In this document: positions 1 through 64,000 of the stretch, in pieces
Position numbering within the stretch: position 1 is the first letter of the stretch
Layout: the number at the start of each line of letters is the position of its first letter
Source: Lactobacillus sp. Sy-1
GTDB lineage: Bacteria > Bacillota > Bacilli > Lactobacillales > Lactobacillaceae
Assembly (NCBI RefSeq): GCF_019303535.1
Contig: NZ_JACCIU010000002.1
Location: forward strand, 248,001 to 312,000
Length of the DNA: 64,000 bases
Reading direction: 5' to 3'
The notes under the pieces: model-generated
What the model was told of the DNA's origin: nothing
Seen by the model: only the letters and a program-made list of their open reading frames with translations
The model's database searches: none
Made by a program: the position numbers and the translations under genes

Positions 1-32
1 TAAATTATTAATCCCATAGGAGGTTTTCTAAC

Positions 33-554
33 ATGGACTTAGATGCGCATAATATTGATATTGAATTTAATCCTGCAACAAGATCAGACTTACCTTACAT
101 CGTGGATGTTTACAACGAATCAATTCCTGGTCGAATGGCAACTGCTGACTTAGAACCGGTGTCCGTAGGGGATCGAATCGATTGGTTTAAGCAGCACACC
201 CCCGAGCATCGACCGTTATTAATGATTAATTACGATGATGATCGAGCAGGGTGGCTAAGCTTAAGTAGCTTTTATGGTCGTCCGGCATATAATGAAACGG
301 TTGAAATTAGTATCTATATTGATAATAATTTTCAACATAAGGGAATTGGGAATGCTGCTGTTAAACATGCTGAAAAAGTGGCAGCAAGATTAGGAGTTAA
401 AACCATTGTTGCCTTCATTTTTGCTCATAATGAACCGAGTTTACACCTGTTTCATAAAAATGGGTATGAAGATTGGGGACATATGCCTGATGTTGCCCTT
501 ATGGATGGAAAACAACGGAGCTTAAACATCTTAGGGAAACGGATTGCTGAATAA
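33..554 (+). CDS. GNAT acetyltransferase, phosphinothricin acetyltransferase-like
   Basis: The 173-residue product has the layout of PAT/Bar-type N-acetyltransferases: an N-terminal segment with PATRSDLPYIVDVYNESI, a central FYGRPAYNETVEISIYI strand region, and the acetyl-CoA pyrophosphate loop QHKGIGNAAVKHA. These cytosolic enzymes transfer acetyl from acetyl-CoA to the amino group of small amino-acid-like molecules; the true substrate is not predictable and herbicide resistance should not be assumed. The start is supported by AGGAGGT at 18-24. A small membrane ORF starts 1 nt after the stop and the pair ends at a strong hairpin, so they may be one transcript. Confidence 0.85.
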   Translation: MDLDAHNIDIEFNPATRSDLPYIVDVYNESIPGRMATADLEPVSVGDRIDWFKQHTPEHRPLLMINYDDDRAGWLSLSSFYGRPAYNETVEISIYIDNNFQHKGIGNAAVKHAEKVAARLGVKTIVAFIFAHNEPSLHLFHKNGYEDWGHMPDVALMDGKQRSLNILGKRIAE

Positions 555-555
555 T

Positions 556-720
556 ATGGATAGTCAGACCCAGGCGTTTATAATACTGTTAGCAATTAAC
601 GTTTTAGTGTGGATTTTTGTTTTGTTAAAAACTAACGATGGTGATAAAAGAGATAATGTATTGATGGCCACCGCAATGACGGTAACCGTTTCTGTTTTTG
701 GCATCATAATATTAATATAG
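556..720 (+). CDS. small two-helix membrane protein
   Basis: A 54-residue open frame starts one base after the acetyltransferase stop codon and runs directly to a terminator hairpin. It encodes two hydrophobic helices (about residues 7-24 and 36-54) separated by the charged stretch KTNDGDKRDN. There is no separate ribosome binding site, so translation would depend on coupling to the upstream gene. The family is not recognised. Its fit between stop codon and terminator and its sensible two-helix pattern argue for a real gene. Confidence 0.5.
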   Translation: MDSQTQAFIILLAINVLVWIFVLLKTNDGDKRDNVLMATAMTVTVSVFGIIILI

Positions 721-721
721 T

Positions 722-752
722 AAAAAAGAGAACCCAGTGGGTTCTCTTTTTT
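722..752. terminator. bidirectional rho-independent terminator
   Basis: A perfect inverted repeat, arms 722-735 and 739-752, has GAGAACCC as core, with A-runs on one side and T-runs on the other. It separates the convergent acetyltransferase operon and the reverse-strand efflux pump gene, whose stop codon overlaps its end. Confidence 0.9.
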
Positions 753-2262
753 AGTACTGTGATTTTTGAATCAATTCATTTCCGTGACACAAGAATAGGT
801 AACAAAGAACTCCGGCCACAATAAAGATAGTACCAGAAGTAAAGGCAACGCTATCCATTCCACGGAAAAATGCAGCATGTGCGATCGATTCGATATTAAA
901 TTGATGAATCTGTTTAGCAAGGGCGCTTCCGGAAAATGGTCCCGCAGTTTGAAGAGCCTGAACTAATTTGCTTGGTAAGTTAGAACTAGCTAGGTGTTGA
1001 TCGTAGCTACTTGTCATTGCTAACCCTAGCACCACGAGGCCAAGGCTGGTTCCAAACTGCTTACCAACGTTTAGCAATCCAGAAGTCATTCCAATTTCTT
1101 GAGGTTTAACTGCACTAACGGCAATGTTTGACGATAGGGGATTTACCAATGCGTTCGCTAGTCCCAAAGTAATGAAAGTGGGAATTAAAACGAACCACTG
1201 GTTACTATTTCCCAAGAATGTTGGTAGAATAAGCATCCCAAATCCAGCAATGAATAATACTGCAGTAATAATGTATCCTGGGTTAATTCGGCTAGCAATT
1301 TTACCAGACACGGGACCCAGTACTAACGAAAAAGCACTGATAATCATTAATTGTGAACCACTTTGCAGTGCTGAATATCCCATGTAATCCTGAGATAACA
1401 CAATGATGTAACTGAAGAGGGCAAAGATTGCCATCCCCAAGGTTAAATTAGAAATGGCACTCCCCAGGACCAATTTATTTTTAAATAGGGCTAGGTTCAA
1501 CATCGGAGCAGCTAACTTTCGTTCCAAAAGAACGAAAATGACAATTAGAATAATTCCAGCAGTAAGAAGGACGGAAACATGCCAGTTAAACCATGAATAG
1601 TTATAGTGGGTTTCCTTTTGAATTAGTCCCAGGATTAAACAAAACATAAAGGCAAATGAAAGCAACATTCCAATAATATCAACCTTGCCATTGTTAAAAG
1701 TCTTTGACTTTGGAATGAAGAGGGCGCTCATGACTAATGCAACCACACCGATTGGAAGGTTGACCAAAAAGATTGACTCCCAACTAAAGAAGCTAAGTAA
1801 AATCCCACCAATGAGGGGCCCTAAGGCAGTTGATAATCCGGCAACACTGCCCCAAATTCCGATGGCTAGTCCCCGTGATTTACCCTCGAATGTATCTGCA
1901 ATGATACTCATGGAAAGACTTAGCATTCCGGCTCCGCCAATTCCTTGGCAGCCCCTAAAGATAATTAGCGTCCAAATATTAGGAGCTAAACTACATGCTA
2001 ATGAGAAAATTGAAAAAATGGTAAGTGAAGCGATGAAAATGTTCTTACGACCAACTAAGTCACCTAGCTTTGAAATTAAGAATAAAATCGCAGCAAAAAT
2101 TAATGTATATGCATTAATGATCCACTGCAATTGGCTGAAGGTACTATTAAAACTAGACTGGATCGTTGGTAGGGCAACGTTTACCACCGTTACATCCAAT
2201 AAACCCATAAAAAAGCCTAAACAGACAGCTATTAATGCGTACCACTTTTTGTGGTTTGGCAT
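751..2262 (-). CDS. MFS multidrug efflux pump, DHA2 (14-helix) family
   Basis: The 503-residue hydrophobic protein carries DHA2/EmrB-QacA hallmarks: GLLDVTVVNVALPTI in helix 1 (motif D1), KLGDLVGRKN in the loop between helices 2 and 3 (motif A), and a glycine/proline-rich motif C (ALGPLIGG) near residue 150. Length and hydropathy fit 14 helices. The family exports drugs and other organic compounds with the proton gradient; the substrate is unknown. The gene lies downstream of a hexapeptide acyltransferase on the same strand. Its AAGGGG ribosome binding site (2271-2276) can be base-paired by an upstream element, which suggests leader-controlled translation. Confidence 0.85.
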   Translation of the reverse strand: MPNHKKWYALIAVCLGFFMGLLDVTVVNVALPTIQSSFNSTFSQLQWIINAYTLIFAAILFLISKLGDLVGRKNIFIASLTIFSIFSLACSLAPNIWTLIIFRGCQGIGGAGMLSLSMSIIADTFEGKSRGLAIGIWGSVAGLSTALGPLIGGILLSFFSWESIFLVNLPIGVVALVMSALFIPKSKTFNNGKVDIIGMLLSFAFMFCLILGLIQKETHYNYSWFNWHVSVLLTAGIILIVIFVLLERKLAAPMLNLALFKNKLVLGSAISNLTLGMAIFALFSYIIVLSQDYMGYSALQSGSQLMIISAFSLVLGPVSGKIASRINPGYIITAVLFIAGFGMLILPTFLGNSNQWFVLIPTFITLGLANALVNPLSSNIAVSAVKPQEIGMTSGLLNVGKQFGTSLGLVVLGLAMTSSYDQHLASSNLPSKLVQALQTAGPFSGSALAKQIHQFNIESIAHAAFFRGMDSVAFTSGTIFIVAGVLCYLFLCHGNELIQKSQY

Positions 2263-2378
2263 AATAAAGACCCCTTAATTAAAATATTTCCTTCGTGCCT
2301 ATCTAACACGAACCCGCCTGCCAATCAAATTGGTTTTTACCCGCCGAGGAAAAATAAGGGGCCCTAATTCATAATCAT
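2263..2378 (-). promoter_or_regulatory. structured leader that can hide the efflux pump ribosome binding site
   Basis: Read on the reverse strand, the 116-nt gap has a closing stem in which CCCCTTA (complement of 2355-2361) pairs with TAAGGGG (complement of 2271-2277). The second arm contains the Shine-Dalgarno sequence of the pump gene. TTTCC/GGAAA extends the stem on its inner side. Inside are two perfect hairpins: CCAAT-TTG-ATTGG (2321-2333) and TTCGTG-9 nt-CACGAA (2292-2312). The result looks like a three-way junction. I do not recognise a named riboswitch class. Direct observation: complementarity; inference: translational control. Confidence 0.4.
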
Positions 2379-3005
2379 TTAGTCGTTAATGTGCTTTTTG
2401 ACAAATTCGTCAATGGGAAGTCTAAAATCTGCATAGTACTGTTCTAGTTTTTCGCGCGACCAGTCCCACCAGGCGATTTTTTCCATATCCGTTTTAATTT
2501 CATCTGGGAAGCGATCCTTAATTTTTTTACCAGGAACGCCACCAATAATTGTATATGGTTCAACGTCGTGAGTAACCACTGCGCCAGCGCCGATAACGGC
2601 ACCATCACCAACTGTTAATCCGCTTTGAATTAAAACTCCGTGGCCGATCCAAACATCGTTACCAATGGTTGTCCGAATTGCCTTCCGTTTTGTTAAGTAC
2701 TCAGAATCCTTAGGACCAAATCCATAGGCACCGCCATTATAGGAAAAAATGTGTTGGGCTGCGCGATCATACGGATGGTTAGTAGGGCCAATTCGAACCA
2801 TTGCAGCAATGCTATTAAACTTCTTTAAGTCAGTATTTTGCATAAAGCAATATTGTCCGGTATAGTCATAATCACCAAATGTACAATTATCAAGTAAATT
2901 ATTTTCACCGATTTCAATCCATTTGCCAAACTTAGTATCTTTAATTTTACTACCTTGACCGATGGTTGGTGTATCCGCTGATAGTTTTGGGAAATCAATA
3001 TGCAT
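2379..3005 (-). CDS. hexapeptide-repeat acyltransferase (CatB/Vat-like O-acetyltransferase)
   Basis: The 208-residue protein has the left-handed beta-helix repeats typical of this superfamily (IGNDVWIGHGVLIQSGLTVG followed by GDGAVIGAGAVVTHDV) and the C-terminal GGVPGKKIKDRF segment seen in xenobiotic and related acetyltransferases. The NHPYD motif near residue 77 is where Vat/CatB-type enzymes place their catalytic histidine. Members are cytosolic trimers that acetylate hydroxyl or amino groups using acetyl-CoA. The substrate is unknown. An efflux pump gene follows 116 nt downstream on the same strand, which hints at a role in handling toxic compounds, but this is inference. Confidence 0.8.
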   Translation of the reverse strand: MHIDFPKLSADTPTIGQGSKIKDTKFGKWIEIGENNLLDNCTFGDYDYTGQYCFMQNTDLKKFNSIAAMVRIGPTNHPYDRAAQHIFSYNGGAYGFGPKDSEYLTKRKAIRTTIGNDVWIGHGVLIQSGLTVGDGAVIGAGAVVTHDVEPYTIIGGVPGKKIKDRFPDEIKTDMEKIAWWDWSREKLEQYYADFRLPIDEFVKKHIND

Positions 3006-3215
3006 ATCATGACACCTTCTTTAGTTATTTATAAAATCATTATACTAGGAATAATAACATTTGTTTCAAAATTTTGAAAATAAAATATTGGCTGTTGAAA
3101 ATAATTCGTGAACGTTGTTGCATTTAGGGTTGCCATGTCCCCTAATCGATATTCTTCGGATAATATATATTATGTAAAGTAATAACTAAATTTCACCCTC
3201 TATCCTAATAACACA

Positions 3216-3250
3216 ACAAAACCAACTAAATTTAATTTAGTTGGTTTTGT
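3216..3250 (-). terminator. rho-independent terminator of the EIIC gene
   Basis: Arms 3216-3231 and 3235-3250 form a perfect 16-bp inverted repeat with a 3-nt loop, 4 bases beyond the stop codon of the reverse-strand EIIC gene. T-rich flanks exist in both directions. Confidence 0.85.
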
Positions 3251-3254
3251 CAGG

Positions 3255-4295
3255 TTAATCATAATTCAAGTAGAAATCTTGGGCTTGCATGTATGAAGAT
3301 TTGTTCATGAAGAAGTATTTGCTAATGTATCCAAGGGCGACTGGAATAATCAAGAAGGTGATTACTAGAATAATAACGTCAGCGCCACCCTTTAAGGCGT
3401 TAATTGGGCCGACCAGGCCAGCAGATCCGAACCCAGCACTTAGGGGCGTTCCCTTAATTTGAAAAAATGCTCCAATTCCACCAGTAATTCCGGCGTTGAT
3501 AGCTAGTGGAATCAATACCTTTGGCTTTTTGAGCACATTCGCCATTTGTATTTTAGGGGTTCCAATAAAGTGAGCTACACTAGTACCAATTGAGTTAACT
3601 TGACTCCCGTAGATTGCTAATGCAAATGCTGCCGCTGTAATCCCAAGGTTAGCAGATCCAGATGCAATTCCGTTTAATGAAATTGCAGTTGCCACCCCTA
3701 CCGAAGAGATTGGACTTAAAATTAAGAGGGCGAAGATAATTCCCAATGCAATTCCCATTAGGATTGGTTGTAACTCGGTTGCTGAAATTGCTACATCACC
3801 GATTAGTTTAGAAATCATTCTAACTGGTGGTAAGGTAAGTAAGCCAATCCCCCCTGCGATAATAATTGCTAAAGTTGGTAGTAGTAAAACATTGTAATTT
3901 CCTAGCCGAGGTGATAATACTTTAATTACCAGGACCCCAATGGCAATTGTGACCATGATATTAATAACATCCCCAGTCCCCTTTACCATAAACCCCCCTT
4001 CTGGGTTCACTAGCCAGTTACCAGATCCCATGGCGGCAACTAGTGCTAATGCTGAGCTCTCCAAGGGTTTCATTTTGAAGTACATCGCCACACATAGCCC
4101 TGAAACAACTGGAAGGAGGACCATTGCAAATGATACTAATGAGTTAATAACTGCTAGTCCCGGGAAAAATCGTTGTCCGTAATTAAGAACTTCATTTAGT
4201 AATGCGGCTGGCATTAAAGTCACAATCACTCCAATGCTAACTCCATTCAGGATGTTTAAAATCCCGGTTTTAATTGCGTTCGCGTTTTTGTTCAT
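3255..4295 (-). CDS. lone PTS EIIC-like membrane protein (PTS_EIIC_2 type)
   Basis: The 346-residue protein is a polytopic membrane protein with about ten hydrophobic helices and the Gly/Ala-rich loops of the PTS_EIIC_2 family, for example the short motif GSGNW near residue 92. Classical EIIC proteins translocate and help phosphorylate sugars with EIIA and EIIB partners; no EIIA or EIIB gene is next to this one, so sugar transport by the PTS is uncertain. A GAGGGG ribosome binding site precedes the ATG and a 16-bp terminator follows. A second member of the family is encoded at 14947-16071. Confidence 0.7.
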   Translation of the reverse strand: MNKNANAIKTGILNILNGVSIGVIVTLMPAALLNEVLNYGQRFFPGLAVINSLVSFAMVLLPVVSGLCVAMYFKMKPLESSALALVAAMGSGNWLVNPEGGFMVKGTGDVINIMVTIAIGVLVIKVLSPRLGNYNVLLLPTLAIIIAGGIGLLTLPPVRMISKLIGDVAISATELQPILMGIALGIIFALLILSPISSVGVATAISLNGIASGSANLGITAAAFALAIYGSQVNSIGTSVAHFIGTPKIQMANVLKKPKVLIPLAINAGITGGIGAFFQIKGTPLSAGFGSAGLVGPINALKGGADVIILVITFLIIPVALGYISKYFFMNKSSYMQAQDFYLNYD

Positions 4296-4460
4296 ACGTT
4301 AAACCCCTCATATATTATTAATTATTTTTATATCATACCATACTTATTGTCTAATTATAATTTAATATTAGTTTAATTAATGCATCTTAGTAATTATTTT
4401 AATAATAACGATTAAATTGATTATAATGGAATTAAGTAACCATGAAAGCAGGTGATCAAT

Positions 4461-4724
4461 TTGGATGTTGAAAAGTACACTGAAGCCTTAAAACATGAAA
4501 CACCAGATACAGTTTTGGGAATCATTATGGATGAGTTGGAGTATCCCTCAATCGATGCAATTGCCGATGCTTGTGACATTGCCCAAGCTACTGATAATCA
4601 AAATGACATTGACTTAATTAATGAATTCCAGCCGATGTTTTATAATTATCGATTCCATCGACTAGTGAATCGGGCCGATGTAATTGAAATTTTAAAACGT
4701 TACCAAAGCCACTCAGAATCATGA
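4461..4724 (+). CDS. small acidic protein of unknown function
   Basis: An open frame of about 87 codons encodes a soluble acidic protein (DVEKYTEALKHETPDTVLG at the start, ending YQSHSES). It has no hydrophobic helix and no motif I recognise. The start is ambiguous: GTG at 4452 lies inside the purine-rich AGGTGA box, so TTG at 4461, placed 5 nt after that box, is the better choice. It stands alone between a divergent EIIC gene and the aroF leader, with a weak hairpin behind it. Confidence 0.6.
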   Translation: MDVEKYTEALKHETPDTVLGIIMDELEYPSIDAIADACDIAQATDNQNDIDLINEFQPMFYNYRFHRLVNRADVIEILKRYQSHSES

Positions 4725-4731
4725 TTTTATC

Positions 4732-4762
4732 ATGGGTTATCAAAACCCATTAAAAGTTTTTT
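4732..4762 (+). terminator. weak terminator hairpin
   Basis: ATGGGTT (4732-4738) and AACCCAT (4744-4750) form a 7-bp stem 8 nt after the preceding stop codon, followed by a broken T-run up to about 4762. The stem is short, so termination is likely but may be leaky. Confidence 0.5.
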
Positions 4763-4773
4763 CATGATTTTAG

Positions 4774-4801
4774 TTGACTTTATTAAAAAATAGTGTAGTA
4801 T
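4774..4801 (+). promoter_or_regulatory. promoter of the aroF operon leader
   Basis: TTGACT (4774-4779) and TAGTAT (4796-4801) are separated by 16 nt, about 35 nt before the leader-peptide start codon. The -35 box is near consensus and the -10 box is moderate. Confidence 0.55.
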
Positions 4802-4836
4802 TCTAACCATAAATTAATTTTACGGAGGTAATTGAC

Positions 4837-4881
4837 ATGTTAAAAAATAGAATGACGGTTCTTTACTATAGCTTTTGGTAA
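4837..4881 (+). CDS. aromatic leader peptide of the aroF operon
   Basis: A 14-codon ORF preceded by a strong ACGGAGGT ribosome binding site (4822-4829) encodes MLKNRMTVLYYSFW. It ends in Tyr-Tyr-Ser-Phe-Trp, so codons of all three aromatic amino acids lie directly before the stop codon. It is followed by mutually exclusive hairpins and a strong terminator upstream of DAHP synthase. This is the classical arrangement of ribosome-mediated transcription attenuation: slow translation at aromatic codons would favour read-through into aroF-aroB. The peptide is seen directly; the mechanism is inferred from known attenuators such as trpL and pheL. Confidence 0.85.
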   Translation: MLKNRMTVLYYSFW

Positions 4882-4902
4882 ATGATACTCTATCTTGAAT
4901 TG

Positions 4903-5047
4903 CACGAGATGGAGTACCACTCCATTTCGTGTGGCCAAGAGCTGTTAACATGTCACTTCGGTCACGCACATGGCTATACCATTGCGGATCGATCATTTAT
5001 GAATCGAAAACCCCTGTAATGGTATTGCCATTACAGGGGTTTTTATT
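4903..5047 (+). promoter_or_regulatory. attenuator with terminator and antiterminator, aroF operon
   Basis: Three elements follow the leader peptide. Arms 4903-4914 and 4920-4931 make a 12-bp hairpin with one G-U pair. The terminator has perfect 16-bp arms 5007-5022 and 5028-5043 followed by T residues. The 8-nt ATACCATT at 4976-4983 is exactly complementary to AATGGTAT at 5018-5025, which includes part of the terminator arm and its loop, so it can act as antiterminator. Complementarities are observed; the switching model is inference. Confidence 0.75.
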
Positions 5048-5086
5048 TGTTTATTGATGATTGATTACAGATTGGAGATTTTTACT

Positions 5087-6073
5087 ATGATTATTTTATT
5101 TAACTCAAAAGACGAACCAATGATTGCGCAACTTACTGAACGCTTCCAAGACCAAACAGATGTATTTCAAAATGCAGAACGATTAGCAATCAATGGGATT
5201 TCATTATCAGACTTAACGGATGAAGAACAAGCTGCAGCGGTTGAGATTATTGAAGACCATCCCCAAGCGATTCAAAGCAGTCGCATCTTTCATCCAGAAC
5301 CCCTAACGATTAAAACGAAGCATAGCGTGATTAGTAACGATAACTTCACAATTATGGCTGGCCCCTGTTCAGTTGAATCCGAAGCCCATGTTATGAAAAT
5401 GGCTGAAGCTGCTAAGGCTGCGGGAGCAACGGTTCTCCGTGGTGGTGCATTTAAGCCCCGGACATCACCCTACTCATTCCAAGGGTTAGGTGAAGATGGA
5501 CTACGGTTCTTAAAACGCGCTGCTGATGCATTCGAAATGGATGTGATTACCGAAGTGATGGATGAGACCCATGTTGCTCTGGTTGAAAAATACACTGATA
5601 TTTTCCCAATTGGGGCTCGCAACATGCAGAACTTCTCACTATTGAAGGCCGTTGGGAAAACTAATAAGCCGGTAATGCTTAAGCGGGGGTTGTCAGCTAC
5701 GATCGATGACCTATTGAATGCAGCGGAATACATTGCTTCTGAGGGTAATCACCAAATTATTTTGGCAGAGCGTGGAATTCGGACGTTCGATAACAAGTAC
5801 ACTCGGAACACCCTTGATGTGGGAGCAGTGCCAGTTCTACACTCCCTTACCCCCTACCCTGTAATAGTTGATCCAAGCCATGCAGCTGGGCATACTGACT
5901 TAGTAATTCCAGAAGCGCTTGCCGGAACCGCAGCTGGTGCGGACGGCTTAATAATCGAAATTCATGATGATCCAAGCCATGCATTATCTGACGGTGCTCA
6001 GGCGTTATCTCCAGAACAACTAGTAGCAACTTGTGATCAAGCACGCGCAATTAATAAAATTGTGGAGGGATAG
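5087..6073 (+). CDS. aroF: 3-deoxy-7-phosphoheptulonate (DAHP) synthase, type I-beta
   Basis: The enzyme condenses phosphoenolpyruvate and erythrose 4-phosphate, the first step of the shikimate pathway in the cytosol. The 328-residue product has a short ferredoxin-like N-terminal regulatory region (about residues 1-75) and a TIM barrel starting at the GPCSVES motif (92-98). RGGAFKPRTSPYSFQG, the GARNMQN loop and the C-terminal VDPSHAAGH with metal/PEP-binding residues follow. The ATG at 5087 is chosen because TTGGAG lies 10 nt upstream; an ATG at 5054 lacks a binding site. aroB follows after 2 nt. Expression is probably set by the attenuator upstream. Confidence 0.93.
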   Translation: MIILFNSKDEPMIAQLTERFQDQTDVFQNAERLAINGISLSDLTDEEQAAAVEIIEDHPQAIQSSRIFHPEPLTIKTKHSVISNDNFTIMAGPCSVESEAHVMKMAEAAKAAGATVLRGGAFKPRTSPYSFQGLGEDGLRFLKRAADAFEMDVITEVMDETHVALVEKYTDIFPIGARNMQNFSLLKAVGKTNKPVMLKRGLSATIDDLLNAAEYIASEGNHQIILAERGIRTFDNKYTRNTLDVGAVPVLHSLTPYPVIVDPSHAAGHTDLVIPEALAGTAAGADGLIIEIHDDPSHALSDGAQALSPEQLVATCDQARAINKIVEG

Positions 6074-6075
6074 GA

Positions 6076-7137
6076 ATGAAACCAATTGAAGTTAAAACAG
6101 CGGGTGAAACGTATCCAGTAATGATTGAACGGGGAAACTTAGACCAAGTTGGCAAATTAGTTGGTCAGATTTGGCAACCCCGCAAGGTGAAGATCGTTAC
6201 CGATGATAATGTTGGTCCGATATACCTGGATCAAATTAAAAAAGAGCTATCTGCTAACGGGTTTAAGGTATTTACCACCACGATTAAACATGGTGAGAAG
6301 TCCAAATCACTATCTAATTTAGAACGAATTATTACGGAAATGGCAAATGAACATTTCAACCGTAGTGATGGAGTCGTCGCCCTTGGTGGCGGGGTTGTTG
6401 GGGACCTTGCTGGGTTCGTATCCGCAACCTACATGCGAGGAATTGCACTAATCCAAATTCCAACTTCCTTTTTGGCACAGGTGGATAGTTCGGTTGGTGG
6501 TAAAACTGCCGTGGACTTAAATCACATTAAGAATATTGTGGGCAGTTTTCATCAACCAGAAATGGTAATTATCGATCCGGATACGCTTAACACGCTTACG
6601 ATTAGAAACTTAGTAGAGGGATACGCTGAAACGGTTAAGTGTGCCGCCCTAGCTGGTGGTGAATTTTGGGAATTAGTTAGTAAAATTGATTCCTATGGCG
6701 ACATTATTGAAAATGCTGATCGGCTAATTCACTATTCAATTCACTTTAAGGCTAACATTGTGATGCAGGATGAAAAAGAATCTGGTGTTCGTCAATTGTT
6801 GAACCTAGGGCATACGATTGGTCACGGAGTTGAAGGACTCGGTGAAGGCGACATTATGCATGGAGAAGCCGTAGCAATCGGGTTAGTGAAAATCAGTCAG
6901 TTATTTTCGAGTCCAGAAAGTAAGGTAACTGATAAAATTACCGACCGCTTAAGTAAGGTTGGCCTACCGATTACCTCTGACTTTCTAACTTCTCCTGATT
7001 TAATCGAAAAAATTAAAAATGATAAAAAGAATCATAACGGATACTTAAATATTATTTATCTTTCCGAAATTGGCAAACCGGTTATTAAGAAAGTATCGAT
7101 TGATGAGTTAGATCATTTATTAAACGAAGAGAGATGA
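6076..7137 (+). CDS. aroB: 3-dehydroquinate synthase
   Basis: The 353-residue protein catalyses the second shikimate step, cyclising DAHP to 3-dehydroquinate with NAD and a divalent metal. Family motifs are present: the nucleotide-binding GGGVVGDLAGF near residue 107, PTSFLAQVDSSVGGKT near 133, and metal ligands in EGYAE, NLGHTIGHGVE and MHGEAVAIG. The length is normal. It starts 2 nt after aroF with GGGATAGG as binding site, so the two are translationally linked and share the aromatic attenuator. Confidence 0.95.
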   Translation: MKPIEVKTAGETYPVMIERGNLDQVGKLVGQIWQPRKVKIVTDDNVGPIYLDQIKKELSANGFKVFTTTIKHGEKSKSLSNLERIITEMANEHFNRSDGVVALGGGVVGDLAGFVSATYMRGIALIQIPTSFLAQVDSSVGGKTAVDLNHIKNIVGSFHQPEMVIIDPDTLNTLTIRNLVEGYAETVKCAALAGGEFWELVSKIDSYGDIIENADRLIHYSIHFKANIVMQDEKESGVRQLLNLGHTIGHGVEGLGEGDIMHGEAVAIGLVKISQLFSSPESKVTDKITDRLSKVGLPITSDFLTSPDLIEKIKNDKKNHNGYLNIIYLSEIGKPVIKKVSIDELDHLLNEER

Positions 7138-7141
7138 TTGG

Positions 7142-8017
7142 ATGTTATTAGGAAGCATTGAAGCTGGCGGAACCAAGTTCATTTGTTCAGTCGGTGATGA
7201 AAATTTAACGGTTCTAGATCAAGTTCGAATTGAAACCACTACTCCTGAAATTACCCTGGGGAAGGTGATTGAATATTTTAGTCAGTTCGCGGATTTAGAC
7301 TCACTTAGCATTGCTAGTTTTGGACCACTCAACTTAGATTCCGCAAGCCCTGCTTTCGGTTCCATTTTGAATACGCCCAAGTTACTTTGGAAGAACGTTA
7401 ACATCATGACGATCATCCGTGATGCACTGAACGTTCCAGTGTTTATTACAACCGATGTTAATGGTTCTGCCGTTGGAGAAAACTTATTTCTTAAACAAGC
7501 TGGGATTAACCTCCACTCACTCGTCTACTTAACAGTCGGAACTGGAATTGGAGCAGGCATCATCGTTAATGATCAAATCTTAGGATCAAATGGCCATCCA
7601 GAGGTTGGCCACATTCGGGTAATTAAGCATCCCGACGATGCAGACTTCCACGGGACCTGCCCATTTCATGATGGCTGTCTTGAGGGAATGGCTGCTGGGC
7701 CTTCATTAAAAGCACGCACTAACATCCCAGGAGAATGCCTCGCATTGGATGATCCAATTTGGGATCGATTAGCATACTACCTTGCGCAAGCAGTGGGATC
7801 ACTTAACTTAATTATCCATCCCGCTAGAATCGTATTTGGTGGTAGCGTGGTCAATCCCCAATTATTATCCAAAATTAAAAAAGACTACGTCCAATTAATG
7901 AATGGCTACGTAGCAACTGATCATTTAGATGATTTTCTAATCCGCTCCTGCGTTCCCAATAATGGTTCCGCTACGATTGGCAATTTTGCCCTAGCGCGTA
8001 AATTAGTTAGGGTTTAG
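7142..8017 (+). CDS. ROK-family sugar kinase, fructokinase-like
   Basis: The 291-residue protein begins LLGSIEAGGTKFICSVGDE, the phosphate-binding start of ROK kinases, and contains TVGTGIGAGIIVN plus the zinc-site region HPEVGHIRV...HGTCPFHDGCLEGMAAGPSL. This version is typical of bacterial fructokinases, which phosphorylate fructose (or related hexoses) with ATP in the cytosol. It starts 4 nt after aroB and is followed by a terminator, so it belongs to the aroF-aroB transcript. A sugar kinase under aromatic attenuation is unusual; it may help supply sugar phosphate or may simply have been captured by the operon. Confidence 0.85.
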   Translation: MLLGSIEAGGTKFICSVGDENLTVLDQVRIETTTPEITLGKVIEYFSQFADLDSLSIASFGPLNLDSASPAFGSILNTPKLLWKNVNIMTIIRDALNVPVFITTDVNGSAVGENLFLKQAGINLHSLVYLTVGTGIGAGIIVNDQILGSNGHPEVGHIRVIKHPDDADFHGTCPFHDGCLEGMAAGPSLKARTNIPGECLALDDPIWDRLAYYLAQAVGSLNLIIHPARIVFGGSVVNPQLLSKIKKDYVQLMNGYVATDHLDDFLIRSCVPNNGSATIGNFALARKLVRV

Positions 8018-8024
8018 AATTATT

Positions 8025-8068
8025 AAAAAATAAGCACCCTTCATTAAGTTGAAGAGTGCTTATTTTTT
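8025..8068 (+). terminator. terminator of the aroF-aroB-ROK operon
   Basis: Arms 8025-8037 and 8056-8068 pair perfectly (core TAAGCAC/GTGCTTA), with a second internal CTTC/GAAG pairing and a T-run. It may serve both strands because a possible reverse-strand ORF ends here. Confidence 0.9.
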
Positions 8069-8216
8069 ATCTATTAATGCGCTTTACGATTACGATTAAA
8101 AGAATGACAACTGACCAGCAGACGATTCCCACTAAAAGATCTTTTATTTTGGGGGTGGTCAATTTGCGCAGCCCGGGGATAAAACGGCGCCGTTTTCGAT
8201 GTGGTTTAATAATGGC
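8067..8216 (-). CDS. possible small membrane protein without a standard start codon
   Basis: On the reverse strand an open frame encodes a basic segment (KPHRKRRRFIPGLRKL) followed by one good hydrophobic helix (LLVGIVCWSVVILLIVIV) and a KR tail, a typical small membrane protein pattern. No ATG, GTG or TTG exists in frame upstream; an ATG with a reasonable AAGGG site lies one frame off and soon hits a stop. Either an ATT start, a single-base frameshift, or chance composition explains this. Confidence 0.25.
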   Translation of the reverse strand, partial: AIIKPHRKRRRFIPGLRKLTTPKIKDLLVGIVCWSVVILLIVIVKRINR

Positions 8217-8279
8217 ATCTTTCCCTTCATTTATGCTGTTATATTACTTTATTTAAGGATGATAGTCAATTGCTTAAAT

Positions 8280-8403
8280 TAATCGACTTCGGGTAATCAA
8301 TCAGATAAGATGATGAACTTGACGTCTGAGCGCCTCTCAGCCGAAGTGGTAATTAATGACAATTTGGCATCTATATCACTGTTATTAACTAATAATGATA
8401 TAG
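8280..8403. other. non-coding gap with nested inverted repeats
   Basis: The 8244-8546 gap has no convincing ORF. It holds ACTTCGG (8286-8292) complementary to CCGAAGT (8341-8347), enclosing a small CTGAG/CTCAG hairpin, and then a hairpin with arms CTATATCA (8371-8378) and TGATATAG (8396-8403). The order suggests a structured RNA or an operator region, but I recognise no family. Confidence 0.3.
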
Positions 8404-8546
8404 AAACGTAATTAAAACAGTCGAACTGGTTTTCTACAACAATTAGTGAATTAAATCACAATATTCAGATCAACTAGCGCCTTATTATTGATTTGCTGGG
8501 AATTTGTGCTACAATTAGTTGATTAATTTAAAAGAATGGTGATGAA

Positions 8547-8732
8547 ATGATTATCGAACTATTAATTATCATCTTTTTGCTATGGCTAGTCTGGAAATTC
8601 TTTAGTAGTTGGCTATGGTGGATTTTATTATTTGCCGCCATTATCTGGATGATTAAGGTCTTCTTTTGGGGCGCAATCATCCTGGTGGTATTAGGAGTCA
8701 TTGGTGCTTTTGCTAATAATAATCAACAATAA
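8547..8732 (+). CDS. small hydrophobic membrane protein
   Basis: The 61-residue protein is almost entirely hydrophobic and tryptophan-rich (LLWLVWKFFSSWLWWILL), forming two or three membrane helices, with a short polar tail NNNQQ. GGTGATGAA precedes the ATG, and a stem-loop terminator begins at the stop codon, so it is a complete single-gene unit. No function can be assigned; small proteins of this kind are common in lactobacilli. Confidence 0.65.
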   Translation: MIIELLIIIFLLWLVWKFFSSWLWWILLFAAIIWMIKVFFWGAIILVVLGVIGAFANNNQQ

Positions 8733-8767
8733 AAATCGCAGTCCACTTGGTGTGGAACTACGATTTT
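8732..8767 (+). terminator. terminator of the small membrane protein gene
   Basis: AAAATCG (8732-8738) pairs with CGATTTT (8761-8767), with an inner CCAC/GTGG stem. It follows the stop codon directly. Confidence 0.75.
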
Positions 8768-8823
8768 AATTTGTGTTGGTCCTGGTCCTTTAAAAATTCA
8801 ATCTCCCTTAAATTAGTGAGATT

Positions 8824-9633
8824 TTAATCATATAACTCAGGCATTCTTTGCGCCGCTGATGGCAACTTTTCCCGAACGTGCTTGATTTGATCCAGATCAA
8901 TATCAGCATACAGGATTTCTTCATCGGTCCCAGCTTGCGCCGCTACGATTCCAATTGGATTGACGACCTGGCTTAATCCGACCCGGGTGTTACTAGCCGG
9001 CTTATCACAACCAACGATAAAGGTGGTGTTTTCAATCGCCCTGGCTTTCAGTAAGGAACTCCAGTGATATTCTTTTAAGGGCCCGCTGAACCAAGACGTT
9101 GGGATGATGATTACATCAGCACCATGGACTGCTTCGTACCGTGCGACTTCTGGGAAACGTAATTCGTAGCAGACGAACAACCCGATCTTTCCAAATGGGG
9201 TTTCGATGGGCTCAAATAATTTATCACCCGGTTTGATCTGGTCAGATTCCTTCGTTCCAAATGCATCGTAGAGATGGGTTTTGTGGTAGGTGCTGACCAC
9301 TTCCCCGCCATCATTAATTACTACGATGGTATTATAGACCCGTTTATCATTTGGATCATCATTAGTTTCGCGCATCCCAAAAATAACCCAGACGTGATTA
9401 TCGATGGCCGCCCGCTTAGCGTTGGCAACGAAGGGTCCGTCTAAAGTTTCAGCATGCTGGTTGATTTCTTCTAACCCCGCCTCAGCAGAAACGGTACTCA
9501 TGAACATTTCTGGAAAGATCACCAGTTGAGCCCTGTTTGTTGCTGCTTGCTTCACTACTTTGGTTAATTTAACCTGGTTCACTCCTTGATCAAGATCGGA
9601 ATATACCTGTGCTAATGCAATTTTATACGTCAA
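8824..9633 (-). CDS. carbon-nitrogen hydrolase (nitrilase superfamily, Nit2/omega-amidase-like)
   Basis: The protein of about 269 residues has the Glu-Lys-Cys triad of the superfamily: E in FPEMFMSTV, K in YHKTHLYD, and C in VCYELRFPE. These cytosolic enzymes hydrolyse amides, often omega-amides such as alpha-ketoglutaramate, or carbamoyl compounds. The TTG at 9633 is chosen because AGGCGGGTGA (complement of 9639-9648) lies 5 nt upstream, while the GTG at 9642 falls inside that box. It is a single gene divergent from the thiamine operon; no partner gene explains its substrate. Confidence 0.85.
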   Translation of the reverse strand: MTYKIALAQVYSDLDQGVNQVKLTKVVKQAATNRAQLVIFPEMFMSTVSAEAGLEEINQHAETLDGPFVANAKRAAIDNHVWVIFGMRETNDDPNDKRVYNTIVVINDGGEVVSTYHKTHLYDAFGTKESDQIKPGDKLFEPIETPFGKIGLFVCYELRFPEVARYEAVHGADVIIIPTSWFSGPLKEYHWSSLLKARAIENTTFIVGCDKPASNTRVGLSQVVNPIGIVAAQAGTDEEILYADIDLDQIKHVREKLPSAAQRMPELYD

Positions 9634-9729
9634 ATCAATCACCCGCCTAATAATGTTTTAACTGAATTCTAATCTAACCAAAAATGAATGTCAACGTTAT
9701 TAAACGGTGGTAAAGATGCAACTATCAAA

Positions 9730-9758
9730 TAGACACCCCATCATAGATATGGTATATT
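9730..9758 (+). promoter_or_regulatory. promoter of the thiamine operon
   Basis: TAGACA (9730-9735) and TATATT (9753-9758) are separated by exactly 17 nt, about 30 nt before the TPP aptamer. Confidence 0.6.
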
Positions 9759-9786
9759 AGTTTTGTAAATTAAATAATCTAACTGT

Positions 9787-9924
9787 CCACTGGGGTGCTG
9801 TAAAGCTGAGATAATACCCATTGAACCTGAACCTAGATAATACTAGCGTAGGAACGTGGCTTAAAATCGAAATCAATACCGATTAATTGGCGCTTTCTGA
9901 ACTGCTCAGGAGGCGCTTCTTTTT
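9787..9924 (+). promoter_or_regulatory. TPP riboswitch (THI element) with terminator
   Basis: The aptamer (9787-9859) contains the conserved blocks GGGGTGC, GCTGAGA, ACCC, TGAACCTGA and CTAGATAATACTAGCGTAG, closed by CCAC/GTGG. The expression platform is an 11-bp hairpin, arms 9890-9900 and 9906-9916, followed by TTCTTTTT. Binding of thiamine pyrophosphate is expected to cause early termination before tenA. Confidence 0.95.
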
Positions 9925-9960
9925 ATTTCCCGGGATGGTTATTAATTTGGAGGATTTTTT

Positions 9961-10665
9961 ATGTTTTCAGATCAATTAAAGCAACAAGCTCAACCCATTT
10001 TAAACGGGATTTTTGAACACCCCTTCATTAAGGGAATTGCAAATGGACATGTTCCTGCCGAAGCATTAACCTTTTATGTGCAGCAAGACTTCCAATACCT
10101 AAGCGAATTCATTAAGATTTATGGAAATGCAATTGCTAAGTGTAAGGATCGCAACCTAATGGGTTTCTTTAACGACCAAATTAGCTTTATTTTGAATAGT
10201 GAAATTCATCCACATCACATTTTCTGTAACATTGCGGGTGTTTCGTATGAAAGTCAACAGCATGCTACCCCCGCACCTAAGGCGTATCTTTATGAATCCC
10301 ATATGCACCGGGCCGGTGAAACCGGATCATTGTTGAACATTCTAGCTGCCTTTCAACCATGCCCATGGACCTATTCCGAAATTGCGGACCACCTAGTCCA
10401 AGCCGGTTATGCAACCAAGGATAACCCCTTCTATGAATGGATTATGTTCTACGCTAGTAAGGAAAATGATAAGACCATGAGTGACACCGTATTTGAATTT
10501 GTAGATCAATTTGCTGAAAATGCCTCTAAGGAGGAACTTGAAGAAGCTAGCCAATACTTCTTGAAGAGTTGTGAACTAGAATGGCAATTCTGGGAACAAG
10601 CTTTCTACCAACAAGATTGGCAATTTAAATCAACTTTGGAAGCTGCTAAGGAGGATTACAAATAA
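9961..10665 (+). CDS. tenA: aminopyrimidine aminohydrolase / thiaminase II
   Basis: The 234-residue protein is a TenA-family helical bundle: QQDFQYLSEFIKIYGNAIAK near the N-terminus, FQPCPWTYSEIADHL with the catalytic cysteine, and FYEWIMFYAS. TenA releases 4-amino-5-hydroxymethyl-2-methylpyrimidine (HMP) from degraded thiamine products so that the pyrimidine can be reused. It is the first gene after the TPP riboswitch, with TTGGAGG before the ATG, and its stop overlaps the thiD start by one base. With thiD, thiE and thiM, and without thiC or thiG nearby, the operon looks like thiamine salvage. Confidence 0.93.
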   Translation: MFSDQLKQQAQPILNGIFEHPFIKGIANGHVPAEALTFYVQQDFQYLSEFIKIYGNAIAKCKDRNLMGFFNDQISFILNSEIHPHHIFCNIAGVSYESQQHATPAPKAYLYESHMHRAGETGSLLNILAAFQPCPWTYSEIADHLVQAGYATKDNPFYEWIMFYASKENDKTMSDTVFEFVDQFAENASKEELEEASQYFLKSCELEWQFWEQAFYQQDWQFKSTLEAAKEDYK

Positions 10666-11477
10666 TGAAGGAATTTCCCGAAGCGTTAACCATTGCAGGG
10701 ACTGATTCTGGTGGTGGAGCCGGGATGATGGCCGACATCAAGACCATGCAAGCCTGCCACGTATTTAGTACCAGCGTGGTGGTCGGCGTTACCGCTCAAA
10801 ACACCCTCGATGTTCAAAAGGTCTTTCCAATGCCATTGGAAATGGTCGATGCTCAGTTCGCATCCATTGCCGATGACTTTGTGATCAAGGCCGCTAAAAC
10901 TGGCGCCCTCTTTGATGCTGAACACGTTGCCAACGTTGCGAAGAACATTAAAAAGTATTCACTGGGGAGCCTGGTGGTTGATCCAGTCATGGTTGCCAAA
11001 GGTGGGGCTAAGCTACTGACTGATGATGCGATTGATACCGTTATTTCAGATTTAATTCCATTGGCCGACATCATTACCCCAAACATGCCGGAAGCAGAAA
11101 CGATTGTTAAGCACCCAATTGATGGGAAGGATGCCATTATGCAGGCCGCCCAAGAAATTCAAAAAATGGGTGCAAAGAACGTCGTAATCAAGGGGGGCCA
11201 CAGTGATGGACCCGAAAATAAGGACTACGTGTTACTAGCTGACGGCAATGACTTTTGGATGACTGGGAAGCACGTTGATTCCAAACGAAAGCACGGCACT
11301 GGTGATACCCTTTCATCAGTTATGGTGGCTGAGTTAGCTAAGGGCTGCCATGTTGAACAGGCGATTAAACGGGCGAAGGCCTACATGAACGAAATTTTAC
11401 AACACGAAATTCATGTTGGCCAAGGGCACGGACCATTAAATCATTGGGGAGCTGAAGGTACAGATGTTGAAATTTAA
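10665..11477 (+). CDS. thiD: hydroxymethylpyrimidine (phosphate) kinase
   Basis: The 270-residue ribokinase-fold enzyme phosphorylates HMP and HMP-phosphate to the pyrophosphate needed for thiamine synthesis. Key motifs are AGTDSGGGAGMMADIKTM at the N-terminus, VVDPVMVAKGG in the centre and the anion-hole motif HGTGDTLS near residue 210. Its ATG overlaps the tenA stop (TAATG), and thiE begins 14 nt before its end, so the genes are tightly coupled. A second, more divergent ThiD-like gene lies at 17351-18166. Confidence 0.93.
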   Translation: MKEFPEALTIAGTDSGGGAGMMADIKTMQACHVFSTSVVVGVTAQNTLDVQKVFPMPLEMVDAQFASIADDFVIKAAKTGALFDAEHVANVAKNIKKYSLGSLVVDPVMVAKGGAKLLTDDAIDTVISDLIPLADIITPNMPEAETIVKHPIDGKDAIMQAAQEIQKMGAKNVVIKGGHSDGPENKDYVLLADGNDFWMTGKHVDSKRKHGTGDTLSSVMVAELAKGCHVEQAIKRAKAYMNEILQHEIHVGQGHGPLNHWGAEGTDVEI

Positions 11478-12108
11478 TCCAGAAATGTTAAAAGTTTACT
11501 TTATTGGGGGAACCCAAAATATTAATGGTGATCGAGATCGGTTTCTTCACCAGTTAACGATTGCTTGCCAAAGTGGAATTACCATGTTTCAATACCGTGA
11601 AAAAGACCACGGGGCACTAACCGGGGCAGACCGATTAGCACTGGGCAAACAAGTTCGTGAAATTACTAGTAAATATTCAATTCCACTAATTGTAGATGAC
11701 GATTTCGAACTAGCTCGGCAAATTAATGCCGATGGGATTCACGTAGGACAAAGCGATACCCCAATTCAAGAAGTTGTTAAGGAAGCTGATGGGATGATCG
11801 TTGGACTATCTGTTCATAATCCGGAAGAATTGATTGCTAGTGGTGATCTAACCGGGGTGGACTACCTGGGGGTCGGGCCAATCTTTGCTACTAGTAGTAA
11901 GGATAATGCGAAAGCCCCCATCGGCTTAGACGGACTGTTCCAAATGAACCAAGCAACGCTCAAGCCAATTGTTGCCATTGGCGGGATTCACGAAGATAAC
12001 GTTGACGCTGTTTTAAAGCATTCCGTTAGTGGCGTTGCCGTAATTTCAGATATCATGCAGAGTAAAAATATTCCATTAACCATTAAACATTTGAAGGGAG
12101 AAGCATAA
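11464..12108 (+). CDS. thiE: thiamine phosphate synthase
   Basis: The 214-residue TIM-barrel enzyme joins HMP pyrophosphate and thiazole phosphate to give thiamine phosphate. QYREKDHG, VDDDFELARQINADGIHVGQSD, VGPIFATSSKDNA and the phosphate-binding AIGGI block are all present. The start overlaps thiD by 14 nt with GAAGG upstream, and the stop overlaps the thiM start (TAATG). Confidence 0.93.
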   Translation: MLKFNPEMLKVYFIGGTQNINGDRDRFLHQLTIACQSGITMFQYREKDHGALTGADRLALGKQVREITSKYSIPLIVDDDFELARQINADGIHVGQSDTPIQEVVKEADGMIVGLSVHNPEELIASGDLTGVDYLGVGPIFATSSKDNAKAPIGLDGLFQMNQATLKPIVAIGGIHEDNVDAVLKHSVSGVAVISDIMQSKNIPLTIKHLKGEA

Positions 12109-12890
12109 TGCTAACCACTAACTCAATTCGGAAAACAAATCCGGTCATCTTAAACGTTGCCAACATGGTGACTCCACAACACGTTGCGGACGCCATTAAT
12201 TTTTACGGAGGCTCACCAATCATGTTCACCGATGAAAGAGAAGCTGCCGCCCTAACTAACATTTCATCAGGAGTCGTATTCAACATGGGGTCCACTAATG
12301 AAGACACCCTGCGGAACGTGATTGCCAGCGGTAAGGTTGCGAATAAACGGGGAATTCCAGTTGTAATCGATCCAGTTGCCATTGGTGCAACTGAATTACG
12401 GCAGGCTAATTTTGCTCGGGCTGCCAAGGAAGTTAATTTTAATGTCATCCGGGGCAATGCTGGTGAAATTGCCTATCTAGCGAACGTTAACTGGGCTGCG
12501 AATGGGATTGATGCTGGAAATGGGGATGCAGACATTGCAACGATTGCCCAAAAAGTTGCCAAAAAATATGACTGCTGGGTCGTTCTATCAGGAGAACAAG
12601 ATATCGTTACTGATGGCGAAACGACTTATTGCGTTGATAATGGCCATCCTTATTTTCAAACTAACGTTGGTTCCGGAGACATGCTAGATGGAATTTTAGC
12701 CACTGCGATTGCAGTTGAAAATGATCTCAAAGCACTCGTTAGAGCGACCGCAACGTTTAGCATTGCCGGTGAAATTGCTGGTGAAAAATATCCGACTCAA
12801 CCAGCATCGTTCTTTGTTGAACTATTCAATCAACTTGCCACAATTACAGATGATGATATCGATACCAGAATGAAAATCCATCAATTATAA
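12108..12890 (+). CDS. thiM: hydroxyethylthiazole kinase
   Basis: The 260-residue protein phosphorylates the salvaged thiazole alcohol (THZ) for ThiE. Family motifs are NVANMVTPQHVADAINFYGG at the start, VIDPVAIGA, VIRGNAGEI and the catalytic NVGSGDMLDG near residue 187. It is the last gene of the TPP-controlled operon and is followed by a terminator. The operon can therefore rebuild thiamine phosphate from both salvaged halves. Confidence 0.94.
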   Translation: MLTTNSIRKTNPVILNVANMVTPQHVADAINFYGGSPIMFTDEREAAALTNISSGVVFNMGSTNEDTLRNVIASGKVANKRGIPVVIDPVAIGATELRQANFARAAKEVNFNVIRGNAGEIAYLANVNWAANGIDAGNGDADIATIAQKVAKKYDCWVVLSGEQDIVTDGETTYCVDNGHPYFQTNVGSGDMLDGILATAIAVENDLKALVRATATFSIAGEIAGEKYPTQPASFFVELFNQLATITDDDIDTRMKIHQL

Positions 12891-12913
12891 TTAAATTCTG
12901 GATCACGACACAC

Positions 12914-12948
12914 AAAAAGCGTCCTGCCATTTGACAGAACGCTTTTTT
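12914..12948. terminator. bidirectional terminator after thiM
   Basis: AAAAAGCGT (12914-12922) pairs with ACGCTTTTT (12939-12947), with CTG/CAG inside. It separates the convergent thiM and TSUP genes. Confidence 0.9.
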
Positions 12949-12954
12949 AGACCA

Positions 12955-13719
12955 TTAGTACGCTTGAATGAATAGCTGAATTGCGAGTCCAAAGGCTAGG
13001 ATGGCAACAATCCATTTAATAACCCTTTCCGGAACAACTCGAACAATTTTAGGACCAATGTAACTACCAATCAATAATCCGGAACCTAGTGGTAATACTA
13101 AAATCCAGTAAACGTGGGATTGGAATGCATAGATCATCATGGCAACAAAATTGCCGAAGAATGATGAAACGTTCCGAATCGCATTATAAACTGCATATTT
13201 TTCATTGGTAATTTTGGATAAAATTGCATTTACAATGATTCCAGAAGCAGCCCCAAAGTAACCAACATATACTCCAGTCAGGAAGATTGCTACGGAATAC
13301 AGGACCTGGCCAAACTTACCAACTTGATGTTTTTCGGTGGTAGCCCCCTTCTTCTTTGGCCAAATCATGGTAAAGGCCGCAAATAAAATGAAGAATGGAA
13401 CTAGCTTGGTGAATGAGGCGCTTGAAAAGTGAAGTAATAATAATGATCCCATGATACTTCCAAAGAAGATAAAGATTGAAGTGGTAATTAATTGCTTTAC
13501 GTGCCCCTTTAGTTCTGGAATTGAAGATAAGCCAGAGCCAATTCCGTTGAAAATAACGGAAGAACTATTGGTGACATTGGCATAAACTGGTGGGAGTCCA
13601 GCAACGTACAGTAATGCTGGATAAGACACTAGTGAAGCCATGCCGACCGTGCTACTAACAATTCCCGCTAAAAAACCAAATGGGAACAGCAGTAGGAGTT
13701 GACTAATACTAAAATGCAT
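12955..13719 (-). CDS. TSUP (TauE/SafE) family membrane transporter
   Basis: The 254-residue protein has about eight hydrophobic helices and the duplicated TauE/SafE pattern: FLAGIVSSTVGMASLVSYPA in the first half and GYFGAASGIIVNAIL with NAIRNVSSFFGN in the second. Family members move small organic acids or sulfur compounds such as sulfite or sulfoacetate across the membrane; the substrate here is unknown. It is a single gene between two terminators. Confidence 0.8.
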   Translation of the reverse strand: MHFSISQLLLLFPFGFLAGIVSSTVGMASLVSYPALLYVAGLPPVYANVTNSSSVIFNGIGSGLSSIPELKGHVKQLITTSIFIFFGSIMGSLLLLHFSSASFTKLVPFFILFAAFTMIWPKKKGATTEKHQVGKFGQVLYSVAIFLTGVYVGYFGAASGIIVNAILSKITNEKYAVYNAIRNVSSFFGNFVAMMIYAFQSHVYWILVLPLGSGLLIGSYIGPKIVRVVPERVIKWIVAILAFGLAIQLFIQAY

Positions 13720-13762
13720 TTTTTCACTACCTTTTTATGTAATATTCTTTTATTATAGACCC

Positions 13763-13799
13763 AAAAGCGACCCATTTTCTAGTTAAATAGGTCGCTTTT
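13763..13799 (-). terminator. terminator of the 2-hydroxyacid dehydrogenase gene
   Basis: AAAAGCGACC (13763-13772) and GGTCGCTTTT (13790-13799) form a perfect 10-bp stem 4 nt beyond the reverse-strand stop codon. Confidence 0.85.
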
Positions 13800-13803
13800 T
13801 ATG

Positions 13804-14769
13804 TTATTTGTTTAAATTAACTTCATTTACTAATAATGCTCCATCGTATTCATACTCACGAAGGTTTTTAGAGAAAATCTCTAATGATTGTTCGCCATAC
13901 TGATCAAACAAACTTGCAATATGGGGCGAAATGAAAACATTATCCATCTGCCAAAGTGGATTATTATCAGGAAATGGTTCTGGATCTGCAACGTCTAATG
14001 ATGCTGCACTCAAAGTCCTGGCGTTTAACGCATTAATCAAGTCATCGGTAACAACACTTCCACCCCGGCCAACGTTAATGAATAGTGGCTGGTTCGTTAG
14101 GCGGTTAAAGTATTTCTGGTCAAAAAAATGGTCGGTAGCTGGCATTAGTGGTAGTGAGTTGATAATGATGTCTGCGTTGGTTACAGCTGGACTAAAATCA
14201 TCCATTGTAAAAGTCGAGTCGAAGAATTTGGCTTGGTGGCCACTGTGGTTAATCCCAACTGTAGTAACGTTAAATGTTTTAAGAATTTCGGCAACCCGCA
14301 TTCCAATTGCTCCGGTTCCGTAGATTACTACTGACTTTCCAGCAAGGGTCTTAAACGGATGGGCTGGTTTTTCCCACCGGCCAATGGTGTTAATGCGATT
14401 TAAATTTCGGTATTGGCCGAAGATCATCCCAATTACCGTTTCGGCAATTGGTTCCGAATGAATGCCCTTAACTGTGGCTAATCGAATGCCGCGGTTTTTT
14501 ATTTCAGCAAGTGGAAAGTAGTCTACCCCTACTGATAGTGCTTGAATCCATTTTAGGCGACTCGTTGGACTATAAATGATTTGTGGCACTAACTTTTGAT
14601 CGTAACCGATAATCACATCGATTGAATCTAACTCATCCCTAGTTAACCCTTGGTCAGCAAAGAACAGTTTTTCCTTCATTAATCCTGGATGTTTTAGCAT
14701 TTTTTGCTTCATTTTTTCTAAATCAAAATTTTCATTTGGTGCTCCAACTAAAATATTCAAAATTAACAC
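13804..14769 (-). CDS. D-2-hydroxyacid dehydrogenase, NAD-dependent
   Basis: The 321-residue protein has a Rossmann domain with VVIYGTGAIGMRVAEIL (NAD motif GxGxxG near residue 151). It also has the catalytic residues of the family: R in NVGRGG, E in ADPEPFP, and H in SPHIA. These enzymes reduce 2-keto acids to D-2-hydroxy acids or the reverse. The closest general type is the phosphoglycerate dehydrogenase-like or hydroxyisocaproate-type group; the substrate cannot be fixed from sequence. It is a monocistronic unit divergent from an EIIC-like gene. Confidence 0.85.
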   Translation of the reverse strand: MLILNILVGAPNENFDLEKMKQKMLKHPGLMKEKLFFADQGLTRDELDSIDVIIGYDQKLVPQIIYSPTSRLKWIQALSVGVDYFPLAEIKNRGIRLATVKGIHSEPIAETVIGMIFGQYRNLNRINTIGRWEKPAHPFKTLAGKSVVIYGTGAIGMRVAEILKTFNVTTVGINHSGHQAKFFDSTFTMDDFSPAVTNADIIINSLPLMPATDHFFDQKYFNRLTNQPLFINVGRGGSVVTDDLINALNARTLSAASLDVADPEPFPDNNPLWQMDNVFISPHIASLFDQYGEQSLEIFSKNLREYEYDGALLVNEVNLNK

Positions 14770-14946
14770 TCCTTTTATTATTACTAAACTGAATTATTAT
14801 ACACTTTTTTTATGAACAAATCTAAAATTTAGCTTGACGAATTAAAAAGGTTATGCTTTAATTATAAACATCAGCTAGAAATTAATCATATTTTAATTTT
14901 CTAATTGGTACATAATATATTATTTAGTAAAGGAGTTGATTCAATT

Positions 14947-16071
14947 ATGATGAATTCTACAGAGAAAAATTCACCTAACATGAGCGCGCCCAACATGGCA
15001 GATGTTGAGCCCAAGTCCAGTTTTAAGGAAAGTGTTTATTTAGTATTTAACGGGGTGTCTAATTCGATTTTAGTTACATTAGGGGTTGGACTTTTACTTG
15101 GTGCAATCGCAAACTTTGTCCATTGGCAAGCGCTTGCTCAAATTGGATTGATTTGTCAATACTTAATGGCTCCAGCAATTGGTGCTGCGGTAGCATCACA
15201 ATTAAAAACTAACACGTTGGTCCTATTTAGCTCAATGGTTGCCGCAACCGTTGGTGCTAACAACGTATTTTTCACCAGTGGGGCGGTTAATGCTTTAACT
15301 GCAACTGGTCATGCATTAGCTCAACCAGCTGGTTCAGCAGTGTTCATGATTGGTCAACCAGTTAGTGCCCTTGGTGGTGCGGTAGTTGCAACCTTAGTTG
15401 GGAAATATCTAACTGGTAAGACGCCATTAGATATGTTCTTAGTTCCCTTCGCTGCTACGTTGGTAGGAACTGTTTGTGCATTAGGAATGGCAACGGTTAC
15501 TACTCCGGCCCTGGTTTGGCTATCAGGAGTAATTGCTAAAACCATGTCCATCAACCCACTGCTTGGTTCAGTAGTTATCTCAGTTGTTTGGGCAATGTTC
15601 CTTATGACCCCTGCCTCATCAGCTGCGCTAGCCATTGCGGTTATGCTTGATCCCCTTTCATCTGGGGCTGCACTTCTTGGAACAACCGCTCAATTCGTTA
15701 GTTACACTGTAATGTCATTTAGTGAAAATAAGCCAGGTGCTAATATTGCGCAAGGAGTAATTACTCCTAAGGTTCAATTCGGTAATATTACTGAAAACTT
15801 CTACATTGCATTACCTGGTTTATTATCCGCAGCGGTTGTTGCTCCAGTTGGAACGTTAGTATTCCACTTCAGCACTTCATTCAAGTTAGCTGGACTAGGT
15901 CTGAACTCATTGATTGCCCCAATTACCCTTGCTTCACAAAACATGGGAACTTTCGTAATTTACCTTGGACTTGGGGTTGTTGCTCCGGCAGTTATCTCCT
16001 ACGTATTCGGTAAGTTCTTGAGAGCTACTAAGAAGATTAAGAAGGGCGATATGACTATCGATCTTGTTTAA
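14947..16071 (+). CDS. second lone PTS EIIC-like membrane protein
   Basis: The product of about 374 residues has a polar N-terminal tail (to about residue 30) and then roughly ten hydrophobic helices with Gly/Ala-rich segments such as GQPVSALGGAVVATLVGKYL. It resembles the PTS_EIIC_2 family, like the protein at 3255-4295. No EIIA or EIIB gene is adjacent. AAAGGAG (14929-14935) supports a start at 14947 or 14950, whereas an upstream ATG at 14905 has no binding site. A 30-nt perfect palindrome terminates the gene. Confidence 0.65.
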   Translation: MMNSTEKNSPNMSAPNMADVEPKSSFKESVYLVFNGVSNSILVTLGVGLLLGAIANFVHWQALAQIGLICQYLMAPAIGAAVASQLKTNTLVLFSSMVAATVGANNVFFTSGAVNALTATGHALAQPAGSAVFMIGQPVSALGGAVVATLVGKYLTGKTPLDMFLVPFAATLVGTVCALGMATVTTPALVWLSGVIAKTMSINPLLGSVVISVVWAMFLMTPASSAALAIAVMLDPLSSGAALLGTTAQFVSYTVMSFSENKPGANIAQGVITPKVQFGNITENFYIALPGLLSAAVVAPVGTLVFHFSTSFKLAGLGLNSLIAPITLASQNMGTFVIYLGLGVVAPAVISYVFGKFLRATKKIKKGDMTIDLV

Positions 16072-16081
16072 AATTAAAAAT

Positions 16082-16111
16082 AAAAAAAATTCCCAATTGG
16101 GAATTTTTTTT
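16082..16111. terminator. bidirectional terminator
   Basis: A perfect 30-nt palindrome centred on CCCAATTGGG, with eight A residues before and eight T residues after, lies between convergent genes. Confidence 0.9.
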
Positions 16112-16115
16112 GCGC

Positions 16116-17201
16116 TTATTTAATTTCGCTGGGAGCAGGAACTGCTAAATCGTTAGCAATCTTTTGAATTTGGGATGCGGTAACATCGTCGATGGAAACC
16201 CCGTGCTTAAGGTTGTGGTCATAATTACGGTATTCACGGTCCCCAGGAATTTTGATTTCCGTTTCTGGAAGATGGTCAAGATTCCGAATCCGGTTGAACA
16301 TATCGGTTGCCTTATCACGGAGTGCATCAAGATTACCGAAGAAGGATGGATCAATAGCAAGCAGACACTGACTAAAGTCGTGCTTACCAACGTTAGTATC
16401 AGCTGAAATTGAACCTTGGGCTAAAATTCCGGTTAAAATTTCCACCACTAGTGAATTACCAAAGCCCTTGTAGTTAGAATTATGTTCAGCGGAACCACCT
16501 AACGTTAACACCCCACCCCCCTTTTGATTTGGGGTTAAGGCAGCCGTTGCTAAGATGTCTTCAGCTTCCTTAGCATCTGCAACGACGTTACGATCTTTAT
16601 CGACCGCCCATTCTCCTGGTAGTGGCTGTTGCTTCTTATCTAGCACCTGAATTTTGCCACCAGATACCACCGATGTAGCCCCATCAAACACGAATGGATG
16701 GGGTTTAGCTGGGAACGTGAATGCAAATGCATTCGAACCTAAGAAGGCCTCAAGGGCATTGGTAGGCACTACTAATGGCCTAGTGTTAGTAAACGCAATT
16801 CCAATTAACCCCGGGGTAACGGCTTTCCGTGCCCAGTATCCAGCCGTTCCAAAGTGATTTGAATTTCTGATGACGGCCATGGAAATTACGGATTGCTTGG
16901 CTTTTTCAATTAACTTATCCATTGAAAGGTTACAGGCAATCTGTCCCATATTCTGGTTAGCGTCCACTAATAGACTAGTCGCACTTTCCTTTAGAATTTT
17001 AACTTGATTTTGAGGTTGAATCGTTCCGTCATCCACCATTTTTAAGTACCAGGCTAGTCTTTGTATTCCATGGGAAGAAATCCCCCGAAGGTCCGCATCC
17101 ACTAATGTATCCGCGAGTAGGTTACTATCGGCTTCAGAAAAGCCCTTTTTAATAAACACTTGCTGTAGGTAATGTAATTCATCTGTTGATTTAATTTTCA
17201 T
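16116..17201 (-). CDS. Ldh/malate dehydrogenase-like (Ldh_2) family oxidoreductase
   Basis: The 361-residue protein belongs to the NAD(P)-dependent Ldh_2 family (sulfolactate, ureidoglycolate and malate dehydrogenase-like), not to classical lactate dehydrogenases. Diagnostic stretches are ADLRGISSHGIQRL with the catalytic-region His, IRNSNHFGTAGYWA, IAFTNTRPLVVP and GKIQVLDKK. The enzyme interconverts a 2-hydroxy acid and a 2-keto acid; the substrate is unknown. AGGAGG precedes the ATG. Together with the D-2-hydroxyacid dehydrogenase and the PanE-like reductase nearby, it makes this stretch rich in keto-acid reductases. Confidence 0.85.
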   Translation of the reverse strand: MKIKSTDELHYLQQVFIKKGFSEADSNLLADTLVDADLRGISSHGIQRLAWYLKMVDDGTIQPQNQVKILKESATSLLVDANQNMGQIACNLSMDKLIEKAKQSVISMAVIRNSNHFGTAGYWARKAVTPGLIGIAFTNTRPLVVPTNALEAFLGSNAFAFTFPAKPHPFVFDGATSVVSGGKIQVLDKKQQPLPGEWAVDKDRNVVADAKEAEDILATAALTPNQKGGGVLTLGGSAEHNSNYKGFGNSLVVEILTGILAQGSISADTNVGKHDFSQCLLAIDPSFFGNLDALRDKATDMFNRIRNLDHLPETEIKIPGDREYRNYDHNLKHGVSIDDVTASQIQKIANDLAVPAPSEIK

Positions 17202-17350
17202 ATTGATTCCTCCTAATATTAGAATAATCTTATTTTATAATTGTAAACTCATTTAATTCATATCCCAATCATTTAGGTTATAAAATTAACGCCCTACTGC
17301 ATTTTTGATATAATATTGATTAATTCATTAACGAGTGAGGAAGTGTTAAA

Positions 17351-18166
17351 ATGCAACAATTTCCAGAAGCTTTAACCATTGCTGGCATTGATAGTGATGG
17401 TGGTGGCGGGATGCCGATTGACCTAAAAACGATGATGGCCATGCACGTTTACGGATTATCCGTAATTACCACTACCGTTGCTGCTAATTCATATGGAATT
17501 ATTGACAGCCACCGGTTACCGAACCGGTTTATTGAAAACGAGTTTAAGGCGCTAACGGCTGACTATGATATAAAGGCCTGCAAGACCGGGTTATTGGATA
17601 GTAAGGAGTTAATTGACCTCGTTGCTGATAACTATGAGCACCATGATTTAGGTCCGTTAGTGGTGGATCCAGTGATTTTGGCTAAGACCGGAGAAGTTCT
17701 GTTAGATTCAGCAGCAATCAAGGCCCTCAAGGAACGCTTAATTCCAATTGCTACCATTATTACCCCTAATTACTATGAAGCAGAGCAGTTAACCGGAATA
17801 ACAATCACTGATCAATCTGGAATGCTTAAGGCAGCAAGGCATTTAATGAAGTTGGGTTGTTCGAACGTGATGATTAAGGGACGCCATGACCGTGATGGAG
17901 AAGCTCAACCCCAGGTTAACGACTTAGTCATGCTTTCATCAGGCGATTATTTTTGGTTGACCGGTCCGTATTTCAAAACCCAGCGTAAAAACGGAACTGG
18001 CGATGCGCTCTCGGCCGCAATTACCGCTGGATTAGCAAAGGGCCAGTCAGTCGAACAATCCGTGAGGGCTGCAAAGCAGTATGTTGACCAAGCGATTCAA
18101 AATGAGATCATTGTAGGCCATAAGTACGGCCCAATTAATAATTGGGCTGGTTCAGAAAAAGGATAA
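17351..18166 (+). CDS. ThiD-like kinase paralogue (HMP or pyridoxine kinase type)
   Basis: The 271-residue protein aligns along its length with ThiD at 10665-11477: AGIDSDGGGGMPIDLKTM at the N-terminus, VVDPVILAKTGE, and the catalytic NGTGDALSAAIT near residue 218. The substrate-binding N-terminal segment differs (SDGGGGMPID instead of SGGGAGMMAD), so it may phosphorylate pyridoxine/pyridoxal or act on HMP; ThiD and this PdxK type often overlap. It is monocistronic, with an extended -10 promoter (TGATATAAT, 17306-17314) and no TPP riboswitch, which supports a role outside thiamine control. Confidence 0.8.
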   Translation: MQQFPEALTIAGIDSDGGGGMPIDLKTMMAMHVYGLSVITTTVAANSYGIIDSHRLPNRFIENEFKALTADYDIKACKTGLLDSKELIDLVADNYEHHDLGPLVVDPVILAKTGEVLLDSAAIKALKERLIPIATIITPNYYEAEQLTGITITDQSGMLKAARHLMKLGCSNVMIKGRHDRDGEAQPQVNDLVMLSSGDYFWLTGPYFKTQRKNGTGDALSAAITAGLAKGQSVEQSVRAAKQYVDQAIQNEIIVGHKYGPINNWAGSEKG

Positions 18167-18196
18167 ATCCAATTAATAATGTGGGTTTATCCTTTT
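18157..18196. terminator. bidirectional terminator
   Basis: AAAAGGATAAATCC (18157-18170) pairs with GGGTTTATCCTTTT (18183-18196) between convergent genes; the left arm overlaps the end of the kinase ORF. Confidence 0.85.
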
Positions 18197-18206
18197 CATT
18201 TACTAA

Positions 18207-19163
18207 TTATTTGCCACGCACTTCATGCAATTTTTCAGCAATGTGAACGAGTTCAATTGCAAATTTATGCGAATGGGCAATGTAACCATGCTTTAACCCT
18301 AACCGGTAGATGTACCCATTAATGTATTCCACTTCAGTTGGTCGGTCAGTAACCAAATCTTGATACATGGATGGGTAGTGTTCAGGGTTCACATCGTGGG
18401 CAACGTGGTAAATCGTTTGCCACTCTTCTTCTCTAGTGCTGAGGAGCTTAATACCAGCCCGTTCGAAGACGTCAAAGGCTTCGTTTACCAAGTCAATCCC
18501 CAGTGGTTTAGCGGATGGGGAGGCAATAAATTCACCATATGAACATTGGAAACTGGTGGCTAAGCTATTAAGGACCGAGTTAAAGATCACCTTAGCCAGT
18601 AATGTACCTAGGAAGTTTTCATGAATAGTGGCGTTTAAGCCAGCTTCCGTGAGTTCCTTTGCAATTTCCTTAGTCGTGGCATCGATGTGTTCAGTTTGGT
18701 TAGCTAGGTTACATGAACCAGTTCCCTTGGCAGCAACAAAATCAACTTCACCAGGCTTAGTTAGGATGCTGCCGATTAATGCAGTCCCCCCAATTACGTG
18801 TTGTTCAGGGAAGTACTTATCAATCTTCTCAATGTGCCCCATTCCGTTCATGAGGGTCACTGCATACTGTTTATCATTGAAGAAGTGTTGACAACGTTCC
18901 AACATTTCAGCTAACCCAATTTGCTTGGTAAATGGAACCACCACGTCAGGGTTGCCATTATACTCTTCTGGATAGTAAATATTGTCGATTTTAACTAGAT
19001 GGCGGCCTTCACCCCGTCTGGACACATAGACCCCGTGTTGCTTCCGAATCGTTTCCACCTGTGGTTGCCAGGTATCAATATAATCAACGTCATAACCTAC
19101 TTCTTGAAGTAAAATTCCGAAGTGAAGTCCCATTCCACCAGCACCTAAAATTGCATATTTCAT
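18207..19163 (-). CDS. ketopantoate reductase-family protein (2-dehydropantoate 2-reductase)
   Basis: The 318-residue protein starts with a Rossmann motif (YAILGAGGMGLHFGILL) and has the PanE/ApbA layout: VVPFTKQIGL in the first domain and the KVIFNSVLNSLATSF catalytic-lysine helix near residue 190. PanE reduces 2-dehydropantoate to pantoate with NADPH for coenzyme A; many lactobacillus paralogues instead reduce other 2-keto acids. It lies 18 nt after an aminotransferase that makes 2-keto acids, in one operon under a T-box, so a role in keto-acid reduction is as likely as pantothenate synthesis. Confidence 0.8.
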   Translation of the reverse strand: MKYAILGAGGMGLHFGILLQEVGYDVDYIDTWQPQVETIRKQHGVYVSRRGEGRHLVKIDNIYYPEEYNGNPDVVVPFTKQIGLAEMLERCQHFFNDKQYAVTLMNGMGHIEKIDKYFPEQHVIGGTALIGSILTKPGEVDFVAAKGTGSCNLANQTEHIDATTKEIAKELTEAGLNATIHENFLGTLLAKVIFNSVLNSLATSFQCSYGEFIASPSAKPLGIDLVNEAFDVFERAGIKLLSTREEEWQTIYHVAHDVNPEHYPSMYQDLVTDRPTEVEYINGYIYRLGLKHGYIAHSHKFAIELVHIAEKLHEVRGK

Positions 19164-19181
19164 ATTTATACACGCTCCCCT

Positions 19182-20348
19182 TTATTTATGTTCATCAACA
19201 AATTTTTGAATTCGGTTAACCACTTCTGTTAGGTCTTCAGTGCTAGCGGCGTAGCTAAATCGAACATAGCCATCGCCGCCGGGACCAAAGATTGCCCCCG
19301 GCATGATTCCGACCAGAGCTTCCTTGGCAAGTTGATAACCAAACTTGTAACTATCCTGCTCAAACTGGGCTGGAATCTTAGCAAAGATGTAAAAGCCCCC
19401 GCTTGGTTCGGGGCTCGTAAAACCAGCCTTATCTAATCCATCCCGTAATAACTTGCGCCGCTTTACATATGTCTTTTTCATTTCTAGGCCATCATTCTCA
19501 CCGTTTTTAAATGCTTCACTCGCGGCAAACTGGGCATTATCAGTTGCATTAGTATTGATCAAAGTGTGAACGGCGTTAATTTTACTAATGATGTCGGCAG
19601 GCCCACAAACAATGCCAATTCGCCACCCGGTCATTGCAAACGTTTTGGAAGCTCCGTTCATCACAATCGTTTGGTCGGGTAGTAACTTACCAAATGAGGT
19701 GTGCGGTTCATCATAGGTAAGTTCACTGTAGATTTCATCACTGATTAGGAAAATTTCGTGTTGCCTGATTACGTTGGCCAACGCAACCAGTTCTTTCTTG
19801 GTATAAGTATTCCCAACTGGATTGTTGGGATAGTTAATGATGATGGCCTTGGCATTGGGATGTTCTTTGAATGCCTGCTCGAGGCGTTCTGGAGTCAAAA
19901 TAAAGTTATTATCAGAAGTATCAATGAATACGGGCGTGGCCTGGTTAAATTTAACGTTGGCTGCGTAAAGCGGATAGGTTGGTGTAGGGATGATAACCTC
20001 GTCCCCGGGGTTTAAAATGGTGGTAAAAACATCGTGGATTCCCTCCGCTAATCCAACGGTGGTGGTAATTTGGGTGTCTGGATCGTAGTCGAGTCCATAT
20101 TTATCCTTCAAAAACTTAACTGCATTTACCCGTAGTGGCTTAATTCCCCGTGGATCGGTATAGTGACTCTCATCGTCTTCAATTGCCTTGATTGCCGCAT
20201 CCTTAATGTGTCTAGGGGTGGCAAAGTCCGGTTCCCCGTAGGTTAATGAAATTAATCCCGGAATATCAGCAATTTTTAGGTTAAATTCAACAATTTCATT
20301 TGATTTCATTTTTTTAACGTTGTTGTTAATTTTGTCTGCTAAACTCAT
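19182..20348 (-). CDS. class I/II PLP aminotransferase (AraT/PatA-like)
   Basis: The 388-residue protein shows fold-type I aminotransferase motifs: SLTYGEPDFATPRHI, YPNNPVGNTYTKKEL, ISDEIYSELTYD, the PLP lysine in NGASKTFAMTGWRIG and the carboxylate arginine in VRFSYAAS. It transfers amino groups between amino acids and 2-keto acids; related LAB enzymes act on aromatic, branched or sulfur amino acids. The T-box leader upstream has a methionine-like specifier (ATG), suggesting a link to methionine supply, but this depends on the specifier call. A PanE-like reductase follows in the operon. Confidence 0.88.
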   Translation of the reverse strand: MSLADKINNNVKKMKSNEIVEFNLKIADIPGLISLTYGEPDFATPRHIKDAAIKAIEDDESHYTDPRGIKPLRVNAVKFLKDKYGLDYDPDTQITTTVGLAEGIHDVFTTILNPGDEVIIPTPTYPLYAANVKFNQATPVFIDTSDNNFILTPERLEQAFKEHPNAKAIIINYPNNPVGNTYTKKELVALANVIRQHEIFLISDEIYSELTYDEPHTSFGKLLPDQTIVMNGASKTFAMTGWRIGIVCGPADIISKINAVHTLINTNATDNAQFAASEAFKNGENDGLEMKKTYVKRRKLLRDGLDKAGFTSPEPSGGFYIFAKIPAQFEQDSYKFGYQLAKEALVGIMPGAIFGPGGDGYVRFSYAASTEDLTEVVNRIQKFVDEHK

Positions 20349-20383
20349 GTTAAGCGCCTCACTTTATTTTAACTACTTAAACA

Positions 20384-20640
20384 AAAAGCCCCCGTCTCTA
20401 ACTTAATAGAAACGGAGGCTCCGCGGTACCATTCTAATTTAGATTCATAATAATACGAATCCATCTCGCTAACGTCTACCAAATAAAACTGTAAACGTGT
20501 GCACTAATAATGAAGTGCCGGACCATTATTATCTAAATATCGATAATACCAATCACAGGTCATCTTCGCCTAGTCTGCGCTAATCCATTCTCAGCAACCA
20601 TGGATTTTCTGGGTAGCTTAACTGAGTTACTCTCCTGCTC
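20384..20640 (-). promoter_or_regulatory. T-box leader, specifier most like ATG (Met)
   Basis: On the reverse strand the conserved T-box antiterminator sequence TGGTACCGCGG (complement of 20421-20431) is followed by a strong terminator (complement of 20385-20420). Stem I contains GGTTGCTGAGAA. The specifier loop reads GCGAAGATGACC; by analogy with GAA-N-codon-A loops the codon is ATG (complement of 20561-20563). The Trp T-box in this window has the same codon-ACC layout. GAT or GAC (Asp) are less likely alternatives. Confidence 0.9.
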
Positions 20641-20771
20641 GTATTGTTTATGTAATCATTTATTATTATTTTCTAATCATATTATAATTCTTTTTGATTT
20701 AATTTCAAGTATAATTATGAGATTTTTTTAATTTGAACGTGGATGATGGGCTAAAAAGCCGCGCTATCAAT

Positions 20772-20807
20772 AAACCAGCCACCCTAAATTTTTAGAGTGG
20801 CTGGTTT
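20772..20807 (-). terminator. terminator of the small membrane gene
   Basis: AAACCAGCCAC (20772-20782) pairs with GTGGCTGGTTT (20797-20807), with extra inner CTAAA/TTTAG pairing, directly at the stop codon of the reverse-strand gene. Confidence 0.75.
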
Positions 20808-21041
20808 CTAATCCTGCTTATTTTCTGATCGTTTGTTATTGAGACTAACCACAGTAGCATAACCAATAATAATAAATGGGAATCCATAGGTGATGATTTT
20901 AATCCCTGTCCACATCGTATCATACGGGATTAAATTAAATTGATTCTGTCGACTGAAATGCATTAGCATTAGTAGTGTAATTAGGGTCAACACGACGAGT
21001 CCCTGGATCGAAATAAATATAATTGAGATTCTTTTGTTCAC
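20808..21041 (-). CDS. small two-helix membrane protein
   Basis: The 77-residue product starts at GTG with an excellent GGAGGTGA site upstream. Helix 1 spans about residues 5-27 and helix 2 about 46-65, ending in a charged tail (SLNNKRSENKQD). No family is recognised. It sits between two terminators and is therefore its own unit. Confidence 0.65.
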   Translation of the reverse strand: MNKRISIIFISIQGLVVLTLITLLMLMHFSRQNQFNLIPYDTMWTGIKIITYGFPFIIIGYATVVSLNNKRSENKQD

Positions 21042-21087
21042 TCTAAGTCACCTCCAAATAGACTAATAGTTCATATTATATCATACT

Positions 21088-21126
21088 AAAATAACCCTAA
21101 TCCATTTTTTAGATTAGGGTTATTTT
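21088..21126 (-). terminator. terminator of the hydratase gene
   Basis: AAATAACCCTAATC (21088-21101 with one more base) pairs with GATTAGGGTTATTT up to 21126, downstream of the reverse-strand hydratase stop. Confidence 0.85.
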
Positions 21127-21157
21127 AATTAGTCGATTACTGTGAGGGCTGAATCAA

Positions 21158-21991
21158 TTATTCTTTAACGTTAACGGTAACGTCGCTAAATCCGTTATCG
21201 AACTTAGCAGTCCAGTCACCTTCAGTTAAACGTGGTGGTAATAAGAAGGTTCCTGATGATACGCGTTGGCCAGCCTTAAATGATTGACCTTGTTCATGTA
21301 ATTTCTTTACGAGCCATTGAAGTGAGTTTAATGGGTTTCCTAATACTTCAGAGGAGACCCCATCCACTTCTTCTTTGCCATTGTGGTAAAGCTTAGTATG
21401 AACGTTTTCTAAATCCTTCATCGTGAATTCACTGGTGTCTCTTTCTTCACCGTAAACTACGTATCCACCAACAGCGGCATCTGCCATAACTAAGTATTTG
21501 GATAGTGATGGGAACCAGTCGGAAAATCTTGAATCAGGTACTTCAACACCTGAAGCAACGGTAGTCTTACGAGCTAAATCTTCAAGGGAATCGTTAACTG
21601 ATAAGTCATCCTTGGCTTTAAAGACTAATTCCACTTCAGCAAGTGGATCCATTAAGTCGCTACTCAATGATAAGGTTGCAGGTGATTTAACAAAGTGTTC
21701 TTGAACTTGGGCTCCATACAGTGGCTCAGTGGAGTCAAACATGTCTTGAGTCTGCTTACTGGTAAGACTAACTTTATATCCACCAAGTGGTTGTGACTTA
21801 AGCTCCATTAATCGGCGTTGAACTCGATATGATGCATCTTCATCGTTTAATAGGTTAGTCCAGTCATCCATTTTAAGCGCTTCACGGTTAGCATATGCGT
21901 TGTAAAGGGCTTGAGCTAATCTTTCTTCAGTATCGTTTAATTCTACTACAGTTAAGTTTTCTTGGTTAGTGTGTGTGTTAGTGTTTGTCAT
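21158..21991 (-). CDS. 2-keto-4-pentenoate hydratase-like protein (FAH superfamily)
   Basis: The protein of about 277 residues matches the hydratase branch of the fumarylacetoacetate hydrolase fold: YRVQRRLMELKSQPLGGYKVSLTSKQ, DPLAEVELVFKAKDDL with the acidic metal ligands, GVEVPDSRFSDW and LGNPLNSLQWLVKKL. Known members hydrate 2-keto-4-pentenoates or decarboxylate oxalocrotonate in aromatic degradation; lactobacilli lack such pathways, so the substrate is open. The ATG at 21991 is chosen because GAGGAG lies 9 nt upstream. A T-box and a 32-codon ORF precede it on the same transcript. Confidence 0.8.
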   Translation of the reverse strand: MTNTNTHTNQENLTVVELNDTEERLAQALYNAYANREALKMDDWTNLLNDEDASYRVQRRLMELKSQPLGGYKVSLTSKQTQDMFDSTEPLYGAQVQEHFVKSPATLSLSSDLMDPLAEVELVFKAKDDLSVNDSLEDLARKTTVASGVEVPDSRFSDWFPSLSKYLVMADAAVGGYVVYGEERDTSEFTMKDLENVHTKLYHNGKEEVDGVSSEVLGNPLNSLQWLVKKLHEQGQSFKAGQRVSSGTFLLPPRLTEGDWTAKFDNGFSDVTVNVKE

Positions 21992-22013
21992 AATAAATCG
22001 CTCCTCTATATTG

Positions 22014-22112
22014 TCAGAACGAATCATTTGAAATGATTCGTACTATCATCCTAATGTAATTGTTAATCTGAATCTGTCCATCATCTGAGTTGTTACTAAT
22101 GTCTGATTTCAT
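22014..22112 (-). CDS. short ORF between T-box and hydratase
   Basis: A 32-residue ORF (starting MKSDISNNSDDGQIQ) lies after the T-box terminator and ends 22 nt before the hydratase start. It is rich in Ile (7 residues) and Asn/Ser and has only a weak purine-rich site (AGAAAGAAG). Its last codons lie in a perfect palindrome. It could be a second leader peptide or chance. Confidence 0.3.
   Translation of the reverse strand: MKSDISNNSDDGQIQINNYIRMIVRIISNDSF
22019..22041 (-). promoter_or_regulatory. 23-nt perfect palindrome before the hydratase
   Basis: ACGAATCATTT (22019-22029) and AAATGATTCGT (22031-22041) are perfect complements with a single central base, placed just upstream of the hydratase ribosome binding site (22001-22007). 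It may be an RNA hairpin affecting translation or a protein-binding site. Confidence 0.5.
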
Positions 22113-22150
22113 ACGAACCACTTCTTTCTTAATTATTATTTCAGGTAAAC

Positions 22151-22430
22151 AAAAAGCGCCCCTAGCCTCCCAATAATTTGGGATCCTAAGGGCGCTCACG
22201 CGCGTTACCACCTTAATTTATCAGGAAATGAAACTCTCCTGACCTCGACGTACGGTCAAATGAATCAACGATACGCTGGCATGATAACGGATGCTTCCGG
22301 TAGGACTTACTTAAGATTCAGTCTACTAACTAAAGAATGATAACTACTCATAATCTCAATACACTGTCTCACCACCCCAGTGCTCTCTGCAAAATTGATT
22401 AATTCGTTTTTTCTTATAATCGCTATTTAT
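22151..22430 (-). promoter_or_regulatory. T-box leader of the hydratase gene, specifier uncertain (Leu CTT or Ile ATC)
   Basis: The reverse strand shows AAGGTGGTAACGCG (complement of 22201-22214), a good T-box sequence, followed by a GAGCGCCC...GGGCGCT terminator ending in a T-run (complement of 22151-22195). Stem I has the distal hairpin CACTG-GGGTGGTGAGA-CAGTG. The likely specifier loop reads CTGAATCTTAAG. With GAA-N-codon-A spacing the codon is CTT (Leu, complement of 22313-22315); ATC (Ile) is one base off. Confidence 0.88.
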
Positions 22431-22505
22431 TTATCTGATTGGTTACAAGTATATACTCTAAAATTATAAAGTCAACACTTTTTGACATTTTATTTTAATA
22501 TATTT

Positions 22506-23921
22506 TTAATTATGGGTTTCCAAATTTGAATGATGCTTGCCATATACGGCATAAACAGCCATTCCGATTGCAAACCAAACAACGAACCGAACCCAAGTTT
22601 CCCAGTTTAATCCTAAAATTAGTAGGATACAGAATGCGATTGAAATTAGTGGCACGTATGGCACGCCAGGAACCTTAAATCCTCTATGAATTTCTGGGTG
22701 CTTCTTTCTCATCCAAATAATTCCAGCAGATACTAGAATAAATGCGGCCAGGGTTCCGATATTAACCATTTCGGAAAGCACGTTTAAGTTAACTAAGCCA
22801 GCGACCAATGCGGTAACAATTCCAAAGAACCAAGTTCCCTTAACTGGGACTTGCCGTTTCTTATCCACGTCCCCAAAAAACTTAGGGAATAGTCCATCCC
22901 GTCCCATTGAGTAACTAATTCTAGTTTGCCCATATAGTGAGACGAGGGTAACAGTCGTCATTCCAAGAATTGCCCCAACACTTACGATTACGGATAACCA
23001 GGTTTGACCAGTTGATCTTAAAACGGCAATAACTGGATCATTTAGATAGTTAGCAAAAGCCGTGTACTTAACTACTCCAGTCATGATTAACGTCATAACA
23101 ATGTAAAGAACGGTCGAGATAATTAGTGAGAACATAATCCCTCTTGGAAGGGTCTTACTAGGGTTAACTGTTTCCTCAGCACTTGATGAAACGGCATCAA
23201 ACCCAATAAATGAGAAGAACACAATTGATGCCCCTGGAATAATACCGGAAGCAACACCATGGTTGAATGAGTACCAACCATAAGGAGCAAAAGGCTTCCA
23301 GTTATAACTCTTGATGGCCCAAAAGGTGGAAACAATGAATAAAAGGATGACCCCAATTTTTACGAAAACCATAATGTCATTGATTCGTTTAGTTTGGTTG
23401 ATTCCACGGGAGATAATGAACGTTAGTACGATAATTAACAGGAATGCAGGTAAATTAAAATATGACGTTACTCCCGGAGTAGTTCCAGCGGCACTTGCTA
23501 ACGAAGGTGGAATGTTAATTCCAAAACTATGTAGTAAGCTGGTTAAATATCCAGACCAACCAACTGCAACCGCTGAAGCCCCTAGTGCATATTCCAAAAT
23601 TAAGTCCCAACCAATGATAAATGCGATGACTTCACCAAAAGCAAGGTATGAATAGGTATATGCTGACCCAGAGATCGGTGCAAATGAAGCAAATTCACCA
23701 TAACAAAGTCCGGCAAATCCACAACAAATCGCTGCAATGATAAAAGAAACGATGATTGACGGTCCGGCCGTCAGAGAGGCTTTCCCGGTTAAGACAAAAA
23801 TCCCGGTTCCAATAATTTCACCAATTCCTAGCAAAGTTAAGTCCATTGTTTTAAGACTACGCTTTAACGGGGAAGTATTTGCTGTTAAAGCAGATAAATC
23901 TTTCTTTCTAAAAATATCCAT
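22506..23921 (-). CDS. APC-superfamily amino acid permease (YfnA/BcaP-like)
   Basis: The 471-residue protein has 12 predicted helices and the APC signature GIGEIIGTGIFVLTG near residue 33, with FFSFIGFDAVSSSAEETVNP in helix 6-7 and a C-terminal FKVPGVPYVPLIS. This cationic/branched-chain type imports amino acids by proton symport; relatives in lactococci carry branched-chain amino acids or methionine. The gene stands alone, transcribed in the same direction as the hydratase but upstream of its T-box. The substrate remains a guess. Confidence 0.85.
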   Translation of the reverse strand: MDIFRKKDLSALTANTSPLKRSLKTMDLTLLGIGEIIGTGIFVLTGKASLTAGPSIIVSFIIAAICCGFAGLCYGEFASFAPISGSAYTYSYLAFGEVIAFIIGWDLILEYALGASAVAVGWSGYLTSLLHSFGINIPPSLASAAGTTPGVTSYFNLPAFLLIIVLTFIISRGINQTKRINDIMVFVKIGVILLFIVSTFWAIKSYNWKPFAPYGWYSFNHGVASGIIPGASIVFFSFIGFDAVSSSAEETVNPSKTLPRGIMFSLIISTVLYIVMTLIMTGVVKYTAFANYLNDPVIAVLRSTGQTWLSVIVSVGAILGMTTVTLVSLYGQTRISYSMGRDGLFPKFFGDVDKKRQVPVKGTWFFGIVTALVAGLVNLNVLSEMVNIGTLAAFILVSAGIIWMRKKHPEIHRGFKVPGVPYVPLISIAFCILLILGLNWETWVRFVVWFAIGMAVYAVYGKHHSNLETHN

Positions 23922-24215
23922 AACTTATTCACCCCAATTAATATTCATCCAAATTAAAATACAATTAAACTTTTTTAATTTTACTAATCATATTATCATT
24001 TTATTCATATGTCAAGGTTATATGTTATAAAAAATCACATATTGTCGTTATGAGTGCATATATATTAGCACGATTAGTTCATTTTTATGGGCGTTGATTA
24101 CAACTCTTGTAATATAATGTATCATGTTATGACCTAAAATTATTCAATCTAAGGCATTGGTTGTTTTAGTTATTACAAATGTTACATATATTACAATAAG
24201 CTACGTCTAAAATAG
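23922..24215. other. AT-rich intergenic region
   Basis: About 290 bases between the divergent permease and GH20 genes hold no ORF or hairpin that I can support; it presumably contains the permease promoter. Confidence 0.5.
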
Positions 24216-24224
24216 TGATATAAT
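24216..24224 (+). promoter_or_regulatory. extended -10 promoter of the GH20 gene
   Basis: TGATATAAT (24216-24224) is a perfect extended -10 element, 25 nt before the GH20 start codon; no convincing -35 box is needed in this class. Confidence 0.55.
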
Positions 24225-24248
24225 GTTGTTTAAAGAGAGATGATTAAT

Positions 24249-25394
24249 ATGAATAAATGCAGACTCAAGTCCATAATATTGGTTGGTGCCATAGCGTTAA
24301 TTGGCTTATTAGGCTTTGGTTTTACAAATGCGAATGCGGCTAGTTACGCTAATCGAACGTGGCACGGCCTCGATTATGATGATGCAAGAAATCCAACAGA
24401 TGTGAAGCAAATTAAAATTATGATCGATAATGTTGCTAAGCATAAGGGAAACTATCTTAAGTTACATTTAACTGATGATACTGATTTTGCGATTGAAAAT
24501 GAGACCATTGGTCAAACGGTTCAAAAGTATCCTAAGATGAAGGATGGCTTGTATTATAATTCCGATACTAAAAAGTTGTTCATGAGTAAAGCTCAACTAA
24601 GTGAATTGATTCAATACGGATTAAAGAAGAAAATCACGGTTATTCCTGAGATTGATGTTCCTTCCCATACCGTTGGTCTCCATAACGTTTTAAAGGTTAC
24701 GAATCCGACGTTAGATAAGGAAGTATACGATACGGCGTACGAACAGCTTAGCTACGGGAAATCCGCTACCAAGAAGTTGGTAAAGGCAATTTTTCAAGAA
24801 TACTTACCATTAATTCCAGCGGGCAGCCCAATTGGAACTGGTGGGGATGAATTATCGGTGGCTAGCGCCAAACATAAGCAGTCATTACTTAAATTCGATA
24901 ATGAACTTGACGAAAGCCTCGACGGTCATCAAATGTGGATGTATAACGACAGCGCTCAAAAATTAACGTTTAAGGATCTTAATTTGGATATTGTAATTGA
25001 GTACTGGAGTCAAACTGGTGATCAGGACGTTAAGTCATACACGAAGGATAATTTAGCAAATAATGCATCAGCTTCAGAATTACTTAGTAACGGCTACAAG
25101 CTCGTTAACATTAATTCGTATTTCCTATACTTACTTCCAGAAAAGAGTTTTGTTACTGCTAAAAACTATAAATACTACCTTAAGGATTTAAATACGTACT
25201 TTGGTGAAAATATTTTCAATGAAAAATCATTCTATACTAAGGTAAAGGCATCTAAAAACATTATTGGATCCGCTTCTAGTATTTGGTACGATGATAAGCC
25301 TGAAATGACCCCTAAGGAGACCGTTAAGAAATTAATGCCGTGGGTTAATTCCTACTTAGATTGGGTTCATAAGGGTAAATTAACAGTTAAATAA
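24249..25394 (+). CDS. secreted GH20 beta-N-acetylhexosaminidase-like protein
   Basis: A signal peptide (basic start NKCRLKS, hydrophobic core, cleavage after NANA near residue 30) is followed by a single glycoside hydrolase family 20 barrel. The barrel shows WHGLDYDDARNPTDVKQIK, KLHLTDDTDFAIE, VIPEIDVPSHTVGLH and the catalytic Asp-Glu pair in GTGGDELS. GH20 enzymes remove terminal GlcNAc or GalNAc from glycans or peptidoglycan fragments. There is no LPXTG or repeat domain, so the enzyme is probably released. The ATG at 24249 fits the AAGAGAG site better than the one at 24240. Confidence 0.85.
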   Translation: MNKCRLKSIILVGAIALIGLLGFGFTNANAASYANRTWHGLDYDDARNPTDVKQIKIMIDNVAKHKGNYLKLHLTDDTDFAIENETIGQTVQKYPKMKDGLYYNSDTKKLFMSKAQLSELIQYGLKKKITVIPEIDVPSHTVGLHNVLKVTNPTLDKEVYDTAYEQLSYGKSATKKLVKAIFQEYLPLIPAGSPIGTGGDELSVASAKHKQSLLKFDNELDESLDGHQMWMYNDSAQKLTFKDLNLDIVIEYWSQTGDQDVKSYTKDNLANNASASELLSNGYKLVNINSYFLYLLPEKSFVTAKNYKYYLKDLNTYFGENIFNEKSFYTKVKASKNIIGSASSIWYDDKPEMTPKETVKKLMPWVNSYLDWVHKGKLTVK

Positions 25395-25401
25395 CCAAAA
25401 T

Positions 25402-25442
25402 AAAAAGTAGTTAGCTCATTAATTTTGAACTAACTACTTTTT
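25402..25442. terminator. bidirectional terminator between GH20 and trpA
   Basis: AAAAAGTAGTTAG (25402-25414) and CTAACTACTTTTT (25430-25442) form a 13-bp stem between the convergent GH20 gene and trp operon. Confidence 0.9.
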
Positions 25443-25444
25443 TG

Positions 25445-26224
25445 CTAATCGGTTAGCATTGCTGATTTAACTTCATTTGCAAACTGCTTTAAGTATTTTG
25501 GTGCATCGGTTTTGTATTTTTCAACGATCTTAACGAAGGCGCTTCCGATGATGACCCCGTCCGCAAATTCAGCCAATTGACGGGCTTGCTCTGGTTCATG
25601 GACCCCAAACCCAATCGCAACCGGAACCGTTGTATCGGCCTTAATTTGCTTTACAATGGAAGAAAGTTGATCCGAGAAATGATCCCGTTCGCCGGTTACC
25701 CCCAGTGATGAGACTAGGTAGACGAACCCGCTGGCGTCCTTTGCAATTGGTTTAATCCGGTCCCCTGAGTTTAATGTAATCAATGGCACGAGATCAATTT
25801 CATACTTAGTAGTATAAGGGGTCAACTCGCCCTTTTCTTCGTAGGGTAGGTCTGGGATGATTAATCCATCTACTCCATACTTTTTACAATCACGGCAGAA
25901 TTCATCATAACCATACTGTAAAACGATGTTTAAATAGGTTAAAAAGACCAATGGAACGGCCGTTTTAGTTCTAATTTCCGCTACGGCGTCAAAAATGGCC
26001 TTCATTGGAAGGTCAAAGTCACGTAAAGCCCGTAAATCGGCCCGTTGAATGACTGGCCCGTCAGCAATTGGATCTGAAAATGGGACCCCAATTTCAACGA
26101 CATCAGCGCCACCTTCTGCTAGTGCGACCACGTTATTCACCGTTGTTGCCATGTCTGGATCATTAGCGGTTACGAACCCCACTAGTTTATGCCGCCCGGT
26201 AAAGGCATCTGATAATTTACTCAT
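25445..26224 (-). CDS. trpA: tryptophan synthase alpha chain
   Basis: The 259-residue TIM barrel cleaves indole-3-glycerol phosphate to indole, which passes to TrpB. Motifs include [22 protein letters not shown] with the catalytic Glu, [16 protein letters not shown] with the catalytic Asp, and the phosphate-binding GFGVHEPEQ block. Its ATG overlaps the end of trpB by 8 nt. It is the last gene of the reverse-strand operon and ends at a shared terminator. Confidence 0.95.
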
Positions 26225-27407
26225 TTAAATCCACTCCTCTGTATTTTGCGATTGAGGCAACGTCCTTGTCGCCACGTCCTGATAGGGTACATACAATAAT
26301 TTGATCTTTGGCCATCTTAGGAGCCAGTTTTTGCACGTAGGCAACCGCATGACAACTTTCGATGGCGGCAATAATGCCCTCTTCTTTTGCGATGTATTCG
26401 AATGCATCGACAGCTTCATCATCGGTAATCCCAACGTAGCTAGCCCGGTGCTTAGCTGCTAATTCAGCATGTTCTGGCCCAACCCCAGGATAATCGAGAC
26501 CGGCTGAAATCGAGTAGACGGGCTTAATTTGACCGGTGTCGTTTTGGAGAAATAATGACTTCATCCCATGAAAGACCCCTAAGCGCCCCTTTTCAATGGT
26601 GGCAGCCGTTAAGTCGGTATCAACACCCTTTCCAGCTGCTTCCACCCCAATTAATTTAACGTCCTTATCGTTAATGTAGTTGGCAAAACTACCGATGGCG
26701 TTGCTCCCACCACCGACACAGGCGATTACAGCATCAGGAAGCTTCCCCGTATCTTCTAGGATTTGTTCGCGGGATTCTTTACTAATAACGCTTTGGAAGT
26801 CTCTAACGATGGTTGGGTATGGATGGGGACCAGTTGCAGAACCCATAACGTAGAAAGTATCATCACTGCGCTTAGCAAATTCTTGAAGCGCTGCGTTAAT
26901 GGCGTCCTTTAAAACCATTGATCCAGAGGTAACGGGGTGTACCTTGGCACCTAGTAATTCCATCCGATAAACGTTTAGCTTTTGCCGATCGGTATCTTCT
27001 TTCCCCATGTAAATTTCACATTCCATCCCGAATAATGCTGCGATGGTAGCGGTGGCCACCCCATGTTGACCAGCTCCGGTTTCCGCAATCAACCGTTTCT
27101 TACCCATCCGCTTGGCTAATAGGGCTTGGCCGATAACGTTATTGATCTTGTGAGCTCCGGTATGGTTCAAATCTTCACGCTTAAAGTAGATTTGGGCTCC
27201 CCCTAAGTCATCGGACATCCGCTGAGCATGGTAGAGCAATGATGGCCGGTTAGCGTATTTATTTAATAATGAGTGCAATTCCTCTTGGAATTCAGGATCG
27301 TTCTTAGCTTCTTCGTAGACCTTAGCCATTCGATTTAATTCGTTCATTAGTGTTTCTGGGACGTATTGGCCCCCGTATTCAGCAAATCGACCGTTTGATT
27401 TTGACAT
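26217..27407 (-). CDS. trpB: tryptophan synthase beta chain
   Basis: The 396-residue PLP enzyme joins indole and serine to tryptophan. It has [10 protein letters not shown] at the N-terminus, the PLP lysine in [15 protein letters not shown] near residue 85, [14 protein letters not shown], the [10 protein letters not shown] phosphate-binding loop and the C-terminal LSGRGDKD. It is of ordinary TrpB1 type and length. trpA follows with an 8-nt overlap. Confidence 0.96.
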
Positions 27408-27420
27408 TTATGTTCACTCC

Positions 27421-28005
27421 TTAATTTTTATGCGCGGTGGTGATAATGGATTCAACCAACTGTGCATCTTTGGTTCCGTTTGTTTCGACCCCGCTACTAA
27501 CGTCTAGGTAGTCGGGATGTAAGTTATTAATTGCTTCAATTGCGTTGGTGGGGGTTAACCCGCCAGCTACCATTAATGGTTGTTTGAAATTGAATTGGAG
27601 GCTTTGCCAATCCAGTGGCTTTCCAGAACCATTGCCGCTATCAACCATTACGTAGTCAGCAGCGGTTGCGGTAACCGGTTGCTTCGCTGGTTTGAAAACC
27701 TTGATCACTGGAATGCCAGAATCCATTAATTCCGTTACGGCTGATTCTGACTGTCCGCCGTGAAGTTGGGCTACTTGAATTATTTGAGCTTGGTAAAGCT
27801 GTTTAATCGTTTGAATGGGGGTGTCAACGAAGACCCCGACCGCCTTGATGTTAGGATCTAATTGGTTTCTGAGCTCTTTTGCCTTTTGGGCATCCACTTG
27901 GTGGCGGCCCTTAGCAAATACGAAACCAACTAAATCTGGTTGCAACTGGTTCATCATCTCAACTTCTGATAACTGAGTCACCCCACAGATTTTAATCTTA
28001 GTCAC
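27421..28005 (-). CDS. trpF: phosphoribosylanthranilate isomerase
   Basis: The product of about 194 residues carries KICGVTQLSEVE with the catalytic Cys, GFVFAKGRHQV, and VAGGLTPTN near the C-terminus, and catalyses the Amadori rearrangement of phosphoribosylanthranilate. The GTG at 28005 is chosen because CAGGGAG lies 9 nt upstream and the protein then begins where the family does; it overlaps trpC by 8 nt. An ATG 27 nt upstream would add nine residues with no binding site. Confidence 0.92.
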   Translation of the reverse strand: MTKIKICGVTQLSEVEMMNQLQPDLVGFVFAKGRHQVDAQKAKELRNQLDPNIKAVGVFVDTPIQTIKQLYQAQIIQVAQLHGGQSESAVTELMDSGIPVIKVFKPAKQPVTATAADYVMVDSGNGSGKPLDWQSLQFNFKQPLMVAGGLTPTNAIEAINNLHPDYLDVSSGVETNGTKDAQLVESIITTAHKN

Positions 28006-28789
28006 GAACTTCAACTCCCTGAGCTTCCTCAATAAATGCTGCTTTGTGATCGGACTTCATTAACGTTTCGCCAATCAAGACCCCGTTAACCCCGATCTCA
28101 GCTAGCTGTTTCACGTCATCAATGGTCTTAACCCCACTTTCAGCGATGAATGCCACTGACTTTGGCACTAGGGGACGGAGCTTGATGCTGTTTTCAAATG
28201 AAACGGTAAAGTTTTTCAAATTCCGGTTGTTGACCCCAACCATCTTAGCGCCCGCATCCAATGCGATTTGAATTTCCTTTTCGTCATGGGCTTCAACGAT
28301 TGCCGCTAAGCCTAATTGATGGGCTAGGGCTAAGTATTCCTTTAGTTGGGCTGGGGTTAAAATGGCGACGATCAATAAAATGATGCGGGCCCCGGCAGCC
28401 TTAGCTTGGTAAATCATGTATGGATTAATCGTGAAATCTTTTCTTAATACGGGTGTGTCAACGTGGTCGGTAATTGTATCTAGATACTTGATACTCCCCT
28501 TGAAATAATCCGGTTCCGTCAGCACTGAAATGGCGGTAACCCCAGCTGCTGAATACTGTTCAGCAATTGAAAGGTATGGAAAATCTTCAACAATGATGCC
28601 CTTGGATGGCGAAGCCTTCTTAACTTCACCAATTACGTGAACCCCATCGTTTAAGAACCGGTCGTAAATGTCCTGTGCGTTTGTCTTTGGTTGATCGGCA
28701 GCTGCTGCTTTAACCGCTGCTAGTGGGGTTGCTGCCATTTCCTTGTTAATTCGTTTTTGAGTTGCACTTACTAAGTCATCTAAAATCAT
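27998..28789 (-). CDS. trpC: indole-3-glycerol phosphate synthase
   Basis: The 263-residue TIM-barrel enzyme closes the indole ring. Motifs are VIGEVKKASPSKGII with the catalytic Lys, SVLTEPDYFKGS, VLRKDFTI with the second Lys, VGVNNRNLKNF and AESGVKT. AGGAGGC precedes the ATG, 12 nt after trpD. The stop codon lies inside the beginning of trpF. Confidence 0.95.
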   Translation of the reverse strand: MILDDLVSATQKRINKEMAATPLAAVKAAAADQPKTNAQDIYDRFLNDGVHVIGEVKKASPSKGIIVEDFPYLSIAEQYSAAGVTAISVLTEPDYFKGSIKYLDTITDHVDTPVLRKDFTINPYMIYQAKAAGARIILLIVAILTPAQLKEYLALAHQLGLAAIVEAHDEKEIQIALDAGAKMVGVNNRNLKNFTVSFENSIKLRPLVPKSVAFIAESGVKTIDDVKQLAEIGVNGVLIGETLMKSDHKAAFIEEAQGVEVRD

Positions 28790-28801
28790 TTTAATTGCCT
28801 C

Positions 28802-29803
28802 CTAGTATGCCAAGAGCTTCCCTAATAGTAGTAAAGCCTTTCCGCTGTCAATTGCATCAGCGGCTAGTTTAATTCCTTCTGCGATTGAAACGTTTGGCCG
28901 GATGGTGTTGATTGCTAAACCGGAGTTCAAAAGAACGATGTCTCGTCTGGCGCCCTTTTCGCCGTCTAAAATGCGGTTAGTAATTGCAGCGTTTTCTTCT
29001 GGAGTGCCACCGACGATTTCTGATTTGCTGGCGCGTTTTAACCCGAATTGTTCCGGGGTAATGGTTTCAACGTCACTCAGTTTCCCAGCTTGTAAGCTGA
29101 CTACCTTAGTAGGTGCTGAGATTGAAGCTTCATCTAAACCATCGGTTCCATAGATTACCTTTGCCTTAACCACCCCAAGTTTTTGCAACACGTGGGCTAA
29201 TGGAAGGAGTAATGATTCATCATATACCCCTAAGAGTTGTGATTGGGCATGGGCGGGGTTTGCTAATGGCCCTAAAATATTAAAGAGGGTCCGAATCCCT
29301 AATTCCTTTCTAACTGGGGCAACGTACTTCATTGCCTGATGGTATTTTTGGGCAAATAGGAAGGTAAAGTTATCATCTGCAAGCATCTTTTGACTAGTGT
29401 CAGCATCTAAATTGATGTTGAAACCAATTGCTTGGAGCATGTCGGCAGCCCCACTCTTGGATGAAGCGGCCCGGTTACCATGTTTAACCACTGGAATTCC
29501 TAGGCTAGCTAACACGATACTAGTGGTCGTCGAAATGTTAAATGAATTGGAATGGTCACCACCAGTTCCTACGATGTCGATTGCATCGTGTTCCTCTTCA
29601 AATTCAGCGGCATGGGCTCTCATTGAATGCGCAGCCCCGGCAATTTCTTCAACCGTTTCTTTTTTAACTGATAATCCAGTTAATAAGGAAGCAATCTTAA
29701 TCGAACTAGCTTCACCATCCATAATTTCGTCCATTACTTGAACCATTTCATCATAAGTTAAATCTTCGTTATTGGTAACTTTTTCAATTGCAGCATCGAT
29801 CAT
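28802..29803 (-). CDS. trpD: anthranilate phosphoribosyltransferase
   Basis: The 333-residue protein attaches phosphoribosyl to anthranilate. The glycine-rich PRPP loop [15 protein letters not shown] near residue 80, [15 protein letters not shown], and [14 protein letters not shown] are present. The ATG at 29803 has GGAG 8 nt upstream; the in-frame GTG at 29812 lies within the binding site. It follows trpG by 19 nt. Confidence 0.95.
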
Positions 29804-29822
29804 TTTTATCACTCCGTTTTGG

Positions 29823-30425
29823 TTAAATTAGTTGTTTGCTGTTTGCGTTTGTCATTGCAAGGAAGTTATTGAAAATTTGGTGGGCGACCGTTTGATCCGT
29901 CATGATGGATTCGGGATGGTATTCAACTCCGTAAACATGGTTTACATCGTCGGCCACCGCTTGAACGGTGCCATCGTCAGCCATTCCGGTAACCTTTAAA
30001 TTATCTGGAACGGTGTTGGGATTAATTACTAATGAGTGGTAACGACCAATCGTAAATTGCGCTGGGCAGTTATTAAATAGTTCGCTATCGTTAGTCTTTA
30101 ACATGGTATCGGTCTTCCCATGCATTATGTGCGGAGCCTTAACAACGTGGGCGCCGTACACTTCACCAATGGCTTGGTGCCCTAAGCACACCCCTAAGAC
30201 TGGGAAGCGACCAATGGCAGCCTTTAATACTTGGTTCATATTCCCAGCATCTTCGGGCCGCCCTGGTCCGGGGGAAAGCACGATTCCGGTTAATCCTGGT
30301 TGATCCAGATCTGATTCACTGACCTGATCATTTTTCACGACTTTGATTTTTTGGTCGGTCAAGTTGCCGATTTCTTGGAATAGGTTATAGGTAAAGCTGT
30401 CGTAGTTATCAATTAGTAAGATCAT
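29823..30425 (-). CDS. trpG: anthranilate synthase component II (glutamine amidotransferase)
   Basis: The 200-residue protein supplies ammonia to TrpE. It has [25 protein letters not shown], the nucleophile Cys in [11 protein letters not shown] near residue 80, and the His-Glu pair in GVEYHPES. The ATG at 30425 has AGGAGG upstream and the gene overlaps the 3' end of trpE by 17 nt. The same protein may also serve para-aminobenzoate synthesis if a pabA is missing from the genome. Confidence 0.94.
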
Positions 30426-31884
30426 ATTGGTTTTCCTCCTGTGCTTGTTCTGCTTTGATTGCATCTAACATTAAGCGGCTTTTATTGCCGAATTCATGAA
30501 ATTCTTGGTTAGCATCACTATCTGCAACGATTCCGGCTCCTGAGTGGATCACTAGGTGGTCGCCCTTCTTATACCCCAGTCGAATTCCGATGCAAAGATC
30601 TAGATCACCGTTGAAATCAATGTAGCCGATTCCGCCGCCGTAGATGCCGCGCTTGCGTTGTTCTAGTTTAGCAATGATTTTCATTGCTGATTCCTTGGGT
30701 GCTCCTGAGAGGGTACCCGCTGGCAGAACTGCGCTAACGATGTCAACGGGTGTGAATTCTTTGTTGGCAACACTTTTGATTTTGGATCCGAGATGCATTA
30801 CGTTGCTAAAACGAAGGAGTTCACGAAGCTTGGTAACGTGAACGCTACCGAATTCACTGACCCGCCCTAAGTCGTTTCTGCCGAGGTCAACTAGCATGTT
30901 GTGTTCCGCTAGTTCCTTGGGACTGTGGGTTAACTCTGCTGCGAATTTTTCATCTTCAACTTGATCATGCCCCCGGCGTCTGGTTCCAGCTAGTGGGTAA
31001 CTGAATAAATGCGCATTGCTTTTACTGATTAGGGTTTCGGGGGATGCCCCGACGGATTGGAAATCGTTATTAGCGAAGTAGAAATGATATGGTGATTTAA
31101 CATCTTCGAACAACGTTTTACCAACGTTGATTAATGAACCCTGTGCGCTTGCTTGATATGGGTTCGAAAGGATTAATTGAAAAATGTCACCTAATTCAAT
31201 GTGGTGTTTAGTTTGGGCAACCCGTTCATCAAATTGGGCTAGGTTGAATTGATTTTTGAATTTACCGTTAATTTTCAATCCAGGAAGTTTTGGCTTCTGC
31301 TGACTGAGGATGGTGATAACCTCGTTAAGTCTATCTTCTAATCGTTGGATAGTAGCCTCATATTCGGTATTTAGATGCTCACTGGCAATCAACTGGCTTG
31401 CGGTTAATTGATGGTTCTGCCGATCGTATGTCAACGTAATGTCTGGGATCATCAGTTCCAAGTCGGCTAAATCTAAGTCATCTGGAGTGTCTGTTAGCCG
31501 ATTGTTCTGATCGTATTTAGCAAAGTCATAACCGAAGTAGCCGATTAATCCGGTACTGAACGGAGGTAATGATAATTTAGGAACTTGATACTTATGAATT
31601 AGTTGATTTAAAAACGTGATTGGGGAAGTGGTTTGTTCAGTTGTTTGACCACTTTGGTCGGTGGTTTGAACGTTTCCGTTACGAGCGGTGATAACTTGAA
31701 GGGGCTTGATCACTACTGCTGTATAGCGAGAATCTTGATATTCAAACATCATACTGTGGTTAGCATCTGGTTCATCGTGATTGATGATTTGGAATGGATC
31801 AAATTGATTTAGTTGAACTGAGGCACTAACGGGAAGGTAGTTGTAATCATGGCTCAATTGCTTTAATTCAGATTTAATATTCAA
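30409..31884 (-). CDS. trpE: anthranilate synthase component I
   Basis: The 491-residue chorismate-binding enzyme converts chorismate to anthranilate with TrpG. Conserved C-terminal motifs are IELGDIFQLILSNPYQ, VGASPETLI, PLAGTRRRG, LVDLGRNDLGRV, PAGTLSGAPKESAM and IHSGAGIVADS. The start codon is TTG with GAGGTGA 6 nt upstream. It is the first structural gene after the Trp T-box. Gene order E-G-D-C-F-B-A gives the full path from chorismate to tryptophan. Confidence 0.95.
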   Translation of the reverse strand: MNIKSELKQLSHDYNYLPVSASVQLNQFDPFQIINHDEPDANHSMMFEYQDSRYTAVVIKPLQVITARNGNVQTTDQSGQTTEQTTSPITFLNQLIHKYQVPKLSLPPFSTGLIGYFGYDFAKYDQNNRLTDTPDDLDLADLELMIPDITLTYDRQNHQLTASQLIASEHLNTEYEATIQRLEDRLNEVITILSQQKPKLPGLKINGKFKNQFNLAQFDERVAQTKHHIELGDIFQLILSNPYQASAQGSLINVGKTLFEDVKSPYHFYFANNDFQSVGASPETLISKSNAHLFSYPLAGTRRRGHDQVEDEKFAAELTHSPKELAEHNMLVDLGRNDLGRVSEFGSVHVTKLRELLRFSNVMHLGSKIKSVANKEFTPVDIVSAVLPAGTLSGAPKESAMKIIAKLEQRKRGIYGGGIGYIDFNGDLDLCIGIRLGYKKGDHLVIHSGAGIVADSDANQEFHEFGNKSRLMLDAIKAEQAQEENQYDLTN

Positions 31885-31912
31885 ATTGGTTCACCTCGTT
31901 AAAAAATTGCAT

Positions 31913-32259
31913 TAAAAAAATCCGCCCATAACAACGCAACTAATGCTTTGTTAAGGACGGATTCTTTTTATCCGCGGTGCCACCTTAATTAGACTGGTCT
32001 AATTATTACCTAGGACACCAAATAATGGTCCTAAATAATAATTAAATCAATCCCTCCTTAGCGAGATACGTGTTCATATCCCCGGCAACTGACGTATGCC
32101 TGACGTTTCTCCGTACTCAACTTGCGTTTTTCGGAAGAACCCTCCGTGGTCCATTTAACTGCCTGCGTTCGGTCGCATTCCCATCATCGGCGACTCTCTT
32201 TACGTGCACAACAATCTTGATCTCCACATCGTTGGTTTTTGTAATAGACGAATTATTTA
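31913..32259 (-). promoter_or_regulatory. Trp T-box leader of the trp operon
   Basis: The reverse strand carries AAGGTGGCACCGCGG (complement of 31972-31986), the T-box motif, and a terminator with AATCCGTCC/GGGCGGATT arms and a T-run (complement of 31914-31965). The stem I specifier loop reads TTAAATGGACC, giving TGG (Trp, complement of 32151-32153), with GTGG/CCAC as the base stem. A TATAAT box lies at 32267-32272. Uncharged tRNA-Trp should allow read-through into trpE. Confidence 0.95.
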
Positions 32260-32380
32260 ATTGGTTATTATACTATTCTCAATTATCTTAAAAGTCAATG
32301 ATAAAATTAATTTTATTTCTAATTTGTTCAAAATATCCAAAAAAATAAAATTAAAAATGGTCTTATATTACAGATGCTAA

Positions 32381-32429
32381 AATAAATAAACGGAGGGCAA
32401 ATCAGTGATTTGCCCTCCGTTTATTTATT
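32381..32429 (-). terminator. terminator with 23-bp perfect stem
   Basis: Arms 32381-32403 and 32407-32429 are exactly complementary with a 3-nt loop, ending 10 nt from the stop codon of the Ltp-domain gene. Confidence 0.92.
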
Positions 32430-32438
32430 TTATGTTCT

Positions 32439-32939
32439 TTATTTTGGTAAATGGTTAACAGCATATTTCGCTTGTTCTTGTGTAAATTGTTCTCCAGAAC
32501 TTGAAGTTAATTGGTCCATAATAGCGGCTGTTGACATATGTTGATCTCTTTGGTAACTTTTGGCACTTTTCAAAGCAACTTCATTCCAGTTAATATGATA
32601 ATCGCTATTAAGATGTTTAATTGCATAATCAGCATCTTCTTTGCTAAATTTATCTCCGTAACTAGAAGTTAATTGATCATATACTCCCTTTTCAGACATA
32701 TTCTGAATATCTACGTATTCTTTAGCACTTTCTAAAGCGTTTCTCTGATTATTAGTTGCGTTGTTGTTTGTACCGCTTGAATTATTATTTTTTGAACTTG
32801 TATTGGATGAGCTAGATGAATTTTTATTATCACTACCAGTTCCACTTAAAAATCCAAAAATAAAGAAAACTGCAATTACAATAATTAACCAAATCCACCA
32901 AACCTTATACCAAGGTTTTTGATTCTTTTTATTTTCCAT
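32439..32939 (-). CDS. Ltp-domain surface protein (two repeats, membrane-anchored)
   Basis: The product of about 166 residues has a basic start, one membrane helix (WIWLIIVIAVFFIFGFL, about 14-30), a Ser/Asn-rich linker, and two Ltp repeats (PF07553 type). The repeats start ALESAKEYVDIQNMSEKGVYDQ and ALKSAKSYQRDQHMSTAAIMDQ and end AIKHL and AVNHL. The domain is known from the Ltp lipoprotein of a Streptococcus thermophilus phage, where it blocks DNA injection of other phages, and from host surface proteins. There is no lipobox here; the helix is the anchor. The ATG at 32939 overlaps the upstream gene by 11 nt. A phage-exclusion role is possible but not shown. Confidence 0.75.
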   Translation of the reverse strand: MENKKNQKPWYKVWWIWLIIVIAVFFIFGFLSGTGSDNKNSSSSSNTSSKNNNSSGTNNNATNNQRNALESAKEYVDIQNMSEKGVYDQLTSSYGDKFSKEDADYAIKHLNSDYHINWNEVALKSAKSYQRDQHMSTAAIMDQLTSSSGEQFTQEQAKYAVNHLPK

Positions 32940-33282
32940 TGCTACTACCGTTTGCTGGTTTTTGTAAGAATAAAAATACAGTTGCAACTATCAGTAATAC
33001 TATACTTGGAAACGCAAGCGATAGTGTAAATCCTGATAATGCACAACCGATTAATCCAAGTACCGGCCCCACAATTGAAATACCATTTTGACGACTCTTA
33101 TACAGCGCAATTACGTGTATGATAACACCGATCCATTGAACAATATAGAAGAAAGCCCCACTTGCATCTGCACCATTACTACTGCTAAAAGCAGCAGCAA
33201 AAATGACGAACCAAGAAGTAAGTAATAGAACTGCATCGATAATATCAAATATCCCTGTCCAAACATTTATCTTTAATTTCAA
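32929..33282 (-). CDS. four-helix membrane protein (DUF4064-like)
   Basis: The 117-residue protein has four hydrophobic helices separated by short loops (…NVWTGIFDIIDAVLLL, YIVQWIGVIIHVIALY, IVGPVLGLIGCALSGF, IVLLIVATVFLFL), a pattern like DUF4064 proteins often found with secreted or Ltp-type proteins in lactobacilli. The start is TTG with AGGAGG 8 nt upstream. It is co-transcribed with the Ltp-domain gene, whose start it overlaps, so both probably act at the membrane. Confidence 0.65.
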   Translation of the reverse strand: MKLKINVWTGIFDIIDAVLLLTSWFVIFAAAFSSSNGADASGAFFYIVQWIGVIIHVIALYKSRQNGISIVGPVLGLIGCALSGFTLSLAFPSIVLLIVATVFLFLQKPANGSSNGK

Positions 33283-33569
33283 AAAGATAACCTCCTAAAT
33301 TATTTATAAAGCATTATTAATTTTACTATAAGTTTAATATAATTGGAACTTATTTTTATATTATAAGTATTATATTAGACTGATTTAATATAATTATTTT
33401 TAGTCGTGTAAGATGTTTAAATCTATATTTAACTTGATTTGCTTGCTTTTAATTTAATTTTTTATTTTTATATGTTGTATACCATTAGTGAAATAGTGCT
33501 TTTCTATTAAATAGATTGAATGTTAAATTTGAAATTAAGACTTAAATTAAAAAAAGATTAAAAACACCA
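33283..33569. other. AT-rich intergenic region
   Basis: Nearly 290 bases of very AT-rich sequence between divergent genes hold no ORF or repeat that I can support apart from promoter-like AT runs. Confidence 0.5.
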
Positions 33570-33598
33570 TTGATTTTTAATTTAGATTATGGTTTAAT
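33570..33598 (+). promoter_or_regulatory. promoter of the aroE operon leader
   Basis: TTGATT (33570-33575) and TTTAAT (33593-33598) are spaced by 17 nt, 33 nt before the leader-peptide ATG. Confidence 0.55.
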
Positions 33599-33631
33599 TA
33601 AGACATTCAAACGAGAAGGGAATTGTTATTT

Positions 33632-33691
33632 ATGAAGAATCAAATGATTAATAATAATAGTTATTATTATGGCTTCTATTACTTTAAGTAG
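33632..33691 (+). CDS. Tyr/Phe leader peptide of the aroE operon
   Basis: A 19-residue ORF with AGAAGGG upstream encodes MKNQMINNNSYYYGFYYFK. It holds five Tyr and two Phe codons within nine residues and no Trp, in contrast to the aroF leader. It is followed by alternative hairpins and a strong terminator before aroE. This codon bias is the signature of ribosome-mediated attenuation sensing charged tRNA-Tyr and tRNA-Phe. Peptide and hairpins are observed; the mechanism is inferred. Confidence 0.85.
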   Translation: MKNQMINNNSYYYGFYYFK

Positions 33692-33699
33692 TGCGTTCG

Positions 33700-33887
33700 T
33701 ACATATGATGCGGACGTACACATGCGTTCGCATCTAAGTAGTAAAGTCATTGATTTTGATTTTAGCTAGTTAGATGTGAGAGTTCATCTAGCTAGTGGTT
33801 CATAATAATACGATTGCTTTAGACGAAGTCAAAGTAGGTATTAAGCCAGCTAGGTGAATTAATTCATCCAGCTGGCTTTTTATTTTG
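33700..33887 (+). promoter_or_regulatory. attenuator with terminator, aroE operon
   Basis: The region after the leader peptide has a hairpin with arms 33766-33776 and 33785-33795 (one G-U pair), and a terminator with arms AAGCCAGCT (33843-33851) and AGCTGGCTT (33870-33878), inner GGTGAAT/ATTCATCC pairing and a TTTTATTTT tail. CTAGCTAG of the first hairpin (33788-33795) is nearly complementary to CCAGCTAGG of the terminator arm, so the two structures can compete. Confidence 0.75.
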
Positions 33888-33904
33888 AAAGGAAGTTATT
33901 AATT

Positions 33905-34798
33905 ATGAGTAATATTGATGGTCACACAATTTTAATTGGTTTAATGGCATACCCAATTCGCCACTCTATGTCCCCTACTATGCACAACGCTGCTTTTGAA
34001 AAGTTGAATTTAAACTACGCCTACCTGGCGTTCGATATTGATTCTGACCGCTTGGAAGCTGGGGTCAACGCACTCCGGACGCTGGACATGCGGGGCACGA
34101 ACGTTTCAATGCCTAACAAACAACGAATTATCAAGTACCTAGACAAATTAGACGTTTCAGCAGAAATGAACCAAGCCGTTAACACGGTCGTGAACGATAA
34201 CGGCGTCTTGACTGGCTACACCACTGACGGCGTTGGCTTCACAACTGATCTTAAGAAGAAGGGCCATCCCGTTGCCGGTAAGAAAATGGTCTTAGCAGGT
34301 GCCGGTGGTGCCGGAACCCCAATTGCGATCCAATCAGCAATGGAGGGTTTAAGTGAAGTAAAGATTTTTAATCGAGCTGACACGAACCTCGATAATGCGA
34401 AACGGGTAGCTAAGATCATCAACGAACGGACCGACTGTAAAGCTAGTGTTGAAGCACTCGAAAACCAAGCTGCATTCAAATCCGCAATTGCCGAAGCAGA
34501 TATCTACTGTGATGCAACTGGAGTGGGGATGAAGCCCCTGGAAGATGTGAGCTTAGTGAACGACCCGAATTGGTTCCACAAGGACCTCGTCGTATTCGAC
34601 ACTGTTTACTCCCCTCGCGAAACAAAGTTAATGAAGATTGCTAAGTCAGCAGGCCTTAAGCACGTTTACAACGGGCTAGGGATGATGATCGAACAGGGAG
34701 CAGCCGCATTTAAGCTCTGGACTGGTGAAGACATGCCAATTGACGTTGTTGAAGAAGCAATTGCTAAAAAGGATGGGCATGCGAATGAAAAAGATTAA
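33905..34798 (+). CDS. aroE: shikimate dehydrogenase
   Basis: The 297-residue protein reduces 3-dehydroshikimate to shikimate with NAD(P)H. It has MAYPIRHSMSPTMHNAAFE, the catalytic-lysine motif NVSMPNK (usually NVTxPxK), TTDGVGF, the Rossmann loop LAGAGGAGTP near residue 131, and C-terminal GLGMMIEQGAAAFKLWTG. The sequence type is close to the shikimate/quinate dehydrogenase (YdiB-like) branch, so quinate use is possible. It is the first gene after the Tyr/Phe attenuator and overlaps aroD by 20 nt. Confidence 0.92.
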   Translation: MSNIDGHTILIGLMAYPIRHSMSPTMHNAAFEKLNLNYAYLAFDIDSDRLEAGVNALRTLDMRGTNVSMPNKQRIIKYLDKLDVSAEMNQAVNTVVNDNGVLTGYTTDGVGFTTDLKKKGHPVAGKKMVLAGAGGAGTPIAIQSAMEGLSEVKIFNRADTNLDNAKRVAKIINERTDCKASVEALENQAAFKSAIAEADIYCDATGVGMKPLEDVSLVNDPNWFHKDLVVFDTVYSPRETKLMKIAKSAGLKHVYNGLGMMIEQGAAAFKLWTGEDMPIDVVEEAIAKKDGHANEKD

Positions 34799-35534
34799 CG
34801 TAGGTTCAACCACCCTGAGCGATCAGCACCCTAGCGTTGCGGTTCCAATCACCGGAACGGATGAGGCTGAGATTAGTCAGCAGCTGCAGTTGATCAAGGC
34901 TGAAAGCGTTGATTTGATTGAGTTTCGGATTGACTATTTAACCGACTTTACCGCAGCTGCCCTGCAAAACGGAAAGCAACAAATTCAAGCTCGCTTTCCA
35001 GCCGTTCCAATAATTGCTACGATTCGAACACAATCTGAGGGCGGTAAGTTTGACGACCACCATGACGACTACCTAGCCGCTTTGAAGCAGGTTATCAACG
35101 TTGGCTTTTCACTCTTAGACGTTGAAATTAGTCGCCCCGGGGTCGCTGACGTCATTACCATTGCACACCAACACCACCAATTAGTAATTGGTAGTTTTCA
35201 TAACTTCACCCAGACGCCAGCTGATCAAACCCTGCTAGCAACATGGCAAAAGATGGAAACGCTCGGTTGTGACGTTGCAAAAATGGCGGTAATGCCAAAT
35301 ATTAACGACGACGTATTGAGGTTTATGCAAGTTTCCAATCAGGCTAACCAAACCCTTAAAGTTCCAATCATCAGCATGGCAATGGGGAAACTTGGCATTG
35401 TCACTCGCATTAGCGGTCCGCTGACCGGTTCAGTAATTACCTTTGGCAGCATTACTAATGAAGCTCAATCAGCACCGGGCCAAATTACAAGTCCGCAACT
35501 AGCAGCGATTATCAACATCGTTGCACCACAATAA
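34779..35534 (+). CDS. aroD: 3-dehydroquinate dehydratase, type I
   Basis: The product of about 251 residues removes water from 3-dehydroquinate through a Schiff base. VDLIEFRIDYL, IATIRTQSEGG, the general-base His in IGSFHNF and the Schiff-base Lys in CDVAKMAVMP are present, with SMGKLG-like MAMGKLGIVTRI near the end. The ATG at 34779 has AAAAGG 6 nt upstream; longer in-frame starts lie deep within aroE. Confidence 0.93.
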   Translation: MRMKKINVGSTTLSDQHPSVAVPITGTDEAEISQQLQLIKAESVDLIEFRIDYLTDFTAAALQNGKQQIQARFPAVPIIATIRTQSEGGKFDDHHDDYLAALKQVINVGFSLLDVEISRPGVADVITIAHQHHQLVIGSFHNFTQTPADQTLLATWQKMETLGCDVAKMAVMPNINDDVLRFMQVSNQANQTLKVPIISMAMGKLGIVTRISGPLTGSVITFGSITNEAQSAPGQITSPQLAAIINIVAPQ

Positions 35535-35547
35535 GGAGGAACGCAAA

Positions 35548-36981
35548 ATGAATCGAATTCGACTAAAAACGGGGTTATTCCTAAACTACTTAGTGCACGG
35601 GTTTGCATTGATCATCCTAACCCAAAACCTATTGCCCCTCGCTCATAATTGGGGGAGCAGCTTAGCAGTTGCATCATTCGCCCTTTCCGGAATTGGAATC
35701 GGCCGTTTGATTGCATACTTAATCATGGGGTTCGTCTCCGATCGCTTCGGTCGGAAGACCACCCTAATGATTGGAATGACCACGTACCTAATCTTCTTTG
35801 TAGTTTCCCCCTTAAACCATTCATTAGCGATTGCATACTTAATGTCAATCATTGCCGGAATTGCTAATTCAGCTTTGGATTCCGCAACTTACCCCCTCTT
35901 TTCCGAATTGGAAGGGAACAGCAGTTCCAACAGTATCCTATTGAAGGCGTTCATCTCAGTCGGTGAATTTATTCTGCCAATCATCGTTCTCTTCTTAAAG
36001 GGGCGCGACCTTTGGTTCGGAATTTCCTTCTGGATCCCAGCAGTTGTGTTACTATTAAACGTAGCTAATGTTGCAAGTTGTAAACTCCCCAAGCGAAGTC
36101 AGGCTGTTGATCAAGTGGTTGATCGAGCCATGCGGATTTCTAAGGTCGGCAAGGGATTACTTACCTTCGCCCTTTTCATCTACGGCTTTACTTCCATGGC
36201 AGTTATGATTTGGTTCACCCAATGGATTACCATTTTTGCCAACAAAATTGGGTTCAACGACGTTACCGCCCACCTCTTATTATCACTGTACAGTATTGGT
36301 TCCATTACCGGAGTATTAACTTCCTTCGTGATTTTAAAACGGTTCAATGTTCAAAGACCCCTTTTCTTGATTTTGAACTTGGTTTCATTAGTTTCAATCG
36401 CAGTGGTTAGCTTCAGTCAAACGCCATTACTTTCAGCAGTTGCTTCCTTTACGTTTGGCCTTAGTGCTGCTGGAGGACTAATGCAATTAGCGTTAAGTCA
36501 ACTACTTAGCATCTTCCCTAAGCATAAGGGAATCTACACTGGAATCTTCTTTATGTTCGGAAGTATTGCCTCGTTCTCAATTCCGATTATCACCGGATTC
36601 TTGATTCGTTTCGGCGAACAAAACATCCTAATGGGTGACATCGTAATTGCGTTCATTGGTTTATTAGCAGCAATCATCACGTTCTTGGTGAAGCCATCAA
36701 AGGAGAATCAACTAGAGGCCGCTCGTTCTGAAATCAACGCCATTGATGCTCAATTAGTAGCACTCTTAGAACAACGTTTCTCAGCGGTTAAGGAAGTTCA
36801 AGCGTTCAAGGAAGAACACCAACTACCAACTGAAGATGCTGATCGGGAGTCAGCCGTGTTGGAAAAGATTAAGCAACTAACCCGAAACAAGGATTTAGTG
36901 CACTACAACCAAAACATTATTCAAAACATCATGAATAATTCAAAACAATACCAAACTAAACTCAATCAAAATAAATCGTAA
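35548..36981 (+). CDS. fusion: MFS transporter with C-terminal chorismate mutase domain
   Basis: The 477-residue product has two parts. Residues about 1-383 are a 12-helix MFS transporter with motif A (GFVSDRFGRKTT) after helix 2. Residues about 386-470 are an AroQ-type chorismate mutase: LEAARSEINAIDAQLVALL, RFSAVKEVQAFK, the DADRESAVLEKI helix and a C-terminal NIMNNSKQYQ. Chorismate mutase makes prephenate, and no separate mutase gene exists in this operon, so this domain probably feeds tyrA. AAGGAGG lies 7 nt before the ATG. What the transporter half carries is unknown; shikimate-pathway acids or aromatic compounds are reasonable guesses. Confidence 0.9.
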   Translation: MNRIRLKTGLFLNYLVHGFALIILTQNLLPLAHNWGSSLAVASFALSGIGIGRLIAYLIMGFVSDRFGRKTTLMIGMTTYLIFFVVSPLNHSLAIAYLMSIIAGIANSALDSATYPLFSELEGNSSSNSILLKAFISVGEFILPIIVLFLKGRDLWFGISFWIPAVVLLLNVANVASCKLPKRSQAVDQVVDRAMRISKVGKGLLTFALFIYGFTSMAVMIWFTQWITIFANKIGFNDVTAHLLLSLYSIGSITGVLTSFVILKRFNVQRPLFLILNLVSLVSIAVVSFSQTPLLSAVASFTFGLSAAGGLMQLALSQLLSIFPKHKGIYTGIFFMFGSIASFSIPIITGFLIRFGEQNILMGDIVIAFIGLLAAIITFLVKPSKENQLEAARSEINAIDAQLVALLEQRFSAVKEVQAFKEEHQLPTEDADRESAVLEKIKQLTRNKDLVHYNQNIIQNIMNNSKQYQTKLNQNKS

Positions 36982-36995
36982 AGGATGATTAAACT

Positions 36996-38162
36996 ATGTA
37001 CTACTTAACAGCAGGAGAATCGCACGGACCAGAATTAAGCGGCATTATTGAAGGAATTCCAGCCGGCTTAAAATTAGATGTTGATCAGATCAACGCTGAC
37101 CTAGCCGCTCGGCAAGGTGGCTATGGCCGGGGCAATCGTCAAAAGATTGAACATGACCAAGTAATTATCACTGGTGGGGTTCGGCACGGAATTACCTTAG
37201 GCTCCCCCATTGCCTTGACCGTTAAGAACCGTGACCATGCCCACTGGTCTGAAATTATGAACCCAACGTCGGAAGAAACGCCCCAAAACACGTTGCGTCA
37301 AGTCACTCGCCCTCGCCCTGGCCATGCTGATTTAGTCGGGGGGATGAAGTATAACCACCGGGACTTAAGAAACGTCCTTGAACGCTCATCCGCTCGGGAA
37401 ACTGCAATGCGGGTTGCGATTGGGAGCGTTTGTAAGCAATTGTTGAATCAACTCGGCATTCAAATCATTGGCTACGTTGAAGCCATTGGTGGAATCAATG
37501 CTGATAAGGAGCAACCAACTGATGTTGCTACCATTAAAAAAGCAATCACCAGCAATGATTTACGGGTAATGGATGAAAGTGCAGTGCAACCCATCCATGA
37601 ATTGATTGACGAAACGAAGCGGAACGGGGATACCCTTGGGGGCGTGATTAGAGTGGTTGCCCAAAACGTTCCAGCTGGATTGGGTAGTTACATTAGTTGG
37701 GATACTAAGTTAGACGCTAAATTAGCTGCTGCCGTTATGGGTGTTAACGCCATGAAGGGAGTCGAAATTGGTGATGGCTTTAAGGATGCCGAACATCATG
37801 GAAGCCAAGTAATGGACGAAATCGACTGGGATGCGGACCATGGATTTTCTAGAAATTCAGATCATCTTGGTGGGTTTGAAGGTGGAATGACTAACGGAAT
37901 GCCTGTAATCGTTAAGGCTGCGATGAAGCCAATTCCAACCCTTTACAGACCACTGCAAAGTGCCGACATTAACAGTAAGGAAGTTAAAAAGGCGAACGTA
38001 GAACGTTCTGACACTACGGCAATCGTGCCCGCTTCGATCGTAATTGAAAGCGTGGTTTCCATTGAACTAGCCAAAGCAGTTACGGATACGTTTGATGGTA
38101 GTAACATGGCCCGCTTGAAGAAACAACTTGCCGACTACCGTGCCGAAATTAAAAACTTCTAA
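36996..38162 (+). CDS. aroC: chorismate synthase
   Basis: The 388-residue FMN-dependent enzyme converts EPSP to chorismate. Motifs include TAGESHGPELSGIIEGIPAGL at the N-terminus, RQGGYGRGNRQKIEHD, RPRPGHADLVGGMKY, ERSSARETAMRVA and SDTTAIVPASIVIES. AAAGGATGAT precedes the ATG 14 nt after the fusion gene, and aroA follows after 13 nt. Confidence 0.96.
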   Translation: MYYLTAGESHGPELSGIIEGIPAGLKLDVDQINADLAARQGGYGRGNRQKIEHDQVIITGGVRHGITLGSPIALTVKNRDHAHWSEIMNPTSEETPQNTLRQVTRPRPGHADLVGGMKYNHRDLRNVLERSSARETAMRVAIGSVCKQLLNQLGIQIIGYVEAIGGINADKEQPTDVATIKKAITSNDLRVMDESAVQPIHELIDETKRNGDTLGGVIRVVAQNVPAGLGSYISWDTKLDAKLAAAVMGVNAMKGVEIGDGFKDAEHHGSQVMDEIDWDADHGFSRNSDHLGGFEGGMTNGMPVIVKAAMKPIPTLYRPLQSADINSKEVKKANVERSDTTAIVPASIVIESVVSIELAKAVTDTFDGSNMARLKKQLADYRAEIKNF

Positions 38163-38175
38163 GGAGGTTCCCACA

Positions 38176-39447
38176 ATGCAAACAAACAGCCGTTTATCAG
38201 GAACAATTAGCGTTCCTGGCGACAAAAGTATTTCCCACCGTAGTATTATTTTAGGTGCCCTTAGTAACGGGACCACTAAGATTACTAACTTCTTGCGTTC
38301 TGCTGACTGTATTTCAACAATGGGGGTTTTTCGGAATCTGGGGGTTCAAATTGATGATACGCCAGCCGAAATTACGGTGCATGGGGTTGGAATTAAGGGC
38401 CTTCAAGCCCCTAAGGTTGATTTGGATATGGGAAACTCTGGAACATCGACCAGATTGATCAGCGGGGTTTTAGCTGGACAACCGTTTGTGAGTCGGGTTA
38501 TGGGGGATGCGTCCCTTTCGAAGCGCCCAATGAAGCGAATCATCACCCCCCTTTCTGAAATGGGCAGTGAAATTGATGCGGTTGAAAACCACCTTCCAAT
38601 GACAATTCATGGTACTCAGTTGCACGGGATTCAATATGAGATGCCGGTTGCTAGTGCGCAGGTAAAAAGCGCCATTATCTTGGCGGCCTTACAAGCAGAC
38701 GGTGATACAACCATCATTGAACCGGTGAAATCACGTGATCATACGGAAAATATGCTGGAGCGGTTTAGTCCCGATAGTATTGAAAAGCATGACCACCAAA
38801 TCGTCATTCACCCCCACCACGAATTAGCTGGACAGGCAGTGCACGTGCCTGGCGATATTTCATCAGCCGCCTTTTTCTTGGTTGCGGCTGCAATTGTCCC
38901 CGGTTCAGAAGTAACAATTCAAAACGTTGGAATTAACCCCACCAGAACGGGAATCCTGAACGTGCTCAAGCGTGCTGGAGCGTCAATTACGGAGACGAAC
39001 CGGACAACGGGGGTGGAAGCCAGTGCCGATTTAGCGGTTAAGGCTACCGAACTAAAACCATTTACGGTAACTGGACATGAAATTCCCGGATTGGTTGACG
39101 AAGTGCCCCTTTTAGCCCTTCTGGCAGCGCGAGCCAACGGCGTTAGCAAGATTACCGGAGCAGAAGAACTCCGCTTTAAGGAATCCGACCGAATTAGCGT
39201 AATCGTAACTGAATTTAAGAAGTTGGGAATTGCAATTGAAGAACTTCCCGATGGATTTATAATTGATGGGAGTAAGCCTTGGCATCTAAATGATGCTAAG
39301 CTAAATAGCCATAAGGACCATCGAATTGCAATGACCCTTAAAATTGCTTCATTATTGGTTGACCAACCAGTTACGATTAAGGATTTTGATTCAATCAAGA
39401 TTTCCTACCCGACCTTTAATGATGACTTAGCTAAACTAAGGAGCTGA
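38176..39447 (+). CDS. aroA: 3-phosphoshikimate 1-carboxyvinyltransferase (EPSP synthase)
   Basis: The 423-residue enzyme transfers enolpyruvyl from PEP to shikimate 3-phosphate. It has VPGDKSISHRSIILGALS, MGNSGTSTRLISGVLAGQ with the PEP-binding residues, LPMTIHG, DISSAAFFLVAA, EELRFKESDRI and KDHRIAMT. The GTSTR form, rather than GTA/GN, is typical of class II-like enzymes of Gram-positive bacteria. AAGGAGGT supports the start at 38176; an ATG-less longer frame overlaps aroC. Confidence 0.95.
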   Translation: MQTNSRLSGTISVPGDKSISHRSIILGALSNGTTKITNFLRSADCISTMGVFRNLGVQIDDTPAEITVHGVGIKGLQAPKVDLDMGNSGTSTRLISGVLAGQPFVSRVMGDASLSKRPMKRIITPLSEMGSEIDAVENHLPMTIHGTQLHGIQYEMPVASAQVKSAIILAALQADGDTTIIEPVKSRDHTENMLERFSPDSIEKHDHQIVIHPHHELAGQAVHVPGDISSAAFFLVAAAIVPGSEVTIQNVGINPTRTGILNVLKRAGASITETNRTTGVEASADLAVKATELKPFTVTGHEIPGLVDEVPLLALLAARANGVSKITGAEELRFKESDRISVIVTEFKKLGIAIEELPDGFIIDGSKPWHLNDAKLNSHKDHRIAMTLKIASLLVDQPVTIKDFDSIKISYPTFNDDLAKLRS

Positions 39448-39452
39448 TAAGA

Positions 39453-40310
39453 ATGCCGTCTGTGTTTATTAACGGGTTAGGATTAATCGGCAGCTCCATC
39501 GCCCGGTTAATCAAAGTAGGCCACCCTGATGTAACCATCATTGGCAACGATGCTAATCCAAAGAATGCTGAATACCTATTAGAACATCAAATTATTGATC
39601 GCCAAGTCCCCTTTAATCAGGCTAGTAAACAAGCAGATGTAATCATCCTTGCGACCCCAGTCAATATCATTGTCGAAAGCTTAAAGCAGCTTGGCAGTTT
39701 AGATTTAAAACCGAACACATTTGTAACTGACGTGGGAAGTAGTAAGCAGAAGATTCTCTCAGCAGCTAACCAATTCGTAAAGGATGGTGGGCATTTCATT
39801 GGTGGCCATCCAATGGCTGGTTCACACCTAACTGGCAGTGAAAACGGGAGTGATAAACTGCTTGCTAACCACACTTACTTTCTAGCGAATTTAAACGCTA
39901 GTGATGACCAAGTTAAGTTGCTTAAGGAGCTACTATCAGCTGGGAATTTCAACTTTCAGGCGGTTAGTTCGGAGCAACACGACCGAATTGTGAGCGCAAT
40001 CAGTTACCTGCCCCACGTGGTGGCGTTTAGTTTGATTAACACCGTGGGACCGGAGCTAACTGAACTGGGGGTGGACCCCAGTGTGCCCGCCGGTGGACTA
40101 CTGGATACGACCCGGGTTGCAATGAGTGATCCCAACGTATGGACTTCGATTCTAAGCAGCAGTAGTGAAGATGTGGTAGAGCAAATCGAACAATTTGAGG
40201 TTCAACTTCAACAAATGAAGGCAGCAATTCTTAATAACGATAAACAAACGGTAAAACTGCAAATTGAATCTGCCAAGCATGATCGGCAGGAAATGGAGGA
40301 TGCAAAATGA
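39453..40310 (+). CDS. tyrA: prephenate dehydrogenase
   Basis: The 285-residue protein oxidatively decarboxylates prephenate to 4-hydroxyphenylpyruvate, the tyrosine precursor. It shows the NAD motif GLGLIGSSIARLI, ILATPVN, DVGSSKQKI and FIGGHPMAGSHLTGSENG with the catalytic His. There is no ACT domain, so feedback control by tyrosine may rest on the attenuator. It lies 5 nt after aroA and overlaps aroK by four bases (ATGA). Confidence 0.94.
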   Translation: MPSVFINGLGLIGSSIARLIKVGHPDVTIIGNDANPKNAEYLLEHQIIDRQVPFNQASKQADVIILATPVNIIVESLKQLGSLDLKPNTFVTDVGSSKQKILSAANQFVKDGGHFIGGHPMAGSHLTGSENGSDKLLANHTYFLANLNASDDQVKLLKELLSAGNFNFQAVSSEQHDRIVSAISYLPHVVAFSLINTVGPELTELGVDPSVPAGGLLDTTRVAMSDPNVWTSILSSSSEDVVEQIEQFEVQLQQMKAAILNNDKQTVKLQIESAKHDRQEMEDAK

Positions 40311-40837
40311 AAGTCATTTTAATTGGGTTCATGGGCAGTGGCAAAAGTACGATTGCGGAAGTGCTTAGTGAACAACTAGCGATTGAACACCACGACTTAG
40401 ATTTATTAATTGAAAATCGTTCGGGGCTTAAAATTCCAGAATACTTTGATCAATTTGGTGAAGCGAAGTTTCGTGAATTTGAACACCAAACGCTAATTGA
40501 TGCATTGGAAATGGATGGAATTGTGTCAACTGGTGGTGGGACTCCGGTTCAAGATGCTAACTTTGCGTTATTGCTAGACCACCCTACTCCAACTGTATTT
40601 TTAAATGCTTCTGATGATACCGTTATCAAACGGTTGGTAAGTGATGGCATCCAGTCGCGCCCCCTTTTCCAACAATTAGGTGAGGAAGGCCTATTGGATC
40701 TAAAGCATTCAAGACAGAATCGGTATGAACAATTAGCTGACATTACAATTGACGTTAATGATAAAACGCCAGATAAAATTGTGGCAGAGATTATTGAAAA
40801 ATTAAATCAGGGAACGAATAAGGAACGAGCTTATTGA
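40307..40837 (+). CDS. aroK: shikimate kinase
   Basis: The 176-residue P-loop kinase phosphorylates shikimate at the 3-position. The Walker A motif GFMGSGKSTIAE, the shikimate-binding DLDLLIENRSGLKIPEYFDQFGEAKFREFE and the STGGGTP motif are present. It is the last gene of the operon. No strong terminator follows; transcription may run toward the decayed toxin-antitoxin locus, which lies on the other strand. Confidence 0.94.
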   Translation: MKVILIGFMGSGKSTIAEVLSEQLAIEHHDLDLLIENRSGLKIPEYFDQFGEAKFREFEHQTLIDALEMDGIVSTGGGTPVQDANFALLLDHPTPTVFLNASDDTVIKRLVSDGIQSRPLFQQLGEEGLLDLKHSRQNRYEQLADITIDVNDKTPDKIVAEIIEKLNQGTNKERAY

Positions 40838-40887
40838 TATTTTATTCTTTTTATTATTTTATTTAAGTTAAAGTAGCGTTCAACATG

Positions 40888-41040
40888 TACATGAAGCGAC
40901 TCAGGGTTTCCAATCCCAGCAAATGGGATTCTAGCAATATTATTGATTAGTTTATTTCGCTGTTTTAAGTCCGGCTTACTATTTTTTTGAATCCATAAAT
41001 AATCTTCATAGCCACTGTCAGTAAAGCATTTAATCCTTAT
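40888..41040 (-). pseudogene. decayed yoeB toxin gene
   Basis: This stretch is clearly homologous to the intact yoeB at 54690-54956. Two lesions are visible: the start codon ATG is ATA here (complement of 41038-41040), and the similarity stops near 40888, removing the C-terminal third with the catalytic Arg and His-Tyr residues. Several substitutions follow. No toxin can be made from it. Confidence 0.8.
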
Positions 41041-41287
41041 CAGATAATTCTCTTCTCATAAATTGGCCACTTTCGACCTGTTTCTTTCCCTTTTCCAACC
41101 ACTTTAAATTATCAGGATTTCCAAGAACATATTGATTTTCTAGCATGTTATTATATTTAGTTTCAGAAATTAAGACTGCGTTTTTACTTCCCTTTCTTGT
41201 CACTATAATCGGCTCAAAATTTTCAGTAGCCTTATCCATGTACATTTTCAATTGCTTTCTAAAGTTTGAGTATGTTGTTGCTTCCAT
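41030..41287 (-). CDS. YefM-like antitoxin (orphaned copy)
   Basis: The 85-residue protein MEATTYSNFRKQLKMYMDKA... is a Phd/YefM antitoxin nearly identical to the one at 54946-55203 (a few substitutions such as KGS for KDN and SDKD for SDED). It normally binds and neutralises YoeB and represses its own operon. Here its toxin partner is broken, so it may now act only as an anti-toxin reserve for the intact locus. The ATG at 41287 has GGTGA 9 nt upstream. The 15-bp palindrome found upstream of the other copy is missing. Confidence 0.85.
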   Translation of the reverse strand: MEATTYSNFRKQLKMYMDKATENFEPIIVTRKGSKNAVLISETKYNNMLENQYVLGNPDNLKWLEKGKKQVESGQFMRRELSDKD

Positions 41288-41327
41288 TATTATCACCACT
41301 TTTTCTTTATATTATGTATCCTATATT

Positions 41328-41506
41328 TTATAAAAAATAGCTTGTAATAGTTTTATATAAACCAATTTTATCATTATTGTAACATCTTACGTACCAATCA
41401 ATATTAACGATTACCTCTTCGATATAGGTATTAATGTAGGAATGACCTTTCAATGGATAATAATTCTCTATATTTAATCTATTTAATAATTTCTTGAACT
41501 AATCAC
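41328..41506 (-). pseudogene. remnant of an IS3-family transposase, C-terminal part
   Basis: The reverse-strand frame reads ...NRLNIENYYPLKGHSYINTYIEEV...NIDWYVRCYNNDKIGLYKTI before a stop. This follows the C-terminal pattern of IS3/IS150-type OrfB (the GN.YDNA.IE block followed by a YI..YN..RI block). The upstream part is missing and the acidic catalytic residues cannot all be placed, so it is a fragment. Confidence 0.4.
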
Positions 41507-41576
41507 TTATGTAAGGAATATCTGTATCAATATGAAGTTTAACATTATATTTATAATTGGTAACAGAAACATCAAA

Positions 41577-41619
41577 AAAAGAGAGAAATGAGCTGTTAAA
41601 TAGTTCATTTCTCTCTTTT
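41577..41619. terminator. terminator near the oxidoreductase gene
   Basis: AAAAGAGAGAAATGA (41577-41591) pairs perfectly with TCATTTCTCTCTTTT (41605-41619); it lies 42 nt beyond the stop of the reverse-strand oxidoreductase. Confidence 0.85.
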
Positions 41620-41660
41620 GATAGTTTTACGAATTAGTTATCTTATGAATCAATTGCTAG

Positions 41661-42608
41661 TTAAAACGTAACTACGATTTTACCCGTTGCATGTCCGGAT
41701 TCGCTTTCTGCAAACGCCTTTTTAACATTATCCAAGTTAAAAGCATATTGCTTTGAAATTACTACCTTAACTTTATTATCAGCAATTTGTTCTGCGATTG
41801 CTCCTAATTGATCAGGCTTAACTTCAGTTTGAATGAAGGAACCGCTAATTGATAGATTCTTACAAGTGTCTGGGTCAGGAACCCCACTGGTAGAAACAAT
41901 TGCACCACCAGCATTAACCAATGAGTAGCTGGAACCCAACGTCTTTCCACCAATCAAATCTAGAATCTTATTGAATTTATCGACGCCCTTAAATGCATTT
42001 GCATCGTGATAATCAATCACTTCATTGACGCCCAAGTTCTTCAGAAATTCATTGTGGCTAGGACTAGCATTTACAGTTACATTAGCACCAGCATTTTTGG
42101 CAAATTGAATTGCAAACATTCCAACTGCTCCGGCGCCACCTTGGATTAGTAACCGTTCGCCAGATTGAAGGTCAAGTTTATCAAATAATGCTTGGTAAGC
42201 AATTAACCCTGCTACTGGAATCGTGGCGCCATCTTCAAATGATGCCGTATCGGGAAGAGCAGCGGTTAACCCTTCTTCCGTCACCGTTTCTTCTTGAAGC
42301 GTTCCCTTGTACGTATTAACGAATGAAACCACTCGATCACCAGGTTTGAACTTAGTAATAGCTGAACCAACTGATTTAACCACCCCAGTTACATCAATTC
42401 CTGGCGTAACTGGGAATTGTAACGGCATCATCTTTTTCATGTAACCCATCATCAACTTCCAATCCATAATTAAAATATCATGGTTAGGATCATTAAATAA
42501 TAATTTTAAATTTTTAGTTGTCTTAGCTAGTGGGTAATCATATCCCATTAATTGGAATTTAAAAAAGTGAATTCTGTGCTCATCATCAACTTTAGTTTTT
42601 CTGATCAT
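41661..42608 (-). CDS. zinc-independent quinone oxidoreductase-like (MDR) protein, atypical N-terminus
   Basis: From about residue 50 the 315-residue protein is a normal medium-chain reductase: MDWKLMMGYMKKMMPLQFPVTPGIDVTGVV, GDRVVSFVNTYKGT, the nucleotide loop GGAGAVGMFAIQFAKNAGA and a C-terminal GHATGKIVV. It would reduce quinones or enones with NAD(P)H. The first 45 residues do not look like the usual GroES-like start, and no ribosome binding site precedes the ATG, so the 5' end may have been rearranged or frameshifted. A small-protein gene ends 17 nt upstream. Confidence 0.7.
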   Translation of the reverse strand: MIRKTKVDDEHRIHFFKFQLMGYDYPLAKTTKNLKLLFNDPNHDILIMDWKLMMGYMKKMMPLQFPVTPGIDVTGVVKSVGSAITKFKPGDRVVSFVNTYKGTLQEETVTEEGLTAALPDTASFEDGATIPVAGLIAYQALFDKLDLQSGERLLIQGGAGAVGMFAIQFAKNAGANVTVNASPSHNEFLKNLGVNEVIDYHDANAFKGVDKFNKILDLIGGKTLGSSYSLVNAGGAIVSTSGVPDPDTCKNLSISGSFIQTEVKPDQLGAIAEQIADNKVKVVISKQYAFNLDNVKKAFAESESGHATGKIVVTF

Positions 42609-42625
42609 AAATGTTTTTTAACTTT

Positions 42626-42835
42626 TTAATCGTTATACCCACGAATAAAGCTAACAATCTCAAAAGTTTTACCATGAGATATAATTTTAATTATTTCAAA
42701 AATCATTTTAGTACATTTTCTGAAACGTTTTACAGTTTTAAAATCATTTATGGCCTGCATCTTTCCCCTTTCATAGTCAGAAATATTTTTTGTATCCCTA
42801 TTATGATTAGCGTAAGATCCATCCTTTGGATGCAT
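42626..42835 (-). CDS. small basic protein, paralogue of the one at 42980
   Basis: A 69-residue ORF shares the pattern QAINDFK...KRFRKCTKMIFEIIKI...FEIVSFIRGY with the next small ORF upstream. Such conserved similarity between neighbours supports both as coding. The start is uncertain: ATG at 42835 has no good site, while an internal ATG after GAAAGGGGAAAG is better placed but would shorten the protein to about 44 residues. Function unknown. Confidence 0.45.
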   Translation of the reverse strand: MHPKDGSYANHNRDTKNISDYERGKMQAINDFKTVKRFRKCTKMIFEIIKIISHGKTFEIVSFIRGYND

Positions 42836-42837
42836 TT

Positions 42838-42892
42838 AAAGCCCACAGAATTAAACATTAGTGTCCTCTTCTCTGTGGGCTTTTTTATGATT
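42838..42892 (+). terminator. strong hairpin with T-run, just before the small-protein gene
   Basis: AAAGCCCACAGA (42838-42849) pairs with TCTGTGGGCTTT (about 42875-42886), followed on the forward strand by TTTT. No forward gene ends here, so it may terminate an antisense transcript or act as a leader hairpin of the reverse-strand small gene. Confidence 0.55.
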
Positions 42893-42979
42893 AGTTGTGA
42901 TGAATTTCTTCTTTTATAAGGTGTGTTGTACTTGGTTATAATCGTTTATTAAATAATTGGAATCGAAATTATTTAAACA

Positions 42980-43201
42980 TTATAAGTGAGCTTTTTTTCT
43001 TCTTAATGTATTTTTTGCTAGCGAGTATCCTTTTACAAAATCATAAATTTCTATTGCTCTGTTATTGAATAGCATATTAATTAAATAAATTAGTTTTACA
43101 GGGTAGTGCTTAAATTTGTTACGAATTTTATAATCATTTAATGCTTGATTATATCCTAATTGGAAATCTTTACTTTGACGGCGAAACTTGTTGTAGTTCA
43201 C
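42980..43201 (-). CDS. small basic protein, paralogue of the one at 42626
   Basis: The 73-residue ORF (GTG start) contains LGYNQALNDYKIRNKFKHYPVKLIYLINMLFNN and FVKGYSLAK, aligned with the preceding small protein. The reading frame stays open upstream of the GTG (GIPQWVNYNKF) but contains no standard start, so the 5' end may have been damaged. No known family. Confidence 0.45.
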   Translation of the reverse strand: MNYNKFRRQSKDFQLGYNQALNDYKIRNKFKHYPVKLIYLINMLFNNRAIEIYDFVKGYSLAKNTLRRKKAHL

Positions 43202-43279
43202 CCATTGGGGGATTCCGCCAGAAGAATTATAATTCTCATAATTTTTCTTTGCAAAATCATAGTTTCCGTTTTCATAATT

Positions 43280-43339
43280 TTTTTGACAAAGTCATGTAAA
43301 TTCATACATTTTTTGACAAAGTCATGTAATTTCATACAT
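43280..43339. repeat. two tandem copies of a 30-bp repeat
   Basis: A 30-bp unit with core TTGACAAAGTCATGTAA is present twice (43280-43309 and 43310-43339) with one mismatch (TAAA versus TAAT). It lies upstream of the small paralogue ORF, on the side of its expected start or promoter. Confidence 0.85.
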
Positions 43340-43422
43340 ACATCTCCTTAAGCAACACACATTTATATTCATATTTACCATTTTGGTAATCTAGTTTAAT
43401 TTTGTCATGAATTAATTTAAGA

Positions 43423-44196
43423 TTAATCATCTAAATCCCTCGTTTTAATCATTTTTCGATTATTAGACAGTTTCAAGGCTAAAATAATTATAAATGGAAA
43501 TGATGTAACCATCATACTTACAAAGAATGCTATCATATCAGCACTATTTATAGCAGTAGCATCTGATAAGTTTGAAATAATATTATAGGTATAATAACCT
43601 GGAAATAATTTTTGAGCTAAAGTTATCAAATCGACAAATGATCCAGTTGTAAAATGATTAAATGGAATTATCAAAAAAGCCATCAAAATCATAAGTGGAA
43701 AGCCAATGGCATCTAGTGTTTTATTTCTAACTAAAATCCCTAGAGCAAAACCAATCAAGCTTAGATAAATTCCGACCGCATTACTCAATAATATCAGAAT
43801 TAATATTGTCCAATTGAGTGTCGTAACATGGAGAAATATACCCACAATAAAGAGTATGATACTAATCATAAGGTTTAAAATTAGCTGGGTTAATAAAGAA
43901 TCAGCTAACCAATTCCAAACTGTATAATGTGTAATTTTAAATTGGAGTAAATAGTATTCTCTAGAGCTATTAATTCTTTTGCTAAAGGTAACCAATGAAT
44001 TGCCAGAAATTCCTATTAAACAACAAGTAGCAAATATAATATATTTATAGCTAACTTCGGAACCAAAATAATTATGGGTTCCAGTATCGAAGAGCATCAT
44101 GCTAAGAGCAATCAACCAACAATTGGGAATTAAAATTGTGAAAAAGATAAACCTTTTATTTCTGAGGACTGTTTTAATCTGCAATAATTTAATCAT
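43423..44196 (-). CDS. ABC-2 type transporter permease
   Basis: The 257-residue protein has six hydrophobic helices in the ABC-2 arrangement, opening IKLLQIKTVLRNKRFIFFTILIP. It follows the XRE-ABC ATPase gene by 9 nt and is its obvious partner; together they form an exporter of unknown substrate (antimicrobial or lipid type is common for this layout). Confidence 0.8.
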   Translation of the reverse strand: MIKLLQIKTVLRNKRFIFFTILIPNCWLIALSMMLFDTGTHNYFGSEVSYKYIIFATCCLIGISGNSLVTFSKRINSSREYYLLQFKITHYTVWNWLADSLLTQLILNLMISIILFIVGIFLHVTTLNWTILILILLSNAVGIYLSLIGFALGILVRNKTLDAIGFPLMILMAFLIIPFNHFTTGSFVDLITLAQKLFPGYYTYNIISNLSDATAINSADMIAFFVSMMVTSFPFIIILALKLSNNRKMIKTRDLDD

Positions 44197-44205
44197 GTCT
44201 TTCTC

Positions 44206-45087
44206 CTAATCATTAAAGTGACGATACCACTGCTCAATCGTTTGGTTATGGCTGTGGATAGTATCAACTGATACATTTTGATCAATTCTACCATTTTTTA
44301 ATAGAACAACACGTGAAAAGAATTTATCAATTTGGTTAAAATCATGGGTTATGGTAACGATGCTTCCACTAACATGGTCTAAATAGTTCCAAAAGAAATC
44401 AATTGTTTCTAAATCCATCCCAACAGTTGGTTCATCCAGTAATAATAATTTAGATGGTCTAAGTAAGCTTAACAATAAGGACAGACGTCTTTTTTGACCA
44501 CCAGACAAATCACTAACATTGGTGTTTACATAATTCACCAAATTAAATTTCTTAATCATATCTTGAATAAAAGTCTTCGATGTAATTTTATTAATGGCTG
44601 CAGTTAATTTGATCTGCTCGATTAATTTGAAACCATCAATCAAAACATTATCCTGAGGCATAACATTTAATGAATTTAAATTATTGATATGATTTTCAAC
44701 CCTACCACTGTCTGCTTTCATTAAACCAATGATGATTTTAAATAATGTTGATTTACCGGCACCATTGCTTCCCAATAATGCAATTCGGTCGCGACTATAT
44801 ATTTCTAAGTCAATCCCTTTTAAGACCGGTTGATCGAATGATTTTCTAATCTGATTTAGTTTAATAACTAAATTATCAGCATTATTCGTACCAAATACTA
44901 AATAGTCTAAATCAACATTGAACGTTTCTGATAAATTAATTAGATTTTCAATACTGGGATCAGAATCACCATTTTCCCATTTTGAAATCGATTGTCTTGA
45001 CACATATAGTTTATTTGCCAATGAACTTTGCGATAGTTTCTTTTGCCTTCTCAGTGTAATTAGTTGATGGCTAAAAACATTCTTCAT
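44206..45087 (-). CDS. fusion: XRE-type HTH regulator with ABC transporter ATPase
   Basis: Residues 1-65 form a Cro/C1-type helix-turn-helix (LITLRRQKKLSQSSLANKLYVSRQSISKWENGDSDPSIENL). Residues about 72-290 are an ABC ATPase with Walker A GSNGAGKSTLF, Q-loop MPQD, signature LSGGQKRRL and Walker B LLLLDEPTVG. One polypeptide may therefore bind DNA and energise export, which could link transporter activity to control of its own operon or of the divergent methyltransferase gene. GGAGGCG precedes the ATG. Both halves are plain in the sequence; the regulatory idea is inference. Confidence 0.88.
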   Translation of the reverse strand: MKNVFSHQLITLRRQKKLSQSSLANKLYVSRQSISKWENGDSDPSIENLINLSETFNVDLDYLVFGTNNADNLVIKLNQIRKSFDQPVLKGIDLEIYSRDRIALLGSNGAGKSTLFKIIIGLMKADSGRVENHINNLNSLNVMPQDNVLIDGFKLIEQIKLTAAINKITSKTFIQDMIKKFNLVNYVNTNVSDLSGGQKRRLSLLLSLLRPSKLLLLDEPTVGMDLETIDFFWNYLDHVSGSIVTITHDFNQIDKFFSRVVLLKNGRIDQNVSVDTIHSHNQTIEQWYRHFND

Positions 45088-45539
45088 AAGTACGCCTCCA
45101 GTAATTTTATTTAATTTAATTATCAGTATTGGTTTAATAATTGTAAATATAATTCAATCAAAATGACGCTCTATATACTAACATAGCCTGCACCCTATGG
45201 TTGCATCGTTGATATATAAACGTTTTAGAAGGATAAAAGCATATGCCAATTCTAAAAATATTTGGATAATCACTCTATTTTTAACCCAATTATATTTGTG
45301 CTTCTCATATGATAATATGAACGATTTTATATTTTATCCTAGAACCTGTTTTAATCAAATCAATATTAAACTAATAAGCTTAGATATAATAAAAACATTT
45401 TTAATATCTAGGTTAATAATTTATAAATTTAGTCCATGTCCTTTACATCTAAGCAGATGATTTAGTGGATTTTTTATCTATTTAAAGTATTATTAAGTGA
45501 AAAAATACCAAATGAGTGTACTTAGTACAAAAGCTAAAT
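45088..45539. other. AT-rich divergent intergenic region
   Basis: About 450 bases lie between the divergent XRE-ABC and methyltransferase genes. An 87-codon forward ORF in it has no binding site and no protein-like features. It also contains GTACTTAGTAC, a perfect 11-nt palindrome at about 45517-45528. Confidence 0.4.
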
Positions 45540-45561
45540 TGATGATATAATTTAATCATCA
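45540..45561 (+). promoter_or_regulatory. promoter with palindromic operator, methyltransferase gene
   Basis: TATAAT (45546-45551) sits inside the palindrome TGATGAT-8 nt-ATCATCA (45540-45546 and 45555-45561), 25 nt before the methyltransferase ATG. A protein bound here would block RNA polymerase; the neighbouring XRE-ABC fusion is a candidate. Confidence 0.45.
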
Positions 45562-45585
45562 TATTAAATACTTAGGAGTATACTT

Positions 45586-46278
45586 ATGAATTTAAAATAC
45601 GGACTTGATGCACCGCTAGTGCCGATATTGTACATTATTTTTGGAATTATGATTACTGCTTTAAACTTCAAATCATTGGGAATAATCTTTGGGTTATTAA
45701 TGATTATCGCTGGGATTATTTTTATCCACACTTCATTAAGAGGAAAATTTATAATATGGAATAGATTGATAGGTAATCTAAATATTGAGCCAAATGATAA
45801 AGCATTGGACTTAGGATGCGGGCATGGAGCCGTTCTAATTAAAATTGCTGAACATTTGGGTAATGATGGTTCAATCGATGGTGTTGACCTTTGGAAAAAT
45901 AGAGATCAATCAAATAATAGTAAAATGGCAACTCAAAAGAATATTATCAATAGTAAAGTCAGGTGCCATACCAAACTATTAACAGCAGACGTTGTTAAAT
46001 TACCATTTGAAGATAATCAATATAATTTAGTAACGGCTAGCTTACTATTTCATAATATTAAACCAAAATCCGAAAGAGAGCGTGCATTAGATGAAGCTTG
46101 TCGAGTTCTTAAACCCAATGGCACTTTAATCATCATGGATCTTGGTATTTTAATGAACGAATACGTTAGTGTATTAAAAAAGAACAACTTAAAAATTGAT
46201 TTTGCTAAAAGGGTCGGTTTTAATGGCTGGTGGACAGGTCCTTGGATGGGATCGTATGTAATTAAGGCTTATAAATAA
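45586..46278 (+). CDS. class I SAM-dependent methyltransferase with N-terminal membrane helices
   Basis: The 230-residue protein has two hydrophobic segments (about residues 10-52) and then a Rossmann methyltransferase domain with LDLGCGHGAVLIKIAE (SAM motif I), TADVVKLPFEDNQYNLV and the post-motif RVLKPNGTLIIMD. The membrane anchor suggests a lipid or membrane-associated substrate. GGAGTATACTT precedes the ATG. It is divergent from an ABC exporter with fused regulator, so it may belong to the same response. Confidence 0.8.
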   Translation: MNLKYGLDAPLVPILYIIFGIMITALNFKSLGIIFGLLMIIAGIIFIHTSLRGKFIIWNRLIGNLNIEPNDKALDLGCGHGAVLIKIAEHLGNDGSIDGVDLWKNRDQSNNSKMATQKNIINSKVRCHTKLLTADVVKLPFEDNQYNLVTASLLFHNIKPKSERERALDEACRVLKPNGTLIIMDLGILMNEYVSVLKKNNLKIDFAKRVGFNGWWTGPWMGSYVIKAYK

Positions 46279-46341
46279 AATTAAAACAATTACATTGGTT
46301 AATTAGATTTAATATTAGTGTACTTAAAACTGACTTAAAAA

Positions 46342-46405
46342 TAATGTAATTACAAAAAGAGAGTAGTTCAACTCTAAGAACTGCCCTCTTTTTGTAATTA
46401 CATTA
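46342..46405. terminator. bidirectional terminator
   Basis: About 18 bp of pairing, ATGTAATTACAAAAAGAG (46344-46361) with its complement (46386-46403), plus inner AGTTC/GAACT, separates convergent genes. Confidence 0.9.
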
Positions 46406-47398
46406 CATATTTCTTCTCAATAAATCTAATCCAAATAAGATAATTATGATTATCAAAATAGAGATTAATAAGATTAATATACCATTTTGATAAGTTAAGT
46501 TAAGATTTGAAATTCCTGCCCCTAATCTGTTTGTAACAATATTAAGTCCGTTAAAGAAGGAAAATGGTATGAATTGTGATTTTTGACTAAATGGTTTAAA
46601 AAAGTATATGCTAATTATAGGACCAAATGTTGCAATAATAAGGATAAACAAAGAATTTATCTTATCTTTGGCTAAAATGACAATCAAGTATATAAACATT
46701 ACCATAAAGATAATAAATAGGAACTGAATAATAACTAATGGAGTTAAAATTTGACCGATGTTAACATAATCGCCTCGTTCTACATCTATTAAATTTGATG
46801 AAATTGGATAATTTAAGTTCCCAAATCCGTTACCAAATAATCCCAGAATTAATGATGTTATTATTGGTAATATAATTACTGATAGATAGACTAATAACCC
46901 AAATCCAATGCTTACTATGCTGGTTTTAATTTTATTAAGTGGTAATAAATTGACAAGGTCCAAGCGATCAACATAACTAGTAGCGTATACATTTACTAGA
47001 ATAAAAATTATTGATAGTAATATTATTCCCATCATATAATCATCGCCAATCCTTTGAAATAGAGTGACTGAAGTAGTAGGTTTATCGGTTGATTCGTATT
47101 TTAATCGATAGTGTTTCAGGTAAGATAATAAATAGTTATCATTAACTAATTTATCTGAAAGAGTGCTCGATTGATTTTTCTTAATGAGCTGGACATTTTG
47201 GTTAATAAGTTTTTCATAACTAGTTTGCACATTTTGTTGATATCCAACTTGATTTAAATTATTCTGCATTGAATCGTTCCCAACATTTAGGCCAGTAAAA
47301 AAATTAATAACTAGCAAAATAGGTATTGTTAGCATCAAAAAAACGTTGATTTTACTTTTGAGAAGTCGTTTTAGTAGAAATACGCCATAGTTAATCAT
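46403..47398 (-). CDS. ABC exporter membrane subunit (second of pair)
   Basis: The 331-residue protein has a first helix (residues 16-35), an extracytoplasmic loop of about 80 residues, then five further helices, the ABC-2-type exporter layout. It resembles the 371-residue permease two genes upstream in topology and N-terminal wording (…FLLKRLLKSKINVFLMLTIPILL). The ATG overlaps the ATPase gene by 8 nt. Substrate unknown; the trio resembles bacteriocin- or peptide-type exporters, but no peptide gene is seen nearby. Confidence 0.75.
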   Translation of the reverse strand: MINYGVFLLKRLLKSKINVFLMLTIPILLVINFFTGLNVGNDSMQNNLNQVGYQQNVQTSYEKLINQNVQLIKKNQSSTLSDKLVNDNYLLSYLKHYRLKYESTDKPTTSVTLFQRIGDDYMMGIILLSIIFILVNVYATSYVDRLDLVNLLPLNKIKTSIVSIGFGLLVYLSVIILPIITSLILGLFGNGFGNLNYPISSNLIDVERGDYVNIGQILTPLVIIQFLFIIFMVMFIYLIVILAKDKINSLFILIIATFGPIISIYFFKPFSQKSQFIPFSFFNGLNIVTNRLGAGISNLNLTYQNGILILLISILIIIIILFGLDLLRRNM

Positions 47399-48011
47399 CT
47401 TTGCTCACAACCTTATGCTTCTTAATCGTTAATACATAATCAGCATACTCAATAATCTCGTCTTTATAGTGGGAAGATGTAATTATGCACTTAGTTTTAG
47501 ATAAATCGCTTAAAATTTGCATTAGTTTTTTTCTACTGTCTTCATCAAGTCCATTAGTAATCTCATCCATAATCATATACTTAGCATCACTAACTAAATA
47601 AAGTGAGATTAATAGTTTCTGTTTCATTCCAAGTGAATACTTTTTGATTGATTTGTTTACGTATCCCTGCATTTCCCATAAATTGATAATTTCATCAATT
47701 GCTATTTGAGATTGCCACTGAGATTTTACAAATTTTAAGTAGTCTAATCCAGATAAGTTAACATCAAACCAATTTGAACTTTCATAATAAAATGTTTTTC
47801 CGCGTGAATTTATAACATTTTTATTATCAACTAAAACTCCACTATTCTTAGAATTGATAAGTCCTAGCATCGATCTAAAAATGGTTGTTTTTCCAGAACC
47901 ATTCGGTGCTATGAATAGATACAACCCTTTATCATTAAAAGTATAGGTAAAATTATTAATAACAGACTGGCCTGAAAATGAAACACTTAAATCATTAACT
48001 TTAATTGTCAT
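47391..48011 (-). CDS. ABC transporter ATPase
   Basis: The 206-residue protein is a compact ATP-binding subunit: Walker A APNGSGKTTIFRS near residue 37, signature YSLGMKQKLLIS, Walker B YMIMDEITNGLD and H-loop SSHY. The signature has SLGMK rather than LSGGQ, as in many exporters of this type. It overlaps both neighbouring permease genes, which implies a single complex with two different membrane subunits. Confidence 0.88.
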   Translation of the reverse strand: MTIKVNDLSVSFSGQSVINNFTYTFNDKGLYLFIAPNGSGKTTIFRSMLGLINSKNSGVLVDNKNVINSRGKTFYYESSNWFDVNLSGLDYLKFVKSQWQSQIAIDEIINLWEMQGYVNKSIKKYSLGMKQKLLISLYLVSDAKYMIMDEITNGLDEDSRKKLMQILSDLSKTKCIITSSHYKDEIIEYADYVLTIKKHKVVSKDD

Positions 48012-49126
48012 TATTTATGCTCCTTTAACTCAGTACTTTTATTAACTGTAAAAATGAACCCAATTATAACTAAAATTGATATTAGTAATACAATTACCCC
48101 ATCCGTTAAGCCAATCCTATTGCTCAAATGGAGTGAGTTACCTGAAATAATTCCAATATTGTCAATGTAAGTAGTTGGTAAAAATTCAGCAATTGCCTTT
48201 AAGAAGTTAAAGATATGAGTGCTAGCACTTAATATAATAATTAAAGCAATGCTTGTTATAATAGTACTTAGCGTTTTTTTACAAATTAAAGAAATTAGAT
48301 AAATAAAACTAGTCATAAAGAATATTATTAACACTTGCAAAAAAAGTGCTTTTCCAAAAATACTAATTGTTGGGACGTACTTCATTATTCCGTTAACATT
48401 TGTAAAAAATGGATAGTCTAATCTGGTTGCTCCAACAATAACCGAACTGATAATAAAGTTAAAAAGATTTACGATTAGGTAGTATAGTGAAAATCCAATT
48501 CCACCTATGATAATCTCTAATATCGACTCTTTATTAGAATTTATTGGGATCAATTTGCTTTTATTAATTGATCCATAAAATTTACTAGTAAATAAACGGC
48601 CAAGAACAAAAATCATCAAAATCGATATTGAAATTGGCATTAATACATTGTTAATCCAGTTTGTAAAAGTTAAATTATGAGTCGGATAATTTTCAGATTC
48701 AGGATCGGTTATCCTATGTCTAGTTAAGTAATTCATTAGTAGATTGTTTCTTTTTTCTATTTGCTTAAAACTACTCGGCATATCATCTGGTCCATTCGTT
48801 AAATAATTATTATATTTTTTTTGAGCGTTATAGGCAGCATACCAGTTACCTTGGTCAATTGAGGATTGAATGTTAGAATTCATCGTTAGCATTTTTTTAG
48901 CATTATTACCAGTGCTTTGCTGTAACTTTCCCTCATTTGATTGATGAATAGTGTCTTTATTGAACTTGATTGCTTCTTGGGCATAATAATACATGTTATC
49001 ACTCTTTTGAGCATTCAAGTTAACAAATAATAGTAAGATACTGAAAAATGGAATTAATAAAAACAAGAAAACATTCATTTTATTATTGAAAATTTTCTTA
49101 AATGTGAAGATTAGGTAGGATGACAT
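48011..49126 (-). CDS. ABC exporter membrane subunit (first of pair)
   Basis: The 371-residue protein has one N-terminal helix (about 15-35), a polar outer loop of about 130 residues rich in Asn, Gln and Lys, and five more helices. It begins the three-gene operon and shares a one-base overlap with the ATPase gene (stop/start). AGGAGG lies just upstream of the ATG. Its partner permease has the same topology with a shorter loop. Confidence 0.75.
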   Translation of the reverse strand: MSSYLIFTFKKIFNNKMNVFLFLLIPFFSILLLFVNLNAQKSDNMYYYAQEAIKFNKDTIHQSNEGKLQQSTGNNAKKMLTMNSNIQSSIDQGNWYAAYNAQKKYNNYLTNGPDDMPSSFKQIEKRNNLLMNYLTRHRITDPESENYPTHNLTFTNWINNVLMPISISILMIFVLGRLFTSKFYGSINKSKLIPINSNKESILEIIIGGIGFSLYYLIVNLFNFIISSVIVGATRLDYPFFTNVNGIMKYVPTISIFGKALFLQVLIIFFMTSFIYLISLICKKTLSTIITSIALIIILSASTHIFNFLKAIAEFLPTTYIDNIGIISGNSLHLSNRIGLTDGVIVLLISILVIIGFIFTVNKSTELKEHK

Positions 49127-49257
49127 CGAGTTCCTCCTTAATGATGTTCTAAAATGTAAGTTTATAATAAATGATACATCAATTTAGTGGTCATATGTCA
49201 ATGACTTATATAGTGTAGTGAAAAAATTATTAGTCCAATTTATTGACATAGGAGCAT

Positions 49258-49304
49258 AAAAACAGGCAATGATAAGAAATTTTTCCCTATCATTGCCTGT
49301 TTTT
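49258..49304. terminator. terminator hairpin
   Basis: A 17-bp perfect stem (49258-49274 and 49288-49304, core CAGGCAATGATA) with A- and T-rich ends lies beyond the stop codon of the reverse-strand MFS gene. Confidence 0.9.
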
Positions 49305-49311
49305 ACTTGTT

Positions 49312-49329
49312 GGGACTTATGTCACAGCC
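49312..49329 (+). repeat. 18-bp repeat, inverted copy at 54591-54608
   Basis: GGGACTTATGTCACAGCC here is the exact reverse complement of GGCTGTGACATAAGTCCC at 54591-54608. Sequences of this kind are known at ends of lactobacillus insertion sequences, but no transposase is attached to either copy. Confidence 0.8.
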
Positions 49330-49349
49330 TCTCAGTGCACATAACTTTT

Positions 49350-50552
49350 TTATATTCTCTTCCAATCAAATAAAATTAATCCTAATACTAACAGAATAAA
49401 AATTAATACGAAATCCATCTGAGCTGACCAAGTAACCCACTGGTTAAACGGACCCGCTAAAAGGCTTCCTAATGCTAATCCAAGAACTGGGAATAATTCA
49501 CCCTTTCCACGTGCAGATTGACGTTCTTCAGATGAATACGATTTAGTTAACAGAGCACTTCCAGAAGCATAACTAAGACTCCAGAAAACTCCAATCAAAA
49601 GCAAAGTCAGCATTACTGTCACATGGGTAATATCAAAAGTACTGATGAGTGCAGCAATCATTCCAATTCCAAATGCAACTAAAATTTGAACCTTGGTTGA
49701 AATATATTTAGCCATGAATAACAGCATGATAACTGGTAAATACATTCCAATCATATGTAATTGCATCCCCATCATTCGTTGTTCCGGAGAACTTTGCAGA
49801 ACATTCTGCATAAAAATGGGAGCTCCAGACATAATCAAAGCCATTGAAAAACAGCTACACAGACAGATCAAACTGCCGTTTCTAAATGAAGCCCGTTTTA
49901 ACAATGCTAAAAAGCTAACTGTCTTCTGAACACCGCGCTCATCCTTTGATGCTGTTGACGAATCGGTTAGCGTCTGATTTACTTCTCGACTCGGCAAACA
50001 GCTATTGATCAGCATCGCACACAGCCCTAAAAAGCCGACTAGTAGATAAGCACCTGAATAAATTGGGAGCATAGCTTGACTTGTCCAGGTAGCAAGCACT
50101 GGCCCTACAATGGCTGCAACTACCCCAGCAGATAAAATTAAAGAAATGCTGCGAACTTCATTTCCGTGTGAAACATCGGATGCAACATAACGATAGTAGT
50201 TAGCAATGGCCTGATAAATTCCAACACAGGAGGTTCCGATACAGAGAAATAGAAACGAGTGGGCGGTAACACTGTACCAAGATGACGTTCCACCCAAGGC
50301 AGCAATCAATCCACCGACAACGAATAACGTTTTGATACCAATTTTAGATGCTATTTTTGGAATCCATGGCGCCACGATCACACTTAAAATTGAAATCAAT
50401 GCCATTGGCACCGTTGCATAAATTTTATTAGGTGCCAATTCGATTCCAACTAAAGCTGTAATGGTCATATCCACACTCATTGCGGATAAGTAAAACGCTT
50501 GTGAACACATCAACAGACCAATTATTTTTTTATAACTTTTAGCTATTTTCAT
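49350..50552 (-). CDS. MFS transporter
   Basis: The 400-residue protein has 12 helices with an MFS-type duplicated structure (helix 5 motif GVVAAIVGPVLATW, similar to motif C of drug antiporters) and a polar central loop around residues 190-215. It is divergent from an aminotransferase gene across 220 nt, so the two may share a regulator or respond to the same amino acid or analogue. Substrate unknown. Confidence 0.8.
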   Translation of the reverse strand: MKIAKSYKKIIGLLMCSQAFYLSAMSVDMTITALVGIELAPNKIYATVPMALISILSVIVAPWIPKIASKIGIKTLFVVGGLIAALGGTSSWYSVTAHSFLFLCIGTSCVGIYQAIANYYRYVASDVSHGNEVRSISLILSAGVVAAIVGPVLATWTSQAMLPIYSGAYLLVGFLGLCAMLINSCLPSREVNQTLTDSSTASKDERGVQKTVSFLALLKRASFRNGSLICLCSCFSMALIMSGAPIFMQNVLQSSPEQRMMGMQLHMIGMYLPVIMLLFMAKYISTKVQILVAFGIGMIAALISTFDITHVTVMLTLLLIGVFWSLSYASGSALLTKSYSSEERQSARGKGELFPVLGLALGSLLAGPFNQWVTWSAQMDFVLIFILLVLGLILFDWKRI

Positions 50553-50772
50553 AGAACACCATCCCCTATTCTTGCATCTTCATCCACATAGTATAGAAAA
50601 TCACCGGATAATAAATTTTCAATAATAACACTCATTCTATGTATATAATCAATAGTACTAGAGATTAGTTTAAAATCAATATATTAATTAAATAAATTTT
50701 AACAAAATATTGATTTTTATAATCACAATCTTATCATTTATTTAATTCATACATAATTTAAGAGGCTTTATC

Positions 50773-51969
50773 ATGAAATTTAATTTTTCAAAGCGTGTTC
50801 CACAAAATGATGACGATGCAGTAGGCAGTATCTTAAAAGCAGCTGTTGATCCAAAGGTTATCTCATTAGCCGGCGGCCTTCCTTCCCCCGACTTATTTCC
50901 TGTTAAGGAGCTGAAAAAGGCAGCCGATGAAGTTTTCGATAACGACGGAAAGACCGCATTACAATACGGTATGGCTGCTGGTTATGAAAAATTAAGGGAA
51001 CAAGTAGCTGAGATGACTAGAAAACGCGGCATTGAATGTAGTGCTGATGATGTTGTTATTACGACTGGAACTGAACAATCAATCGATTTAGTTGGTAAAT
51101 TATTGGTTAATCCTGGCGATACTGTTTTAGTTGAAAAGCCAACATATTTATGTACCTTAGATGTTTTGAGGAGTTATGGTGCTAAATTGGTCGGGGTAGA
51201 CATGGATGAACATGGGATGCGAATGGATGCATTAAAAAAAGCATTGGATGAACATCCCGATGCTAAATTATTATATACAATTCCTAACTTCCAAAACCCA
51301 ACGGGGCGCACGATGCCAAATGCTAGAAGAGAAGAAATGGAAAAAATGCTGGCTGAACGTAACATTGTGATTTTAGAAGATGATCCGTATGGAAAAGTAA
51401 GATATTCTGGCAAAGACCAATATCCAGTTAAGCATTTTGATCATACTGGAAATGTTATTTATCAAAGTAGTTTTTCAAAATTCTTAGTTCCTGGCTTAAG
51501 ATTAGGGTGGATTGTTGCTGACCCTGCTTTTATAAAACGCTTAGTTCCAATGAAGCAATCAACTGATTTGCATTCTGATAATTTATCTCAATATGTTGTT
51601 TCCAGATATTTAGCTGAAAATGACATTCAAAAACACGTGGATCAAATTTGTGCTCTTTATAAGAAACGTGCCGAAACAATGATGAAGGAATTGGATGAAA
51701 AGGCACCCAAGGGTGTTACTCATAGTAATCCTGAAGGTGGGATGTTCTTATGGGTCAAGGCTCCTGAATCGGTTAACACCGTTGATTTATTCAAAGAATG
51801 TATTAAACATCACGTTGCCTTTGTTCCTGGTGCACCATTCTATCCAGGTAAGGTTACTCAGGGAACTTTTCGTTTGAACTTTTCAAATGCAGATTCAAAG
51901 ACAATCAAAATTGCAATCGATCGGCTTTGTGATGCATTAAATGAATTTATGAAAACAACATCGAAATAA
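50773..51969 (+). CDS. PLP-dependent aminotransferase (2-aminoadipate/aromatic type, MocR-like catalytic domain)
   Basis: The 398-residue fold-type I enzyme has VISLAGGLPSPDLFP at the start, TTGTEQSIDLVGKLL, YTIPNFQNPTGRTM, EDDPYGKVRYSG, the PLP lysine in SSFSKFLVPGLRLGWI and the arginine in FRLNFSN. This profile is typical of LysN/2-aminoadipate aminotransferases and related broad-range enzymes that act on aromatic or branched amino acids. AGAGGC precedes the ATG. A hairpin terminator follows. Confidence 0.88.
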   Translation: MKFNFSKRVPQNDDDAVGSILKAAVDPKVISLAGGLPSPDLFPVKELKKAADEVFDNDGKTALQYGMAAGYEKLREQVAEMTRKRGIECSADDVVITTGTEQSIDLVGKLLVNPGDTVLVEKPTYLCTLDVLRSYGAKLVGVDMDEHGMRMDALKKALDEHPDAKLLYTIPNFQNPTGRTMPNARREEMEKMLAERNIVILEDDPYGKVRYSGKDQYPVKHFDHTGNVIYQSSFSKFLVPGLRLGWIVADPAFIKRLVPMKQSTDLHSDNLSQYVVSRYLAENDIQKHVDQICALYKKRAETMMKELDEKAPKGVTHSNPEGGMFLWVKAPESVNTVDLFKECIKHHVAFVPGAPFYPGKVTQGTFRLNFSNADSKTIKIAIDRLCDALNEFMKTTSK

Positions 51970-51997
51970 TTTATTAATTACAACATAGCTATGTTTT

Positions 51998-52027
51998 AAC
52001 CATTCATTGATTTGGATGGTTATTTTT
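51998..52027 (+). terminator. terminator after the aminotransferase
   Basis: AACCAT (51998-52003) and ATGGTT (52016-52021) form a short stem followed by ATTTTTTT. Confidence 0.65.
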
Positions 52028-52050
52028 TTACATAACGATCAAGTCAATTT

Positions 52051-52263
52051 ATGAACGATGAATTAGTTGAAGCAGTTATAAATAATAAAAAATTTCTTCA
52101 AAGACTAAAAGATAGTCGTTGCGACAAATACTGTAGCCTTTGTTATATTCCAAAAAAGATAGTATGCTCCTAAGCGCATGCAAAATTATCAATTATCAAA
52201 TATATTGAAGGAATCAATCACGAACGAATTAGCTATCACGAGATAACACAGATACAATTTAGT
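52051..52263 (+). pseudogene. probable IS3-type transposase scrap
   Basis: A 40-codon frame (MNDELVEAVINN...) ends at 52171-52173 and the same frame continues as AKLSIIKYIEGINHERISYHEITQ to a stop at 52263. The KYIEG..NHERISY wording resembles the very C-terminus of IS3-family OrfB (EYIE.FYN..R.H). The remainder of the transposase is absent. Weak evidence. Confidence 0.3.
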
Positions 52264-52348
52264 TAAAATTTTTTGCCCAGATCCTTGACATAGGCTCACT
52301 TATTAATATTTAATTATATTTAATTAATAGAAAGTAGGAAAAATAACC

Positions 52349-53395
52349 ATGTCATTAATAATGTTAATCATCATTTTAATCAATAGTTTTATCGCTTTTA
52401 AATTCTTACAAAAACGGCAAAAACAAGATCAAAGACAAAATCAACAATCAACACCCCCTAAAATCAATGAGTCATCAAACCAAGAACTTATTGAAAACAA
52501 AACAAATGATCACCCTCAAGTTAATTCAGTCTCAACTTATCAAAAAGCACACCCCCGTCAAATATATCATTATCAACCAAACGCCATGCATTCTAATCCA
52601 GAATCACATCAATCTAATTTATTAAAATGGATATTAATTGGTGGAATCGGTGGGTACGCTATCAATAAATTATTCGATCATGATAATAATCATAACAATA
52701 ATAATCTAAAACTTAATCAACATGACCCTGATGATAATGATGATAATGATCAACAAAACCATAACCATGATGATTTGTATGACCGTAGCCATGATGATTA
52801 CAATGATGATTTATATGACCGTAGCCATGATGATTACAATGATGATTTATATGACCGTAACCATGATGATTACAATGATGATTTATATGACCGTAGCAAC
52901 GATGATTACAATGATGATTTATATGATCGTAGCCATGATGATTACAATGATGATTCATATGACCGTAGCAACGATGATTATAATGATGATTCATATGACC
53001 GTAGCCATGATGATTACAATGATGATTCATATGGCTATAGCAATGATGATTACAACGATGATTCATATGACCGTAGCCACGATGATTACAACGTTGATTC
53101 ATACGACCGTAGCCACGATGATTATAATGATGATACTTATGACCATAACTACGATGATTATAACGATGATACTTATGACCATAACCACGATGATTACAAT
53201 GATGATTCATATGACCGTAACCATGATGATCACAATGATGATGCATATGACCATAACCACGATGATTACAATGATGATTCATATGACCATAGCCACGATG
53301 ATCACAATGATGATTCATATGACTACAGCCATGATGATTACAATGATGATTCATATGGCTATAGCAATGATGATTACAGCGATAACAACTGGTAA
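52349..53395 (+). CDS. membrane-anchored protein with 17 acidic 12-residue repeats
   Basis: The 348-residue protein has an N-terminal helix (residues 1-19), a polar linker, a second hydrophobic segment (WILIGGIGGYAINKLF, about 93-109), a low-complexity Asn/His/Asp stretch, and then 17 tandem repeats of 12 residues (141-344). The repeat consensus is DDSYDRSHDDYN, with position 3 Leu, Ser, Thr or Ala. The repeat part is highly acidic and rich in Asp, Tyr and His, so metal (for example calcium or zinc) binding or a surface spacer is possible. No known domain was recognised. A hairpin terminator follows. Confidence 0.75.
   Translation: MSLIMLIIILINSFIAFKFLQKRQKQDQRQNQQSTPPKINESSNQELIENKTNDHPQVNSVSTYQKAHPRQIYHYQPNAMHSNPESHQSNLLKWILIGGIGGYAINKLFDHDNNHNNNNLKLNQHDPDDNDDNDQQNHNHDDLYDRSHDDYNDDLYDRSHDDYNDDLYDRNHDDYNDDLYDRSNDDYNDDLYDRSHDDYNDDSYDRSNDDYNDDSYDRSHDDYNDDSYGYSNDDYNDDSYDRSHDDYNVDSYDRSHDDYNDDTYDHNYDDYNDDTYDHNHDDYNDDSYDRNHDDHNDDAYDHNHDDYNDDSYDHSHDDHNDDSYDYSHDDYNDDSYGYSNDDYSDNNW
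52769..53380 (+). repeat. 17 copies of a 36-bp tandem repeat within the coding sequence
   Basis: Seventeen contiguous 36-bp units encode the 12-residue repeats. The first five units are almost identical (TTATATGACCG core) and later ones diverge by codon changes. Because the unit length is a multiple of three and lacks stops, one other forward frame (Met/Ile/Thr-rich) and one reverse frame (His/Asn-rich) also stay open through the block. Confidence 0.95.
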
Positions 53396-53447
53396 TCTAA
53401 CTCAAACCTAGTAATTTAAATATCGCTCCGATTGCGATTTGAACATT

Positions 53448-53510
53448 GCTCCTATGATTAAATTCCGGAAAAATTTTTAAATCCGGTATAATTTAATCAT
53501 AGGAGCTTTT
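53448..53510. terminator. long terminator stem-loop
   Basis: GCTCCTATGATTAAATT (53448-53464) pairs with AATTTAATCATAGGAGC (53490-53506), with inner TTCCGG/CCGGTA and AAAAATTTTT, then a T-run. It lies between convergent genes. Confidence 0.9.
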
Positions 53511-53556
53511 TCTATTCAGTATTATTATGAATGGCCTTAATAATAAAATCTAAATA

Positions 53557-54159
53557 CTATTCACGTAATTCACCAATAGCTTCTTTTGCAATTAACGCTG
53601 CTACAAATAATGAAGCTACGGATTCAGCCCACCAAAAGCCGAAAAATTGATTAAAGAATAATCCAATCAAAACAGTTAATGCCAAAGCAAAACAAGTAAA
53701 GTTACAAATGCTATCTTCAACTAACGCATGTGAGTTTAATTTCTTACCTAATTTTCGTTTTAAAAACATTAAAATTGGCATTACAATAATTGATCCAAAA
53801 GAAATTAGCAATCCACTGGTACTACTATCTGGAACTTCATGAGTCCATAAGTTATAAATTGAACTAATTAAAATGTAAGCAACTAATAAGATTAGTATCC
53901 AATTAATGAATCGTTCTGCTCTTTTCTCTGCAATATCGACTTTACTGGTTTCTGCACCGTTAAATTCCAGATTCAATCTCCAAATTAAAATACATCCAGA
54001 GACTAATTCCAAAGCACTATCTAGTCCAAAAGCAATCAAAAGTACTGAATGTGATTTAATTCCTGCAATTATAGCTACAATAAATTCCATAGCCATCCAA
54101 AAATTAGAAAATACTTCAACGTGAACTGCTTTACGACCTAATCTAATTCTATTTTCCAT
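53557..54159 (-). CDS. cation diffusion facilitator-like membrane protein (no cytoplasmic domain)
   Basis: The 200-residue protein has five or six helices with the CDF wording FSNFWMAMEFIVAIIAGIKSHSVLLIAFGLDSALELVSG, where the family metal site has the HxxxD/DxxxD pattern, and HALVEDSICNFTCF in the second half. The C-terminal cytoplasmic domain of typical zinc/manganese exporters is missing, and the metal-site residues are only partly kept, so transport of divalent metals is not certain. It is a single gene. Confidence 0.65.
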   Translation of the reverse strand: MENRIRLGRKAVHVEVFSNFWMAMEFIVAIIAGIKSHSVLLIAFGLDSALELVSGCILIWRLNLEFNGAETSKVDIAEKRAERFINWILILLVAYILISSIYNLWTHEVPDSSTSGLLISFGSIIVMPILMFLKRKLGKKLNSHALVEDSICNFTCFALALTVLIGLFFNQFFGFWWAESVASLFVAALIAKEAIGELRE

Positions 54160-54340
54160 AATTTACACCTCGTGTATTATAATTTAATTTTCAATGTGAT
54201 TAATCAAATCTAAACTTTTTAAATTATAAAAATTAGGTCTAAAAAATCATATGAAGTTAATTTCATATGATTAAAATATCATTTTGATTTTATTATGTCA
54301 ATAACGATGAATAAAATTATTGTTGATAATAATTTTATAA

Positions 54341-54377
54341 AAAAGCCGATATCCTATTTTTTAAGATATCGGCTTTT
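54341..54377. terminator. terminator-like stem-loop
   Basis: AAAAGCCGATATC (54341-54353) pairs with GATATCGGCTTTT (54365-54377). No gene clearly ends here, so it may terminate a short or antisense transcript, or be left over. Confidence 0.8.
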
Positions 54378-54590
54378 ATACTTGATGCATATATTGAACT
54401 AATTGTAAATGCTATTATAATTACAGTGTTGATCTGGCCTTAGTTCCAATAAAAGATTCTAGTTAATGGAATTTTAACCTTATCAAACGCACTCTCCATC
54501 TAGGCCTATTCTAATCATAAATAATGAATTATCATAGCTACAATAGAATGGTTCATCAACTTCATTATTAATAGATTGAATTTTGAAGGG
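54378..54590. other. intergenic region without identified gene
   Basis: A reverse frame of about 39 codons is open here but has no start or family; otherwise nothing is seen. Confidence 0.4.
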
Positions 54591-54608
54591 GGCTGTGACA
54601 TAAGTCCC
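54591..54608 (-). repeat. 18-bp repeat, inverted partner of 49312-49329
   Basis: GGCTGTGACATAAGTCCC is an exact inverted copy of the element 5.26 kb upstream. Locally it is flanked by AGGGG and CCCCT, which forms a small hairpin. Confidence 0.8.
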
Positions 54609-54621
54609 CTTTATTGTCATA

Positions 54622-54676
54622 CTTTTATGCCTTAACCACCATGACCAAGAGTAAAAAGATAATAAATCTAAAAAAT
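54622..54676 (+). repeat. dispersed repeat of about 55 bp, copy 1
   Basis: CTTTTATGCCTTAACCACC followed by ATGACCAAGAGTAAAAAGA is repeated at 56521-56574 with only a few differences. It encodes nothing obvious and may be the tail of a lost mobile element. Confidence 0.75.
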
Positions 54677-54689
54677 GCTATCCATAATT

Positions 54690-54956
54690 CTAACGTTGTC
54701 CATAATGAGTCCTACAAGCAATTATAATAATTTCACTTTCAGTAACTGTGTAAACAATCCGATCTCGATCGTTAACCCTTCGAGACCAATACCCATTCAT
54801 TTCACCATGAAGTGGCTCAGGCTTACCAATCCCATCAAATGGTGTTCTAGCAATAATATTGATTAGTTTATTTAGTCGTTTTAAGTCCGGCTTACTATTT
54901 TTTTGAATCCATAAATAATCTTCCCAGCCACTGTCAGTAAAACATTTAATCCTCAT
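54690..54956 (-). CDS. yoeB: YoeB mRNA-cleaving toxin
   Basis: The 88-residue protein is a normal-length YoeB: DSGWEDYLWIQ at the N-terminus, RTPFDGIGKPEPLHGEMNGYWSRRVNDRDRIVYTV and the C-terminal CRTHYGQR holding the catalytic His-Tyr. YoeB cuts mRNA in the ribosome when its YefM partner is degraded. The ATG overlaps the antitoxin stop by 11 nt (GATGAGGATTAA), the standard arrangement. A decayed second copy lies at 40888-41040. Confidence 0.92.
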   Translation of the reverse strand: MRIKCFTDSGWEDYLWIQKNSKPDLKRLNKLINIIARTPFDGIGKPEPLHGEMNGYWSRRVNDRDRIVYTVTESEIIIIACRTHYGQR

Positions 54957-55203
54957 CAGATAACTCTCTTCTCATAAATTGGCCACTTTCGACCTGTTTC
55001 TTCCCTTTTTCCAACCACTTTAGATTATCAGGATTCCCAAGAACATATTGATTTTCTAGCATGTTATTATATTCAGTTTCAGAAATTAAGACTGCGTTTT
55101 TATTGTCTTTTCTTGTCACTATGATTGGCTCGAAATTTTCAGTAGCCTTATCCATGTACATTTTCAATTGCTTTCTAAAGTTTGAGTATGTTGTTGCTTC
55201 CAT
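54946..55203 (-). CDS. yefM: YefM antitoxin
   Basis: The 85-residue Phd/YefM antitoxin (MEATTYSNFRKQLKMYMDKATENFEPIIV...) precedes and overlaps yoeB. The N-terminal half binds DNA and the C-terminal half wraps the toxin. The ATG at 55203 has AGGGAGTGA upstream; a GTG at 55212 lies within that site. A 15-bp palindrome 18 nt upstream is a likely autoregulatory operator. It differs from the copy at 41030 at only a few positions. Confidence 0.92.
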   Translation of the reverse strand: MEATTYSNFRKQLKMYMDKATENFEPIIVTRKDNKNAVLISETEYNNMLENQYVLGNPDNLKWLEKGKKQVESGQFMRRELSDED

Positions 55204-55220
55204 TATTATCACTCCCTATC

Positions 55221-55258
55221 CATCTTCAATTGTACCACATTGCGTACAATTGAAGATG
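55221..55258 (-). promoter_or_regulatory. yefM-yoeB operator palindrome
   Basis: CATCTTCAATTGTAC (55221-55235) and GTACAATTGAAGATG (55244-55258) are perfectly complementary, 8 nt apart, just upstream of yefM. YefM operators contain a TGTACA-like core, and here TGTAC/GTACA halves face each other. Confidence 0.7.
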
Positions 55259-55605
55259 AACTAAAACTATTTTCTTTAAAGTATCCCATAACTTATAAAA
55301 AACAACTTTTCCTAATTTCATGTATTTTCAACTAATATGATGCTCTCATCACTATAGATAAAGATGATTTGATTTTATTAATTACAATCTAGAAAACGTA
55401 CTACAAAAAATATCTTTGAAAAAAAGATTAGGGTTGTTTCTAATTTACCATTACAAGAACTTATGAGGTGTAGAATCACTAATGAATGCTAAAAATGATT
55501 TCGAAAATTACAAAAAATTACAAAAATAAGACAACTTTGTTCTAATATATGGCTGCTAATAATAAGCCTATAGTCATTGCCACATATAACTATATTTAAC
55601 ACTCT
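55259..55605. other. AT-rich intergenic region
   Basis: Nearly 350 bases with no supported ORF; a short direct repeat AAAATTACAAAA occurs near 55505-55530, otherwise nothing is seen. Confidence 0.4.
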
Positions 55606-55622
55606 GAAAGGATTTGATTCTT

Positions 55623-55820
55623 ATGATTAAAAAGTTACAGAACCCAACTAAGATCCAAGCCCTAATTATTTTCTTAGTCTCAATTGCTTTTTACTTCATT
55701 AGGGATAAATTTAGCAATTCGATATTAAACGATATTGTCGGATTTTTAGGAATTATGTCGACTATTTTAATGCTTTATACCGTCTTTAAAATTCATCCTA
55801 ATCATGGTAATAAAAAGTAA
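55623..55820 (+). CDS. small two-helix membrane protein
   Basis: The 65-residue product has helix 1 at about 14-30 (LIIFLVSIAFYFI) and helix 2 at about 40-57 (VGFLGIMSTILMLYTVF), with a basic tail (HPNHGNKK). GAAAGGA lies 10 nt before the ATG at 55623; an earlier TTG is too close to it. No family is recognised. Confidence 0.6.
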   Translation: MIKKLQNPTKIQALIIFLVSIAFYFIRDKFSNSILNDIVGFLGIMSTILMLYTVFKIHPNHGNKK

Positions 55821-55970
55821 TGGTTTCCATTTAATAGTAAAATTATTTTATCTCAATAATTACGGATAATAATTATATAAACAAGATTATCCCTCTTATT
55901 TTTGTGATTATTTTCAGCGTGTAATATACTATTAGTTGTAAAAGATAATTATACTATTGGAGGGTTACAT

Positions 55971-56474
55971 ATGAGATTAAGTAAAATAGTTACATCATCA
56001 GTAGTAGCAGTAACGATATTCACGACTGGAGCATCCTTTGCATCTGCAAGTGCTAGTGCATGGCATAAGGGTGTCCCTAGTTTTGCTAAAGTGAACCCAT
56101 ATAAATCATGGATGAGTACAAAGAAAATTGATAAAAAGAATGGTTATTATAAAAGACAAATTCTTTTTGCTGATAATACGCAAGTTGGAAACGGTTTTAG
56201 AAAATTCCACGATAACGGAAAAGGTGCTTTTTCATTAGGTGGTGGGGCACCAATTATTTCTTATCCTTACTATAAAAAAATTGGCAGCAATACCTATGAA
56301 GTAAAAACGACTAAGGATCCACAAGGGACCACTTCTAAGAACCTAGTTAAGTTCCAAAAGAGTGGTAAAAAAGTTAAAGCATGGATCAAATATAGTGGTA
56401 AATCATGGGAATATGTTGGTTCACTTAAGAAAGTTAAACTAGAAAATGAATATAAGACTGATCCATTGAAGTAA
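55971..56474 (+). CDS. small secreted basic protein
   Basis: A clear signal peptide (RLSKIVTSSVVAVTIFTTGASFASASA, cleavage near residue 30) precedes a 137-residue lysine-rich and tyrosine-rich region (about KKIDKKNGYYKRQILF, GSNTYEVKTTKDPQGTT, KAWIKYSGKSWEYVGSLKKV). GGAGGG lies 9 nt before the ATG and a terminator follows. The form is like other unassigned lactobacillus exoproteins; no domain is recognised. Confidence 0.75.
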   Translation: MRLSKIVTSSVVAVTIFTTGASFASASASAWHKGVPSFAKVNPYKSWMSTKKIDKKNGYYKRQILFADNTQVGNGFRKFHDNGKGAFSLGGGAPIISYPYYKKIGSNTYEVKTTKDPQGTTSKNLVKFQKSGKKVKAWIKYSGKSWEYVGSLKKVKLENEYKTDPLK

Positions 56475-56484
56475 GAACTTAAAC

Positions 56485-56510
56485 AGGCATCCCTTCCGAT
56501 GCCTATTTTT
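56485..56510 (+). terminator. terminator of the secreted protein gene
   Basis: AGGCATC (56485-56491) pairs with GATGCCT (56498-56504) and is followed by ATTTTTT. Confidence 0.8.
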
Positions 56511-56520
56511 TATTATTATC

Positions 56521-56574
56521 CTTTTATGCTTTAACCACCATGACCAAGAGTAAAAAGATAATGAATCAAAAAAT
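56521..56574 (+). repeat. dispersed repeat of about 55 bp, copy 2
   Basis: Near-identical to 54622-54676, same orientation, 1.9 kb apart. Confidence 0.75.
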
Positions 56575-56695
56575 GATACCCAAATTAACGTTCCAATAAT
56601 TATTAAATCAATATGTTAAATTGATACTAGGTACTGGAATATCAATTTAAATTAGATAATTCCTCCAAATTGTAAGTCAGAAAGGATTTTTTAAT

Positions 56696-56983
56696 ATGAA
56701 CGATAACGTCCGCTTAACTTTTACCATTAATAATAAACCAATCTTAGCCTTAGAAATCAATTTAAAAACTAAGGCTTCTAAAGTATTGGAACATGTGGAT
56801 AACCCGGTAATGTTCCATGCGATTTTACAACCGAAAGAGTGGAACTACTACGGTATTGAAAGTCGCCTCCAATTTTGGTTTAACACACAACAAACCTTAC
56901 CGAAAATCTTAGATGATATCTATCCAGATGGCTTCTTTTGGAATGGCCAACCGAGTTTAGACTTAATAATTGAAAAATTATAA
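56696..56983 (+). CDS. small protein of unknown family, paralogue of 62229-62522
   Basis: The 95-residue protein begins MNDNVRLTFTINNKPILALEINLKTKASKV and is clearly related to the 97-residue protein at 62229. Shared features are DNVRLTF, the LNLKTK.SKV strand, an R.Q(F/W)WFN motif and a C-terminal G(Q)..LDL.IE. No known domain; no signal peptide. GAAAGGA lies upstream. Two members in 5.5 kb suggest a lineage-specific family. Confidence 0.7.
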   Translation: MNDNVRLTFTINNKPILALEINLKTKASKVLEHVDNPVMFHAILQPKEWNYYGIESRLQFWFNTQQTLPKILDDIYPDGFFWNGQPSLDLIIEKL

Positions 56984-56989
56984 CCATCA

Positions 56990-57270
56990 AATGTTCTCAT
57001 TAATTTAGTTGAAAATTATTATCTTTCCATGGATTAATAGTCTGACTCATTAATTGTTTGAGTTCTTCCAAAATAAATTTAATGCTGCTACTCCCCCCTT
57101 AGTAACTCAATTATTAAACATAAAAATGATCAAACAATGCAACTCACCCTAACTCTTCCATCCTTATGATTAATTCCCCATTACTATTTTTTTACTTTAA
57201 TGATACATCGAATTTACAAAAGTGGAGTAGGCTAATAGTGGTTCATTAATAATACATTGAAGGGTCGAGA
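56990..57270. other. intergenic region without identified gene
   Basis: About 280 bases with no supported ORF, repeat or hairpin; it should hold the promoter of the next gene. Confidence 0.4.
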
Positions 57271-57275
57271 TACTT

Positions 57276-58178
57276 ATGTTTAAGGTAACTAAGCTCATCA
57301 CTTCAGGAATGATTGCTTTACTAGCAACCTCGTCAATTCCCCTAGGGATAGCTAATGCTAAATCTGTTAGCAACAAGAAATCTAATTCCAATGTCGTTAC
57401 AATTTATTTGGCACGGCATGGTCAAACGACTGGAAACGTTCTTACTCTAAATGAAGGATGGGATGATTATCCATTGACTCCTAAGGGTGAACAAGTTGCT
57501 AAGGAAGTTGGAGCAGGACTTCGCGGAATCAAATTTAATTATGCTGCTGCTGGGAAACTAGTTCGGCATCTAGATACGATTAAGGATATGCTTGATTATT
57601 CAGGTAACTCCAACGTAGTTGTTCGTGAAACCCCACTGTTGCGTGAGGCAGGCGAAGGTAAGTACGAACTTTATAACGAAAAGCAATCCGATGAACTATT
57701 AAACAAGTACTTCCATGTTTCCAATCAAAATGTGTTAGTTAAAAAATTTGGAATCGACTACGTAAATAAGACTAACCAAGCTTTATACGAAATCAGTAAG
57801 AAGCATGACACCCTCCCTAAGGCTGATCGTGCTGAAAGTGCCAAGCAAATTATCAACCGTGAAGCTAAGGGAATTAAACAAGTTGCTGATGCAACGGCCA
57901 AAAAGAATGGTAAAAATGCATTAGTTGTTAGTTCCGGAGACATCATCGCTGCCTACCTATCCAAGTACGATAAGCACATGAGTAAAGCAGATAAGAAGTT
58001 AGTTTCAAATGACTCAATTCCCAACTCTGGGGTTACCAAAGTTTACTACAACGTGAAAACCAATAAGGTTAGCTTTGGTAAAGTTGGTGATTTAAGCTAC
58101 GTTAACAAGGGAACGAAGTATCTTAAGAACCACAAGGTCAAGGAATCTAAGTTCATGACTGTACAATATGAAAAATAG
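57276..58178 (+). CDS. secreted histidine phosphatase family protein
   Basis: A signal peptide (cleavage after NA near residue 28) precedes a histidine phosphatase/phosphoglycerate-mutase domain: the catalytic LARHGQTTGN (His of RHG near residue 48) and the Glu region LLREAGEGKYELY. The usual second His motif is replaced by VVSSGDIIAAYL, so one active-site residue may be missing or shifted. The mature protein ends in a lysine-rich tail. A role in phosphate or polyol release outside the cell is possible. GAAGGGTC precedes the ATG. Confidence 0.8.
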   Translation: MFKVTKLITSGMIALLATSSIPLGIANAKSVSNKKSNSNVVTIYLARHGQTTGNVLTLNEGWDDYPLTPKGEQVAKEVGAGLRGIKFNYAAAGKLVRHLDTIKDMLDYSGNSNVVVRETPLLREAGEGKYELYNEKQSDELLNKYFHVSNQNVLVKKFGIDYVNKTNQALYEISKKHDTLPKADRAESAKQIINREAKGIKQVADATAKKNGKNALVVSSGDIIAAYLSKYDKHMSKADKKLVSNDSIPNSGVTKVYYNVKTNKVSFGKVGDLSYVNKGTKYLKNHKVKESKFMTVQYEK

Positions 58179-58205
58179 TTTCGTGTAAATTAAATAACCA
58201 TACAA

Positions 58206-58248
58206 AATACCACCTACTATCTCGTGAATTAGATAGCAGGTGGTATTT
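58206..58248. terminator. terminator stem-loop
   Basis: AAATACCACCT-ACTATC (58206-58221) pairs with GATAG-AGGTGGTATTT (58232-58248), with a one-base bulge; it separates convergent genes. Confidence 0.85.
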
Positions 58249-58250
58249 AG

Positions 58251-59018
58251 TTATTGACATGGATTATTTTCACTACACGATGCCCTTTTTAGTTTATATT
58301 TTATTGTATCTATTATTTTCTTTGTTTCACCTTTATCTAAGTCATAATCAACTTTTTTACTTTTATCATTTTTTACGTATTCCACTATATAATCCGCATA
58401 AACCTTTCCAATCGTGCTTTCAAGTCCGTTTGAACAACCTTTACAATGATTCGCATCTTGATTATACAAACTCCCAGGGGCAAATTTTAACTTGAAATCT
58501 TTTTTATTTCCAGCAGCTTTGCTATCTTCATATTTAAAACATACGTATTTTATAATTATAAATGCATGCAATATAGCATGTTCCATGTGATTACAAAAAA
58601 CTAAATTTTCTTTTTGCTGTTATTCATGAAATTTTGTTTCAAAAAGGCTTTCTTTTATTTTTTTAGAACCTAAATTGGGAACTATATTTTCATGAATATG
58701 ATGCTTCCAAATATCTTTATCACGGGGTTCTTTACCTTTAAATGAACGTTTTGTGTGTCCATTTCTAATAACAAGATATTTAACTAGCTTATAGTATTCA
58801 AGGTCCGCTTCTTTTGTTTTATCCAAATCTTTTTTGTAATTATCTTTCAAATGGATATCTAAATTAGCATCGATAAGATCTTGATAATATTTTAAATCCT
58901 TTTCCCTTTCTTTAATACTATTTTCATTACCATTAATTTCAAACATTTCATCGTTATACTCATAGTGCTGTTTAAATAAATCATCATAGTATTTTAGTTC
59001 GTCAGACAATATGTTCAT
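58251..59018 (-). pseudogene. HNH endonuclease-like gene split by an in-frame stop codon
   Basis: Two reverse-strand frames (132 and 111 codons from their own starts) lie in the same reading frame and are separated by a single TAA at 58620-58622. Read through, the protein of about 255 residues has an acidic helical N-terminus and an HNH-like core: IWKHHIHENIVPNLGSKKIK, then QKENLVFCNHMEHAILHAFII after the stop, followed by a CKGC motif. The joined HHI...NLV(F/Y)C...EH..LH layout matches HNH-type nucleases found with lactobacillus phage or restriction genes. The stop is probably an inactivating mutation or a sequence error. Confidence 0.6.
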
Positions 59019-59030
59019 CCCCCTATTTAA

Positions 59031-59642
59031 TTAAATTCCATCTTATCCGAGACATCATCCATTGATTTTTATTACATACCTAAGCAATCCAATTTCATTG
59101 ATGCAGGAATTAATGGTGCCGGAAAAAGTACATTGTATCAAGCGCAACCATTTATATTCAGTGATACAGAAAGATTAAATGCTGATGAAATTCTTCAAAA
59201 GATGCATGGCGATTGGCGTAATCCTAAAGATAATCGCAGAGCTATGAAAGTAGAAGTTAGGAAATTACACCAGGCTCTTTCAAATCACCATAGTGTTCAT
59301 ATTGAAACAACTCTGGCTGGTGCCGGTAAAACTCACCGAAACTTAATTAATGAGGCCCATGATAATTCTTTTGAGGTTACATTATTTTACGTTACCGTTA
59401 ATAGTGCGCAAACAGCAATTGATAGAGTAAAGCAAAGAGTTATTAAAGGTGGCCACGTTATAAACAGTGATATTATTGTTAAGCGTTATTATCAATCTAA
59501 TCGTAATTTACCATCAATAGCAAAAATGGCCGATCACGTTTACATTTATGATAACACTGAAAAATTTAAAAATGTTTATGCAAGGGATTATGATGATGTA
59601 AAAATTAATATGTTGCAGTCATGCCCATGGATAAAACTATAA
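59031..59642 (+). pseudogene. zeta-toxin-like kinase without recognisable start codon
   Basis: The forward frame is open from 59031 to 59642 and includes a full P-loop, GINGAGKST (59106-59132), then NADEILQKMHGDWRN, SVHIETTLAGAGKTHRN and R.IKGGHVI, the layout of small zeta-toxin/AAA_33 kinases. No ATG, GTG or TTG exists before the P-loop; the first usable TTG (59133) lies inside it and would destroy nucleotide binding. The 5' end seems truncated where it meets the divergent HNH gene. If a non-standard start (ATA/ATT) were used it could still be active. Confidence 0.6.
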
Positions 59643-59807
59643 ATAAAAAATTTAAATCTAATAATTATTTTACAACATAAAAATATAAAGTATTATTTAT
59701 CATCAACACTAAACACGAATAATTGACAACTAAAAAAGATAGTGCTAATATTTTCTTGAATTTAATAACAATTTCTTTTCTTACAAGTTTACTTATAAGA
59801 AATAAAA

Positions 59808-59920
59808 GCGGTTTCCGATAGATCCGTTATCATCTAGTGAATGAATTTTTAATTCATTCGGGTTTGCACCGCGGGGAAGATCGTCCAAATTATGAAAATA
59901 TATTTGGACGATCTTTTTTT
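59808..59920 (+). promoter_or_regulatory. riboswitch-like leader with terminator, YoaK gene
   Basis: GCGGT (59808-59812) pairs with ACCGC (59868-59872), enclosing GATA/TATC (59817-59820, 59828-59831) and a 9-bp hairpin GAATGAATT/AATTCATTC (59839-59847, 59851-59859), a three-way-junction shape. A perfect 13-bp terminator follows (59877-59889, 59903-59915) with a T-run. The GCACCGCGG segment recalls the T-box motif but the UGGN part is missing. Class unknown. Confidence 0.5.
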
Positions 59921-59980
59921 ATTAGATGAAGTAAATTGTTAGTGAATTTAATACAATTATTATTACAAATGGAGGAAAAT

Positions 59981-60625
59981 ATGAAAGAATACAAAAGTTA
60001 TGAAGGCCCATTAATTGGGATGTTATTAGCAATGGTTAGCGGAAGCATCGATAGTTATACATTTTTGGATCGAGGTGGCGTATTTGCGGGACTCCAAACT
60101 GGAAATAACATCTTAATGGGAATTAGCTTGAGCCAACTCCAATTTGGCAAAGCCCTCCAATATGTTATCTCAATCCTATTCTTTGCTTTAGGAATATTGA
60201 TCGTTAAATTAATTCAACAAAAGATTGAACAGGAAAGTATACGAAAGCGAGTTATCATTATCTACGAGATAACAATTTTACTAATTTCAGGGATTCTAGC
60301 AAAAGTATTACCTGACATGCTCATCGTTGGGTTATTAGCTATCGCAGCTTCAGCCCAATTACAAGAGTTTAAGATGCTAAAGGGCAATAGCTTTAATCCG
60401 TTAATGATGACTGGAAACGTTAGCAAAACGATGAATAACCTATACGCGACTTTAAAGAACAAAGACAACAAGTCCAAAGGAATTCTAATTGATACATTAA
60501 TGATAATGTTCAGTTTTATTCTCGGCTCACTATTAATGGGAGCGGTTAATAACTTTGCGAATGATTTTTCAATCTTAGCCTCAGTATTACCACTAGTAAT
60601 CGTTTTATTCTCAATAAAAGAATAA
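59981..60625 (+). CDS. YoaK/DUF1275 family membrane protein
   Basis: The 214-residue protein has six helices and the DUF1275 start GMLLAMVSGSIDSYTFLDRGGVFAGLQTGNNILMGISL. FNPLMMTGNVSKTMNNLYATL in the second half mirrors the first (GN motif repeated). The family is widespread and often next to antibiotic-resistance or sulfur genes; transport is suspected, substrate unknown. The ATG at 59981 has GGAGG 5 nt upstream. It lies behind a structured leader with terminator, so it is probably controlled at the RNA level. Confidence 0.85.
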   Translation: MKEYKSYEGPLIGMLLAMVSGSIDSYTFLDRGGVFAGLQTGNNILMGISLSQLQFGKALQYVISILFFALGILIVKLIQQKIEQESIRKRVIIIYEITILLISGILAKVLPDMLIVGLLAIAASAQLQEFKMLKGNSFNPLMMTGNVSKTMNNLYATLKNKDNKSKGILIDTLMIMFSFILGSLLMGAVNNFANDFSILASVLPLVIVLFSIKE

Positions 60626-60641
60626 GTTTAAAATTATATTT

Positions 60642-60707
60642 AATAGAAAAAGTGCGTTGCATCACTAGGTTTTTAATCAACTAGTGCTGCAGCGCACTTT
60701 TTCTATT
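60642..60707. terminator. bidirectional terminator overlapping the MFS stop codon
   Basis: AATAGAAAAAGTGCG (60642-60656) pairs with CGCACTTTTTCTATT (60693-60707), with inner TGCA and CACTAG/CTAGTG pairing. The last codons of the reverse-strand MFS gene are inside this structure. Confidence 0.9.
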
Positions 60708-61922
60708 CATCGTTCTTTTTATTAAAATCAACAACAATACAAATACTAATGATATCGTTCCGAAAATGATAATTATTTTTGGCACAGAAATAAAGTTAAT
60801 CAGAGCTGTAGATGATAGTGCGCCAATTGGTAAAAGAATTGATTGAATCGTCACAATTCCCCCATTTATCTTGCCTAGTATATTATTAGGAATCTGTGAT
60901 TGACGCTTACTATTCCAAGCAATCATCAGCAATGCAAAAGAGGCATTTTGCAACATCCCCATTAGAACAATCAGAAAGTAGTTCAGTGAAAGCCCCATCC
61001 CAATTAAACTAATACAAAATAATGCAGCGCTAACTTGGATTATTAATAATGAATCAAACTTCTTTATGATACTAGATGAAAACAGTCCAACGCATAACAC
61101 TGGAATAAATTCAAATAACACAAACGTAAATCCAAACATAAAGCCCGATAAATGTAAGTAGTGTAAAAACAAGTACTGTAAAACACTCCCAATACTCCCC
61201 GTGGCTAGATAAACAGCGGCTGTAATAAGTAGGCAAAACAAGAACCAACTATTCTGATAAATATAGTTCTTTACTGAAGCAATGTCATTTCTAATGCTGT
61301 CTTTTTTATTATTCAGAATCGACAAATCCGATTTGATCAAAAGGATTACCACAAACGACAATAAGTACGAAATTCCGTTAATAAAGATACACATCCAAGC
61401 CCCGTATACCCCAATTATTAGCCCTGCAATTGAAGGGCCTAATAAACCGATCAAAGATCCCACAATATTAAAAATATTATTCATTGAAATTAGCTTATCC
61501 TTAGGCACGATTACCGGTAAAGAGGCATTAAAAGTAGGCTCATACATGGATGTCAGGCTAGAAATTATAAATGTTAATATGAAAATGAAGATTACGCTAA
61601 TGTTATTTTCAAACTGGAGTAAAACCATAATCATCGATATGATAATAAATGCACTAATGTTTATGTATAATAACATTTTCTTTCTGCTTACCCGATCTGA
61701 TATCAGGCCACCAATAAATCCAAAAAAGACGCCCGGAATTAATGACAAGCTAAAGTTTAATGCCATTAGGCTACCAGAATTAGTTATATGAAAGATGAGC
61801 CATGGAATTCCAAATCGTTGCATCTGATTGCCCATTTCAGATAAAACGGTTGCTAGCAATAGCTTATCAAAGTTTTTATTGGTGAACAGCAACGGGTATT
61901 TTCTTCTAAAGTAATTATTCAT
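60681..61922 (-). CDS. MFS exporter (DHA3-like)
   Basis: The 413-residue protein has 12 helices, beginning NFDKLLLATVLSEMGNQMQRFGIPWLIFHIT with motif A-like GGLISDRVSRKKMLL, and LLGPSIAGLIIGVYGAW (motif C-like) in helix 5. This is the pattern of macrolide/siderophore-type DHA3 exporters in Gram-positive bacteria. AAAGGAGGGG precedes the ATG. It stands alone. Confidence 0.8.
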   Translation of the reverse strand: MNNYFRRKYPLLFTNKNFDKLLLATVLSEMGNQMQRFGIPWLIFHITNSGSLMALNFSLSLIPGVFFGFIGGLISDRVSRKKMLLYINISAFIIISMIMVLLQFENNISVIFIFILTFIISSLTSMYEPTFNASLPVIVPKDKLISMNNIFNIVGSLIGLLGPSIAGLIIGVYGAWMCIFINGISYLLSFVVILLIKSDLSILNNKKDSIRNDIASVKNYIYQNSWFLFCLLITAAVYLATGSIGSVLQYLFLHYLHLSGFMFGFTFVLFEFIPVLCVGLFSSSIIKKFDSLLIIQVSAALFCISLIGMGLSLNYFLIVLMGMLQNASFALLMIAWNSKRQSQIPNNILGKINGGIVTIQSILLPIGALSSTALINFISVPKIIIIFGTISLVFVLLLILIKRTMNRKSALQH

Positions 61923-62228
61923 TTTATTTTGTCCCCTCCTTTGCGTGATTCACTTTATCCAGTTAAAATGAATCACTTTCATATTTAAAATTAATATTAA
62001 TTTAGCACTTTTTGATGCCATATCAATCAAGTTATCAATCTAATTTTACTCCAATAATAGTGTGTTTAACCAAATTAATTCCATTGCTAAATAGTGTTTT
62101 ATTTATAAATCCTTCAATGATAATAGCAAAACAGTTCAGATTTAATGAAAAAACACCCGCACCCTAGTACTATGTAGATAGTAGTTATGATAAATATTTC
62201 GTTAAACACCTAGAAGGGATCTGAATTT
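61923..62228. other. intergenic region without identified gene
   Basis: About 300 bases with no supported ORF or hairpin; it separates the divergent MFS gene and the small paralogue gene, whose AGAAGGGATCTG binding site is at its end. Confidence 0.4.
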
Positions 62229-62522
62229 ATGAAGGATAACGTACGATTAACTTTTATGTTTGGCTCGTATAAAGTTATATCAATGGAATTAAATTTAAAA
62301 ACCAAGGTTTCAAAGGTCGTCTATGATGATAATGATTCAGCCAGTTCCAAAATGGTTTTACTTCCTGAGGAAAAGACTTATAGCGGCTTAGAAAATCGAA
62401 TTCAATGGTGGTTCAATGATCACAGACCACTCCCCGAATTACTTGTAGATCTTCAAAAATATGGTTTTAACTACGCTGGTCAACAAAATTTAGACCTTAA
62501 AATTGAAGAATTAGATGATTGA
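62229..62522 (+). CDS. small protein of unknown family, paralogue of 56696-56983
   Basis: The 97-residue protein begins MKDNVRLTFMFGSYKVISMELNLKTKVSKV and shares the whole layout with the 95-residue protein at 56696, including RIQWWFND and the ending NLDLKIEE. AGAAGGG lies upstream. No signal peptide or known domain. Divergence between the copies at the middle segment suggests old duplication. Confidence 0.7.
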   Translation: MKDNVRLTFMFGSYKVISMELNLKTKVSKVVYDDNDSASSKMVLLPEEKTYSGLENRIQWWFNDHRPLPELLVDLQKYGFNYAGQQNLDLKIEELDD

Positions 62523-62542
62523 TCCCATCTGATTCACTATAA

Positions 62543-62635
62543 AGCTGCCCTTCCTCATTAATAATTATTAATTTCATTTGACTTAAAGTTAGCTTTAAGA
62601 TGTAAGCTAATCACATCAAATAAAGAAGGGCAGCT
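62543..62635 (+). promoter_or_regulatory. inverted repeat that can hide the SDR ribosome binding site
   Basis: AGCTGCCCTTC (62543-62553) is exactly complementary to GAAGGGCAGCT (62625-62635), and GAAGGG in the second arm is the binding site of the SDR gene. Between the arms are TTAAAG/CTTTAA and TTAGCTT/AAGCTAA alternatives. A fold-dependent control of translation is inferred; the pairing is observed. Confidence 0.45.
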
Positions 62636-62642
62636 GAAAAAA

Positions 62643-63467
62643 ATGTCGAAAGATGTAATGCTTGTGATTGGTGCTGGTCAAATTAGTATGGCCATCGCTA
62701 GAAGAATTGGGTATGGTAAGAAAATTATTCTTGGTGATAAGAATTTATCTAACGCTGATAAAATCGCTGAGACGATGGAAAATGCTGGTTTTGATGTTGA
62801 AACCTTTGAAATGGATTTATCATCTAGGGATTCAATTAGGTCAATGATCGACCAAGCGCAAAAATATGGTGAAATCAAATTCCTTGTTAACGGTGCTGGT
62901 TTATCCCCTAGCCAAGCTTCAATTGAAGCCATCTTAAAGGTTGATTTATACGGAACCGCTGTTTTATTAGAAGAAGTTGGGAAGGTGATTGCTGACGGTG
63001 GGACCGGAGTGACCATTTCTAGTCAATCTGGATTTAGAATGCCCGCCCTCACCCCTGAACAAGATCAGCAATTGGCTTGTACCCCTACCGATGAACTATT
63101 GAATTTGGATTTTCTGCAACCTAGCAACGTTGAAAACACGCTCAAAGCATATCAACTAGCTAAACGTTGTAATGAAAAGCGGGTCATGGCCGAAGCCGTT
63201 AAATGGGGCAAACGAGGTGCCAGAATCAATGACATTGCTCCAGGGATTATTGTTACGCCACTAGCAATTGATGAATTCAATGGAATCCGTGGCGATTTCT
63301 ATAAAAAGATGTTCGCTAAATCCCCTGCTGGACGACCAGGAACCGCTGATGAAATTGCGAACGTTGCCGAACTACTAATGAGTGACCGCGGTGCCTTTAT
63401 TACCGGGTCCACATTCCTAGCTGACGGTGGCGCTACCGCTGATTTTTACTACGGAAATCAAGACTAA
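62643..63467 (+). CDS. short-chain dehydrogenase/reductase
   Basis: The 274-residue protein has an SDR Rossmann start (VMLVIGAGQISMAIARRIG), LVNGAGLS (the NNAG-equivalent), VTISSQSG with the catalytic Ser, YQLAKRCN (the YxxxK motif near residue 168) and the C-terminal ITGSTFLADGGATADFYYG. It reduces or oxidises a carbonyl or alcohol with NAD(P); the substrate is unknown. A zinc-dependent alcohol dehydrogenase gene begins 36 nt downstream and is probably in the same operon. Its binding site can be masked by an upstream repeat. Confidence 0.88.
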   Translation: MSKDVMLVIGAGQISMAIARRIGYGKKIILGDKNLSNADKIAETMENAGFDVETFEMDLSSRDSIRSMIDQAQKYGEIKFLVNGAGLSPSQASIEAILKVDLYGTAVLLEEVGKVIADGGTGVTISSQSGFRMPALTPEQDQQLACTPTDELLNLDFLQPSNVENTLKAYQLAKRCNEKRVMAEAVKWGKRGARINDIAPGIIVTPLAIDEFNGIRGDFYKKMFAKSPAGRPGTADEIANVAELLMSDRGAFITGSTFLADGGATADFYYGNQD

Positions 63468-63503
63468 TTCCTACCTCAAATTAAATTTAAAGGAGTCCTC
63501 AAT

Positions 63504-64000
63504 ATGAAACAAACTCGATTTGTAAAAGCTGGTAAAGTAGAAGTTAAAGAAGTGGCTAAACCTGAAATTGAAAAGGATGATGACGTGATCTTACACGTTG
63601 TCCAAGCCTGTGTCTGCGGTTCTGATTTATGGACATACCGTGGTTTAGATAAAAAGGAACCCAATTCGTTGAACAATGGTCACGAAGCAATCGGAATCGT
63701 TGAATCAGTTGGAAAGGCCATCACCACTGTTAAACCAGGTGACTTTGTAATCGCCCCATTCACTCACGGATGCGGTCACTGTGCTGCCTGTCGAGCTGGG
63801 TTTGATGGTAATTGTCAGAGCCACTCCGATAACTTCAGTAGTGGTTATCAATCGGAATATGTACGGTTCCAACACGCTAACTGGGCTCTTGTAAAAGTAC
63901 CTGGCAAGCCGGAAGATTATAGTCAAGGGATGCTGAATTCATTCTTGGCCCTATCTGATGTTATGGCAACTGGATTCCACGCTGCTAAAACTGCAAACGT
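63504..64000 (+). CDS. zinc-dependent alcohol dehydrogenase, cut by the window end
   Basis: From the ATG at 63504 (AGGAG 8 nt upstream) a reading frame of 165 codons runs off the window. It encodes a medium-chain dehydrogenase N-terminal domain: CVCGSDLWTYRG (catalytic zinc Cys), NNGHEAIGIV (catalytic zinc His), and the structural-zinc cluster GCGHCAACRAGFDGNC. The nucleotide-binding half is outside. It follows the SDR gene and probably works with it on an alcohol or polyol. Confidence 0.88.
   Translation, partial: MKQTRFVKAGKVEVKEVAKPEIEKDDDVILHVVQACVCGSDLWTYRGLDKKEPNSLNNGHEAIGIVESVGKAITTVKPGDFVIAPFTHGCGHCAACRAGFDGNCQSHSDNFSSGYQSEYVRFQHANWALVKVPGKPEDYSQGMLNSFLALSDVMATGFHAAKTAN

Follow-up and report, generated by a model that had tools for sequence, protein, structure and literature searches.

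In the his operon attenuator of enteric bacteria, and likewise in the enteric trp and pheA leaders, a leader peptide with a run of cognate codons precedes RNA segments that pair in two alternating ways, as 1:2, 3:4, and 5:6 or as 2:3 and 4:5. In enteric trp leaders the leader start is also buried by a distal segment, and Rfam includes enteric leader families for His, Trp, Leu, Phe, and Thr. Attenuation of amino-acid genes by leader peptides has been seen as proteobacterial and actinobacterial, with few Firmicutes cases (PMC2965389). His leader peptides were described in bacilli (Naville and Gautheret, 2010, PMC2965389), and the Leu attenuator peptide of the S. aureus ilv-leu operon is supported (Kaiser, 2018, PMC5794164); these are also Firmicutes leader-peptide systems, but for other amino acids and genes than those considered here, and we claim no sequence relation to them. 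The uORF called uORFC-13-1 (Brewer, 2021, PMC8632094) has at least one Phe codon and lies before aroF, just 5′ of a terminator; it is an aroF uORF like that of our element 1, but it is reported only from Acholeplasma and environmental sequences, and the likeness drawn here is not one of sequence. In S. agalactiae, gbs1262 and gbs2033 are 5′ elements with short and long transcripts, located before paralogous ABC transporters, and one of them also lies before aroFBC-tyrA of E. faecium; both were proposed as riboswitches for aromatic amino acids or their precursors (Rosinski-Chupin et al., 2015, PMC4448216), and the term “leader peptide” is absent from the main text of that paper. In what we saw of one open-access library (subscription papers were not covered), none of these Lactobacillales genes was described as having a leader peptide.

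We analysed a stretch of 64,000 nucleotides from Lactobacillus sp. Sy-1 (the window; positions below are numbered within it) and identified two elements that resemble the his operon attenuator in having a leader peptide with a codon run, the same alternating pairings, and an intrinsic terminator. They differ from it in an additional pair of mutually exclusive hairpins (A and B) between segments 1 and 2; in a further helix over the leader start codon, found in the first of two types of these elements; in their codons, which mix Tyr, Phe, and Trp; and, relatives included, in the genes behind, among which are DAHP synthase, transketolase, and transporter genes. The parts of element 1 are listed here; helices are complementary runs, with G-U pairs permitted.

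4774 to 4801, forward strand: promoter-like site TTGACT-16-TAGTAT, matching at 9 of 12 positions (such sites are no more numerous than chance predicts)
4824 to 4829, forward strand: ribosome binding site GGAGGT of leader ORF 1, 7 nt 5′ of the ATG, read from the sequence
4837 to 4881, forward strand: leader ORF 1, MLKNRMTVLYYSFW, 14 codons M-L-K-N-R-M-T-V-L-Y-Y-S-F-W, stop codon TAA at 4879-4881
4833 to 4843, forward strand: start-codon arm of helix P0, pairing with 4945-4955 (11 bp) and covering the leader start codon
4868 to 4879, forward strand: segment 1, covering the second Tyr codon and the Ser-Phe-Trp codons, forming helix 1:2 with segment 2 at 4934-4945 (12 bp)
4886 to 4897, forward strand: 5′ arm of hairpin A, starting five bases past the stop codon and pairing with 4905-4916 (12 bp)
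4900 to 4934, forward strand: hairpin B, 4900-4915 with 4919-4934 (16 bp)
4929 to 4936, forward strand: segment 2 in the alternative helix 2:3, GTGTGGCC with segment 3 GGTCACGC at 4960-4967 (8 bp)
4958 to 4992, forward strand: hairpin 3:4 (anti-antiterminator), within these bounds
4976 to 4987, forward strand: segment 4, the antiterminator arm of 4:5, pairing with 5014-5025 (12 bp)
5006 to 5044, forward strand: intrinsic terminator 5:6, 5006-5024 with 5026-5044 (18-19 bp) and a T-run
5087 to 6073, forward strand: aroF, DAHP synthase (PF00793, 1.3e-76)
6076 to 7137, forward strand: aroB, 3-dehydroquinate synthase (PF01761)

The initial annotation had recognised here a 14-codon ORF with a strong ribosome binding site and codons for Tyr, Phe, and Trp right before the stop, and had placed aroF-aroB behind it; we confirmed the start at ATG 4837 with GGAGGT 7 nt upstream, and Pfam assigns the two genes as named. 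The antiterminator it had drawn between 4976-4983 and 5018-5025 lies at exactly those bases, as part of the longer 4:5 helix, and its terminator is present, but is longer than the 16 bp given. Hairpins A and B have a common arm, hence they are mutually exclusive. The counterpart of leader ORF 1 in a sister genome is MLKDRMTVLFYSYW (locus L085). The leader RNA (4807-5050) folds at -98.4 kcal/mol versus a mean of -52.2 for dinucleotide shuffles (z = -11.6; 0 of 200 shuffles equal). Taken by itself, a short ORF rich in aromatic codons does not exceed chance (three in the window versus 1.8 ± 1.1 in 40 first-order Markov windows), nor does the promoter-like site, since seven such sites occur in the stretch and 6.7 are expected. 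The significance of element 1 lies in the combination of its parts and in their conservation. The third of the aromatic-rich ORFs, with its ATG at 58692, is antisense to an ORF and was rejected.

Element 2 was found through weak matches of two covariance models at 33655-33797.

33632 to 33691, forward strand: leader ORF 2, MKNQMINNNSYYYGFYYFK; the sister genome has MNKQIIINSYYYGFYYFS, of the same kind, at the same place
33677 to 33743, forward strand: helix 1:2, 33677-33684 with 33736-33743 (8 bp)
33691 to 33734, forward strand: the mutually exclusive hairpins; A pairs 33691-33701 with 33709-33719, B pairs 33707-33718 with 33723-33734
33727 to 33796, forward strand: helices 2:3 (33727-33737 with 33770-33780) and 3:4 (33765-33776 with 33785-33796)
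within 33781 to 33878, forward strand: antiterminator 4:5, 33781-33793 with 33848-33860
within 33781 to 33878, forward strand: terminator 5:6, 33843-33851 with 33870-33878 plus an inner stem
33905 to 40837, forward strand: second aro operon, aroE, aroD, MFS-chorismate mutase, aroC, aroA, tyrA, aroK

The first four genes of this operon were named by Pfam (aroE, starting at 33905, is a shikimate dehydrogenase, and aroD a type I 3-dehydroquinase), and aroA, tyrA, and aroK by eye from the sequence. The ORF at 35548-36981 joins a Major Facilitator transporter and a C-terminal chorismate mutase in one (Pfam MFS_1 and CM_2). Element 2 stands ahead of most of the remaining pathway genes in the window; with element 1, the two shikimate operons of the window are thus both under leaders of one design.

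We consider it very likely that these elements are ribosome-dependent transcription attenuators of the his/trp type. The ORF and its codons, the alternative helices and how they are conserved, and the neighbouring genes are established from sequence and comparison; that ribosomes stall, in which order the RNA folds, and what the physiological signal is are inferred, and no experiment was done. In the mechanism that we propose, a ribosome would be translating the aromatic-rich peptide as RNA polymerase transcribes the leader. Under a shortage of charged tRNA-Tyr or tRNA-Phe, this ribosome would stall at the Tyr/Phe codons and leave the sequence after the stop codon exposed. The exposed sequence could then form hairpin A, drawing an arm away from hairpin B, whose remaining arm (segment 2) would be freed to capture segment 3; segment 4 would be freed in turn to capture segment 5, and with 4:5 paired no terminator would form and aroF-aroB would be transcribed. 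With plentiful aromatic amino acids, the ribosome would reach the stop codon and cover the 5′ arm of A, so that B, 3:4, and the terminator form. After its release, segment 1, that is, the codons, may pair with segment 2 and lock termination, and in the Lactobacillaceae type P0 may bury the leader start codon as part of that lock. Several features expected of an attenuator are present: there is a short, translated-looking ORF with a ribosome binding site (the transcript start is not known), a conserved run of pathway codons, an intrinsic terminator before the first gene, an exclusive antiterminator that shares an arm of the terminator, and covarying helices (weakly so for the antitermination helices of the second type; 4:5 is supported by complementarity and folding only). 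The ribosome-mediated attenuation suggested initially is supported, with more alternating segments than were first noted.

We searched for relatives of element 1 by taking in up to 3 kb upstream of 80 aroF loci (the best of 117). A scan detected an aromatic leader directly 5′ of aroF in 23 of the 80, from Lentilactobacillus, Limosilactobacillus, Fructobacillus, and one Lactobacillus sp. (e.g., MIKINSKINRFYYYWYA, MVINCQLHSFYYWS, and MLKARTTVRFYSYW); our first covariance model (R1) added 17 more, in which the element mostly lies further upstream, for a total of 40. The other 40 loci (Companilactobacillus, Weissella, and Leuconostoc among them) gave no R1 match in the stretch taken, at E up to 0.01; at least 14 of them have an element elsewhere in the whole genome, mostly before a transketolase gene. 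Across the family, R1 had one match each in 70 of 397 genomes (12 of 40 genera). After removal of duplicates, 71 distinct first-type elements remained, including that of the window, and all 71 precede an aromatic-pathway gene: aroF (30), transketolase (20), aroE (18), an aminotransferase gene (2), or aroC (1). These calls of the next gene were made by eye; Pfam was applied to the aroF of the window and to ten proteins taken from first-type and second-type loci. A leader ORF with a ribosome binding site was recognised by script in 69 of the 71; in L126 no ribosome binding site was recognised ahead of the aromatic leader frame, and L121 has an aromatic frame at a contig end, with no visible ATG. 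One first-type element, from Sporolactobacillus laevolacticus (L051), lies outside the family.

The initial annotation had asked, as a test, whether relatives keep the aromatic codons and the pairing, and many of them keep both; a chance ORF beside an unrelated terminator was rejected for this conservation. In a structure-neutral alignment of 25 first-type leader cores (an ORF in L064 was left out as spurious), the termination-state helices have double-sided changes in 24 of 35 pairs, with 86.6% of the cells paired versus 30-41% when slid, and their covariation score was reached by no shuffle. The antitermination helices (A and 2:3) have double-sided changes in 12 of 21 pairs, 81.8% of the cells paired (28-44% when slid), and a covariation score of 0.300 versus at most 0.129 (0 of 500 shuffles equal). 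Since sliding A and 2:3 by one column still gives 11 doubly changed pairs, with far fewer paired cells, their support rests on the paired cells and the covariation score. Helices 4:5 and 5:6 were left out of the column-wise covariation, as the alignment is poor between segments 4 and 5. Helix P0 beats 190 or more out of 200 shuffled versions of its partner stretch in 22 of the 25 (mean -11.1 versus -4.4 kcal/mol).

The second type is spread through the order, which judging by the named relatives is Lactobacillales. R2, a model built from 72 aligned matches (one row is wrong, an antisense match in L005), matched 40 of 395 order genomes at E up to 0.01. We examined 33 R2 loci; all have an aromatic leader except L199 (match G009), which was rejected for this reason, and 31 have an aromatic-pathway or ABC_sub_bind-like gene behind (L194 stops at a contig end). 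The leaders of other families are of the form QLNNFYFSYFR, and what follows them is aroE, the gene of a DAHP synthase, or genes of ABC_sub_bind transporters; the wider second-type set adds chorismate synthase, 3-dehydroquinate synthase, aminotransferase, and transketolase to the genes behind. In 19 second-type cores, 97.2% of the cells of the termination-state helices are paired (32-41% when slid), with double changes in 8 of 33 pairs. The antitermination helices are paired in 94.5% of cells (28-50% when slid) and nearly invariant, with three double changes and a covariation not clearly above shuffles in these 19 cores. Helix P0 was seen in none of the 19.

With R3, the second-type model, we obtained matches in 253 of 395 order genomes and 62 of 81 genera, up to five per genome, only part of which we examined; in the class, R3 matched 26 of 299 genomes, five of them, in three families, outside the order. 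Thirty of 47 loci from the R3 searches of order and class were examined by eye: aroE lies behind 18, an ABC_sub_bind-like gene behind 11, and neither behind L230. The script found a leader in 23 of these 30, the other seven having no recognised ribosome binding site and leader frames that were seen otherwise. Among 19 further element stretches, 18 have such a leader; the exception, L261, has a leader-like frame MAQLSINTHYSVNQRTWQNWRR with two Trp codons, 5′ of a 638-codon ORF resembling ABC_sub_bind proteins, and is perhaps a Trp-reading version. In all, 139 distinct leader-like ORFs were listed, a few of them seemingly spurious (in L035, L238, and L258). E-values of the models are rough and some elements are missed: R1 misses element 2 and R3 misses element 1, so the genome counts are probably lower bounds. 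If our reading is right, this leader-peptide class stands ahead of aromatic genes in most of the genera sampled in the order.

Some loci depart from the common arrangement. In L149, L150, L206, and L207, elements with leaders containing RYYFWFF or RYYFRFF precede an aminotransferase gene; in L206 and L207, hairpins A and B are, by eye, seemingly missing, and segments 1 and 2 pair directly. L268 (also L186 and L205) has two elements about 1.3 kb apart in one genome, each before its own ABC_sub_bind-like gene, and L185 and L187 have a second leader-like ORF, MRNLMSTQLNHNFFAGFFG, beside MMKNMKPTQLNSVYYYGYYG in the same loci. In the aroF loci of Agrilactobacillus and Lacticaseibacillus (L059-L061, L068, and L070), there are extra aromatic-rich short ORFs (RYYWFS, YYAWYAFY, and FYAWYAYF), which the models hardly detect or miss. 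Elsewhere in the genome of the window itself, L277 (C1:581224-581343, reverse strand) has a leader-like ORF with QLNISARFWRF, complementary flanks, and a terminator; by eye the ORF runs about 32 codons further, and the gene behind resembles a D-2-hydroxyacid dehydrogenase gene. Two other candidates in this genome were rejected: C2:318277-318529, which has no leader, and 20773-20880 of the window (reverse strand), which by eye lies within a reading frame.

Are the aromatic codons read? In 48 distinct second-type leaders, only TAY or TTY occurs in the two codons immediately 5′ of helix 1:2; the first encodes Phe in 22 leaders and Tyr in 26, and the second Tyr in 42 and Phe in 6. When the leaders are compared pairwise at these codons, codon position 1 never differs, but positions 2 and 3 differ 824 and 587 times, respectively, a pattern that is not expected of unread RNA. 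One family (L258 and L259) has a Phe-only terminal run, QSNTFFFSDFR or QLNTFFFSDFR, with one Tyr further upstream, and the gene behind is that of prephenate dehydratase (pheA; Pfam was run on L258 only); this gene-matched run is found in one lineage, and other leaders differ in whether they have Phe or Tyr before the same genes.

These codons bear on the proposal that the RNA is a metabolite riboswitch, which would bind an aromatic amino acid or a precursor directly, as put forward for gbs1262 and gbs2033 (Rosinski-Chupin et al., 2015). Like our elements, gbs1262 and gbs2033 have a terminator and an antiterminator and stand before ABC transporter and aro genes, and in genomes of the order we found the present class 5′ of a DAHP synthase gene and of ABC_sub_bind genes; from gene context, without a direct sequence comparison, gbs1262 and gbs2033 probably belong to the same class. 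A conserved, structured 5′ UTR of this kind before transporter and aro genes would suit a riboswitch, as would the short and long transcripts that RNA-seq of S. agalactiae detected from one start site (PMC4448216). However, the conserved parts are an ORF with start, ribosome binding site, and stop, whose TAY/TTY codons change at positions 2 and 3; helix 1:2 is made of the codons themselves and changes with them while its pairing is kept; and the aromatic run before pheA in one lineage is of Phe only. We therefore regard direct binding as very unlikely and continue to favor attenuation by a translating ribosome.

A second feature of the leaders suggests another way in which a ribosome might halt, namely arrest by the nascent peptide, as in TnaC or Erm leaders, with the aromatic run in the exit tunnel and either independent of the codons or assisted by them. 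Q-L-N 5′ of the aromatic run is common in second-type leaders (Leu in 36 of 48, encoded by CTG in 27, TTG in 4, TTA in 3, and CTA in 2; Asn in 41 of 48), and because its Leu is written with four different codons, the peptide itself may have a role. The sequences bearing Q-L-N are related, however, and element 1 and the Fructobacillus leaders lack it; moreover, the aromatic identity follows the gene in the lineage with Phe before pheA, which suits tRNA sensing. Arrest by the peptide is accordingly improbable to us, if somewhat less so than a riboswitch, and sensing of tRNA charging remains the reading that we prefer.

Two Rfam families present relatives of these elements in a different light. 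We gave Rfam 20 loci, 19 of the second type and one transketolase locus, and at the gathering score 10 of them matched families filed as sRNA genes, nine matching RF02863 sRNA_2410 and one RF02822 Srn266; the elements of the window itself match neither. sRNA_2410 was reported as a 195-nt RNA of E. faecium giving two transcripts on Northern blots (PMC5593968), and srn266 of S. pneumoniae is listed among putative trans-acting sRNAs (PMC12323649); passages of PMC3166299 and PMC3395615 contain nothing on these names. The family names and the blots would fit a small RNA acting in trans, but at nearly all loci examined an aromatic gene lies downstream on the same strand, and the 3′ end is an intrinsic terminator that has its own antiterminator; attenuation, too, would be expected to yield a short RNA. 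We give a trans-acting RNA hardly any credence, and take these matches to be relatives of the attenuator.

T-boxes would be the obvious device here, since this genome usually relies on them, with 38 matches of which 18 pass the cut-off. T-box leaders also control aromatic genes in the window, but they read uncharged tRNA directly, without translation. Neither element matches the T-box family (RF00230) at the gathering score, and element 1 has no match even at E up to 1, whereas other T-boxes in the window are detected; that either element is a T-box can be practically dismissed. The enteric leader families of Rfam have no match at the elements of the window either (for element 1, also at E up to 1), and attenuation through a leader peptide of a separate class is what we retain. 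The initial annotation had called such a system unusual among T-boxes; this is apt for so T-box-rich a genome but not for the order, where the class is common, nor for the literature, in which relatives match two Rfam sRNA families and the proposal in PMC4448216 probably concerns the same class.

On the reverse strand of the window, T-boxes are located at 20405-20651, before an aminotransferase gene; at 22185-22429, before a gene that by eye is hydratase-like; and at 31950-32241, before the trp operon, the last two being below the Rfam gathering score. There is also a TPP riboswitch at 9781-9872, before apparent thiamine genes.

We also folded the leaders under a ribosome mask, a crude footprint whose 3′ edge lay 12 nt beyond where the A-site codon starts. 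In element 1, with the transcript ending after segment 3, a stall at the first Tyr codon gave 10.4 expected pairs in A, 0.5 in B, and 8.5 in 2:3; a stall at the Phe codon left A and B about equal; and a ribosome at the Trp codon or the stop gave 12.4-12.8 pairs in B versus 0-0.1 in A. The single peptide had been thought to sense the total aromatic pool, an idea that this folding does not bear out: it favors Tyr/Phe, and a stall at the last Trp leaves the switch closed. Since a Tyr stall opens the switch, a Phe stall about half, and the last Trp does not, element 1 is better named a Tyr/Phe sensor, and in this model the last Trp codon of leader ORF 1 is probably not sensing. At the same transcript length, A prevails over B in all 19 second-type cores when stalled, in none at the stop, and in 18 without a ribosome (where 2:3 is low); in the first type, the counts are 12, 0, and 3 of 25.

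Longer transcripts behave differently at equilibrium. Once segment 4 is present, 3:4 is favored over 2:3 at any ribosome position in all 25 first-type cores and at least 14 of the 19 of the second type, and the switch must therefore rest on co-transcriptional kinetics; equilibrium folding alone does not reproduce it. With segment 5 present, 4:5 prevails over 3:4 even with the ribosome at the stop in 17 of 25 first-type and 10 of 19 second-type cores (in element 1, 8.0 versus 1.3 expected pairs; element 2 also forms 4:5), and 2:3 over 3:4 in 15 of 25 first-type cores when stalled versus 14 of 25 at the stop, which is hardly different. Without a ribosome, element 1 takes the terminating fold (1:2, B, and 3:4), and in element 2, with the transcript ending before the 3′ arm of the terminator, A and 2:3 stay.

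A more far-reaching version of this reading is speculative, and we think it rather doubtful: the leaders could be dual sensors, of charged tRNA-Tyr/tRNA-Phe and of nascent-peptide pausing at Q-L-N, the alternating segments relaying the pause to the terminator, and all could derive from one ancestral device that stands in for T-boxes across much of the aromatic regulon of the order (biosynthesis, transketolase supply, aminotransferase, and transporter). The elements offer a ready test system for how the position of a ribosome is relayed through alternating hairpins. If the attenuation reading is true, one class of leader would account for two Rfam “sRNA” families and probably for a proposed pair of riboswitches, and T-boxes and leader peptides would divide one pathway between them within a single 64-kb stretch of this genome.
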